Shown: positions 1 to 64,000 of the stretch, piece after piece
Layout: every line of letters starts with the position of its first letter
How positions within the stretch are numbered: the stretch's first letter is position 1
Assembly (NCBI RefSeq): GCF_008831285.2
Contig: NC_045141.1
Span: 18,224,848 to 18,288,847 of the forward strand
Direction: 5' to 3'
Source: Nymphaea colorata
Taxonomy: Eukaryota; Streptophyta; Magnoliopsida; Nymphaeales; Nymphaeaceae
Length of the DNA: 64,000 nucleotides
Translations under genes and position numbers: made by a program
Notes under the pieces: model-generated
The model's input: only the letters and a program-made list of their open reading frames with translations
What the model was told of the DNA's origin: nothing
Databases searched by the model: none

Positions 1-629
1 CTGTTCCAAAGAGTCAGTTTAGTTAAAAATGAGATCCGCAGTTTTTTTAAAAAAAAAGTAATTTAAGTATCTTTTCTTTCTACTCTTTACAAAAAAAAAA
101 TTTGAATAAAATTATCAATAGCTAGGAGGTAGGGGTATGAATACATAAAGCGGTCAATAATCAGACAATTCACATCGGATGGGTGGCCAATCAACTCCAT
201 CGTAACAGTAGCACGTGTCGTAAGAAACGTATGTCCTAAGCGCAGATATGAATCCCAATGAAAACAACCTTATAGTGAAGCTCCACCAACCTGCCTTCAA
301 AACAAAATCATGCCAAGCTTATCACCATCACATGGCTTCTTCTCTTTGGAGAAAGGAGTTTGGTCAATTATGGCAGCTAGGATGTTACAGTCCATGTTCC
401 TTGATGAGAAGATCAAAATATATATTTATATATATGGCCGCCCTAAAGATTTTTCTGTTTTTTTCTTTGCTTTCCGGCTGTCCATTTCTTCCAACTAATT
501 CTCAGTCTCAGATGAAAGGAATTGACATGCCCACATTCTTTTACATGTTTATGTGCGCCTATATATGGGTCTCTGCACCACCACCCATATGACTTGGGAA
601 GAGTCATACAGCCAAACTGTATATCCGCC
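1..629 (+). promoter_or_regulatory. Promoter and 5' leader of the CYP84A gene
   Basis: This stretch lies directly upstream of the P450 start codon. Three elements can be read. A G-box/ABRE core CACGTG is at 212-217. A perfect AC-II element ACCAACC is at 285-291, the site that lignin-pathway R2R3-MYB factors bind in phenylpropanoid promoters. A TATA-like TATATATG is at 560-567, about 65 bases before the ATG, so transcription probably starts near 590-595 and the leader is short. A second TA-rich run at 419-436 could also serve as a TATA box. Short open frames on both strands here are not supported as genes. The motifs are seen directly; their function is inferred from the gene they precede. Confidence 0.55.
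285..291 (+). promoter_or_regulatory. AC-II element (MYB site)
   Basis: The seven bases ACCAACC match the AC-II lignin cis-element exactly. They lie about 340 bases before the ATG of a syringyl-lignin P450, a plausible place and gene for such a site. A seven-base match can occur by chance, so the context carries most of the weight. Confidence 0.45.
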
Positions 630-3359
630 ATGGCCGCTGATCTTCTCATGCCTTTGGTCTTCCTGTCGTCCCTGGTCTTCCTCCTCCTCGGCTTCCTCAA
701 GAAGAAGAAGAGGCTGCCCCTTCCCCCTGGCCCCCCCACCTTGCCCCTCATAGGCCACATGCACATCATGGACCAACTCACTCACAGAGGATTGGCCAGG
801 CTCGCCAACAAGTACGGCGGCATCATGTACCTCAGGCTCGGGTTCATGCCGACGGTCGTCGTTTCGTCGCCGGACGCGGCGAAGGAGGTCCTCAAGGAGC
901 AGGACGGCGTCTTCTCCAACCGCCCCGCGACGCTCACCATCCGGTACCTGACCTACGGCCTCGCCGACATGGCCTTCGCCAACTACGGGCCGTTCTGGCG
1001 CCAGATGCGGAAGCTCTGCGTCATGAAGCTCTTCAGCCGGAAGCGAGCCGAGTCGTGGGCGTCGGTCCGGCACGAGATCGACGGCCTGATCCGGACACTG
1101 GCAGCCGGCGCCGGCACCACGGTCAACCTCGGCGAGCTCGTGTTCGCCCTCACCAGGAACATCACCTTCAAGGCCGCGTTCGGTTCCGACTTCGATGACG
1201 ACCAGAACGTGTTTCTCTCCATCCTCCAGGAGTTCTCGAAGCTGTTCGGGGCTTTCAACATCGGCGACTTCGTCCCCTGGCTGGACCGCTTCGACCTGCA
1301 GGGCCTGAACAAGAGGCTGGAGAAGGCCCGGGGCTCGCTGGACCGCTTCACTGACAGGATCATAGACGACCATATGGCGAAGGCGAAGGGCAAAGGTGAG
1401 GACGGCTCGGACATGGTGGACGAGCTCCTTGCCTTCCTCGGCGACCAGGCCTCGGCCGGAGCTGAAGACGTTCTCGACGAAAATTCCGCCGCTTTGAAGC
1501 TGACGAGGGAAAACGTCAAGGCAATCGTCATGGTGAAATTTCTTTCCTTTTCTTTTCTTTTTTTGGGAGTGCAAAAGATCTCGTTATATATCTATCTTCT
1601 TAAATAGAAAATTAATTGCGCTTCATATTTCTTTCATCCATCCCCACGAGATCTAACCATGCACGAATATTAACATGAAGAAGATTCAAGAAAAATGACA
1701 TCACGTCGACATCTTAACAGGTAAAAATATCTCAAACAAAATATTAACATTCCAATATGTTTATGTACATATATATAATTTAATATAGAAACTAGAACAT
1801 ATCTTAATTGAAGTCGGTTTTATGAAAAATGTTGATTCTTTTACTGTTAAAGAATTTGATGTTACAAGTGCATTTCGTTTCTTATTATATATTATGAAAA
1901 CATTGGTAAATTTCAAAAATGTTTGCCTTAATATACATTTCCCATCAAAAACATTCTTAACATAATATCTACAATGTTAGATTGCGTTGAAAGGTTTATG
2001 AGGTCACTCTCACATAGTGGTTTTGGGATATATCAAATTATTTTTTATAAACAACCAGATTTTACTAAAGTGCATGCATGGGTAATCTGCCTTAAGGCAC
2101 CCCTGAGTCATTGGTCTCAATTTTGTTTAAGGGTGCTGGAATCTAACCAAGTAAATGCAATTAATGCTATTGATTTGATTAGAGTCATAAATATAACGGG
2201 TGTGATTGATTCGACTAGAGTCAACCCATGCCCTCTCTTCTAGAATCTGACACGCATTCCAGAGTTTATAGCATTTCGAAAACTAACAGTGCTCATGAAA
2301 ATGCCAAAAAAATTTAGCGATTTAGTGAAAGCCACTAACCAGAACACCTTGGACGCGTTAGGATTCAAAAAAGGCCGTCCCCATAAGCTTTTATCGGCTT
2401 CAACCTCTAGTTTTTGCTTCAGTTGGTTCCATGGCTCGATACCAACTAGCTGCCTCTGATCTCTTTGATTCCGTTTATGGCGACAAAAAGTTCAGTTTGC
2501 TTGATCTTTATAAGAAAAAAACAGTGTTTGGATGCCAGAAGAAAATTCATTAGATAAAGTTGTCTGATTGATTCTTAGGACAAGGAAGCCAGATCATTAT
2601 AAAAAGGAAACCGTTTACTGGTTTCTGCTGTTATCTGATTATGATAACTCGATACAGTGATAGCAACTCTGAAAGAAACATTGTTTACGTTCATTAACTA
2701 CACGATCTGAATCCGAATCATTTACATTCCCAAATTCTTTGCCTCAGGACGTGATGTTCGGTGGGACGGAGACAGTCGCGTCGGCCATAGAATGGGTAAT
2801 GGCGGAACTAATGAACAACCCCAAGGAGATGGAGAAGGTGCAAGATGAGCTTAAGAGGGAAGTTGGTCTGGAGCGCCAAGTGGAGGAGAGCGACATCGAG
2901 AGGTTGGTCCATCTAAAGCGGGTGTTCAAGGAGACGCTGCGGCTGCACCCACCTATTCCCGTCCTCATGCACGAGACCGCCGAAGAAACGGAGCTCCTGG
3001 GGTACAGGGTGCCGGCGAGGTGCAGGGTGATGGTGAATGCCTATGCGATCGGCCGGAATCCGGAAGCCTGGCCTGATGCCAATAAGTTTATGCCGGACCG
3101 GTTTGCTTCCGAGGGCGCGCCCGACTTCAAGGGAAGCAATTTCGAGCTCATCCCCTTCGGCTCCGGCCGCCGGTCGTGTCCCGGGATGCAGCTAGGCTTG
3201 TATACACTGGAGCTGGCCGTGGCCCGAATGGTTCATTCCTTCACTTGGGCTCTGCCTGATGGGATGAAGGCCGGGGAGCTGGACATGAGCGACACGTCTG
3301 GCTTGACGGCGCCTAGAGCAAAGCAGCTGGAGGCTGTGCCAACGCCACGCCTGCTCTAG
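630..3359 (+). CDS. F5H: Ferulate/coniferaldehyde 5-hydroxylase, cytochrome P450 CYP84A
   Basis: Two exons, 630-1532 and 2748-3359, joined in phase 0 by a GT-AG intron, give a complete 504-residue protein. It is an ER-anchored P450 expected to 5-hydroxylate coniferaldehyde, coniferyl alcohol or ferulate, committing phenylpropanoids to syringyl lignin and sinapate esters. The ATG at 630 sits in a good context (CGCCATGG) and opens a hydrophobic anchor (about residues 4-19), a KKKKR stop-transfer and a proline-rich hinge LPLPPGPP. Further P450 marks: the I-helix GGTETVAS (306-313), ExxR as ETLR (363-366), PDRF near 417-420, and the heme loop FGSGRRSCPG with Cys445. The segments MDQLTHRGLA, FSNRPAT, FWRQMRK, FSRKRAESWASVR and ILQEFSKLFGAFN are hallmarks of CYP84 and exclude CYP75 or CYP98. 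Third codon positions are strongly GC-rich, unlike the other genes here. The 1.2-kb intron is AT-rich with no feature I recognise. AATAAA at 3529-3534 is a plausible poly(A) signal. Confidence 0.94.
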
Positions 3360-3528
3360 CTGTTCCGTGTTTGTTCTTCGGTGATTTTCAATCTCGGGTA
3401 TTGTAATTACGTCGTATTCCGGTCGCCGGAAAACTAAAACATAAACATGTTTTTTTTTTTGTTTTTCTTTTCTTATTTGACATTGTAAGTGGGGGTTGAT
3501 GTCCGGACTATTGGAAGTTATGAGAACT

Positions 3529-3534
3529 AATAAA
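3529..3534 (+). terminator. Putative poly(A) signal of CYP84A
   Basis: A canonical AATAAA hexamer lies 170 bases after the P450 stop codon, at a normal 3'UTR distance. Plant polyadenylation signals are loose, so this is a position guess rather than a mapped end. Confidence 0.4.
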
Positions 3535-4372
3535 ATCCCAACTGTTGGACTCATTTAACAAGTTCTTTTGAATTTTGTTTTGAATTTTGAATCATTCCGA
3601 TTCAATGTTTTGGGGTTGCGTCGATGCTGCATGTCAACTAGTGCATTGGTGTATCTCTTTTACAATATGAGAGACAATAACCTACCGGCAGCCTACTGAA
3701 TATTGGTGAATCAAGAACACTTTGCATTCTCCCACTAGGTGCTTTTTCTTTTAGATAATGCTACTCAGCATGAGTGAACAGAGATTTTGGTGAAACACAG
3801 TTTGGGAGATATGGACCCACCTAGCTGCTCCATAGAATGATAAATTCTGTTGATTTAAACATAAAATGTTCTTTTCAAAACTAATTATCAACGTGGATAA
3901 TAAAAAAAACAAATAAAATAGAGTAAATATATACCAACGTGATTATCAAAATTAAAAAGCAAAAATTCTCAAAATGTCCTAATTATGTGGTAGCCGAAAA
4001 AAAAATACGAATGGTATCTTCTCTTGATGAGGGCGTAATTTTCTTCTATTTTGTTTGATCATCCACATACTTTTGGAAGCTGCCATTAGTTTTTTGAAAA
4101 AAAAAAGTCACTCATTTTAATGAATATATTACGGAACAGTTCATTCTTTACGTGGCTTTTCCAAACAAACTTGTACGCTTGTAGAATTCTTGTGAAGAAG
4201 AAACAGTTGATGCCATCCGCGAGTGCGCTTTAAGATAACATTGTGGTAGGCAAAAGAGTTTCCGCATTTCTTGTTACGTGCACACCTTTGTTCCTGGTAC
4301 ACAGTGGATCCAAGAAAGGTGGCTTGACCGTGAGGAACAAAAAAATGGCAAATAAATATATAACTTTCAAGT
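3535..4372. other. AT-rich spacer, no gene seen
   Basis: Both strands lack an open frame resembling a known protein, and no RNA gene fold stands out. The stretch is A/T-rich with homopolymer runs and looks like ordinary intergenic DNA downstream of the P450. Confidence 0.5.
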
Positions 4373-4669
4373 GGGTCGATGTCAACGGATCAAATTTGGA
4401 TCAGATTCAAATATAATAAAAATTGAATTCGGATCGGATTCAAGTATAATAAAAATTGAATTCGGATCGGATTCAAGTATAGCTAAAAATCGGATTCAAG
4501 TATAACTAAAAATCGGATTCGGATGTAGATTCTAAAGTCGGATTCGGATATGGTATAAACTTCTTTTCGTTCGAATTCGAATCCTAATCCGAATATGAAT
4601 ATATGAATATCTGAAAAATCGAATACGATAAAAGGTATATCTGATCTGAATCTGATCCATTGACATCCC
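4373..4669. mobile_element. MITE-like element with imperfect terminal inverted repeats
   Basis: The left end reads GGG-tcg-ATGTCAACGGATCA, followed by GGATCAGATTC. The reverse complement of the right end reads GGGATGTCAATGGATCAGATTC. The ends are therefore inverted repeats with a three-base insertion in the left arm. The interior is a set of short direct repeats built on GGATCGGATTCAAGTATA with AAAATTGAATTC (4390-4540). No coding capacity is present and I could not find a convincing target-site duplication. A non-autonomous DNA transposon is the best reading. Confidence 0.55.
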
Positions 4670-5871
4670 TAATCAAAATGGACCAGGCCCCAAAGCTGCG
4701 CAATTTCAAAGCAAGCCTTGATATAAGAGGTTTACGCTTTCAGGCAAGAAACAAAGTCTCTCGAGCTGAAACAAATGTGTGCTATAAAAGGCGGAGCCAA
4801 AAATTTTGGCTTGAGGGGTACTAATCTAAAACTTCGATGCTTAGAGGGACACTGATATTATATATAAGTAGTCGAACGTTAAAAAGGAACAACATAAAAT
4901 TAAAGGCATTTTGTGTGGCTGGTATAAATCTATCACTGTCATATCATCTATTAGCATTTATGTATTGATTTGCATGCGCGAAGCAAATGCAGTGAATTAA
5001 AAGTGGGGTCAATGTATGTGAAAGCATTTGATTCCAAGCATTGATTCGCTTAATTGGTAGGTAAAATATGGACTCAAAAGTCCGATGATGATCTTCTATT
5101 TTTTTTTTTTTCCTGGCCATGCGCATACTGGATAAGCTAGTATAATGGAAAATCGGCTTAAAGATTGACTTTCTTACTTTGCTTCTCTAATTTACCTAAC
5201 TTTTTCCGCATGCAACGATAGGTCGAGACAATTAAAAGGAATTGCAGGCTGTCATCCAAGCAATGGTTCGAATCTCATGGCTGTCGCATCGATTACGCAA
5301 GCTAATGTAGTAGGTCTTGAACAACGGGGGGATTAAAGTGTTTTACAAGTCAGAAATGTTTAGCTGAGGGGCCATGCGAATTCTGGACCCTTTGAAGAAT
5401 CTTAGGGTGCGTTTCTTGGGTGAGTCATATAAGCGGGCAAGCCAAGTCTATGAAAGTGACTAAAACAAAACAAGTTTTGACTAAACCGAAGTTGAACTTC
5501 TTTTAGGGTTTCATCCAAACACTACCTTTCTTGGTGAGCGGAAGCTTATCCTACTACGTAAACAAGAGTCGAAGCCCCCTTCCACTTGCTTCCAAGGTCC
5601 AAAACTGTATTAGTATGAGGCCGTGAAATATTTTGAAGCTTCACGTACCCGACCCAATGCCCAACCTTAATCTCGGTTTGCCAGGAACTTTTCGAGAAAA
5701 TGGCCTATAGCACCCTCATAGGCATCTTGAAAACATTGAAGGCCCTCCCTAGGAATGGTCTCGGCCCTCCTTTGTAGTGAATTTCATGTGCAAAACGCCG
5801 GTGCTGAGATAACATAGTGTTTCGTTACCTAATCACGGCGGTCTTGGCTGCCAGAAAATCTTTCCGAGTGA
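4670..5871. other. Spacer with degraded repeat pieces
   Basis: No gene is supported. A fragment near 4793-4860 (GGAGCCAAAAATTTTGGC, then a G-rich run) recurs in weaker form near 9440-9500 and 7540-7740, as degraded transposon ends do. A possible RNA polymerase III B-box (GGTTCGAATCT, about 5263-5273) lies at the start of an otherwise unrecognised segment. Confidence 0.4.
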
Positions 5872-6690
5872 CATATGTAAAAGAGGAGAATGAGTAGAAA
5901 GCGTTTTTCTTTTTCCCAAAAATGAGGAATTTTTTTTTCCAACATCTACTCTGATTTATTTTTCCTCAAACGCACTAGTCAATAGCTTCTTTCCCACTGA
6001 CATTTTTCCTCAAACGCACTAGTCAATAGCTTCTTTCCCACTGACATATGTAAAAGAGGAGAATCAAGAGAAAGTGTGTTTCTTTTTTCCAAAAAATGAG
6101 GATATTTTTTCTCCAACACCTACCTTTGATTTATTTTTCCTCAAACACACTGGTCAATAGCTTCTTTGCCATTGCCATATGTAAAAGAGGAGAATGAGGA
6201 GAAAACGTGTTTCTTTTTTCCAAAAAATGAGGATATTTTTTCTCCAATGCCTACCTCTGATTTATTTTTCCTCAAACACACTGGTCAATAGCTTCTTTCT
6301 CACTACCATATGTAAAAGAGTAGAATGAGGAGAAAGCATGTTTCTTTTTTCTAAAAAATGATATTTTTTCCTTAACGCCTACCTCTGATTTATTTTTCCT
6401 CAAACACACTAGTCAATAGCTTCTTTCCCACTGCCATATGTAAAAGAAGAGAATGAAGAGAAAGCGTGTTTCTTTTTTCTAAAAAATGAGGATATTTTTT
6501 CTCCAACGCCTACCTTTGATTTATTTTTCCTCAAACACACTGGTCAATAGCTTCTTTCCCATTGCCATATGTAAAAGAGGAGAATGAGGAGAAAGAGTGT
6601 TTCTTTTTTGCAAAAGATGAGGATATTTTTTCCCCAATGCCTACCTCTGATTTATTTTTGCTCAAACACACCAGTCAATAGCTTCTTATA
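5872..6690. repeat. Minisatellite, about six copies of a ~131-bp unit
   Basis: A unit beginning CATATGTAAAAGAGGAGAATGAG recurs at 5872, 6045, 6176, 6307, 6435 and 6566. Spacings are 173, 131, 131, 128 and 131 bases. Each unit contains a GTGTTTCTTTTTTCC block, AAATGAGGATATTTTTT, GATTTATTTTTCCTC, and AAACACACTGGTCAATAGC. The first unit is longer because a 44-base piece (about 5964-6050) is itself duplicated. Units are well conserved, suggesting recent tandem expansion. No coding frame runs through the array. Confidence 0.85.
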
Positions 6691-9600
6691 AAGTGCACAT
6701 TTCTCTCTTTCCTTGACTATCCGAAAATGCAACATACAAACATGCCATGCAGGACATGTTCATATTTATTACACTGAATATGATCCCATCAACACTTTTT
6801 TGCGATTATTACCTATTGAAATGGCTCCTTATTATTGGTTGAATTGTTCACTACTGACGCGATTTTGCACATCAAATGAAAAAAAAAAAAATCAGTGAAA
6901 ATTGTAAATAACATCATTACATCATGCTTTTATAACTAACGTAAGAAAAGATATAGTTATATTTGAGAGCAACTATTCCAGACAGACACTAAGATCATAG
7001 AACTTAAAGATTTGTGAACAAAATATACTAATAGACACTTGCAACCAGCTATATCAGGGCATGTGTGGATTACAACTTTGTTGTTTTGTGGAAAAAATAA
7101 TTTTTTAATCATTTCCAAAAACTGAATTGTGTGTTTAATTGGAGGATATACATAAAACATAGTTTTTTTATGAATAATTTAGTATAGTTTTTTATGAATA
7201 ATTTAGTATAGGCCCGGTTAACCAGGTTTTATCAAAACTAGAGTTTTCTCTAAATGTGACCTAAACACTCTAAAAGAGTACACTGTTTTAGAGGCAAAAT
7301 AAGATGTTGTTAGGTTTTTGTAATACCACATGCAAAGTGCAGGCAGTAGAAAGATAAAATAATGCAGAAGAAAAATAATAGTTATTTTGTTGCTTGAGTT
7401 ATTTCAAACATACTTGTAAGTGAGAATGAGAAGTATTTCATCGTACCAACTAGCACCAAAACGAGAGCCAAAGCTTTCACTCAACGGCTTGTCCCCTATA
7501 GACATGATCTACTTTTAGTGCCTCGAGGTGCCACCTAAGAGTGGAGCTAGGAACTTATAGTTGAATAAGCAGAATTATAATTTCAAAATTGTAACAGGGG
7601 CCAAAATAAAATTTTTTAACTTTTTATATAGATTAAAATAAAATTTTTAAAATTTACACATAAATTTTTGAATTTTTAAAAAACTAAGGGGGAGGCAAAG
7701 CCTCCTGCCAGCCCCCCTACCTTCACCCATTGTGCCACCCATTAGAGTTCAACTTGCACATCAATGACCTTCCTTTAGCAGCACATAGACCTTCCTTTAG
7801 CAGCACATAGAGTTGACACTTTAAAATTTCAAAACAAAAACTGACTACCTACCCGCCCCCTAACCTGCCATCAACGCTTTTTTTAAGTGTACTTATGCCT
7901 ACAATGATCCAAGTGCACATAAAGTTTTTCTTTTTCCAACTAACAGACTTATTAAGAACAAATCAGAATCAGGTCATCCAAGTTTTGGCCCCATATGTCC
8001 TCTAAAACATTGTTAAACTAGTTATTGCATATCGTGATGTCAAGCAAAAAAGTGAAACAATGATCTTTCACATCCCACGTTAAAGATCAACACCAGTTTG
8101 GTGCTTCACATTAGCTATTTTTAACATCCCACATAAAGATTCGTACCAATTTGGCGTTTTAATTATTGAGAAAGTTTGCCATCAACGCTACAAAGTAAAT
8201 ACTTCGAGAGTCAACTTTTAGATAAGTTAAAAAAAAAAATCACAGGCGGTCTGCTTCAGGAAGTAGTTAAGGAAAGCTGTAACAGTAATCTCTCTCTCTC
8301 TAAATTCAACTTCATGTTGGAAGATCGATGGTAATTCTGAAAAAAATTAATTTGGCTCTTTTAGAAATTCTGAAAGATATTGTTTTTGTGAACAGGAGAA
8401 GGAGGGAAACTTCGGCTCTCACTGTCGACGTAGATTTTCTTTCACTATTTATAAGGGGAGCTGAATTAAAGTTTTATGCACCAAAACTGGTGATAGAGTT
8501 GTGTGCACCCAACAAATATACTCCCCCCAAAAACAGAGAGGATTGGAGCATTAAAAAAAAAATATATTATCATGAAGTGCACTTTTTAGTTTTTGTTTTT
8601 CTTTATTTTTTTACTTTTTTATAATCAACATCTTTTTCAAAATCTTTATTGTTACTGGTATTTCTGGTCATTAAATGAAGAGATGTGCATATAACCAGCT
8701 TGGACAAGACTGATCTGATGAAGAGCAGTATCGCTTGTACCATTCAAAGTAGATTCTTGATTCGTTAGGCTGTCTTGGCGTTGGAGCTGGTGAGATGGTG
8801 ACTGAAACTACATCTAACCAATAGTATGTTGAACTTTCCAACAAGAGATCAGATGAATCATTCTTTTACATGTCAATTGAAACGGTGAACAGTCCTTTCT
8901 TCTACTGCAGCACATTAAATCCAGCCAACAAAGAGGGCGTCTTACTTCACTTTGAGGGAAACCATAGCAGGATGGTCTTCCTCAGCTGTCAATCGATGTC
9001 TTAACAGCAATAGATTGCTTAGATATAAAGCAAATGATATACATATATATATGTACAACTTAATCGAAGGTTTATGTTATTATAGTCAACATTGGCTATG
9101 TATATAAATGTGGATATTGTGTTTGAATCGGATCAAAGCTTGACTGCAACCTTGCTTGTGGGTGTGAAAAGCATACTGTTAAGTCATAGATATTTTGGTT
9201 TGCATGATTTTAGAATTGGAAATGTTCTGAGATTTTACATGTGCATTAGATTGTGGTAGTTGAAGAGGTGATTCTTATTAAAATCATAGACTTGACCAAG
9301 AGAGCTTGAAAGTATGAAACTGTAAGACTTCACCATGGTGTAGTTATACCATGTTCTGCATGCCTTTGGAGCTTGTTTGATGCTCAGAAAAGAACTCAAG
9401 AGCAAATAGCAAACAGGCGAATATGATTGGCCCAGTGCAGAGCCAGAAATTTTTGGAGGGCCATTAATACTTCAAGCTATAACTTTAATCTGAGGGGCAA
9501 CCAATACGTAAATGTCGATGAAGTATTAGTATATAAACAAAGCAGCATATCTAGAGATAGAGAGATATGGTCTGTGTGGGCAACTGTCCACACAAGCCCC

Positions 9601-10020
9601 ATATATGTAAAATGCTGGAGTGAAACCATCCAAGAGTTGATTCAAGCTGTAGAACTCCAGATAAATGTCAATTCTTTCTTCTGAATAGATGTCCTACCGA
9701 AGAGGATTCTTGAAAAGCACACGTAGAGATAGAGAGAGAGATGCTAATCCCAGGTTCAGTATTTCTCAGTACCATCAAGATAGTAGTACCCTTCAAGATT
9801 TGAACGTGGCTATAACAGACCACTCAACCCATTTAAAACACATCATTCAGAGGTCGGTGCTGGAAAAGTCGACGTTCTAAATTCTTCGGATTTTACTTGA
9901 GAAGTTGTTTTCTTTTAGTGTGAAAAGAGAAAAAAGGAGGTTCTTATGAAAATTCCATGTTCGACTTACATAGGCCATTGACAGATCCGTGACTCCATTA
10001 TTGTGATTGATTGAACCATT
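6691..10020. other. Gene-poor spacer with small local duplications
   Basis: I see no supportable gene. Short tandem duplications are visible: a ~27-bp unit twice around 7155-7210 (ATGAATAATTTAGTATAG) and a ~25-bp unit twice at 7768-7811 (GACCTTCCTTTAGCAGCACATA). A segment near 7540-7740 (GTGGAGCTAGGAACTTATAG ... GGCAAAGCCTCCTGCC) and one near 9430-9500 resemble degraded transposon ends. The short frames at 8328-8624 and 9427-9684 have no recognisable motif. Confidence 0.4.
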
Positions 10021-10675
10021 CAAAAGGGTTTTGCATCTGCGTAAGTTCCTCCTTCCTTTTCACTGTCAGCGTATTATTTTAAATTACATGCAGTTAAAGA
10101 GCTACGTAATGTTGAACATGGATGTTTGCATAATGGCCAGTTTGATTGTTGGGTTAAATTTGGTGGGGAGGGTGAAATTTGTACCGGCGGGTAAAATTTC
10201 ACCTGCCCGTCTCACGCCTTATCAAACTGAGTGAAATTTCATCCGAAAAATCTATTTTGAGCAGGTGAAATTTCACCCGATCGAGAGCCCTCCTCTCACG
10301 CCCATTTTCCCTCTCCTCTCTCGGTCTCTCGTTCCTCTCCTCTCTTAGAGCCTCTCATTTCTTGCATCAAACGGGCCTTCAGATTTGAAGAGGGAAAAAT
10401 TTCATTCTGTAACTTCATGATAATTTATCACGTTAAATTTTTACTGTGCATCAAACGGGCCCTAATGGATGTCAATAAACAATTTTAGCAGAACATGGGC
10501 TGTTAGTGATTTGAGTAGAAGAAAATCATCTCCCTGGCCCAAGGTCAGCTTTCAATGTTTCAATCATTTCATCAGGATTGTTGATTGTCGAAGAAGATAC
10601 ACACATTCACTAACGGGTTGGGGTTATCTCAAGTTACAGAATGATTCATCATCTACATGAATGCAGATTCATGTG
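10021..10675. repeat. Copy A of a dispersed duplication, split by a MITE
   Basis: The segments 10021-10136 and 10463-10675 together align with an uninterrupted stretch at 13663-13985. Shared blocks include AAAGGGT-TTGCATCT, CATAATGG, TCAATAAAC, CAGAACATGGGCTG, CAAGGTCAGCT and GATTTCATCA-type strings. Similarity is clear but diverged, so the duplication is not recent. No protein is evident in either copy. Copy B lies inside the long intron of the minus-strand gene at 12195-16353. Confidence 0.7.
10137..10462. mobile_element. MITE inserted in copy A
   Basis: The insert is bounded by TAATGG on both sides (10131-10136 and 10463-10468). The homologous empty site in copy B (about 13771-13785) has a single such motif. 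The ends are inverted: GGCCAGTTTGAT on the left and ATCAAACGGGCC on the right. A second ATCAAACGGGCC lies internally near 10363. The interior has no coding capacity. The ends resemble hAT-type MITEs, but because the GG/CC bases may belong to the element, the exact target duplication is ambiguous. Confidence 0.7.
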
Positions 10676-11962
10676 TTCGGTTTCAGTAAAAATTTTCATA
10701 AAAGCCAAAACTCGGATGACTCGGCCTTGTCGTCTCATGACTCGAAAAGATTCTTGACAAATTGTTGGTTTTTCGATTTTTTGGACTCGGTTGAACTCCG
10801 ATCAAGGGATTGCGGAGGCATGGAGACATGTACTGATGAACAGCTAATAAAAATTATTATAGAAAATAAAGAGGATATATATATATATATAAGGAATTGA
10901 AATCAGCCAGCCAGTGTTTGTTGCTGGATGAGTGAGTAAAAATTAAATTTTGTGATGTAAAAAAAACTATTGACAATTGTCCATTCTGCTTAGCAAAGCA
11001 TTGGCGACAGTCGAATACACAATTTGCGACAGTCTTTAGCGTCACAAAATTTAATTTTACCCATGCGGTAATGGACATCGAACAGTGTTTACTTTTGTAT
11101 TAAAATTTGCAAGTTTTCTCATTTACATATAAGTGCCCTTTAAAAATTTTAAATTATACAGCCGGTATCTTATAACCAGAATTTTCTGGCTTCACCTCAG
11201 CAGAAGGAATTTACTCATCGTTTGGACGAGAGTCGGAGCTAATTCCCGCTCTTCAGGGGATTCAGCATTGCATTGATGCCCGTGATTGCTCAACGTACAT
11301 TATTTAGATATATGCACATAAGCCAGCATAGCGCCCACATGGACCCAACCAGCTCCAGTACTTTAGTAAAGGACAAAAACCAGATCTATTAAATTTGGGT
11401 TCAAAAGTAATCTAAACAAAATGTGAACATCCTAGTGTATTTATAAACACTAATTTAATAAAATAATGTTTTAGTTTAAGTTATTTTGTAAAAAAAAATG
11501 ATCTTTTTACCATCAAAATTTGATGTTATAAGAGATATTCATTTTTTTGTCACTAAGCCACGTAGGAGAGTATTGGAATTTTGCATTGATCTAGACGCAA
11601 GTGGCTTTAATGACATGGTAGCTTTCAAGAGATGGACTATCCCATTTAGATAAATCCCCAATTATTGGATTATATGAGGTGCTGAAAGCAAATAAATATG
11701 CCATTTATACTCATGTATGTTTGGCTTCAATAGTCTCACTAAATATATGTTTATCGGTGATCAGAAAATGAGCATGAAATCTCAATAGAGACACCGAGAG
11801 AGGAACCGAACCTTCCCACTATCACCATGAGGCCTGTGCTCATCAAGGGCGTTGATCGTTTCAAGAGAAATTCAGATTCTTCAAGCACTCTGATTCCTAA
11901 GACAGAAGAATTCCAACATTGTGATATAAAGAAAGAACTGTTCTTGAAGAACACATAATGAT

Positions 11963-12016
<54 letters not shown>

Positions 12017-12194
12017 GAACACATAATGATCATTATATATATATATTTATTTATTTATTTATTTATATATTTATAGAGAGAGAGAAAGAGATTCTCATAG
12101 TGGTAGAAGATAGTGGTACGCTTGAATTTTCTCTTCTTTGCTATGTTCACAATGGCAAACAATGCGGTGATCCATAAGTGTACATGTAATACTG
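10676..12194. other. Spacer downstream of the minus-strand gene, with an AT microsatellite
   Basis: No gene is supported. A long (AT)n run at 11967-12011 is flanked by a direct repeat AAGAACACATAATGATCATT (11946-11965 and 12015-12034), so the microsatellite sits inside a ~69-bp tandem duplication. The 3'UTR of the minus-strand gene ending at 12195 presumably lies in the right part of this interval. Confidence 0.45.
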
Positions 12195-15100
12195 TCAAGA
12201 TTTGTCTAGTAAATTCTCCAGGTACAAATTGAGGATATATCTAGATGCCGACTGCACATCCAATCTCTTTTCGCTTGGCTCGTATCTCCCATTCCTGAGT
12301 TGGTATCTATGTGTAACTGCAGAAATAGTGTAATATTTCCCTTCAATTGTAATGGATTCCCCACATTGCATGTTCTGTCAAGAAAAGAGAACATCAAACT
12401 TGTGACAAAGGATTCTCGGATTCATAATATTATATGAACAGGCATTAACTATTTTCTTTCCCAAGTAACTTAATCTCTAGATGCCCACACACAGATATGA
12501 TGCATATGAAGCAGACAGGTATATAATGTAAAACCGATTCCTATTTCAAAAACCTGTCACAGAACAGCTTTATTGGCTAAAACAATTAAACCACAAGATG
12601 TTAGCATATTCCAAACCCTAGACGTTCCATTGCTCTACACCAGTTGCAAAGTGGCAATCTCTATCTGTATATGCATGTACTTATTACCAAAGGGGAAAAC
12701 AAACAAAGAGGAACAGTAGACAACACTTGGACAAACACTTGGACAAATTAAGTATCCAGTAGAAATAACCACCATTAGTTAAAAAGCTGAAAGTGGAACT
12801 TCTTGCTGGTCCATGGCAATCTAGATGTGAATAATGTAGTGGAACATCAAGCCAATCAATCCCTGCCATTTTGTTTCCATCAACTTACATGTAGACAAAT
12901 TTATTTGTTTTATACCAATGTACAGCTGCTTTTATCCTTATTTTTTTTTCACTCTCAAAAGTCAAATCTAGTAGGACCCACGACAAATCCAAAGTGGAGA
13001 ACGACAAAAGCTTACCACAGAAGCAACATGAAGATACACTGGCCGGTGTCAATGAAAAAATAAAGGAGCAGAATAGGATGTCAAATCCAGGATAACTACA
13101 ACATGCATGGTCCAATATTTTTAACTCCACAATGGAGTTGCCAACTGCTCCATGTTTCATGGTGCTCTAAGAAGAAATTAAGTTTGAAAGCAAAAAACTA
13201 AACAAAAAAAATATCATCCAATGGACCACAAATCTGGACAAATCTTTGCAAGTTACAAGCCGCAAGTCTACTAGTGCAAGATTAGTAACCAAACACCAAA
13301 AAAAACTCAAAAATAAGAATCCGTTTAAGAGCATCACCAAATATAGCTGTTTTCAAGCATTTGTATCAAGATGAAACAATAAGTGACACATGATGCAACA
13401 CGCCAAAAGGAGGAAAAATCATTTGAAAACAGTGAACAAAATGCTTCTCAGTGCATATTTTGGGTTCTTAAGTGAAAGAACAAGGCTCTTTACACTCAGT
13501 AAAGCAAACATGAAAAGATATTGCAGATATAAAATAGCAATATGATCAGCTCTCCTATAAATTGAATAATATAGTAATGTAGACATCAAAAACTTTGAAT
13601 TTTACTCTCTCAGCTTATACATGGGTTCACACAGAGAGAAGACCCTATTACAGGTCATTTTCCTCCCAAAAGGGTCTTGCATCTACATAAGTCTTCTGTT
13701 TCACTTTCATTGTCAACACATTTTGAAGTACATACAAGTTGAGAAGTCACACAATGTTAAAATTAGATGTTACATAATGGATTCCAATAAACTTCATCAG
13801 CAGGACATGGGCTGATCAGTAGTAAAACTTCTTGTTCCTAGCACAAGGTCAGCTCACAAGTGTTTAATGATTTCATCAAGTTTGCTAATTGTTCTATGGA
13901 TGAATATATATAAGTTCAAGAGTGGATTATAGTTATGCCAGGTTACTGAATGATCATCCATCATATACATGCTTGCAGATCTACTTAAAAAAAAACAATA
14001 ATGTTTTATGAATTTCTGTGAAAATTATTAGAAAAGACACCAGAAATGATAAATTATTTGATGGAAGCATTCCTACTTTCCATGTCAGATCTCATTACAT
14101 ACCATTTATTTAGTTTCAAATAAATCAATGTATGAAGTGAATATACAAAAAACCAAGTTGGAGTATCCATTTTCCATAGCCGTTTTTCCTCTTTTTTTTG
14201 CCATAGCTAAAACTTCCTCTAATTATCTAACAAACTTATTAAAGAATAAACAGACTTATAATATGCTAGTTATTGTTTACATGGGAGAAGCATTACATTA
14301 AGAATTCCCCATTACTAGTGACAACTGATAATCCTGCTCAACCACTCATCTACCAAATAGACTTCCAACCTATAGATATTGAACTTTCTAGTTGTGCTGA
14401 CTCCTGAGGAAACCTCCTCCCACCTTTCTCCCCAGTAACGTAATTTTTTTCAAGAACTACTGTGGTCTTGATGGAAGTCAGGTATTTCTGTCAACCCTTC
14501 ATATTATAGGTATCCTCTTATGTCATCTACTAGACTACTATCAACAAGCTTCTCAAGTGATGGCAACCATATAGAAGATTGGGTGGTGAACTTTGCATTG
14601 TGTGGAAGAACGGCATTTTTAGAGGAAAACGACACCACTTCAAATACCTAAGGATTCAGCTCTTTTCTGCAGGTCTTTCTTTGCTGCTTATATCATTTGG
14701 AACCAGTTCGATGTCAGCTGGTTGCACGTAATTGATGCTTCTTACTTAGTATGTTGTACTTCAATAACATTTTGATCCTTTTCAAGATAAAAGAGGGAAA
14801 AAACGAAAAGGAAACCTTCATCGAATTGTAAGAAAAATCATGACAAGAAACATGTAAGAAATTGAAACTAACTAGATATAACAACACCATCAGCCCTGGG
14901 AATATCTCTTTCCATCACGTTATCTATTCTGTAGAAAAAATTGATCGACCAAGGCTTCTCACAAGAAGATGAACTGTAACAGCTATCCACTATAAAGGGT
15001 CCTTGAGTAGTAAATACAAGCTTTCTAGTTAGATTCTGTGTGCACGTCCAACTGGTACTTAAAGAAACATAAGCTCATTCAAACATGAATAAAATGCTTG

Positions 15101-16353
15101 TTCACCTTTATATGAGTGATAAAAGCTGCATGATAAATCCAGAAAAACTCTGTCTATTCTTCTATATCTTCTTATCCAAATTCATGACTTTCACCAAATT
15201 CACAACCCGGACATGTGACTATAGTCATCTATCGTTTTTTAGAAACTTGATTATGAAGGCAGTTTGCTTTAGCTGCTATTAGAAACTGGAATAGAGCTTA
15301 GAGACTGAGGGCTAACCACGTCCCCAGAACGCTTTAATAAGGCCATTAAGGAGATGGCGAGGAAAGCAAACCACTGTTCACGATAATAAGAGCTGTGAAC
15401 TTCGGCAGTTAGAGCTAATCGTCGCCTACCTGTTCTTTTCCAAGAAGCCTGCATGAGGGAAATGGAGGCAAAAAGACTACTGTGCAATATCAACGCTCAC
15501 ATATATTGTCAGTGACTTGGGTTCACAATTTGTAACTTACATAGGTTTGGAAGGGCGGATAAAGACGATATGCAGTGAATCCGTGAGTTTTTATTAGTAC
15601 TTACATTAGTAGTACAAAGTAGAAGAGATTTCATAGCCGAAATGAAGGGAATATCTCCTTCAAGTAACTCACCTATATACTTCAACGCTAAATAACAGAT
15701 GCCACGAAAAGTAGGTAGCCTTGAATTTTTATAACATTGGGGAATGCAGGTGTAGCTGAAACAAACTGGGTAAGGCGTGATGGTCAGGACCCAACATAAC
15801 CGATAATTTTTCTTCCCTTTTTTCTCTCGTACGAGACAGAGCTGCTTCTTCCTTCAGTCTTAGACTCTTGGTCATATTTGCAATTCTAAAGTAATTGGGC
15901 CTTCACTTAGAAAATTGTTTCTCAATATTGATGGAGGAACAGAGTAACTTGACAGGAGCAAGGAGGCCAAGATACATCTCTCATGAACTAATAATGCAAA
16001 TAGAGAATCTAAAGAACGAGCAGAGAAAAAAACAACAAAAAGTAGACAAAATCGCATGGTTCTCACAGATGGGAAGCAACGGACACCAAGGTTGGTAGGA
16101 GGTGGAGTGATTTCTACAACATGGTAAGGATGGCGATCACGATCGTCTTTCTCTTTCTCCCTCTTCCTGCAGAATACTCGGACTCCGCTCGACTGCAACT
16201 CCCCATGGTCCACCAAATACCAATTACTAATTTAAATGTGCGATTCAATCAGATTTTTCCAACAACAACAAGAGGATGAAGGAGAACAACAGGAAGACCT
16301 ATTTTACCGTCATATACCTTAAATAACAGAGCTCCACCAGCCGGTAGCGCCAT
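12195..16353 (-). CDS. Conserved small plant protein of unknown function, probably plastid-targeted
   Basis: Reading the minus strand, three exons are proposed: 16318-16353 (ATG, 12 codons), 16067-16192 (42 codons) and 12195-12374 (59 codons plus TGA). All joins are phase 0, giving about 113 residues. The core is conserved-looking: PYHVVEITPPPTNLGVRC in exon 2, then MQCGESITIEG, YTISAVTHRYQLRNGRYEP and SEKRLDVQSASRYILNLYL in exon 3. I recognise this pattern from plant proteomes but cannot attach a named function. Exon 2 ends at a GTGAGA donor, and exon 3 has a clean TTTTCTTGACAG acceptor. The intron between them is 3.7 kb and holds copy B of the dispersed duplication. The N-terminus (MALPAGG..., then VRVFCRKREKEK) suits a short plastid transit peptide followed by a basic stretch. 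Exon 1 and the exon-2 acceptor (TTGCAG at 16193-16198) are the least certain parts; CTGCAG nearer the exon is an alternative but breaks the frame. Confidence 0.75.
13663..13985. repeat. Copy B of the dispersed duplication (MITE-free)
   Basis: This is the uninterrupted homologue of 10021-10136 plus 10463-10675 and lies in the large intron of the minus-strand conserved gene. It preserves the empty site, reading ACATAATGGATTCCAATAAAC where copy A carries the 326-bp insert. No coding sequence is apparent. Confidence 0.65.
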
Positions 16354-19087
16354 TCTCTCCCCTTCCCTCTCCCTCACTATCTCTAAACTGACGGCCCCAA
16401 ATATCGTAACCAAGGATCCCATTTATGGCTCGGATTCAATTGTGGTGTGTCATCGCTGGCCCCACTCTTCGTGGCAAAATCTGCGTGCCCCATAACATCG
16501 ATCCAAGCTTTCTGGAATAATGGCGACAAATTCCAGGCAAAGTGCTTTCACTTGCACGACGGGTGAAATTTCTCAAGGATATTCGGACTCTCTCATGGCC
16601 GACGTTTTTTTTTTTTTTTCGCCTTCGTATTTTGGTATAAATTTTCGTTTTCGTGAAATTTAACATCATACAACACTGGGACAAGCCCGTTAAAATTTAG
16701 TAAATAAATTAACCTTGTGAGTCTGATCTTTTAGAATCTGAAAACACTTGAAAAGCAGAAGCTTTTGAATCATTCTATCTTCAAGCGCGAGTAATGGAAG
16801 AGAGGTTAATTCCATCAAACGAGGATTATTTATCCAAAAAGCTGAAACCTTATCGTTCAATCAGGATTACTTTTGGTGCTTCAAATGACATACTCACTGT
16901 GTTTTAACAGTAACGTTTCGGATCAGATAAAGAGATGAAATCTTTTTAAAAAGTTCATCTGTTGTAAGTGTCAGCTCAGCATGTAAAATAAACCATCCAA
17001 GATTCGCCTATCAAAGAAAATGTGACCAAGATCCATTTTCCAGGTCTGTCATCATCTTCTAAGTATAATATTTTGCATTCACTGGTTGTCTTCTTTCACA
17101 GTAAGCATTTTAAAACCTAGACATTCAATAAATAAAAATTACACTCAACTCAGTTAAGCACGAATCACATTCTAGGAGTTTGAGCTTAACGGCCAAAATC
17201 AAGCTCAATTTAGTTAACCAGGCTGAGCTCAGGTTTGTTAGCTCAAGCTAGACTCAAGTTTGAGCCGAGCAGGGGATATAGGTCCTTTAAAGTTTAAGTC
17301 AAGTTCGAGCTGTCTCGTCTCAGCCAGAAGTTTGATCATGAAAACCCTTTTCTTCCAGAGTTTAACACTTTTCAAGATTCCAAAATTTTAAGATAACATT
17401 GTTATAAACTCACAGTGGCAAAACAAACAGGAAAAAAAAAAAAGGAAAGGGAACATGTGGATGCTGAGAGCCTAAGATTCTATTGGATCTCCCGCGCTGC
17501 GGAATGGCTTTCACAAGTATGGAAGATTTTTTTCCGATTGTGAGCAGTAGATTTCCTTTCTTATGCGCATGATCTAATTTTAGACTTTAATTTTTTTTTA
17601 TTTTTACTTTATGAAAAAATCTCCTTTTGTATAAAATCCTCGAGGTACATTTATACAAAAATCTCCTTTTGTATAAAATCCTTGTTTTGGTGCTTGCGTG
17701 GACTTGCGCTACATTTTGGCTCAAGTTTAAGAAAGAATACACTAGAGCGTGACAGCATCCATAGGATTTGAACCTCTGACCCCTAAAATAATTAATAAAA
17801 TATACACTGCAACTCCTCATAAAACATCCTCTTCTCCTTACCTTCTCTTTGAATGGTTTCATGTGAGCGAGAGGCTAATCTCATCGACTGAGTGATGGCC
17901 GAAGGCCCTCCCCCCACCTTTCCCTTTATCTCCTAGGGTTTAAGGCTGCTTTATAATTTGCCAATTGACATGAGCTCTATGTGTCAGAGCTAATTCTGAT
18001 ATTAGAACGACCACAGGGTCTTGGCTCGAAGAGGGTCTGGGCTCAGCCAAAGACTTATGGACCCCTCTAAACAAGCAAGCTTCAGAATAAAGGTGTGTTT
18101 CAAATTTTAGATTGAAAGCTTGCCAAACTTTTCTTCTTTATAAAACCCATATAATAAACAAATGAGAGGATTTGAGATCAAACTTTCAGGTTTAAAGTTG
18201 GATGGGAGGAAAGATCTGACCTCAAATCATCAATTATGAGATTCTTGAATATCTCAAATCATCTCGAAACGCAAATGTCTCTCAAACATTAGAGAACTTT
18301 CAGGTTTTGGAAAGCCGCGTACTTTAAAGAGAATGTACCTAATATATGATATTTCCTATAGATGAAATTAAATGTTATGGAAGCTTTGTAAAAATTTCCG
18401 GTATCGCATAGTTGAATTGCCAAGGAATAACAACAAAAATTTATCAACTTGGAATGAGTCTTGGTGGGGATCGGGCGAAGTATATGATTCATCGGGCACC
18501 TAGTAGCCGGCCGGATGGCCGGTCAAATTTTCTTTGAGGTTCGGATCTAATACGACCCAATCCGTTTCCGGCGCCGAGTGGCTGGCCGGTAACCGGCGGG
18601 GGGCAGGCGGGGGAAGGAAGCGCGCGAAGATAAAAATGAGCGACTTACCTTGCGCGGCAAGGTTTTGAACATCGTCGGACGCGACCATCACTGTCGTCCG
18701 TCGTGGTCGTTCGTCGTGCGTGTGGCTGAAGAGGGCCACGCCGCCCGGCTGGTTCCGTCCTTTCGCAGCCTGAGATCGCGCGTGAAGATGTGGAAGGAGA
18801 TTCCTGCAGGTGCAGACCAGAAGATGCTTTCCTTCTCTCTCTCTCTCTCTCTCTCTCTAGGGTTCTCCTAGGGACCGATTCTACTGGTCTAATTGCCTGA
18901 ATAATTATTAAGTTCTAATTGGTTGCCCTTTTGATCGTTTGTAGGTTAATCGGTGCTTGTTTTGTTTCCACCTACTTCAGAGTTTCTAGTCTCGTGGCCA
19001 ATTATTGAACCACCTTTCGGTTTTCCAGCGTTTGAAGTGAAGGGAAACCGTCTTTTTCGTTGTCTTCTCGATAGAGTCATCTGCACC
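16354..19087. promoter_or_regulatory. Divergent intergenic region between the minus-strand gene and oligoribonuclease
   Basis: The two genes point away from each other across 2.7 kb, so both promoters lie here. The 5' region of the oligoribonuclease gene is GC-richer from about 18500 and carries a (CT)n tract at 18834-18859, typical of plant leaders. The frame of the oligoribonuclease start is closed by TAA at 18947-18949. Around 17150-17330 is a stretch dominated by GAGCTCAAG-type words, seen again in an oligoribonuclease intron near 26810-27250, probably a transposon family. A repeated AATCTCCTTTTGTATAAAATCC pair occurs near 17620-17690. No additional gene could be built. Confidence 0.45.
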
Positions 19088-22000
19088 ATGAAAGATCTCG
19101 GCAACATCTTCAGCGTTCTTAGCTTGGACGTTGGAGACGACAAGGATCAAACGGCCGTTGGCGCGCCTACGGATGCACGGAAGCAGTCAGGTCTGGTATC
19201 GGCTTCATTTATTACGTTCCCTTTTTTCATGATGGGTGTGATTAAACGGATATGGTATCGATCGTATCGAGAGTTCGTTTGGACTTCTCTCCGATTTCTT
19301 TGTTCCTTCTGCAAATGTTAGCGGACCCATACAGGGTTTTGGTAACTATAAAGCCAAGCAGACAACCAAGCGATCAGGTTTAGCTATTGTTGGGTACTGA
19401 ACTCAAATTTAAGTTACCTCATCAGGTGCACTCATGCATCTCTCTAGCTGCTTTCGTGCATGAGGCTTTTCTGTATCTAAGCTTGTTGGGCGCTTGTGCA
19501 ACACTGTTAATGCGTGAATTTATTATAGGCTGCTGCTGAAGCATCCGAGGAGAATGTCATGTGCCCAGCGGTTATGCATGTGAGGGCACCGTTTCTCAAA
19601 TTCGACCTCCAGCGTGTTTTTCTCCTTTTAGGCATTTCTGTGTAGGTTTTTCTATTATCTGGGAGATACATGTTTATCCTTCTCATCTTTTGTTCTATCT
19701 TAGTCAGCACGGCAACCGTCAGCCTGACAACCTCTTTTTGGTTCAATGCAATGGCTTTCTCATTAAAGAACCGGAAATTGTATAAGTTATCTATGGGTAG
19801 TAGGGCAACCAAAATTATTTAATGTGCTCCATGTCCTGGAACGATATAGTTGGCTATGTTCCTATTCGTTTATTTTCTCAAAAATAAGCAAATTATTAGT
19901 AGTAGCCATCATCTACCTGGGAAATTTATAAGATCGATATCTGTGTTGTAAATACAGCATCACCAATCCCATTTTTGGGAGCTCAACGTGTAGACTTTAG
20001 TACTATGTTTTTTAATACATGAACATACAAGTTTAATGGAGATCTTCCGAATTCCCTTTACCTTTTCAAGGAAAAAATTATGCTCCGTTTGATGTTTGGA
20101 TGTCATAATGGTAGTTTCTTTAAAGTTCATGATTGTGGATCAATATTACCTTGCTTGAAGGATCTATATGTTATTTTTTTGGTCAATTTAAAGATGCATA
20201 ACTGCATAGGCAATAAATTTCATTACCTGTACATGGATTTGAGTGGTCCTATGGTGCACATTGAACTGGTTTAGTCTTCATTCGACATGTGGTTCCCTAC
20301 TTTTTCGTGGCTCAACATGTACATATTCTTAGCTTGGTTAGTTTTTTTAGCATAATTTATTGGAATGATAATTGCTATGTGAATTCTGGTACAGGGAAGA
20401 AAAAACCAGTAAACGTGCAGATTTCTGAAGCAGATGAAGAATGCCCACCAGCGGAGGGATCTTCAGAAAGATTCAGGTCACCTCTTGTGTGGATTGACTT
20501 GGAAATGACTGGTAAGAGTTAAGTCCATTTCCAACTAACATAATAGCACTAAATGACGAATTGAGATGTGATCCGCCTTGTGTTTTACGCAACCTGCACT
20601 AGTAACCATATTTATGCCCCTGATACCTTAACACACTAACAAGAAAATGGATGGTTCTAAACTTCTAATGGTGTGTTTGATTGCTATGGTTTAGGAGACC
20701 GACTTGCTAAAAGATCCTCTTCTGCTAATTGTTGTTTTAACTTGACGTATTATGAATGGTTTATAAAAAGCTGCAAGCCATTGTCATGGAAAACTTTTTT
20801 TATTCGAAAAAAGCGAAAAAATGTTAAAAACAAGTTGGCCAAAAAATGGTAAAAAACACATCTTTTGAAAAAAAAACCCAAAACAAAACGAAGTGCGAAA
20901 AAGTGCTTTTATTCTTCTTTTTTTTTGCATTTCTTGAATTTTTTCACTTCATTACATTTTTTAGTGACCAAATTTTTATTTTCACATTTTATTTTAGTTT
21001 TTCTGACTTTTTAAAAATTTGCTGAGATTTTTCCGAAAAAGGTAACTTTGCCATTTTATACCTGAAAACGATATTTGTGACAATGCAGTGAGGTCACATT
21101 TACATGTGAAGTGTAAAAATTACTTTTCTAGATATCTGAATATTTATCTTCTCATGTCTTATTTTGTGGAAGGCTTTAGAAAATTAAAGGACTTGCCCTG
21201 GAAAAGGGATCACAAAGAGAATTTCAGAATAATTATATGAGAGTGAAAGTTTTTAACTATTTCAAATATTTTGTTGTGAATGCATGTTAAAATTTTATAA
21301 AAACAAGATTCTGAAAAAGAAGAATTTCCAGACATTTTTCTTGTGCATAGATATGAAAAATCATAAAAATACACTCAGATGCATTGGCATTACTGAATGA
21401 TGTTTAATAAATTGAAGAAAATAACTTGCTGAAGGTAATAGAGCATTCTTAATGAAATATAACTACAGACTTGAAAACAACAAAAGTCGCAAACAAACTT
21501 TTTTACCATAAACCAACTAGTTCTCAGCCCTGGAACATACAGTCGTACACCCATGAGAGTGTGATAGTGTGGTATTTGGATTCAAAGCATTCCAGCGAAA
21601 TCTTGATTGGGGCCAAGCTTTTGATGCAGTTCACTGGAGATTCTTGCTGTTCTGCTTTCCATAGATGGACTTGTGATTCGTGTTGATGGAATGGTTAAAT
21701 TCTTCCTTGTGTTCTTTTTGTATTGCTCTTGCTACTAATCTACGAATTTCTGTACCAGAATGTTTTCAAAGCATTGGTATTATGACGGGCAGACACAATT
21801 TTTAGTTCAACATACTAATGGAGGGGTGTAGTGCCTTAATAAGGATGGCATTCATGGATGGACAACACTTGCAGGGGTTGAACAAGTTATGCGCTTGCAA
21901 TTTGGAGAGAACACTAAGTGGAGATGAAACTCCACATGGATCTGGTGGTTTGATATGCTATGGCGCTATGCCTGGACAAAAGACAAAAAGTGACCCTAAG

Positions 22001-25000
22001 GAGAGTGGAGTGCATGACAACTGTCATTTAGAATGGTCAATGGATAATAGAAGGGCTCCTAAGAAATTTCTTATGGAACTATAACAGTGAAGAGAAAGAA
22101 ACCTATTTATGGATCAAATGGTATTGCCGACCAAATTGGTGGCTTGAGCAGTAGAGTAATAAAGTATGTTAGTGAGGCACTTCTAGTCAAGTTGTTATGG
22201 GCAATGTTGTCTTAGCTATGATAGATACCATAACTAGATGATGATTGAAATTGTACTCAAGGAGCTAGTTTTGGAATGTAATCTGCCTGCTTCAGGGAAA
22301 ATCCACAAACACTCTCTTGTATTTTATGTTGTGGTGTGTTGCCATGGTGTATATCTTTAATGACACTTCAAGTGCCAAAACTTTTTGGCCCTGAATGAAT
22401 ATCATATATTTAAGGAAAAGTTGCTGGTTGTTTCCAGGTTAAACAAGGGGTGCATTTGTTTTTGCTTTGGTGCATATTTCCTCCTTTACATTTCAAAAAA
22501 ACTTGAAGCGCTTCTGTGGCTATTTAGTAGTTACTGTAATTTGTAAAGATATCTGGTAACTGTTGTCTGGTCAAGTAGTGGGGCTAGGTCAAGTTGTTAA
22601 TCTTTTAATTTCTGGAAAAAGTCCATGCTATTTATAACTTATATTCTACTTCATTGTGAAATTGCTTTTTAATTTTATAGTTGCTATGATTTTTTTTGTG
22701 TATTGTTTTCTTTAGATTCTTCTTATTTTTATAGTTATTTTTGTAAAAAACTGATTTTTCATTTTTCTACGATCACAATTTTGATAAACGTTGTTCATTT
22801 TGTATTATTAAACGAACATTATTAAAGTTAAAGAAAATATGACTAACTTAATAATTGTTCATCATCAAATCACTCTTAAGATCATACCTATAACTAAGGT
22901 TAGGTTACAAAAAAAGAACACATTAATAATTACTTTTAGTGGGTTTGGTTTTTGTCTCTTACCAAACTGGTCTCGTATTTACATTCTCTCTCTATATATA
23001 TACATCTCTCTTTCTCTCTCTCAACATGTATATTTATTTTCTGGATTCCTGAGAAAAACAAACTTTCATCTTATATCTAGGCAAAACCTCAATGATAGAC
23101 AAACCTAATAATGACATTTGTGAGAATCATTACCATCCCGGACAGTTATTTCTATAGGCTTGGACATAAAGTTTCAAAAGCGGCATTTTGTCATAATTTA
23201 GATTTTTTTTTTTGTTCCACCTTTTAAATAAATTATCATTTGGATCACCAAAAATGCCATTCACATCCACTCGTACCAGTAAAATATGCAAATTATAAAG
23301 CAAATAACATGTTAAATGTTAGCCATCAGTTATATGTGTGTTACCTAGTTGAAGGCCCTTATGGCTCCTAACTTCCCATGTCCAACCAACGGACACAAAA
23401 GAGAGCAACTTAATGATATTCTTGACAAAAATTGACTGAAGCTTCCTTTTTTTGTTCGGGAAATATTGTAAAGAACATTCTGTTTCATGATTCCAGTTTT
23501 CATCCATACATTTATTCAATCAGTTTCTAACATTGCATCCTAGCATGTATGTTGGGAAAACGCTAGAAAGCAACTACCTTTTTTTGCCGCTTCATGTGGA
23601 GTTTATTTTACATCAACAAGGCTATTTCATTCTTGTACCATTTACATTTTGGGATTTAATGTGGTGTGTACTTGCTGTTCAGTATAGAAAATTTAAGTGA
23701 AAAATTATTTCACAAAAATTAAACTGTGGCCTAACATGATTTAACCAAAAAATTTGACCAAGTGAGGTGAAACACAGAGTTACCTATATCAGTCAAGAGT
23801 AAAATAACACAAGAATGATTACATATGGTGCAACTGAAATCAAAACTTCTTATAAAATTTTGTTAAAAGATCAAAATAGTTATTAAAATATTAAAGTAAA
23901 ACAGCTTAAAATATAATAGAAGTGTTTTTCAAATCTCACAAAGATCTTGCAATATGATGGCAGTATTTGCAAAATATCATGATAAAATCCTTTTTTCTGG
24001 CAGTAACATCATGATATTTCTAGAAATATCACTGATACTTTCGAAAATGATGGTAACTATACCGTGCCAATTTATAGCTGTCTGATAGTTGAGACCCTTG
24101 CTTCATTTTGTATGTCATGTTTAGTATATTGGTCGGGGCATTTTGAAGTTGATTGAACTTCGATTCTTCTTTTCTTTTCAGTGAAGTATAATCTTCTTGC
24201 TACTTTTCATAGGTTTGAATATTGATGTTGATAGGATTTTGGAGATTGCATGCATTATAACAGATGGGAAATTAACTCATTTGGCTGAGGTAACTTTATT
24301 TCCTTCTTTACTTCTCTCAAATTATAAGAGGAATAAAAAAATCTGTACTGTATATTTCAGATTGTGCTCTATTATTGTTATTATCATTATATATTTATAC
24401 TAAATTTTATATTTTTATGCATGAATTTTGTAATAGTAGCCAGTTATGTCTAATTCAAATACTAGCTTCCAATTTCTAACTTACTTTAGAATTTCGGATC
24501 AGAAAATACATATATATATATATATATATAAATAAAGCCCTAACAACTGCAAGCCTAAAAAGCATGGGCAAGGCTCATATACTACCCTCTCCCTTGAAAC
24601 AGCTGTTGGGCAGTATATATTATGGTTATCTAACCAACCTGTATCCCTTATCCACTTAGTGGAGTTAATCATGTATAATCCATTCAGTGGTGCTTTTAGG
24701 TAGGATCTGGTAGACAATGCTGACCTGATTGTATCATATTTTTATAGAGTTCGGTAGTATATGTGAAGATAAGTGAGCTCATTTCAAGATAGCGTACATG
24801 TCTAGACACAAAAAGATACAGAGGATTCATGAACAATTCTGTTGGCTGTTTGATTAATATGATCAAATTGTTTATATTCTATTAGTAAAGCAATTTTTTC
24901 GAAAGGTAAATGACAAGCATCTTTCTAAGCTGACAGCCTTTGTAATCATCTCAGTTAATAAGTAGAAGACAGTTGACGCCAGCTCGTGTTTCGGGTACTC

Positions 25001-28000
25001 TTTATATAGAACTACTTTTAGCTCCTAGACTGTTTATCCTAGACAGATCCAGATCCTAAAAGATTATTACTATGTACCTATCTTATAAATCTCTTTGAAC
25101 ATCTTGTATTCTAGATACATCCAGACACCATAAAAAAGGCATGCTTGATCATTTTTTTGATGTAATGCAAAAGTTAATAGATGTGGTCATTATGAATTGC
25201 TTGTTATGAACCATTCTTTGGTTCAGATAATCGTATAATGAAACATGGGTTTCGAACATGAACTTTTTTGGTGTTAAATGAACTGTTGATTCTAGTTTGC
25301 TCATTAAGGGCCCTATGCTTGTAAATTTACATATATGTCATATTTTCTCTGCTAAATCAATTACTAGATCATATCTACAAGGTCATTTAAGTAAAAGAAA
25401 GGCATCCAGAACAATATTCAGAAGTTATATTTGGATGTATCTTGGATATGTAGTTTCTCTATCACATTCTCTCCCTCCCTCTCTCTCTCTCTCTCTTTAT
25501 ATAAATACATATGCATGTGTGCATAGTGTCATAAGGACAGTTATTTAAATCTGGGGTCCATAGTTGTCATGATGAGGGACACGAGCAGATATGGTGTACA
25601 AGAGAGTAAGGAGACATTTTACTGATACAGGTGTTGACCAATCAGGATGCAGTTAACCTTGGCCTTGTATTATGGTTTAAAAGCCAACTTTTTTACATTG
25701 AAAAATAAAGAACAAATTGATAAAAAAGGCACATGCTCTTAACATTTTTATCTTTTCCCCTAACTTGGAGAGACTGTGCACAGCATCCTCTCTGTCTTCA
25801 TCAATCTCATCACTCTCTCTCTGTCATATGCCCCCTCCCCCCAACGCGCACAGAGGAACTTACAGTTTATCTCTTTTAACTGAACATCCACTCCCTTTCT
25901 CCTCTTTCAAGTTTCAACCTACGCTTAGTTTGAGTTCATTGAGAACATGAACTTTTGAAAATATGCTTTATAATAAAATAATAGAGTATGTATATACACA
26001 CAAAAAAGCCATATATGATATATGTTGAAGAGACATTCATATTGATTTTAAATCTCTTCTGAAAGTCATAGTGCTCTCTATGGTCACACTCTTGTACTTT
26101 ATGACAAATAATGACAAATAATTATTATTATCTGTATATTTATATGTACTATATACATGCAGACACAACAATGCAAACATATCTTGAATGATCAAGTATT
26201 TTCTTTTCAAATTTGTAGTGTTCCCTATGTGCACACTCTTGTTTATTTGTGACACATACATGCATGTTTGTAAAAGTATGTATGGACACATGTTTGCTAC
26301 GCATGCGTCTCTAGCATTTGCATTTGTTTCCAACAATTTTCTGCAAGTCTTCATTTTCTAAGTACTTAATGTCTAAGCTTTGTACCTTTGAGCAGTGGAA
26401 AAGTGTATTTTTTGCAAGTGCACCAGATCAAACTTGGCTTGCATGGCTTGGGTTTGTTTTATGTGTTTGGACTTTGGGTTGGCTTCACTTGCCACAAGAA
26501 CGGCTGCATGTTGATCATCCTTTGTTCATTTCATTCGACCTTCTTAATATCCCTGCTTTTAACTAATTGCTCGGCTCGACGGCTCCTAAGTTCTGTACTT
26601 ATGTTTACATCAATCTAATTATATGTTTGTGTGCATCTTGTGGATTTTGTTTATTTTAAGTTAAAGTGCATCTATTTTTTCCTTTTCAGGGTCCAGACTT
26701 GATAATCCACCAGTCAAAGGAATGCCTTGATAACATGGGAGAGTGGTGTCAGAACCATCATTCTGCAAGTGGTATGCCTTGGCTTGATCTCAGCTAATAT
26801 ATATGGACTCTGTTTGGGGCTGCACACAATAGTCCAGCTGAGCTATGTTCGAGCTTGGCTTCAGTCCTAAATGCCTTGGGCCTTGGCAGAAGCTTGGCTT
26901 CACGGAGCTGAACATTTCTCAAGCTCGGGTTGATCTTGGCTTGACTGAGCCTGAGATAAGCTGGTTTTGAGAAAAAATTGAATTTTTTGGCGACAGATGT
27001 ACTAAGACAGCATCGATATAGGATTTTGAAGCCGAAACTCCTTCCATGAAGGGAGAGGGAAGGCACCAAATTTTCACAAGAAATTATCTATTTATAATCT
27101 TAAAGAGACTATTTGAGCTTAGACGAGCTTTTACAGGGAACTTGAGATTGAAACATTAAATATTTGAGCTTATTTTATTGGCACCTGACTCTTTTGTCAT
27201 ATAAATCTTGTTCAAGCCAAGCTTAATCGGCTCAAGCCTGAGTTGAGTTCAAATTCGTTGCCCACCCCTGAGATCTGCTTAATGGTCCTGTTTTCAATAT
27301 TTATGTAACACATGAGATACATGACCTGTTTGTTTACCTGATATATGTTAGTTATGTGTTACTGGGTTTCTAGGGTTGACAGAGAAGGTGCTCGCCAGCA
27401 CTGTTACTGAAGCAGATGCTGAGACACAGGTTAGTTCTTTGATTTCTAACCATGAAGAGATTAATTAAAAAATTTATTTTTGCTACTGATGTGGTACACA
27501 GATATTTGAAGATCTTTAGTTTCTGCTCTTATAGCATTCCTTTTGTCTACTCAGATTGAGAAAAGAATTCTCATGCTATTTGGCATCTGATAATTTGCTA
27601 ATACTGTAAATATGTATTGAGATTTTTTAGTTTAATGATTTCATTGGTTCATAATCTAGTACCATGTACAGTATAGCCGAAGCAAGCAGAGAATGTGCTC
27701 TCTAAGTGAAAGATGAAAAACGAAACATGCTAAAAAATATTGGTTATTTCTTCTTTTGTATTTACTTTGTATGTCTTACCTTCTCAATGACATTCACTTT
27801 GAACTTATAGTAAGTGGATTCTGTAGGTGATAGATTTTCTTAAAAGTCATATTGGAGGCAGTTATCAGCCAATGTTGGCTGGCAATTCCATTTACGTTGA
27901 CTTCGAATTTCTCAAGGTAAAATTATTTCTATGTTTTCATTTTTTCTTTTTGCACCTTATCAAGTTTAGAGATCCGGTATCAAAGTTTGTGTGAGATGGT

Positions 28001-31000
28001 CAACTGATGGTATCAACTTTGTCTATTTTCTGTTAATTATGGGGATGAATCTACAACTAGTGTTAGGTTTTCTTTTAAGATCTATTACGTTGGTCACCTA
28101 GTAACAAGGCACATTCAGTCATACTTAAAATGTAAAAAATTTAGAAACATGAGTAGCAATGTAAATAAAAATTAGACAAGCTTTACAAAACACAGTAAAG
28201 GGAAAATAAGCAACTTTTGGACTTTTTGAGCATATGCACATGCAATTGTAAATCATGCAAGTTGTAATAAACTTACACTGTTCAAGTTATGACTAATTAA
28301 TTGACAAGCAACCGGGCACTAATTAAACACAAGCCTGTGTGCATATTTGTGTTTACTTGTGCATCTAGATCATGACTTCACATCAGATAACATAAAAAAA
28401 ATTGACATGAAGATAAAATGTGAAGACAAAAGTAAAAGCGAAACATAATTTCTGAATATCTAACTCTACACTAGTTGTCAAACTATTACTCTAAATGGTA
28501 AATTGTATAAGCTGGAAACCAAATTGAGGAGATAATTAGCTTATAAATCCTAAGACATTCATTAGCTACTTGTTTTAATTGTTTTGTCACAAACAATAGA
28601 GCTTTCTCTGGCTAGGGGGTGTGAGATGGGTGGTGAAGGTTATGACAATGGTGTTAATGGGCGAGGATTGCTGGCAGTGCTCAATGTCACTACAATCATC
28701 TTCATTTCTATAGATGGATTTGTCTACTGGAAGAAGTATTTTTATACCAAGGGAATTAGGGAATGCTCTCTATATGATATGGAATAACTGGAGTTCAGGT
28801 CTCTTATGTAAACCCATGGCTCTTGTTTTTGTAAGTTCTGAAGCATGTGGCATATCCACCATGATGACGTCTATGATGCATAAATAGAGAGCATGGCATC
28901 TAGAGGCAAAATTGCACTTGAACTTATACATACCTTAGGGAATAAGTTTATGACAAAGATACATCTTACCATATGCTTAATGCTTATTTGAAGATGGTTC
29001 ACACTTTGCACTGTCACAAACGACCATTATTTCTACCTGCCATTGACAAATATAAACAGAAAACATAGAAGAGTTATGTAATTTGGTCTTAGAAATAGTT
29101 ATCAACTTCTACGATTTGGACTTAAGGTTTAGAGGCCAAAAGAAAAGAGCGGAAAAGATACTAAATTGGATCTTTGATAGCTCACTGTTGCAAAAAATCC
29201 TAGCTTTTTTGGGTTGATGTGGTTTCATAAAGAAGAATGTAGAAAGCAAGAGACACAGTTTGAGATAAAAGAAGATAAAGTCGTAAAAAACTCATGAGGA
29301 GTATAACATTGGCCATACCCTAAAATAAAAAAAATACACAAAGTTCTCTTTCGAAGTTAAAAAAAAAAATCTACCTGTAATGTTTTGATAGTATCAGCTT
29401 ATTTGAGTTAACATCTGTTGAACCACATTTGTCCATATTTTTTTCATTCATTTCATCATTGTATGGTAACTAGTAACTATTGTCTGATTTCATATTATTG
29501 ATTGTTGATGGTGTTCCAAGTATGATTTCAACATCTGCATGATCTCATTGTGCATGTTTTTTCAGAAATATATGCTTGATTTGGCTTCTATTTTCTCTCA
29601 TGTGCTTGTCAAGTATGACTTTAACATCTGCATGATCTCATCGTGCATGTTCTTTCAGAAATACATGCCTGATTTGGCTGCTATGTTCTCTCACGTGCTT
29701 GTTGATGTTAGCAGCGTGAATGCATTGTGCTTTCGTTGGTATCCTAAAGGTACAAACCTCCATACTCTCTTTATGACAACGGTTACTCTTTTCTAACATT
29801 GATATTAGCACCTGTTATACATTAAATTTGAAGCTGTCAATCCTTGTTATATGTTAAACGTGGTGGTTGAATAACTTTCTCTTGATAAGCTTCATGTGGG
29901 ACAGTTGCAAATTTTTCGCATCCTTGGGATATGATCATATGAAACAAAACCGTCTAATGCTCTTTACATATTATGCAGTAATTGGTTAAATGACTCTTAA
30001 ACTGCTATAAACAGACAGTGTGAGCCATTTGTCAGCAACTTTTTGGTAGTATTCCTTATCTTTGGGGTTTCCCTCCTACCGCTTTTATTGCCGCTAATCG
30101 TGCCATGCAATTATTTTTCCCTTTTTTTGGAGTAGGAAAACACGATTTTATAACAAACAATACAAACAGCATTATATCCTATCCAACCAAAAAAGGAACT
30201 TATGAAATGACGCATCTATGTTTGAAGATGTTTCATTGAGGGGATTTAATCTGCCAAGAAGTGCTCCATCGACCTGTCTAAGAAGTTGGACTTCAGGCTG
30301 GAATGTTGGTCTCTATGTGGCTGTTTCTGGAGGGAGTATTTTAAAGTACCAAAGACATAATTGAAGAGTTTGAGATGCTTTAACTTTTCTCCATATGCAG
30401 TTCAATATCATCAGCTTAGAGGGACCTGGAGAATTTAACCTTTCCGCAATCACTACAATTTTCTTGTGGTGGAAATCCATAATTTCTCTATAGAGAGCGA
30501 GAGAGAGAGATGATAATCCTCAATCAGTGAGCAGGGCAAATAATTTTTAGTTATTTGTTTTCTTTCTTAAGTTTATTGAGGGATATGTGATTACCTGCTG
30601 GCTGTTCAAAGAATTGCATTGCTGTTGATGTTTTCTTCATCTTATGTATTTAAATCTGTTTTGCCATTGCCTTTATTTCTAGTGATTGGATCTGCTGCGT
30701 TCATACTTTATAACCTTAATTTTTTTATATCAGTTGCCTTTGTCTGTATGATTTATTATTTCGATGTAACTACCATCATTGCTACCTAAAGTAACATGGG
30801 GTTGACGTATATCTATTGATGCGTTCCACCGTTATTATTACTGCCATGAAAGTATTTGCCTATAGTTATAAATCTCTTTCCTTTCTGAATCTATGAATAT
30901 GATTTTGTTCAGAAAGTTGTGTGCAAGACTCCGTCGTTCCTATGGATTGAGTTTTATTTACGTCAATGACCAAGTCTTGCTTCTCATTTTTCTTCAATGT

Positions 31001-31161
31001 TAATTGATTGCATGACAAATTGTTTTTGTTCTGTTTGTTTCTCAGAGTATCGGAAGGCACCTAGAAAGCAAAAGAAGCATAGGGCCATGGACGACATAAA
31101 GGAAAGCATAATGGAACTGAGATACTTTAAACAGAATATTTTTAAAGGATCTAAGAAGTGA
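19088..31161 (+). CDS. Oligoribonuclease, DEDDh 3'-5' exoribonuclease
   Basis: Eight exons give a 243-residue protein: 19088-19190, 20395-20511, 24213-24289, 26690-26771, 27374-27429, 27827-27916, 29659-29749 and 31046-31161 (TGA). Every junction is GT-AG and phases agree throughout. Oligoribonucleases degrade 2-5-nt RNA remnants to mononucleotides; the plant enzymes of this family are linked to organellar nano-RNA turnover. All five active-site residues are visible: Asp69 and Glu71 in WIDLEMTG, Asp170 in GNSIYVDF, and His217 and Asp222 in HRAMDDIKES. Family blocks also include VDRILEIACIITDG, the CLDNMGEWC segment, SGLTEKVL and KYMPDLAAMFSHVLVDVSSV. The ATG at 19088 is the first in frame after an upstream stop. 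The acidic 60-residue N-terminal extension is longer than in bacterial Orn and lacks a clear transit peptide. Intron 6 ends in a tandem duplication of the exon-7 acceptor (separate entry). Introns total about 11 kb, are AT-rich, and hold no recognisable second gene. Confidence 0.95.
29518..29703 (+). repeat. 93-bp tandem duplication of the exon-7 acceptor and 5' half of exon 7
   Basis: Unit 1 (29518-29610) and unit 2 (29611-29703) align without gaps, differing at about 10 of 93 positions. Each carries a pyrimidine tract ending in TTTCAG followed by 45 bases of exon 7. Unit 2 is the copy used in the model because it continues into the rest of the exon. Unit 1 encodes KYMLDLASIFSHVLV, a diverged echo of KYMPDLAAMFSHVLV. 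The unit length is divisible by three and no stop occurs between the two acceptors, so use of the upstream acceptor (after 29565) would add 31 residues in frame. Confidence 0.92.
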
Positions 31162-34100
31162 CAGTACTTACTACCATACTGTTCCTTTTGTCTTAGTTAT
31201 TCTTACAAATGGCTAATATCGCAACTACTAATGATGCTGTGATTATGTCGACTACTAAATGATGCTATCAGCAATCATTGTCAAAGTTGATGATTAATGC
31301 TCTCTGTTTCAGTTTGGTTGTGTCTAGAGGTTTGGCTTTTATTTACCTCGAATCTACATGTTGGCTTTTATTATCTTTACATGGATAGATATTAAATCTT
31401 TGTAATCCACACAACCGCTGTGCCAGGAGACCTCCGCCGGTTTTTTTTTACATAAAAAATGTCTCTTCCGTGTACACTCAGTACGCTGACTTTCAAGCTA
31501 TATCGTGTAGCTACTCACATTGCATGGTTCAATATGAACAGACTATGATCCTAATGTGCATACACACTTGCGCGTGCACACTCAGTGCCGACAGTTGTTT
31601 AGCTTGCTGAGCTGTCCGGCTTCATACAGGTGGAAAAATATTAGTCGGTGGGCAGCTTATTATTTGTTCAAACTTCATAGTTCATATAGTCATATAGTCA
31701 CTTGGAGGTTTAAGCAGGATTGCAAATACTGGAGAGCATGATACACTAGTTGATGGGCATATTGTTTCTTGTCTAAGCCCCAAAGAGCATGATAATCTAG
31801 TTGATGGGTGTATGGTTTCTTGTCTAAGCCCCAAAGCATCTTTGGGTCTGGGAACCAAGGAGAAGGAGAAGAAGCCTTGGCTTCTTGTGCCAATTGGTTC
31901 TTGGAGGGTTAAACAGGCCATTATCCCAAAGTTGTATGTCATCAGGAAGTGATTGCAGATATGACAGTTTAAACTCAGTTTGCTAGAACCTTAGAAGTCC
32001 ATCTATAAACTTACGAGATTTATCGGCATGCTTGGCACATAGTCAAGCTTAATTCCTTCTCAAAATCACTCTCCAATATTTTAAACACTAATTTCATTTT
32101 ATTGTGAAGAAGAGAATTACTGGACTGCATGACATGGGGAAGAAAATGTGATTCCACAATCTTGAAAGAAATCTAGTCTCTCCCTCCACCAGCTTATTTT
32201 GTAAAAGTTCACCAAGCTCCAAGCCACCCGTATGAATGATTGTTTACATTGGTAAAAAGCAAAACGATGCACTTTCTACTGGAGGGTGGGCGATGGGTCC
32301 GAGCAGCCCAACCTGAGCAGCCGAACTGACCAAAGGTTGGTTCATTTTCAAAGCCTTACAGACCCAGTATATATGGGTTCAGGCTGGTGGGGTTCAACTT
32401 CCTTGGTTTGCAATGTTGGGACAGGGTGCTTTGTTTGCCACTAATGGCCGGGAAACTGAAGACACCTTTGAGACGATCACTTGGGGGGACCATTTCATGA
32501 GACGATCTTATATACACTCTGCCTTTTTCAGCATTCATTTTGAGTTTTTAAATCTAAAGAAAGAATTCCTTTCTTAAAAGAAAAAGAAATGAAAATGAAA
32601 GCCTTCAAGGCGACTCAATGGGTTGCCTCTTTGAAAGGACAAAGCCACAGCCACTCAAATAATTTTGTTAAGATTCTTTTTCTCATTCTCAATGGCCAAT
32701 ATTCTTGAAATTCTTGTCGCAGCAAACTATTGGAGTCTAACCAATGGCTTGGTTTGATTGGCGAAGAAATTTTTCTTGAATCAAGCTAAGCCAAATTGAA
32801 ACAAAGCAAAATTCAGTTTTTTTGTTTTCGAGAACCTGAAGCTTGGCAGATTCAAACTTGGTTATTCGATGTAGGTGTCCAAGTTATATCAATGTAATAT
32901 GATGGTCCCGTGGCAAGCAACTTTGAACTGGTTCTACTTTGCTGCTCAAGAAAGTGCAACTATGCGAGATTGGCCTCAGATGAAATGCATGGTGAAAGAG
33001 AAAGTTGTCTGTGGAGAGTCTGATCACAACTGTGGTTGGTTTAATTTCTCTCTCGCCCAACATCTAGGATTTCGACACTTCACCCCGTTGAGCAGAACCA
33101 AGAGCGAGGAAGTAATATGCCATCGAGTTTTGTTGAATTGCATCAGATTGATAGTTACAGATTACGAGTTGCAGTTAACATCAACGAATTAAAAATAGAA
33201 GTGAACAAGCCAAAGTGCAAGCATGAACATGGAAGACAACAAAGAAAAATGAGACGTTGGGTCAACCCACATTTGAAAGATGGTAGGGTCAAAAAAGACG
33301 TTGGATGATCCTTGCCTCTCAGCACTTTGACCCAAAGAGGAAAGCTGAAGCTAAAAGTAACTGCTTTCAAGAAGAGGATGTAGGTGAACATGAAGAGCAT
33401 CGTGAGGATGAGAGAGAGACAAGGACGATGATGCTAAGTCAGTGAAGACAACAGTTCACGAGAAAAGTAGTTCCCTTGCAGCCTCATATTACTTCATTCA
33501 CGATTCGACCAAGACAAATGCTCTCCAACCCAGAGGGGATCGAGGATGCCGCTATATGCGGAGGAAGCTGCTCCTCAAAGAAACAGAGGAAACACAAGAA
33601 AGCAGGAAGCAACATTGAAGATTTTTTGATCTAATCAGGCTTGATTCATATTTCATGTCCTTCGAATCATTGTTTAGTTTGAAAATTCTATCGTATGCAT
33701 TATATCTCAATGTCATTTTTGGAACAAGAGAAACTTTGTTTCTCCATCATTATCCTTTCAAGTTTCAAGTGGAAGAAATGCTCTCAACGTAATACACCTA
33801 AAAGACAGGAACAGTACCTCGTTTAACACGACTGGCTTCTTAACTAGCGGCACGAAACTGTAGTAGTAAATGGTAGGTTCTTATCTAAAAAAAAATAACG
33901 CCGTATCATAAAAATAAAATAGATAAACTCTTTTAAAATTACGGCCATGGGGTTTTTGGAACGAATACGTCTTTGTAGTGTCCAAGTTTGGTGAACTCTA
34001 ATCAAATAAATCTCACGAAAATAATATTATGCGAAAGCTCAAGCAAAGAAAGACAGGACTGGCACTTAATTCAAGGTTTTCAATATGTGATCCTTTTCTT

Positions 34101-34769
34101 ACCACCTAGTCACGAATTGTTTTGTTTCTGTTTTATTTTGTTATCAAAATATTGACGAAAAAAAGAAAGAAATGCAAAACTAAAGATGCCGGCCTGTGTT
34201 CCGTTATGAGGGGAGAATGAGGATCGAGGCCGAGGAAGACCGCCGGCTATTTACCTGCAACAAAGACCATCTTGGTTAACCCATAAAAACGAGAATGTTG
34301 GGCAAATTCCACTTGTCTGAAGCAGGTCGATGAGAGAGAGAGAGGGAGCAAAAATGCCAGTTTTCTCTTGGCTCGGATTCATTCCCGACAAAGCGCAACT
34401 CAACCAACTCACGTCTCCTATGTATATAAATCGGAAGAAAGCATGCCCACCCTCTCTCTCCTCTCTCCCCCTCCCCCCTGTGAGAGATTAGGCAATTGAC
34501 TGCATTTTATTTTTTGGGTCTTTGTCAAGGGAGGGAGGGAGGGAGGGAAAAATTTGGGGAGGTCGTCTGTTTTGTGGGTGCTGTCATGACAAAGATTTAC
34601 CAGTTTCCGAATTAGGCGTGACCAAATGAATACATCGCCACGTCCACCTCCTCTACTTCTCTTCTTCATCCCCTGATAGGTGTATCTGGTCAGATCTGAG
34701 TTCTTTTTCGGGTAATTGGTTGTTTTGTTTCCGTTGCCTCGGCGAGGAGGGGAATCGAGAAGAGGGGAG
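31162..34769. other. Intergenic region between oligoribonuclease and FMP32-like gene
   Basis: The left part is the 3' region of the oligoribonuclease gene. A ~51-bp tandem duplication is at about 31735-31838 (unit containing CTAGTTGATGGG and TTTCTTGTCTAAGCCCCAAAG). A purine-rich segment at about 33090-33620 has short, Lys/Arg/Glu-rich frames but no motif I recognise and no consistent splice model. The right end is the promoter of the next gene, with TATATAAA at 34423-34430 and a CT-rich stretch just after it. Confidence 0.45.
34423..34430 (+). promoter_or_regulatory. TATA box of the FMP32-like gene
   Basis: TATATAAA matches the plant TATA consensus well. A CT-rich run (34450-34480), typical of plant initiator and leader sequence, follows at the expected distance. 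The ATG is 340 bases further on, which implies a long 5'UTR. Confidence 0.5.
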
Positions 34770-37700
34770 ATGGCCGGCGTCGTTGCCGCTCGAAGAGTGA
34801 TGCAACGGGCTCTGACGGTCACGACCTTGGTGAACTGCAATGTTGGGCGCCCTGGACTCGAAACGAGGGGGATATGGCAGCATGTGAATTCGAAAGGGAA
34901 GCGGGCGTTTCTTGTCGATACCTTGGCTTTGGTAGTTTCTGCTCTTTTTGCTTCGTATCCTAATTGAGGTCTTTTGGCATTTCTTTCGAAAGAGTTGTGC
35001 TTTTTCTGTTGGTTCTCTCTGGAGATGAACTGTGAGAGAATCGGCAGATGGTCGTAGTGATGTATTTTGATCTTCTGTTGATTGGCCAGGTTAGAACGTT
35101 AGAAGAACAAGGAGTTCCATCGAAGCAAGCTGAAGCGATCACTGCAGTGATAACGGAGGTCCTGAATGATAGTTTGGAGAATGTGGCTCAGTCCTGTGTT
35201 TCTGTAGGAGACATGCAGAAGGTTGGTTTTTTATGTTGATAAATGCCCATCACCATTTCTTTTGTTTCCTTTTTTGAACTGGAATATTCTGGTTTTATTA
35301 AATCTATAAAACTTTAAGCACTTTTTTTGTTGAGGACTTTGTTTATAACGAGAGATACCGCTCCCATTTTTCACTAATCAGTCGTAATTTTTTTTTTTAA
35401 CTGCTTCTTTGATATAGAGTGAAATGGTTCAGGAAGCCAGCTTGTCCAAGTTTAAATCTGAAGTTCAGAGATCTCTGGTGCGGTTTGTTTCTCTTTTCTT
35501 TTGAATATATAAAAGACACTTTACTTAGACTGCTTATTTGCGTTGAACCTTTTAGTTCTTTTATGAACAGTTCAATCATCATCATTTTAATTGAAGTTAG
35601 TTCCTTCTGTAGAATTTAAGTATCAATCTTGAATGTGGACTGGCAGTAGGAACAGTTTGGTGGGATCGCTAATTTGTGAGAGAAAGTGCGCAAATTATTC
35701 GGGAGGTAAGAAGGAGGTGGGGGCACTGGGGCGGAGAGGAGGGTCAGGTAAGGTTAGTGTGAGCACGAAGAGACATATCAAGGGTGTAAGAAGCTCTTAC
35801 TGTAGTTACCGCATTGTTCTTGTCTTCCTTCTTTTTCGGTTCCCTCAGTTAGCAGCCTCATAGTGAAGAAAGTCGTTAGATTTTAAGTTAGTCTCGATGG
35901 AGCTTTCAGCAAGGTGACCATTTGACATCGTCTGAGAGACTTGTCATGATCTTGCACAGGTTTTGTGTTTAAGTACACGGAGGCACAGGTTAATGGACAC
36001 AAATGCATGCTTGCTATAATGGTTACCTTAACTTGTTTATATAATTTTCCTAGCGGAAACTATTAAGATCATTACGAGGACTTGTTGCCAATTCAAGAAG
36101 ATGCAAGGGGTGCAAACCGTAGGAAAATATCCCCAGACAATGATGCATAAAGGAAGCTCAGAGTGTAATTGCATGGTAGGCAATGAAGACATTTTTGGTT
36201 TTTTTGCCACGATAGTTGTCATTATTCCCTTACCTTTTGCACAAAGCAATTTTTTTCAAGGCGAAACAGCCTACATTGCTTTCCAGTAGTGACATTAAAT
36301 TTCCTATAACACTAAAGTTTGAAACCAGTGGTGACATTAAATTTCCTATAACACTAAGTTTGAAAAAATTCAACAACTCCTGTGAATGTTAGGATAGTAT
36401 GGCCACAAAATTAACAGCCTTGGAGAAGTACAGGGTAGCAGTATTGTTCTAGTTGCCATGACCTGGGCTGGGGACTCTTATCTCCTCTTGAGTAGCATGT
36501 CTGAAAACAAGAATGGGAGTATAAGTTGCAAATGTATGGCAGGGGCGATGTTGTAAATATCTGTTCAGATATTGTTTCCAAACCATTTTCAGCCATTTTA
36601 AATTTTGTTGTATTAAAAAATTCGAGCAAAATGTGATAAATATTCCATTTGTATATTGGCTGCCACGGATTGCTTTGGTCAATACAAGCCAATTTGGCCA
36701 GTATGGGCTCCATGTTTTAAGGAGTGGCATATTTCAGCGCTCTTAGTGATGCACAACATGTCCTCTGATACAGCCGATACAATTTCTTATGTGTGACAGT
36801 GGGGTGGACTATCAAGAAAATATTACTGGCAACAGTAGTTTTGTATTCGGATATAGATCAACCCTGCAACGCTGAACTTGATATGGAAATCAAAATCTAA
36901 GCAAAAGGTCAAGGAACTGTTTTCTCTGCTTTAGCCATTTGTGTTTCACCAAAATCTTAGGTTGATAAAGTCTAAAAATATTGACTTTTTGGAATCCCAC
37001 GCCATCATGAGTCATCCAATCAACATGTCACAAGACTTACAAGGAAACTGTGCAAATTACCTTTTGGAGGTAACAAACTCCTATTTGTCCATTTAGGTTG
37101 GCAGCCTTCACAATTGTTTAATCATATCAACCTGATTATTATAACAAGTTAACAACCACCAACTGAAAGGAAGTTTCTAACTCAAAAAAGTAACAACAAT
37201 TTAATTTTTGAAAAGTTGACCTACATATATTCATTTGTAAATCATGTGACCATTTTGTTTAGATGGTTGAGATTTGTTCACATGGTATTCATATAACACA
37301 CACACACACACCTAAAGAGAGAAGCAGGAAAAAATAGGGAAAAAAACGCAAACATGAAAATGAGAGGCTTAAAAAACAAGGAGCCGTTAGGATGAGAAAT
37401 GAAAAAGAAAGGAGGCAATTCATCCATTGCAAGATGAATGATTTAGATTTTTCCTGTTGATTAAGGCCGTCCTAGTGCTGGACAGTTCTCCTCTTCTCTC
37501 CACACACACATAGAGAGGGAGAATGAGAGAGGCATGTACCAAGAATGTATAGCTACATACATTTTATGCACATGTTCAATCTTCTTCATAAGAATGCTTC
37601 CAAGTTCCACCAATATGGGACAGTTTGAAAATTGTAGAGCAGAAAGCTCTTCAGTTCCTGCTTAGCACTGATCTTGATGCTGATGAAACTTCACTGCTAA

Positions 37701-39192
37701 TGTGCAGTCTGCTTCCATTTCCAGAAGCCTTTGTAGGCATTATGCCTGGGCATTATCAAAATTGGTTAGATCGTGGTATGCATCCAATGCATAGCATGAT
37801 TGAAATCAGTGAAGAATCCATTTTTGTGAATATTTTCTACATTAGACATTCTCAGAAGCTCATGGAAAAAGTATTATGAACTTTTGTTTATCTAGAAACA
37901 TCTATGTGGCTGCACGGCATATGAACTAAATTGTAAAGTTAACACATATTACCTTTTGTAGGAGAATCGGTTGTCACTGCTTCAGCATGAAATAGAAAAG
38001 GTTCGAAGTGAAATAGAAAAAGGTCGCAGTGAATTGAGGTTTGTACAATGAATGTTTAGTGTTACTGTAAATCCATATTTTGAGACTTTGTACTTTGTTA
38101 AGTGCAGGTATGAGATTGACAAGGTTACAGCTGGACAACGCCTTGATTTAAATCTTGAAAGAGGGTAAGTTACTCACCGTTTGTCTCTTCCTCCATTCGC
38201 TTCCTCAGTTTGCTGTTACCCGTGTTGCTTAAAACAAGTGTTTCATTTTCTCTTATTGAGAGATTAAAGACAAGTATCTAGGTTTATATGTTAGTTAGAG
38301 GATCTAAGAAAACCATAAGCATTGTGTGCACCTGCTATGTGTTTTCCCTTTAGGCATGCTATAGATTTTAATGAGGACCAGCAAAATAGTTGCTTTTGTT
38401 TACCTTTTAAGGAATGTGTTCATCCAGATAACAGGGATGCAACATCAGGGATGCGAAGGCTAATTTTCTGGTTGATCCCTTCTTAACGGTTGATTTACAA
38501 GATAGTCTTTATCTTACGCATTTGTTCATCCCTTATGCTTAATCATAATACAGACATCCCTGGTGTTGGTGTTAAGAGCCCTTCTTTTCATCTTACTTGA
38601 GAGGCTTAAGTGCCGTTAACTCACAAGTTTTATGCTTAAAAGATTTACTTAAAACTTCAAAGATTATGTTAAACAGTGATATACAAATCAATTTTTTAAC
38701 GGCATTGTACCATAGGCGACAACTAAAGTCTAACAGAGGCTGACTGAGTGGCATTGATAACAGAACAGAAGGGTATTTATTTGCGAAATGACTAAGGCAA
38801 GAAACAATTTTGTGATAGAAAAGAAAGCTCAAGGTTTACATGTTCTTGCTTGATATTTGCTTATTCTCTGCTTTGACAAACTTCATGCAGGCGAACACGT
38901 GACGAACTGGCTAATCAGCACACCGAGACGGCCAATTTGAATAATAAACTTGATAGGGTAACACTGAATTCGTGAGTTATGAGCATCACCAGGAGCACGA
39001 CACTCACCATACTCTTTAACACAATTCATCTGATTCACCGAATTTTAAGCAGTAATGTTTTCCTTGAATCAGGAAATTCATGTTCTAAGGGCTCGCCTGG
39101 AAGCAGCCAAGTACGATCTGATCAAGTATTGCGTTGGTACACTTGTATCTATCTCTGCTGTTGGCCTTGCTGTAGCTCGCATTCTTATATGA
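34770..39192 (+). CDS. FMP32: FMP32-like mitochondrial protein (DUF1640, CCDC90/MCUR1 family)
   Basis: Seven exons encode 224 residues: 34770-34931, 35090-35221, 35418-35477, 37962-38038, 38108-38164, 38891-38957 and 39073-39192 (TGA). Phases are consistent. Proteins of this family are mitochondrial inner-membrane coiled-coil proteins; animal members (MCUR1, CCDC90B) affect calcium uniporter or complex IV assembly and yeast Fmp32 assists cytochrome oxidase. The function in plants is not settled. The N-terminus (MAGVVAARRVMQRAL...) is Arg-rich and non-acidic, like a mitochondrial presequence. The family core begins DTLALVRTLEEQGVPSKQAE. A heptad-rich coiled coil follows (EIEKVRSEIEKGRSEL, then ELRYEIDKVTAGQRLDLNLE and DELANQ). 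One C-terminal membrane span, CVGTLVSISAVGLAVARILI, closes the protein. Exon 3 uses a weak CTG|GTGCGG donor before a 2.5-kb intron, the least certain junction. The 5' intron is only 158 bp. It converges on the minus-strand gene ending at 40333. Confidence 0.92.
36271..36367 (+). repeat. Short tandem duplication in FMP32 intron 3
   Basis: The string TGACATTAAATTTCCTATAA with following CACTAAGTTTGAAA occurs twice in succession with one base difference in length. It lies in the long intron between exons 3 and 4 and has no evident function. Confidence 0.6.
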
Positions 39193-40332
39193 AACTACAC
39201 CAACCTTTGAAGTCCCCACCTTTTTTTGGGGGCTTCAAATGATACAAGCTGACAGTTTTTTTTCTTTTTTAAAATGTGTTTTCCTCTCGGTTGGGTAACC
39301 ATTTTGAACTGCTCAACCAGAAATTCTTCAGGTGGGTCGGTATCCCATTTGATTGATTGTTGTAACAAGTGCCATTGAAAGATGTAGTCATTTGGAAATA
39401 CAAGTCATTAATTATGAGATTCAGTGTGACGTTTGTGAAATATCAGCAATTACTGGCGTCTGAAGTCCCAAATGTAGCGCGCCTTCTACCCATGAATTTA
39501 GGCTCGAAGTGGACACCAATGAAATATAGTAGAAATAAATACCAGTTGTATTCAGATCCGACAAGCCCGAGTCAAAGAAAGTAAACATTATATTTCCCCT
39601 TTTTTCATTAGGAAAAAAGGATAATTTAAATAAAAAACACGAAGAACTAAGCAAATGCAAGAGCAATCTGTAACTTGCAGGATTCCAATTTCTTAATGGC
39701 ATCAAGAACTCCTTCGGGTGTGTTGGGAGGCGGACGTTACTCGTGCCCTTGTTTCATCCCAAGTTGACCTTAAGGCAATCTCCAAGTACTTAATTCTATG
39801 ATTTTTCAATTTGGAGGGTTCCCAACAAACCCACAGAGAGAGAGGGATTGACCTGTTCAAGTATCTGTCCAGAAGAAGGATTCCTTTAGGGGCCGTTTGT
39901 TGTTTGGCGATGAAAAAACAGTAATAACCTATTCACACAAAGTTTGTGTTTCATTAATCTGCCCAGGACAATGGTGCATTGAACGGGTGGAATGGAGCTC
40001 AGGCATTTTACAGACCAAAGGCAAGAACCCCGCGTTCTGTTGGCTAGCCAAAAGGTAACAACGATAATAATATTGTTACCAATTCTGTAACTGCACCAAA
40101 CACAACGGAAGGAAGAACAGAATTCAACGCTGGGAATTTCTTTCAAATGGTAATATTAATTGTTCGCATTTCAGACAATAGAAAAGATGAAATGCAGAGC
40201 TACAGTACTACTGAAAAAGTGGGTAAAGGCATTTTGACCGAAGTGATGATACTGCAGCTCAGTCGAGATGCCAACCACAAGAGACTTGAGTAATGATTTT
40301 CTGTACACAGTCTCTCTGAGAAAACACACCAG
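39193..40332. other. Convergent 3' spacer between FMP32-like gene and minus-strand gene
   Basis: Both flanking genes end here, so the interval should contain both 3'UTRs. I see no further gene. The open frames on either strand have no recognisable domains. Confidence 0.5.
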
Positions 40333-43300
40333 CTACTTAGGTCGCCGACGGTAAGGATAAAGAATGTCGTCGACATTATCCTTGATGTAGTTACCCACCC
40401 TATACAAGTTTCTGGCTACACCAAACGCAACCAGACCGGCATTTCTTGTGAACCTGCAGTCGCGATGAGATTCAGAATCTTCATGCATGGAAATAGGCCA
40501 CAATTTTGGTACTAGAAATTAGATTAATATACCTGTTTAAGAATTCCTCACCAATGGAATGCTGCGGCATGTGTGTTCGAGGTTGAGAAAAAACTGGAGC
40601 ATCTAGTGGAAATATGATTGAAAAGAAAGGTCACAACAAATAACATAGGGAACCAACTAGGCATGGATGACGCAGAGATATACATAGCAGATCTTAAATC
40701 CACAAAATGGCAACTTAAGAAAGCAATGCTCGCTACAAGCGAGAGATCTATGGCCACACTGGAGAAAATAGCAATTAGTTAAGGAAAGATGGCACAACAG
40801 ACAAGCAGTATAAAAGGAAAAAGAACGTGAAAATGTTTATCACATTCAATCAAATTTTATTCCTTCAAGCTTATTGATGCCAAATCATTTGTTTGTCATG
40901 TTCATGTATGTTGCCGAAAACACAAACCTTAAGGTTAAGCAATCATATGATTCTAGGTATACACTAAAAGATGTCCCAAAGATGAAACAAAGTCCTATTT
41001 AGAGGAAACATCAAAAGTGAACTGAAATCACAAGGCGATGCCAATAAATAAGGAAAACAACAATAAAAACAAAATACAGCAAACAATTACAAAATGTACA
41101 ATTTCGACAATACCTTCCTTGTGGGTGGGAATATGGGAAGGATGACCTGCAGTATTTGAATCATGTGTGTCCGCCAAAAGCTGAGGTGAAAAAGACAACC
41201 GTTCAGGATTTGAAAATTTAAAAATTATAAGCAGATTCCAGTCTAGTTGAACATGAAATAAAAAAAGTCTCATCCATCCAAGCAAAGTGTTGGAAAAGTA
41301 ATATAGATGAAAAGCTAAAATGCCAAAAAAAAAATGATGGTCCACGTCATTTGTAGGAACTTCTAAAGAGAGACAAAGTGGAACTTTCTGAGAACGCATC
41401 CATCTTTTATCATCGACGTCGTAGCTCAAGGGAGCATCCATTTCTGGTGGAGTAGGAAAATGTTCAGGGAAACAATCCTGGAGGAAATCAACTTACATAG
41501 AAAAATGGAAAATTCGAAAATGTGACATACTGCCTGTCCAAGTTACCTTAGCAATACAGCAAGTAACATTTCTGCTTCGTGGTTCATTATCACCATGTAT
41601 CCTACTTTTGCCTTAGTCCAACAAACGACAGCCTTCTTGTAATATCCTACACTTGGTATCAACAGCTTTTTTGTAACAAAATCTTAAGCTGCCGTCTAGT
41701 CTATAATGTATTTTCCCTATTACCATAGCTGATGATGGCAGCAAATCAAGAATGAGATATTGATCAAGAAAGATTCAATCATGTAAGAAAGCAACACATT
41801 TGACTCTACTCCTCCATCATGAAAGAAGCTAATGCTACACTTTTTTCAACAAAAGCCCTTGGACTTAAAAGGCTTTCTCGTGACTGTGCATTGTGGACTT
41901 AATATAATCTATGAGTATGTAGTACATTATTGTACTTTTCGAGATAGTAGTAACAATGATACATTTCATTCTTTTGCAGGAATTTGAAATCGAGTGCATG
42001 CTAATGCTAATTCCTTGGCTTGAACAGAGCCTGAATAGAGTAAGATGTAAATTCCTGAGAAGTGTCTGACAGACACAAACGAACCACTTAAAAGTCAACC
42101 AGGTACCTCAAAATCAAAAAGCTGAAATGACTTTGAACCAGTATTACTTATCATATGGATATAAAATAATTTATTGATATATAAAATTGTTCTTAATGGA
42201 ACGAAAAAGTTATTCCATTGTTAACGGGAATGATGGACTCTGTTTAGCAAGAACTAATAAAAATCTCAGTCCATTCCATATTCTTCTTATTCCTTATATG
42301 ATTATGCTGGAGTTTGGTACCATCTGACAGTAAACAAATAGCAAATAGATTTGATCCTAGAATATGCATAAAATATAGAATCAGAGTTTAATAAATTCAC
42401 AAATAGAAATTCAATAGTCTAGTTTATCTTTGTAAAGCCAAGGTTAGAATTAAAAAAATGCCAAAGGGTATGAGTAACTAAATGTGCATCGCATATAGCA
42501 CAGTCCAGCACCTTAGTTTAAAGCCACCGACCCAGAGCATGTATTAATTCACCACTAACATGTAATAAAAAAATTAATATCCCCAAGAACAAAAAGCAAC
42601 CTCAATGCCAACACAATAAGGCAGTTCTGTGTAATCCCCAGGTTGTCCATCTGGATTGTCCTTTTTATCCAAGTAAACAGAATAACCAACACACGCATAC
42701 TTGAAGTCTGATAAGCTGCTGCTCTCATTTGAAGCTTCCATCTCATATTCATCAATCACATAGCTAGGAACTGATTACAGAAGTCAAAGCATCAGAACAA
42801 TAATAGAAGAATCATTACTTAAGAAACTGTCCTCTTAAAAAACTTGAGCAAGAGACATTCTGCCAATGTGTGGCCATGCATCCGTGAGCATTCAATGCAT
42901 GCATGCAGTACTTAATTTACTTTCTTCTACCCAAATACAGAAGGTTTTGCCTGCTTATTAACGTCTTTCCAACAAAAACAAACTCCAAAATAGGTTTTGA
43001 GCACATTGTACGCAATTTGACATGACAAATATTTGCAGGATGATGGTGCAACAGAGATGAAATAAAATTAATGGAATAAAACTAGGATCTACGTCCACAA
43101 GAAGCCCCACCAGGGTCCACAACTAGTAAGGCTTGCCCTCTTAGCAGTCTTTGGGAAATTACTCCACTCCTCCGATCAAGAATGAGTTTTTTTTCTGTAG
43201 CTTATCCAAAGAACGAGCAGAAAAGCTAAAGGATGCGACAATACCAATCACAGTGTCCAAAAGTAAAAAATATTGACCCAACATTGGAACAAAAACTAAA

Positions 43301-44304
43301 AAACTTGGTATATGATTATTTTTTCAATTATACGGTCTTTAGCAGCTTGGTCGAACTAACTACTGAGATGCATGAATTCATTTGGATCAATCATGTATAT
43401 GACAAGCCAGGGATCTTCTCGCAGTTTCATCCAATTAAGTGCCCTACGTCCTGGGAACCTAAATTTCTCGGGGCTCGGTGACTTCCAGAAAGTTCCTCTC
43501 TCTTCTGAGGATTGTACAAATCGCAAAGGGGAAATTTCTGTCTTATGACGATCGGCAAAAGTTTTTAAATTCTCGTGTCTACCCAATTAAGCAATTATCA
43601 CTTTCTCTGGAAAAATGCAAAAATCCCTGGAAACGCAGAGCCTACCATTAAAATACGGCATATCCAATGAACTGTTGCGGAGGGCCACAAAGTGAACCCC
43701 TTCCAGAAGAAAAAAGAGAAAGGAACATTTCCACTTCAAGCAGAACAAAAAGGAGGAAGGGACCATTAATATGAAGACGAGAGCAAATGTTGATTTCAAC
43801 TGAATTTATCGACTGTCCACAGAGAAAGCATAGATTTCAGACTACTTCCAGAAGTACGAGAAAAGTCATGAATTGGAATATAGAAATAATAATTTGGCAG
43901 CTCAACCCAAACCAGAGATTCCAGACTCCGCGCAGAAGAAAAATGAGAAAAACTAATCATCAATAGTAATACAAGACGAGAAGTCCAGTTATTCGATTCA
44001 ATTCATCGACTACCACCAAAAGAAGCAGATAGGGAAATGAGCACAGAGAGGATACATGATCTGCTTTTGCTTCCAGAACACCAGGTTGAGCGAGAAGCAG
44101 GAAGAACGATTCACATAAGTTAATAGGCTGAGAACGCTAACCATGAGGCAGGCCTCTGCTCACGCCAAGACAAAGTGGGTTGCGGTGGTCGGATTTCAAG
44201 AGGGATGAGTAATAGAGACAACCCTTGCAAGATTTTCCCTTGTTTTTACCATCAGTAAAAGTCGGCCCGCGAGGCCCCTCGCCGGACTCCTCTTTTTTCC
44301 CCAT
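40333..44304 (-). CDS. Conserved plant protein of unknown function with CKGCLYYSS motif
   Basis: Minus-strand exons in coding order are 44142-44304 (ATG), 42601-42770, a third exon with right edge 41477 and left edge 41346, 41361 or 41385, then 41114-41180, 40533-40602 and 40333-40453 (TAG). Phases agree; the length is about 227-240 residues. The N-terminus is hydrophilic (MGKKEESGEGPRG), followed by KGKSCKGCLYYSSLLKSDHR with a CxxC pair, then LPHVPSYVIDEYEMEAS, DFKYACVGYSVYLD and YTELPYCVGIE. The C-terminus EEFLNRFTRNAGLVAFGVAR and NLYRVGNYIKDNVDDILYPY with a basic RRRPK tail looks amphipathic. I recognise this as a widespread plant family without an assigned role; from memory it may be the one catalogued as DUF8204, but I am not certain. 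The third exon's donor is unclear because the T-rich intron after it stays open in the same frame. Donors after exons 1 and 2 (ATG|GTTAGC, GAG|GTTGCT) are non-optimal. Confidence 0.8.
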
Positions 44305-44766
44305 CGACACCCAGCAATTCCCTCCCCCGCCACCAAATTCCAAGAGAGGGAGAGATCTCCCTCCCTCGCTCTCCCCGTGTCCGTGTCTGCTGGTGAGTCG
44401 GACAGGTGGGCCGAAATTCGTCAAACGAGCATGGACCAAAGAAGGTAGAAGCGGTACTGTTTCCACTCCTTATTAAGCTCAGAAGGGATGGAAAATAATC
44501 ACTGTGCTGTGCCTTTTTCGCGAGGAGACGTTCGGCGCGAACGAGGCTCAGTTGCGAATACAATTGCGAAGTGTGAGTTGTAAAAGGTCAGTTTCTCAAT
44601 TTTAATCAGACTGTTGTTTTATCTACTAAAACTTACAATTCCACTGTTAAAATCTACTTATTTATTTGGATGAGTAGTTAAAGTTCTGCACCCTGTGTAA
44701 TTGAAAAACTTGGAGGACAAATCTTCTACTTTAACAAAATCATGAACCAATTTCTTAGTGTGTATC

Positions 44767-44805
<39 letters not shown>

Positions 44806-44816
44806 TTTAAACCATA

Positions 44817-44858
<42 letters not shown>

Positions 44859-46541
44859 CCATAGTTTAACTTCAAGAGAGTAGAAGCCACTTGAAAAAGG
44901 GTCGAAGCCCTCCTCTCTTCTCTTTGTCTCCCGATTTAAGCTGCTTCAAGGCTTGAGTAAATATAAGAGTCGTTTGACAAGTATAATGTCATACTTACCA
45001 TTCTTTGTAATCCAAGCAAAAGAAAATGGCATTCACATAAATCAAACTGATGATAGGTTGTTAATGCAACTACCAACCCAACCAGATAGTGTTATTTAGA
45101 ATCTTGAAGTATTAAAAAAACAACATTGACAAAGCTCACATTTAGGATAACGAAGTATTAAATAAATAAATAAATAAATAACCTTGTCAAAACTTCTCTG
45201 TGTATCCTCAACCACGTAGAACTATTAAATTTTTCAGGAAAAACAAGAATCAAACGAGTTCGAGGTTCAATTTGTTGCAGTGTTTTTTCATTTTCTTCAT
45301 GGGGAAAATATAGAGGTTAGGTACATAGTGATGTAAATTGGTTGGATATGTCTTGTTGCTAATCTGACTATGAATTGAATCAGTCATACTTGGTAAAGAA
45401 ATATGAATCCGTTGTTAATCAGATTCGTATGCTACATGTAATCGCATAACCGAATTTGGTATTCATTGGGACCCAATAAAATTTCAATTCATCACATATA
45501 TGTCGGATTTCATGATAGTTGGAATATGAATTAAGTTTTACAAAATATCTTCAAACGGTTTTAGAAAATATATTATGGGCTTGAATTAAAGATTAAATCC
45601 ATTTTGCATATAATAGGATTAAGTCAAACGTGGTTGGAATAATGGCCAGGTTACTTATCTATGAGGCCAATTATTTATTTTTAGCTTACCGTGTAGGAGG
45701 CCAATCTTTCCAACGGATATTTTTTTGTGGATTTTAATCCAGTTCCTTGATACAGTGGACAATATTTGAGGGATTTTAATTCCTGCCCATTATACGCTAG
45801 TCAAAAATCTTGTATGTGAACAATTATCTCTTGGTAATTAATCTATGGATTGAAATCCATAGATTTTTATCCATGAACTTTTGCCTATGGCCATCAAACA
45901 GGCCCCCAAGGAACACAAGATGCTACTGGTGCATGGCAGATGCTGGATCTTCAATTTGTTATCATTCCTTTTCTAGATTGGAGGCATGTTAAGAAAATTC
46001 ACTTGTTAGGTGGACCACGGTTAATGAGTTTCATTATCTTTCTCTTGGAAGCGGGTGGCAGAAACTAACGTCCTCGTTATCAACGCAATTATTGCGTTCC
46101 GAATACTGATCATGCTTTGTTGATGTTGCCCAGGAAACGACTAGCTTCTTCGCACCGGATCGCTTCCCGTTTGAAACGCTTCCTAGTTCCTAGAATCACA
46201 TCGCCTGCTAGAGTGCAGTAATTGACCACCCATTTGCTTCCGCTTCACGTATCGCTTCATGTGTCTTTCCGTCTCTTTCGCCACCACGGGAGCGGCACCG
46301 TGAAAATACCTGAAGTTCAGAAGCCAAGGTGATCATATCAGTTTTCATTGTCCGCTCCATCGCCTCCACTGGGACGCTGGTCCGACGTCTTCATCGGAGC
46401 AGGGAAAAAGGGTCCGAGTAGGAAAGAACTCGTCGTCGGGAAGTAATCGACGGCACGCAGCAGGACGATCATCTGCCTTCAAGTCCTATCGGAGTGACCC
46501 AACAATTTGGGGAGGCAACCGGAACTGGTTTGGGGCTAGAA
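44305..46541. promoter_or_regulatory. Divergent intergenic region upstream of the CKGC gene and ECH2
   Basis: The two genes face away from each other across 2.2 kb. Next to the minus-strand gene is a CT/GA-rich leader-like stretch (44320-44480). A compound microsatellite lies at 44766-44854 ((TA)n-(GA)n, then (AT)n), its two parts each followed by TTTAAACCATAGTTT-type sequence. An (AAAT)n run is at about 45161-45182. A possible MITE end, ATCAAACAGGCCCC, is at about 45894-45906; its left partner (GTCGTTTGACA near 44970) is a weak match. The last 450 bases before the ECH2 start are GC-richer and probably hold its promoter. Confidence 0.45.
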
Positions 46542-47177
46542 ATGGCGGGTCCCAAAACCATCGATCCCGAATTGGTCATCTCCCACCAATTCCCCGAGGT
46601 GAACTGCTCATACTTGCTGTTGTTTTTTATTATTATAGAACATTTTCACTCGTAACGGGGCAATCATAATTTGCATAATTTTTTGAAACCTCGGACCGAG
46701 TTAATGAGCTGACTGGTCTGTTTTCCATTCATCATCAATCGGACAATAAAAATGGGGCTCACTGAAGGGAGATTTCACTTATTCAGAAAGGTACAAACTC
46801 AAGGAACTCTCCTCTCTAAGTGTTTGATTCTAGTATTCATCACTTCGAATTAATGCTCACTTGTCATAACTCGGTGTACATCGGGAAAATCTTTGCAATC
46901 ATCAGGCAGGAGAAGCTAATTCATCGACATTTGTGTACACCATAGAAGCAGTCACTAATGTATTTGGTTGAATTTGTTTTCTTTCTTAAAAGAGACGTGG
47001 TACTTTATGCCCTTGGTGTGGGAGCATGTTCAGGAAATGCTGTGGATGAAAAAGAGTTGAAGTATGTCTACCATAACTTGGGTCAACCATTTGTCAAGGT
47101 ACCCAATTTCTTTGTGTCATGTACATGTCCAAGATTTGATGGCAATTATTCATTATTTAATCTGTTTGATGTGATAT

Positions 47178-47220
<43 letters not shown>

Positions 47221-48670
47221 GATGTCAGATGGCTAAAACTTAAAAATCTGCACTACGAAACAGTTGCCACAGGAGCATTAGCAGCGGCAAAATTTTTACC
47301 CATACTAGCAACAAACAAACAAACAAACACACACACACACACACACAGAGATGAAAAATGAATGGAACTAGTCGAGTGGTCCGTCCAGTCACACATACAC
47401 ACATTAAAAACTAATATATTCTTCATGTCTAGGACTATAAAAAATCAGCAAAAAAATCATATTTTTTGGGCATACAAGATGAGTAAACTAAAAAATTGAA
47501 CATTAATCAATACACTTTTATAAAGTCTTAATTACACACTTAAGACGCCATTTTTATATGGGTTTGTAATGTTTTGGACCTTTGGTTATGAAGATCACAC
47601 CTGTACCTTGGATTTTATTTATGAGAAAATGAATCAAATATGTAACAATCTAGTTGTGACTGGTTTGTCTGGTAAAAAATGATGACTGATTTTCTCTTTC
47701 TTCTCCAACCTCCTTTCTTAAGGAGTTACTTATGGAAGGGGAGGAGCAATGCTGGAGGAGGTTTGGATGTTATGCAAGCTGGTTTCCTCTTGATGTTTTC
47801 TGTGTCTTCTACATCTAAGAATGTGACGACTTGCATTTGAAAATTCTGTCTAACTGTAAAATTCATTTATCAATGTCGAGCTAGGGCAGACTGCTGAATA
47901 TTGTTTATCATTAACCAGAAAAACAAGCATTAAGGGCAGGACCTAAGTCACATGGGTACTTCAGTAAGGTCCACCTACCTGTGTCGCCGTACCCGTACTC
48001 AAAATAGGTACTTTGATGGGTACCTATAGATCCAAACTGCTTAATTTTACTTTGATTTAATTTTTTCCACCTTACTTTTATTCTATTCTTTGGATGTGAA
48101 AATTCGATTGATGTTCATATTAGACTAGAGGGCTGCTTGGTTGTCCATATGTTTAAAGTTTTTTATAGGTTTCTTAAACACATTGCTGGAAGAGCTGTTG
48201 ATATATATTTTCTATGTTATTTATTTGCTAAGTCATACGGGTGCGGATACGGGGATACGGGTACGGACACAACAATTTTCACAATTCTCGGATACGCGGA
48301 TACGACAAATATAATATTATAAAAAATTATAAATTGAAAAAAAAAACAATAAATTTATAGTTCACTATTAAAGTCACAAACAAAACATTGTTTATCAATA
48401 TCATCATTCTAGTCATTTATCAAAAAAACAGAAAAAAAAACCCCAAAGAGAAAGGGAGAAGGGCTCAACTTAACTTAATGTCTGCTTTTTTTGTTCGAAT
48501 CGGGTCTAATCCAGACCCGATCCAAAACGTATCCATGCCGTATCCGCACCCGTATCCCTGTATTGACACGGATACGTGGGCCAAATAGGCGTATCCGTGT
48601 GACATAGTTTATTTGTTTATGTTGATGTATATTTTTTATTTTGATACATATTTTCTAAGTATTTCTTATT

Positions 48671-48737
<67 letters not shown>

Positions 48738-51644
48738 CCGTACCCCTGCACCCAAGATTTTTGAAAATGGTCAGTACCCGTACCCATGCCTATGTGACAT
48801 AGGGCAGCACCATATTTCCTACTTGGAACTCAATCTGCTAATGATTTTGGCTTTTGGGAATAATAATATGCATAAACCTTTTTTTTGTCTCAAACGTGTA
48901 GAAAACGTGGTTAGAAAATATCTTCAACAATCAAATATTTGGGCAGGATGTGATTTGAATAGAGTCTTGCATAAGTGACTTTGCAGCTGATAAAAACTTT
49001 GGTAAAACTATATATAAGCATCAGCAGGTTGTTGGTTCTGTTGACTTTCAGAGAACTGCCCACTGAAAGGGCAACAGCTCATTTGTAAATCTTGTACCAT
49101 GTATTTTGCACTGTCTGGTGAAGGTTGTGGTCATCCAATTTGCTAATTGAATTGATGCCTATGTCACAAAAATACTCCATTGTGAGGCATCCTCTCATAT
49201 ATATATTACATCAGCAAATTCTATAGAAATTTCTGAATCCATGAATTCTACCACATTCCTGCATTTATCTAGCAGAACATGATAAATTTTCAAATTTCTG
49301 GTATATCTATTTTTCTCTCATTTTGATCATATGAAAACATGTGTATTCAACCACCTGTATTCATACATATTCAGGTAGTTACATTAATGTGCAGGTTTTA
49401 CCAACGTTTGCTGTCTTATTTCCATTTCAACTTGTCAATCAGCTTATGCGATTGCCAGGTCTTCAGTAAGTGAACCTTGCAAGCTAAAAGAACTGTTATT
49501 TGGTTATAGTCAAAAGTGGCCATAAAATTTCCAGTGTGGTCTCAGGCGTTGTGGTTTCTATTAACTAACAACATTCCATGAGTTCAAAGTTCAAACTGCT
49601 TGATCTTTGATTTTTGATAATTTAATCAGGTTCAATCCAGCTTTACTATTACATGGCCAACAATATCTGGAGATTTGCAAGCCTCTTCCCACAAGTTGCA
49701 ATGTAAGATCTTACCATTTGTTAGAAACTCCTATAAGGCTATACCATGTGAAAAGGTTAGAGAGTAGAATTGGGATCCTGTGAAAGTGCACGAATTCTGT
49801 TGAATGGATTGCTGAGTAGTTCACACAGCCCATATTGATCATTTGTTATCGATGTCTTTGACATCCTTCATCCTTGTCCAAGAGGTGGTTCTAGATTCAT
49901 TGTAGTATCAACAATGGGCTTAGATTTACAAAAGGTTGTAGAATGATTCTGAGCTAGATGCCTGGAGTAATTATAAAACGTAAAGGTAAGAAGGTAGGTG
50001 GCTCCAGAAGATGTGTTATATCATTTGAGAAAATATTGCAGAACACACCTAAATATTTGGTAATAATAACACATATAAGATTTCAAGATTGTAAAAGCAC
50101 ACCTAAGATTGTTATGATTAATTAAAAAGGTCCATGAGTTTCTTTTCTGTTAGATCAGCTGCTAAATTAATGAAAATTTTTACCTCTCCGTATGTACTCA
50201 TCTAAACCTTAAAATATCTTTAGTTCTTATTCAAATATACCTAAGTATAAGAGTATGCCTAAAGTTGGTTGAAATAAAAGATTGCATTTGAATTTTCGAG
50301 CATGACCACAAAAATTTCATCAACCTAGTTTTTGACACAATTGGAAAAAGAGCAATTGATCTAAAATGTTTAACTTGCCTCAAGGGGCATAGCTTAGCTG
50401 GTCGGGCTAGGGGCCTGTATAAGGCAGGTCTTTAGTTCGATTCCCGTGGGCGCTATGCTCCTGTGTCTTAAGGTGGTAGGGCGCGGCATCCAAGTTGAAG
50501 GGTGCACCGTTCTATCACTGACACCGACACAACTCAAGACCCCAGAGGCAAGGGGAATGGGGGGCCCTTTGGGCCTCGCTTCGGGCGGTGGGATGATCCT
50601 CTCGTGCACCCGAACTTGCCCTCAGGGCTTTGTACAAGGTTCTTGGCTTTTAGCTATCAGGTAGTTGGTTTCTTATTGTTGGGCCATTATAAATTTGCAT
50701 AAATCAAGTGCATCTTAATGAAACAAGAACATGGACATTTAGAGCATAATATACAACTTTATATAGCCATCCCATATGTAGTTTATCTTGTTACACCTTA
50801 TAGTTCTTATGGAATTGCTTATTTATTCAGGTAAGAAATGAAGCAGTTGTTGCTGGCCTTCATGATAAAGGTATTTTTTTTTTCTCCTTTGAATGCATCA
50901 TGCCTTAGGCAAGTTAAATGTTTAAAGATGTGACCTATATGGCCATACATATGTGTAATGCCCCACTATAAGAAGTTTAGTTTTGTATTGAAGATTGTGG
51001 GAAATCTTCAAAGGCTTATAAAGGGGTTGACTAAGTGGTTGATTTTCCTGGTTCCTAGCATTTTTTAGGTTATAATCGAAGCTATTAGAGGGTAGATTCA
51101 GATTCGTCATGCCGGGAGCCCAAGCGTGGTGTGTTCGATTCTTACAATAGCATCTGAAAATGGTTTAACAATCGGACCCAGGTTCCTACATGCATAGATG
51201 AATATACCTTGAAGGGGTGGATTGTAACTCCTCACTATAAAAAGTTTAATCTCATATTGACGATTGTGAAAGTCTTCAAAGGCTTATAAAGGGAGTTAGT
51301 TTAGTAGTTGATAGTCCTGATTATTAGCCTTTTTAAGATTGGAGCTGAAGCTGCTATGAGGGCTGGCTGGGATCATCAAACCCACAGCCCGAGCTCAATG
51401 TGGAAGTTGGTCGGGGTGTTACAATATATTACAGTATATATTGAAATCAGCCATGGCTAAACATTTAAAAGCTGTGGCCTAAATATACTATAAACCATTG
51501 CTAATACCATAAAGTGTTGCTGTATCCACAAACTGTTGTTAGTGCTTCCTTCATAGTGTTTTAGCAACAATTTCTAAATATTTTGTCATCTAATAAACAG
51601 CTTATTTCAATTCCTTCATATATATATATATGTATATACATATA

Positions 51645-51678
<34 letters not shown>

Positions 51679-54600
51679 GAGGGCGGGGTGGTGGTGGAAG
51701 GAATGGGTTCAAGCAATCCCATTTGGGACTGGTTTATTTTCACCCCTCTTTTCCTGTCACTAGATTTTTCTTTATCACCTTTCATTTTTCCCCTCTCAAC
51801 AACCAACTTAGCCACCCTAGGATTGGTGATGGAGCTTTTTTTGCTCATTTCCTGTATATATTTCATACCTCCTTTTAAATTTGCAGTGTTGCCACCAAGA
51901 GTTTGTTAAGAAGAAACAAAAATCTTGGCACGAGAAGAGCCTTAGTAAAGTAATCTGCTAGCTGAAACTTTGAATAAACATATGGCAATTCAATGGTCTT
52001 CTTGGGAAATTCTTCACAAACATAATGGCAATCTATTTCAATATGCTTAGTTTGCTCGAGGAATGTATGTTTTTTGTGTATACAAATTTTACTTTTGTAA
52101 TTACAACCAAGTTTTTTTTTTTCTTTTTTTAAAAAAATCCCTATATCATGGAGAAAACTCTTTATCCTTGCCATGGCACAATACTTAGCTCCGGGATAGA
52201 GAGGGCCTTTGTTGCTTCTTACATCTCTATGATACTAAAGAATTACTTAAAAGCCTATAAAAACCAGTAGTAGATTTGTAATTCATCCCAATGGAGAGGA
52301 AGATAATACAAATTTCCTTTGTTTGTAGTGCACTTGATATACTCCATGTGAACCAAACTTAGAGCTTTGAAATTGGGTTTAAACATTAACATGCTTTATA
52401 TCTGGTCTAGTAATAGACAAATATGCTGAGATCCCAACAACTGCTGAAAAGAAATAGGATTCTCCAAACATTCTCCACCATCATTTTTCGTCTGTACTCT
52501 AAAAGTTTTAGGTGTATCTGTTTTCTTTTCCCGCTGATCGAAGATTCTAGATCTTGTGATAAAATTCATTTCAAATTTGTTGTGACAAAAACTAAGTTAA
52601 ATAACCTAAATTAGGCAATTTAATTTTTTCATCATAAAAGTTCTTGACTTGATGTGTTACATTTTTATCATATCATCAACATAAAATAGCAAAGTAACAA
52701 TTCCTGGATGAGCATTTTTAACAAAAAGGGTGGAATTAGAATAACAAGATTTAAGCTTATGTTCAAACATGACCATAGTGAACCTATTAGTCCAAGTTTT
52801 GGAGCTTGTTCAAAACCAAAGAACTTTACGAATAGAGATGTTGAAACGTGGAGGAGCATCTGCTTTTACTTCACTTAGATTCCATTTGGAAAAACATCTT
52901 TTACATTCATTTGAAATATGAGCCATTTGTTCATGAAAGCAATTATTAATTTATTATCAAGGTTCTTAGTGAGGTCAAGCACTAGGTGCAAAGATTTTTT
53001 TTTTCATAATCTATTCTGTGCTCTTGAGAATAGTCGTAATGTATAAGTTTGACCTTGTTTCTTTAAAGAGACCTATTACTTCTATGTTTACCTTATAGAT
53101 CCAATTATAACCTATTTATTGTTTTTTCTCTCTTAGTAGCCACCAAATTTCCCAAGTTTTGCATTTTTCTAAGGCTTCTCCATTGTTCTCATGATATACT
53201 CATCATAGGAGGAATCCTCTTTAAAATACTATTCCTAAACCAGATTGCTTGTCAATTTCCATATATTAGAATGTCCTAATGTTTCTGTTTAATGTCTTTT
53301 CTTCTATAAGGTGATTTCATCGGTACAAATGAATGAAGCGGTTTTACTGATCAATTAGATTAATCATGCACTGAAATTTTAATCTTGCAAAATTTCCTGG
53401 TTATGATGCAAGTTTATCTTTAATTTTGTAGGGAAGGCGGCTGTTATTGAGATTGAAACTACTAGTTATGACAGGGAGTCTGGTGAAGCTCTTTGCAAAA
53501 ACCGGTTAGATATAAAAGCCGCATGTTCGGGTTCACAATAAAGTATAAACCTATAAAAATCTATCATATTATTGCTGACAACATTCATATTGCAGGAGCA
53601 CTCTGTATTTACGTGGTGCTGGTGGTTTCTCAAAGTCATCATCTATGTACACATATTCCAGGAATGCAGCAAAGATGAATTTCTCAACTGGGTTCCCTGA
53701 CACTCCACCGTTTGCAATTCATGAGGAATCTACACAATCATCTCAGGTATTGTAGACATAAAGTATTCAATTTGAAGCTTTACACTAATTTCATGTCTTG
53801 AATATTTTGTGTTTAGGAATTAGGACAAGAGCCATCTGTATATGCATTTTTTATCTATAGCTGCTGTGCCAAACGGAATTTTCCTTTTTAGGCATTTAAG
53901 ACAAATGCATTTGCATATTATGAGCTGCATCCTTTTTGGAAGTTTTCTAACTTTTGTAATGAGTTTGCCGTTTCATGTAATTTATATCATTCTTGGTCAT
54001 TTACTTTAGTTACCTCTTTTTGCTTTTGTATATTTAACAGTGTCTAGTCAAGCCAGTTGTGACAAGTGGACCGTGGTGACAATATTTGGATATAGCATCC
54101 CTTCAAACCTTAAGGGTAGGAAAGAACCAACTTGGGTCTGGGCTGCACATTGAGTTTGGCTTATTGTCTAAGCATAGCATGGGAACGATTGAGGGCTTAA
54201 ATGAGCCTTCAATCACCAGCCCTAAAGTGACCTCAGCTAAGGAGTTGGCTCTGAACTAACCGCAAAATTAGTTCACTCAGAGAGACCCGATTAGGCTTGG
54301 TTAATGTTAAGTTTTTTTTCTATCGGATAAACTTTCCTCTGTCAATTTTCACTGGAATTAATTGTCTGTTATTAAATTAAATGTGATTTTATGAACATTC
54401 AAAGATCCCTCCCCCCACAACCAACAGGAAAGAAAAGGAAAATTGCCACATCAAGCAGAAGCTCCTAAACCCTAGATGCAAGGATCATCTTTCATGATAT
54501 CTAAGCCATGGAAGTTCTGTTAAGCTTGGAAACTTAGTGGGCCTGATTTCTCCCCACAGGTGTTCAAACCCAAAGATTGAATCTGATCACATGCCTACAA

Positions 54601-56590
54601 TCTTATTTGCTTCCATGGTTCTTTAGTACTTGTTTTCGTATCATGGCAGTCATACATATTTTACCAATGATACTATTGTCTCAAGACATAATACGAGGCC
54701 CCCGATTAACTGTTAGGCCCATCCACAAGAGGCAACATTTGGACATAACTTTACTTTCAGTTAATTCATTAGTGGCCTTGTTATGATTACCTCAAACTTG
54801 TTTCTTCTCAAACTGATCTTAGTCTATCTTTAAGCTTTTTGTTAATATATTGTAGTATTATATTGTTTCCTTATGCTGGCAATTTCTTCACATGAACAAC
54901 CTTTTTCAGCTAAAAGGTTATTTTAAATCATAACTACAGGCACTGTTGTATCGTCTATCTGGTGATTATAACCCTTTGCATTCAGATCCTGTAGTTGCCA
55001 ATATTGCAGGGTAAGTATCAGTTTGGCTCCCAAAGGTTGTCCTTGTTATGTGATATCAGCTAATGACTTGCAGTACTGTTTTACTGTTCCCCAGCTCTTC
55101 TGCTATCTTATTTTCTTTATGGTAAATACTTGATTTGACATTAATGTCAACAGCAAGTTAGTGTATGCGTTATATTTTTTCAGAGAAAACCTGGGATCTT
55201 TTGTCCTCCTCATTTGGCAGATTGGTATTTAAAATTTTTTGACTGCCTTGTTTGTCAGTAGCGTTATTTGTTGTAAAAGCTCTATGGCATTCACCTTTAC
55301 ATGCTGTACAATATAAATTTTCCATCGACGAATGGCATAGTTCAATGCAACTAAAGTTGAGCTTGTTTCTGTAATTGTTCAGTGTTTTGTTGCCCTTCAT
55401 GTACTCCAATTTTGTGTGCTTGTCTTCATGGCCATCTACTGCATTTATGGATATATTAATATGGATTAGGTTGCCTGAAACTCATTTTATGCTCATCTAC
55501 AGTTTTTATGTGCAATAGTAGCCATGCTTCTGTTACACCTAATGGCAGCTGTAAAATGAGGGTAATTGTTGGGAGATTGTCATCTACTTTTCCGTTATTA
55601 CTACATTTAGGTTGTACAGTCAATTTTCTAGAGGTGCTGGAGCAATAACCAATTCTAGCTGAAAGACATGAGAAATTTGGTAGATTATCACTTAATTATT
55701 GTATTATCTGTTGAAATTTCTGAATGAGCTTTCATGCACTCACACACGTGATGAAAAAGTGTTTTGCAATATGACTGAACGTTTAGATTTATCTCTTTAT
55801 CCTTGAGGCTTTTTCATACTTCCATTGTGGATGTTATTGCAAGTTCAAATGGTAAGAAGACGCAAAGATTCGTGGACCCAAATTTGTATGCACTCGTTTA
55901 CATTTAGAATGCTTTCTCTCTCTCTCTGTTTCTCTCTCTCTCTCTCTCTCTCTAACTCTCATCCACAACACGTTGCAATGAATTTAGTATTAGCTTGGTA
56001 TTCTTTACCTCCACTAGGGAGGTGCAGAGGAAATCTTTGCTGTGAACACCTAGCAAGGTTGCATTTTTACTATTAGCTTGTACTCTTTATCTTCACTCAT
56101 ACTTGGAAGTTCAGAGAAAATCCTATGCTGAAACGAGGTTTTCTCCATCCTTAATCTCATGCACCTATACCAAAAGCAAAGCACTTTCTTTGGGAGGTCT
56201 GAATAGTTTCCTCGCTTGACATATTCAAAAAATGTCTCTTCAAGGTTCTCTCGCCCGATATTGCATGGCCTGTGCACATTAGGATTTGCAGTTCGTGCAG
56301 TCATCAAGTGTTGCTGTCATGGCGAGCCGAACATGGTGAAGAGCCTAATGGGTCGCTTCCTCTTGCATGTTTATCCTGGGGAGACCTTGATTACAGAGAT
56401 GTGGTTAGAACAAGAGAGGTACAAAAGACATGTATTTGCTTGCATCAATTATGTTAGACCCTCTACTCACAACTGCTACTAATTCTTTTTCATGTTTCTC
56501 AGGGTGGTGTACCGCACTATGGTGAAAGAGAGGAGCCAGGCTGTGTTTTCTGGTTTTGTGGTGTTAAACCGTTTACCTTCAGCCATGTGA
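46542..56590 (+). CDS. ECH2: Peroxisomal enoyl-CoA hydratase 2 (MaoC-type, ECH2)
   Basis: Eleven exons encode 308 residues: 46542-46598, 46768-46790, 46993-47098, 49395-49465, 49630-49702, 50831-50870, 53432-53504, 53596-53746, 54940-55010, 56245-56418 and 56503-56590 (TGA). All phases agree and the length matches plant ECH2. The enzyme is a monofunctional (R)-specific 2-enoyl-CoA hydratase that lets peroxisomal beta-oxidation handle cis-unsaturated acyl chains and is implicated in IBA-to-auxin conversion. The fold is a double hotdog: an N-terminal half (DVVLYALGVGAC, VLPTFAVLFP, LLLHGQQYLEI) and a C-terminal MaoC half with the hydratase-2 motif YRLSGDYNPLHSDP (catalytic Asp207 and His212), RPILHGLCTLGFAV and YPGETLITEMW. 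Exon 2 is a 23-nt micro-exon, needed for GDFTYSER. Exon 6 begins GTAAGA directly after its acceptor. The last three residues are SAM rather than the usual SSL/SKL-type peroxisomal signal. Introns 3 and 6 are loaded with transposable elements. Confidence 0.95.
47179..47220 (+). repeat. (TG)n-(TA)n microsatellite in ECH2 intron 3
   Basis: A run of TG dinucleotides passes directly into TA dinucleotides shortly after exon 3. It is followed at about 47315-47347 by (CAAA)n-(CA)n. These are simple repeats in intron sequence. Confidence 0.85.
48228..48607. mobile_element. Inner MITE of the same family, nested in the outer one
   Basis: The element starts CTAAGTCATACGGGTGCGGATACG and ends CGTATCCGTGTGACATAG, inverted relative to each other. 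A perfect 8-bp target duplication TTTATTTG flanks it (48220-48227 and 48608-48615). It is 380 bp long, non-coding, rich in GGATACGGG-type words, and sits inside the related 860-bp element. Confidence 0.9.
48673..48735. repeat. (AT)n microsatellite
   Basis: About 30 uninterrupted TA/AT units lie inside the outer MITE, to the right of the nested one. Its length makes it likely to be polymorphic and prone to assembly error. Confidence 0.9.
50384..50650 (+). mobile_element. tRNA-derived SINE, copy 1, ECH2 intron 5
   Basis: The head has a polymerase III A-box-like TAGCTTAGCTGGT (50390-50402) and a B-box GTTCGATTCCC (50435-50445), about 33 bases apart as in tRNA genes. The head is followed by a body with no tRNA fold. 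A diverged relative occurs at 56985-57228, showing that this is a dispersed family and not a tRNA gene. The element lies in the plus orientation, the same as the host gene. The 3' boundary is approximate; no A-tail is preserved. Confidence 0.75.
50954..51423 (+). mobile_element. Miniature LTR (TRIM-like) element, ECH2 intron 6
   Basis: Two direct repeats of nearly equal length, 50954-51146 (193 bp) and 51233-51423 (191 bp), each begin TGTAA and end TTACA, the TG...CA ends of LTRs. Each has CACTATAA-AAGTTTA, CTTCAAAGGCTTATAAAG with a TATA-like core, and a common tail. Between them are only 86 bp, ending in a purine-rich GAAGGGGTGGA directly before the second repeat, where a polypurine tract belongs. 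Flanking pentamers ATATG and ATATA match at 4 of 5. I could not identify a clear tRNA primer-binding site. The LTRs have diverged noticeably from each other. Confidence 0.75.
51617..51676. repeat. (AT)n-(TG)n microsatellite in ECH2 intron 6
   Basis: A short AT run is followed by a long uninterrupted TG run and then a G-rich stretch. Both strands give spurious open frames across it, rich in Val/Cys or Thr/His, which are not genes. Confidence 0.85.
51875..53245 (-). mobile_element. Decayed Ty1/Copia pol fragment, minus strand, ECH2 intron 6
   Basis: Read on the minus strand from high to low coordinates, fragments in the Copia order appear. Near 53245-53080 is a segment like the start of the reverse transcriptase domain, with KTWE and IGYNWIYK words. 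Near 52900-52850 a QMNVKDVFPNG-like word follows. Near 52810-52690 come FGFEQAP and a YVDD-like word. Near 52175-51880 is an RNase H tail with TKHIEIDCHYV and QLADYFTKAL. Frameshifts and stops break it throughout, so it is a dead fragment. It lies opposite to the host gene, inside a 2.6-kb intron. LTRs belonging to it were not found. Confidence 0.85.
55919..55952. repeat. (CT)n microsatellite in ECH2 intron 9
   Basis: A CT-dinucleotide run interrupted once by GTTT lies in the intron between exons 9 and 10. It has no evident function. Confidence 0.7.
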
Positions 56591-58288
56591 ATTCTGTTTT
56601 TTATGTGAAAAATGATCACAATAATCTTGTTTGGATGCAATGAGCAGATCTATATACAATCCAATTGCAACCTAATTGACATCCTTTGCTTCAGATGGAG
56701 AAAGCCTATGGTTTAAGATTTAAAGGAAACTGAAAAAAAAGGTTCTGGTAGGCCTATGCCTTCAGCTTTAATGCGTAGAGAATTACCCTTTTGTTGAAAA
56801 AGAAAAAGATTTAAAACTTGATTCCAGCTTCATTTTGGTTTTCTGCTAGTAGCACGTGAAGGTAGATCTTGCCATTGGATTGACCCAACGCAACCTGAAA
56901 AGGTGTATTAGTCTCCATCTTTGGTTCTATAATTGAATTTAATTGTGGTTGTGATTTTTGAAGTGCTAGATTAAGCAGCCTCAAGGGTGTAGCATAACTG
57001 GTCAGGGTAGAGATCGTTTAGACAGTGTATTTCTGTTTTGATTCCCATGGATGCCACTCTCCTGGGCATTAAGTCTGTAAAGTTGAATGCAGCCTGCTGT
57101 GCACCTAGGCCTCGATATAGCCCAGGACCCTGGAGGTAGAAGGAGTGGAGGGGCCTTCGAGCCTCATCTGGTGGTGAATAATTTCTTGCTCTCCTGAAGT
57201 GCTATTCATCGGTAAAAAAAAAAAAAAATCATCAATTTTTATAGGCACCTGGAAGTGCTAGTTTAAACAGAGGTGGAAATGGATTTTTTAGTTTTTGGCC
57301 CACTTTTTACCTATAATTTTAAGAGAAGTATGTATTTTTTAAATTGTCTAAATAAAGCCACACTTTTGGGCTTGAAGTAAATTTTTTGTAACTTAAACTT
57401 CTTGTTCTGAATATCACTCTGCATCAAATTACATTAACAATCTTCACTCATGACCCCCCTTATTGTTTTACGCTTTCCCTTGTCAAGTAGCTGGACTTAA
57501 AAAGATGTTTGACAGGCTTGGTACTCTCCTTCTGGCAGAGAAGGGGGAAAAATATTCCTCTCCTATCCAACACGAACGAAGGGTGAGCATGTTCTTTCCC
57601 ACTTTACATGAGGATCTAGCTATTTTACTGCGATAAACTCGTCCAACGTAGAGAATTCGATAATCTAGAGTGCATTTATTTACAATTTGCGAACATGGAG
57701 TTTTAACTGTAATCTAGAACCTAAGCATTTTGCTTCCTTAGTTCAGTACAAATATTGGCTCCAATTTTTCTCTTTTATGTATAAGAAAATGATTCTCGCA
57801 GTCGAAGCATTTGATGTCTGGTGTCGTAAATTACTTACTAATATAAATAGATGCAGAGCACATAAAAATATAAGGATAGAATAATCGGAATCTTGATGTC
57901 TAAATTGAAGTTTATGAGTTGAAAATGTTAAGGTTGGAGATATATCAAAGAAGCCGAAGCTTCTTTCATTTTCTCAGATGCCAGGATATTTCGAGGCCTG
58001 AGTAAAAAGCACGACGATATTTTTAGCTAAATATATAATTTTTGAGTGAAAGTTACTCAGTATTTTAAGTCCCATGTCCATAACAAAAATATTATATTAG
58101 TATTCAAAAATATGTCCTGGTGAAAAAAGTGAATTCAAATATGGACGTTGGAATATGGCTGCAAATTAAACGTTTAAAATACATTTATTTAAAATTTCAC
58201 TAACACAAGCTTTTAAAAATCTTATTTTTAAGAAGAATTGAAGATGAGAGAGGGAGAGAGATCTGGCAGCAGGTCTGTCTCCCACAAA
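56591..58288. other. Spacer between ECH2 and the UPF0548 gene, with SINE copy 2
   Basis: The left part carries the ECH2 3'UTR. Apart from the SINE at 56985-57228, the spacer is AT-rich with no supported gene. The right end, about 58240-58288, is purine-rich and should be the leader of the next gene. Confidence 0.5.
56985..57228 (+). mobile_element. tRNA-derived SINE, copy 2, with A-tail
   Basis: This copy aligns along its length with the one at 50384-50650. Shared words include a GTAGCATAACTGGTC A-box region, a decayed B-box (GTTTTGATTCCC), the CCTGGAGGTAGAAGG region and a GCCTC-GG-GGTG stretch. It ends in a run of 15 A at 57214-57228. Near-identical 19-mers beginning GAAGTGCTAG flank it (56960-56978 and 57252-57270, 17 of 19), possibly a target duplication, although the right one is offset from the A-tail by about 23 bases. 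Confidence 0.75.
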
Positions 58289-61200
58289 ATGGTGTTCCTG
58301 TTCTGGAATCGACCGTCGCCTCATCAACAGTCCGCCTGCCTCAAGCAGTGAGTACTCAGTCTCTACTCTCTCTCTCTCTTTTCCTTGCTTGAGCCTCGCT
58401 TGCTTCTTTGTTGTCCTCAGGGCGGGAGACTTTAACTACGACTCAAAATATCGTTGCTTGACTTCTTCCCCTTCGGATTGCAACCCAAATTCAGCGTCAT
58501 CTTCGCCGCCACTACCGTCTTCATCTTTGTCTGAGCTCCGACATGGCTCCAACCGCGATGGTTTCGTCGTTAACCGCGCCCGCGTCCTTCTTGGCTCCGG
58601 ACTCCAGACATACCAACAAGGAAAGCGAGCTCTTCAAGCTTGGAAGTATAGCAAACCACCACATTCCCTGCCTTGTTTCCTCCCTTTCTTCTTTCTCCTT
58701 TTGGGTCTATTTGTGGTGGCCATGAACTAAGGAGTTGGTGGTGGTGGTGCTGGTTAAGCAGGCACTTCGGCTTGGATTGGGCGTTTGTGGATCCCAGCAG
58801 TCCCGTCGAGGTTGGGGAGAGGTTCTGCGTGTGCGTGAAAGAGCTTGTCCCTTGGGCTGTTCTGCCTCTTCAGATCGTCTACGTTAACGACCATGATGCT
58901 GTCAAAGATGGTTCCCTTAAAAGGGGTTTGACGGCCTCCTTCGCTTTCGGGAGCGGAACCCTTCGAGGCCATTTATTGGTACTTGGATATTTTGCATTTG
59001 TCTTCTCCTTCTTTTGTTTCTAGCTAAATTCCTCCAATGTTCACGCCCACTCTCTTTGCATCTCGTTGTAGATACAACAATAATATAACATAGCAGAATC
59101 GTCGATAAGTAGAACGCATTTTCTCATTATGTGTTCGCAGTAATGAAAGTTTAGCAGGAAAGTTGTGATAATAGGAGCTGATCCTTTTGATTTTTATATT
59201 TCCGATGAAAGAAGTTTTTTGAATTTTATTTTCTCTGGAGATTTAGTTAAATGATTCGCCTAAAACGGTTTTGAAGCTTTGAACTTTGAGAAGACTTGCG
59301 TTTACTAAGTCGGATGGCAGCCATGGAGAAAATAAAAACTAGGAACTGATATGTCTCTATGAAAGCTATTTTGGTCTTCATCGCATGAACTTGAACTTCA
59401 CGCCAAATAGATCCACAGAGTAGTGTAAATCATTCATGGTTGATCAAATTTATTGAACACTATGAAATGAACACTTGTTCTCATGAATTCATTTCTTTAT
59501 TAGAACCTTCATGTGAAGTTCACATGGCACCACATGGAGCTTCATTAGTTGCACATCACGCTTCACTGTATAGGACATTTTCATTACACATTTGAATTGT
59601 GTTAGAGAACTGGCTTTTAGCTTGAGAACTAATCCGAGAACATGTAGTAGAGTGAAAGAATCTGCTTAAAGGAACTAGCAGGTTGTTTTCGGACCTGGGC
59701 TGGGTCAGCTTTGAGTACCTCTGCCGCTGCTTGAACAAAGCCAGGTTTGCAAGAGGGAATCGGGTAGGTGATTGTTTTGACCTCCATGATCTGCCAGCGG
59801 TTGGACCTGTTTGGCGACAGGGAGCAGGTTCCAGTTCATAGAGTCCCTCCATCAGCATGGTCACGTGGCAAAGAAGCATTCGAATTAAATTTTAAGGGAT
59901 AAAGGAATAAGAATTGTCTCCTTGCCACAATTTCTATTCCAAGTAATTGGCTTTCAAATGTTTAAGGATTGAAGAATTATACTCCTTTTAAACATGTGGG
60001 AGAATCACATTCCTCATAAGTACCTATGCGGCTGACAACTTTTGTTCAGAATAGATATTTATGTTGAATTTTTTGGGTAATAAATTGTATTTGTGCATTC
60101 TTAAATATGGTTTTGAACCATACCTAATTGGGAAGTCATGCGAAGGTAGATTAAAGCAAGTTATTTACGCCGCTACAATATTGATACTTCTAGATGAATG
60201 TTATTACAAACCTAAATTAATGCAACATGTCACCAGGTTTCTTTAAAGGTTATCAATGAGAGTCTCCGAAGGGCAGAAATAGGTCATGTCATGTGTTTGT
60301 CCCTTTCGTTATACTTGGTTGTCTCTAGAAACATGTTCCCTATATTTCATCACCAGATTGCCTTAGACTATTAGCCAGGGCTTGGATGGTACTGTAGTTG
60401 TCATTTGCACTTTTCTTGAATAGCTATCCGACAGAAACAGAAAATAGACGAATGTGTTCATAAACCAGCTGACTTATATCCCACTTTCAACCTGTGTGTG
60501 GGCATTAACCGATTCATGTTGTGGATTTGGTTGAGTTTCCAGATAGGTGTGCTGATTGTTGGCAGCATGAAGAAACCAATTTTCGAGATAGTGTCATATT
60601 GTTCTTCAAGTTGATGACCTAGCCCATGGTAGAGTTACAGCCAAAATGCTTTCCTGCTGAGATATATTGGAATCAAGTCCACCCCAGTTCTGTTTTCTTT
60701 ATAGGAACTCAAGCCGCCATTTAACTGCAAGACATGATTAAGTTACTGATGAATAACTAATTTTACCATTCTTCTTTAAGCCTAGTCCAGTGCTATGGGA
60801 ATTGGTGAAGTATATTTCTTCAGTAAAGGAAAGTAATGTATGGTAGATATATCATTGTTCTTGTTTTTGAGATCTACAATCAAATCTAGATTTAAAAGTT
60901 AGTGAAGTTGATCCATGACTCGATTCACTCGAATTGAGCATGACTCAGAGCCATAATGAGGAGATGCATTGTGTCAAGGGCTGGTCTGTTGGTTCAGGAA
61001 CATAGAGAGCTAGCTTATAATCCATCAAAATCTTAGCCTGAATCCTACTATACCATGGTTTAGCCAGGTCTCAACTCTCAACGTTAGAATCATGTGTCCA
61101 TCTAGACTGCACCTGTGAATCGTTTGGATCAGAGGAAACTTTTAGTTATTGGGGACTGAGAAATTATGTTATGTTTGTAGTGTTTCTTCGTTTAGTTTTG

Positions 61201-63047
61201 TTTTTTAGGGAATTTTATTCTAGTGGCTCTTTGTCATTGTCATTATTTCAGAGTCAGGAATACTTCTTCCTGATCACTGCTGAGACATAGGCAAGTTTAG
61301 GGTTCGAATGTATTGGATGATATAAGAAGAACCTTTTGTTTCTCTTGTGGACAAACTCCTCTTCTTGTCTTTGAGAACACCTCCATGTGAAGTTGATATG
61401 GCTTCATGTCTGGCTCGGCGGCTCCATTATGGAGGAGGAGAACGATGTGCTAACCTAAGAAAATGTTGATGTCTTAAGACAATTACCAAATACATTGTTT
61501 AAAAACTTAATCTAATTCTGTCAAATTGTAGTTTCTATTTGTATCAGATGTGAAATCATTAATCAGGCGAAAGATTTACTTACGTTGGTTGTATATGTTG
61601 AGGAAGATGTGTTAATCAGGTCGAGTAATAAGAGAAGGGTAAGTTGGAGAAATACCTAATATGTAGTTGAGTTCATTTAAATAATTAAATCTTCACAAAT
61701 TTCCTTCCAGTTGAGTTGATGAAACTGGAATCCATGATTCATTTATCCAAATGAAATTTGTGATGGATTAAAAAGCAGCGTACAAGCTGGAAGTACATTT
61801 TCTTATCCAAATAATAAACTCCATTTCTCTTATATTTGTTTACTATGCTAGAGTACTTGCTGCAATGCTTTTTGGTGGTAGCACTGAAGGGATAGAGCAA
61901 AAAGCAGGATCGAACATCCTAAAAGCAGTATCGTTGCCACTGTTTCTCCTAGCTTATATCAATCCACACGGTCAGCGTGCATTAGGAAGAAAATTTTATT
62001 TTGCCGAGTATGAGTGTAATTAAGTTGTATCTGCAACACTTTCAAGAGATTGTCTAGTGTTTTTGGCATCTCCTTGTTCTAATGCTAATTATCATCCTTC
62101 ACCTCCAACTCCAAGGAGATGCATGAGAAGGCAGATCTTAGCTACTTGTCTTGGTTTCTCTGTTCTTGCTTAACGATTTATAAACTTCAGATGTGTGGGA
62201 AGATCAAACTTTGCTGGAGATAAGGTGTCAGTGCCTCTCCTTAGAAGAACTTAATACACAAAATGAACATCTCCATGGGATTTGCATAAAAAACCATCCT
62301 TGAGATATTATTTCAGTTGGATATTTTTTATTGTCTGTGCACTGGATTGACGATGCCAGCTGGCATTATTCCTTAAGTTAATTAGGAGGAGCTTTGGTGA
62401 GTCGGTGACTCTAGCAGTCAACAGATATAACTCCTTGAAACCATGGATCACATTTTTGCAAGGCAGAAGCAATATCAGGAGTGGCTTAATTCATTAGATG
62501 AAGTATACTGGGTGAAGTCTTAAAAAGTAACAAATTTATACTCTTTACTGAAGCTTACACCCAGAATCCCACGTGTAATCTAGGAAGTTTACTTCAGCGA
62601 GAGGGTTCTAGAGCACAATAAGTTACAGGCAATGGTTTCTGAGCCTGCCTCTGTCAACGTTGAAACTTGAAAAGCCTTAGTGATTTGTTAAGCATATCTT
62701 TAATTCACTTGCTTTTGGTACTGTTCTTAACATTGTGTCGTATTGTTGTATTCCATAGCTTGGTTGATCTTATCCCTTACTGTTTCCTATTGTGCTGAAA
62801 CCATATACATCTCATCACTGTTTTAATCGTGCTTTGCTGTATTCGTACTGAGCAGGCTGGAGAAGAGCGGTTCTCGGTTGAGCTGGACGAGGACAACAAA
62901 GTGTGGTACGAAATATTCTCAATTTCCAAGCCCGCCCACCTACTTTCCTTTGTCGGTTATCCTTATGTCCGTTTTCGGCAGAAGTACTTCGCCCAACAAT
63001 CAATGGATGCACTTGTACGACATGTCCACTCTCAAGAGCGTGCTTAA
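58289..63047 (+). CDS. UPF0548 (DUF1990) family protein
   Basis: Four exons give 230 residues: 58289-58347, 58421-58645, 58762-58978 and 62856-63047 (TAA). Phases agree. The family is conserved in plants and bacteria but has no established biochemical role. The start MVFLFWNRPSPHQQ is the usual plant N-terminus. It is followed by FNYDSKYR, DGFVVNRARVLLGSG, ALQAWKHFGLDWAFVDP, FCVCVKELVPWAVLPLQIVY and FGSGTLRGHLL. The last exon carries AGEERFSVELD, VWYEIFSISKPAHLLSFVGY and VRFRQKYFAQQSM. A Ser/Pro-rich insertion of about 25 residues (near positions 33-57) follows the FNYDSKYR block. Exons 1-3 are tightly packed within 700 bp, while the last intron is 3.9 kb, AT-rich and without recognisable elements. 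The gene follows ECH2 in the same orientation, 1.7 kb away, and has its own leader, so nothing suggests co-regulation. Confidence 0.93.
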
Positions 63048-64000
63048 TGCAAAGTTCATATCGAAGTCCTCTTGCTCCTGTTATGGCACCAAGAAATTGT
63101 TATGGCACCAAGAAATATTGCACACTTCAAAATACATGAGTACTTAGTATTTTCACTCACTCTTCTCGGGCTCTACCTTTTTTGTTCTTCTAGAAGCGTG
63201 TGCCTCCTCGAGCTTGGAGAGGCTGGGCCATTCAAAATGGAAGGAAGCTTGTTTGCTATTGCAATTTAGTAGAATGAAAATACTGCTATTCTTGATAGGT
63301 GGGATGGGAGCTAACAAAGGGCTAATTTCTGTTTCCAATCCGTGGGCTGCTCATTTTTGTGCTGTACCAAAATGGGTGTTGATATGTAAGTTGAAGTGTA
63401 GCAAGGTGCCAGATCAAACCTATATCTTGCTATATCTTGGAAAGATAAAAGAAAGGTGAGGTTTCAGCCCTCTAATAAGACGCAGGATGAAATACTAAAC
63501 TTAATATGAACCAGGTTGTATATCTTATCGTGGATAGGCGGTTTAAGTACATCAGCGAAATCTTATTGTACGGCAGGTGTGGCAGGCCCATGTCGGTTGA
63601 TATGCAAATGAAACAATAATATTTATAGATCTGGCACATATTGGCTGCCAATACCGACAAGATTGATAGGAACATAGGAGAGAGATCCCTAAAAAGCCAA
63701 GCCCTCTCCATTTTCTAAGATTGCTTTGAGAAAAGTGGGACACCTATCAATTATCAATTCAAAGCGACCATCACTTATCAATTAAAATGTAGACATCCAT
63801 TATTTAGAGAAAAATGACACTAAAATCAAATTGACTTCCACCAACTTGTCAGTCCCACCAACTACGCCTCTTAAGACAATATTGATAAGAACACAAGTGG
63901 CTTTGTTACATCTGAAGATATTGTCATTACACAAGGGTTTACCAAGGGAAGCAAATTTTCTTGACTCCTATCGTTGAAAAACTATGGGGGTATTTAGATG
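63048..64000. other. 3' region of the UPF0548 gene and downstream spacer
   Basis: A 19-bp unit TGTTATGGCACCAAGAAAT occurs twice in tandem at about 63077-63114, probably inside the 3'UTR. The rest holds only short frames without recognisable domains, and I see no further gene up to the window edge. Confidence 0.5.

Follow-up and report, generated by a model that had tools for sequence, protein, structure and literature searches.

Duplicated alternative 3' splice sites form a general class in which two in-frame acceptors compete within one intron. The locus described here, at the end of intron 6 of an oligoribonuclease gene of Nymphaea colorata, has the same arrangement of two in-frame acceptors, of which the upstream one is a candidate site. 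Schiml et al. are said to have derived small tandem duplications from break repair in 2016. Such duplications are thought to come from breaks with overhangs that are repaired by end joining, in plants too, according to the excerpted text of PMC8355091. The break-repair duplications of plants and animals described in that excerpt resemble the present one in being head-to-tail and two-copy with units of tens of bases, whereas the present one takes in a splice acceptor together with half of its exon, and its origin is one that we infer. Another related system is the group of tandem-duplication introns and splice variants of Drosophila (PMC2891723, in the portion consulted). They are alike in the duplicated splice signals, in one copy having turned into intron, and in a multiple-of-three length that allows both forms. 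In the Drosophila case (same portion of PMC2891723), the duplicated piece was coding sequence that includes an AG/GY proto-splice site, and a new intron was gained, while here an existing acceptor was duplicated, no intron was gained, and intron 6 was lengthened. A literature search at listing level for a duplicated acceptor with part of an exon found no description of such a case.

The oligoribonuclease gene and its phosphate-cap segment

The window, meaning the whole stretch of 64,000 nucleotides that was analyzed (C4:18224848-18288847), contains an intact plant oligoribonuclease gene on the forward strand. Its eight exons have GT donors and AG acceptors, and they encode 243 amino acids within 19088-31161. 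The exons are located at 19088-19190 (coding part of exon 1), 20395-20511 (exon 2, with the catalytic residues Asp69 and Glu71), 24213-24289 (exon 3), 26690-26771 (exon 4), 27374-27429 (exon 5), 27827-27916 (exon 6, with the catalytic Asp170 and Lys175 as the last residue), 29659-29749 (canonical exon 7, from Lys176, with Ser186-His187-Val188 and Ser193), and 31046-31161 (exon 8 to the stop codon, with the catalytic His217 and Asp222). All five DEDDh residues, mapped using the residues named in the excerpted text of PMC6613908, are present, and with its match to the Pfam RNase_T profile the protein belongs to the oligoribonuclease family. In a search of PDB, 24 distinct solved sequences were matched, the best match being human REXO2 (3.3e-57; 6sty, 6j7y and others), and 91 of 184 REXO2 residues are identical in the canonical protein. 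Other features in the window are a cytochrome P450 gene at 516-3356, consisting of two exons' worth of open reading frames (Pfam PF00067 on 516-1604 and 2673-3356) and presumably resembling ferulate 5-hydroxylase, and an open reading frame at 58652-59020 matching DUF1990 (PF09348, E 4.4e-07).

Human REXO2 shares with this protein the DEDDh residues, the Leu wedge, the Trp, Ser166, and Ser193. It differs at codons 186-188 of the canonical protein (29689-29697), where Ser186-His187-Val188 stands in place of His-Tyr-Arg, of which the Tyr and Arg are phosphate-cap residues. To our knowledge, the Arabidopsis protein is likewise without the His-Tyr-Arg triplet. Among the best 80 of 563 prokaryotic relatives, in an alignment of all 80 loci, His is found in 77, Tyr in 80, and Arg in 78, and human REXO2 also has His-Tyr-Arg. 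The 5'-phosphate cap, which in OrnVc consists of Ser108, Tyr129, Arg130, and Ser135, is therefore only partly kept, with Tyr129 replaced by His187 and Arg130 by Val188. According to the excerpted text of PMC6613908, Tyr129 and Arg130 of OrnVc help to bind the 5' phosphate of the substrate, the change of Arg130 to Ala abolished activity, and the cap Tyr and Arg are described as strict among Orn homologs. Ser186 was first considered a replacement of the catalytic histidine, which proved wrong; the catalytic histidine is His217 in exon 8, and residues 186-188 belong to the phosphate-cap region.

The searches of the own genome covered 407,766,735 bases in 783 contigs. DNA searches with the repeat and with the exon 6-8 interval matched no place besides this locus. 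The protein search gave 11 matches, of which eight are this gene exon by exon and three are weaker matches on contigs C248 and C250. These matches (L105, L106, and L112) amount to two divergent oligoribonuclease-like stretches, with in-frame stops and no intron in the matched part, which are presumably either contaminants or pseudogenes. The His-Tyr-Arg triplet is kept in these stretches, as "LHYR" in L105 and L106. A plasmid search with L105 gave no match. A second plant copy making a normal protein was rejected, as the DNA matches are only at this locus and the C248/C250 stretches are divergent and intronless with stops. A search of viral contigs for oligoribonuclease relatives yielded nine pattern-matching stretches, none of them a relative. 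A literature search by the locus name At2g26970, a presumed plant oligoribonuclease gene, found nothing. Mitochondrial oligoribonucleases have been shown in yeast and humans only, according to the excerpted text of one paper.

The tandem repeat and its splice signals

A 93-bp duplication at the border of intron 6 and exon 7 is confirmed. The upstream unit (29517-29609) consists of 49 bases of the intron 3' end and a decayed copy of the 44 bases that open exon 7, and the downstream unit (29610-29702) consists of 49 bases of the intron 3' end and the 44 bases with which the real exon 7 begins, both on the forward strand. In each unit, the 44 exon bases are preceded by CAG, a pyrimidine tract, and a branch-like CTCAT. 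The units are adjacent, ungapped, and head-to-tail, as a tandem duplication is defined, with 84 of 93 positions identical (90.3%) in the best register and a Tandem Repeats Finder score of 309. The first-pass annotation had described two ungapped 93-bp units about 89% identical; the ungapped pair stands, while its register lay one base late and gives 83/93 (89.2%). The identity at offset 93 drops to the background level on either side of the array, and both edges are clean. No bases are shared at the repeat junction beyond the units and no microhomology remains, although the 10% divergence could mask one or two bases. The nine differing sites are spread across the 93 bp. A chance repeat of dinucleotide scale is ruled out by the 84/93 identity.

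Exon 6 ends in phase 0 at Lys175, so that exon 7 can start at 29659, after the AG of the downstream canonical acceptor (29657-29658), or in frame at 29566, after the AG of the upstream candidate acceptor (29564-29565), with 31 additional residues. Use of the upstream site would keep the frame, as the unit length of 93 is divisible by three and, by chance, no stop lies in the spacer. The two acceptors, the donor after 27916, and the Lys175/Lys176 border had all been placed correctly, as sequence comparison and the gene model indicate, and the unit and frame check bore out the stop-free 31-residue insert after Lys175. The earlier statement that the insert lies next to the active site agrees with the positions along the sequence, where the insert would begin 5 residues past the catalytic Asp170, with the 5'-phosphate-cap segment following it. 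Pfam RNase_T (PF00929) matches the canonical protein in one stretch with 114.4 bits, and the protein with the insert in two split stretches with 107.1 bits.

For both acceptors, CTCAT is at -22 and 45 nt without AG precede the site. The 20 nt before CAG include 12 T for the upstream acceptor and 10 for the downstream one, and 8 to 15 for the gene's six remaining acceptors. A YAG after at least 9 T in 20 nt is also found at seven other places in intron 6. Two in-frame AGs, each with a pyrimidine tract and a branch-like site, thus have the sequence features of competing 3' splice sites. Both sites look complete and about equal in strength, so the upstream one cannot be called silent from its bases, and it looks usable. 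Its survival says little, because at about 5% change per copy the few critical bases would in most cases be left intact. Splicing probably stays with the downstream site, because this site alone adjoins the full exon 7.

A weak donor-like site, CAA/gtatga, lies at the repeat junction with its GT at 29613-29614. Together with the upstream acceptor it would bound a 47-base frameshifting exon and leave only a 46-base intron. The locus is not a case of intron gain by tandem duplication: the donor is still at 27916, the acceptor is pre-existing, and the junction site leaves a gap of 46 nt. Plant introns are usually longer, and an intron of this length is probably too short.

Decay of the upstream copy and genomic background

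The exon halves of the two units differ at 5 of 44 positions (3 replacement, 2 silent) and the intron halves at 4 of 49 (Fisher p 0.73). The replacements, Pro to Leu, Ala to Ser, and Met to Ile, are those listed in the first-pass annotation, which had counted three silent changes; the third is the repeat junction. There, GTC versus GTT in the final Val codon is not a true silent difference, since the second unit already begins with the C at 29610. The sole polarisable change between the units is that of Pro179 to Leu on the upstream copy; Pro is found at this position in 74 of the best 80 of 563 prokaryotic relatives, counted in the same alignment of 80 loci, and in human REXO2. The upstream exon half has a GC content of 0.318 and a T content of 0.50, compared with 0.432 and 0.386 in the downstream copy; in this gene, the exon mean GC is 0.436 and the introns have a GC of 0.30-0.40. 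At eight of the nine differing sites, the upstream copy has T (two-sided binomial p 0.039).

The dN/dS between the copies is 0.22 (15 codons, junction codon counted silent; Fisher p 0.11), which leans to constraint. Selection on the downstream copy should by itself bring the value below 1, and therefore it does not separate the hypotheses. The overall picture of the upstream exon copy appears to be one of drift and intron-like decay. The divergence between the units is 0.104 at all sites and 0.086 in the intron half. At plant substitution rates between 1.5e-9 and 1.5e-8 per site and year, such a divergence would correspond to a duplication age of about 3 to 35 million years.

The background was sampled from twenty 10-kb stretches at fixed positions on C1-C4 of the same genome, with 199,900 known bases. 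They contain 20 arrays with a unit of at least 30 bp and at most 3.5 copies, six of them with a unit of at least 60 bp, which scales to roughly 40,000 and 12,000 arrays in the genome, respectively. The 64-kb window alone gave seven array rows with a unit of at least 30 bp and at most 3.5 copies. Two further arrays were observed in the window: a two-copy tandem duplication of 51 bp with 90% matches at 31733-31836, about 570 bases 3' of the oligoribonuclease stop, and an array at 6002-6687 in which a 131-bp unit is present in about five copies. Under random placement, 264 to 441 duplications of at least 60 bp over an acceptor are expected, about 34 to 57 of them in frame and open, as an order-of-magnitude estimate that ignores selection and uses 31,580 genes (PMC7015852, excerpted text) with 3 to 5 introns assumed for each. 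A duplication across an acceptor is thus to be expected.

Within the introns of the oligoribonuclease gene, 4,244 of 11,006 frames of 48 nt are open (0.386), and multiplication by 1/3 for length gives about 0.13. In the 48 nt before the seven native acceptors, the relevant frame is open in one, which is the acceptor in question, and across the three frames in 6 of 21; from these counts, the chance of an in-frame open spacer may be lower, nearer 0.05-0.1. Such a spacer is not very improbable.

Competing explanations and their meaning

The most probable explanation, to which we assign a probability of about 0.78, is a neutral one: a break-repair duplication with a working downstream acceptor and an upstream unit that now drifts as intron, with possible splicing noise. 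One tandem duplication, most likely from DNA break repair, would have copied 93 bp including the branch region, the pyrimidine tract, the AG, and 44 exon bases. The downstream copy, attached to the remainder of exon 7, would have gone on serving as acceptor and coding sequence, and the upstream copy would have been absorbed into intron 6 and then drifted. Occasional use of the upstream acceptor may yield an in-frame protein with 31 more residues, as splicing noise. The first-pass annotation had left the choice between a minor isoform and a cryptic acceptor that is neutral. The latter fits better, as such duplications are common, the open spacer is not very improbable, and the decay is intron-like; a minor isoform is the less likely option. 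Nothing about the repeat demands a function, and it looks ordinary in kind.

A functional alternative isoform, in which regulated use of the upstream acceptor would place a duplicated 31-residue helix between Lys175 and Lys176 and alter the dimer or the substrate pocket, is unlikely. The open frame, the multiple-of-three unit, the intact acceptor with its branch-like site, and the point estimate of dN/dS are consistent with it, but the upstream exon half is no better conserved than the intron half, has lost the conserved Pro, and is intron-like in composition. The insert also reduces the RNase_T score and is not seen in five alignments shown among the 24 matched solved relatives. It is quite unlikely that the duplicated helix, between Asp170 and the altered cap segment, makes a regulated second form of the only plant-type oligoribonuclease found in the genome, with a changed substrate length preference or dimerisation. 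The same insert would be borne by the enzyme normally if the upstream acceptor were now the main one. This acceptor has the slightly T-richer tract and is encountered first from the donor, yet an insert splitting Asp170 from the rest of the domain in a well-conserved family, together with the drift in the upstream exon copy, makes this very unlikely.

The junction site could make the upstream copy a poison exon, if the upstream acceptor and the donor at 29612 were used together and the 47-nt frameshifting exon lowered expression through nonsense-mediated decay. Of the eight positions of the donor consensus, the site matches five, as do three native donors of the gene, and translation would then stop early. 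As 18 of the 99 GTs in intron 6 match equally well and the 46-nt intron between the units is below the usual plant length, this is highly improbable. An assembly or sequencing artefact is hardly credible: the duplication is known from one assembly only, but the units differ at nine scattered sites, the edges are clean, and arrays of this type occur commonly throughout the assembly.

The locus illustrates cleanly, and in a datable form, the in-frame duplication of a whole 3' splice site, which is raw material for alternative isoforms. The probable outcome at this locus is the quiet decay of the extra copy; if the upstream site is truly used, a new enzyme isoform would have arisen in a single step. 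Bacterial and human oligoribonucleases have a strict dinucleotide preference. The change in the phosphate cap may matter more than the repeat, as it makes the dinucleotide preference of the plant enzyme a testable question.
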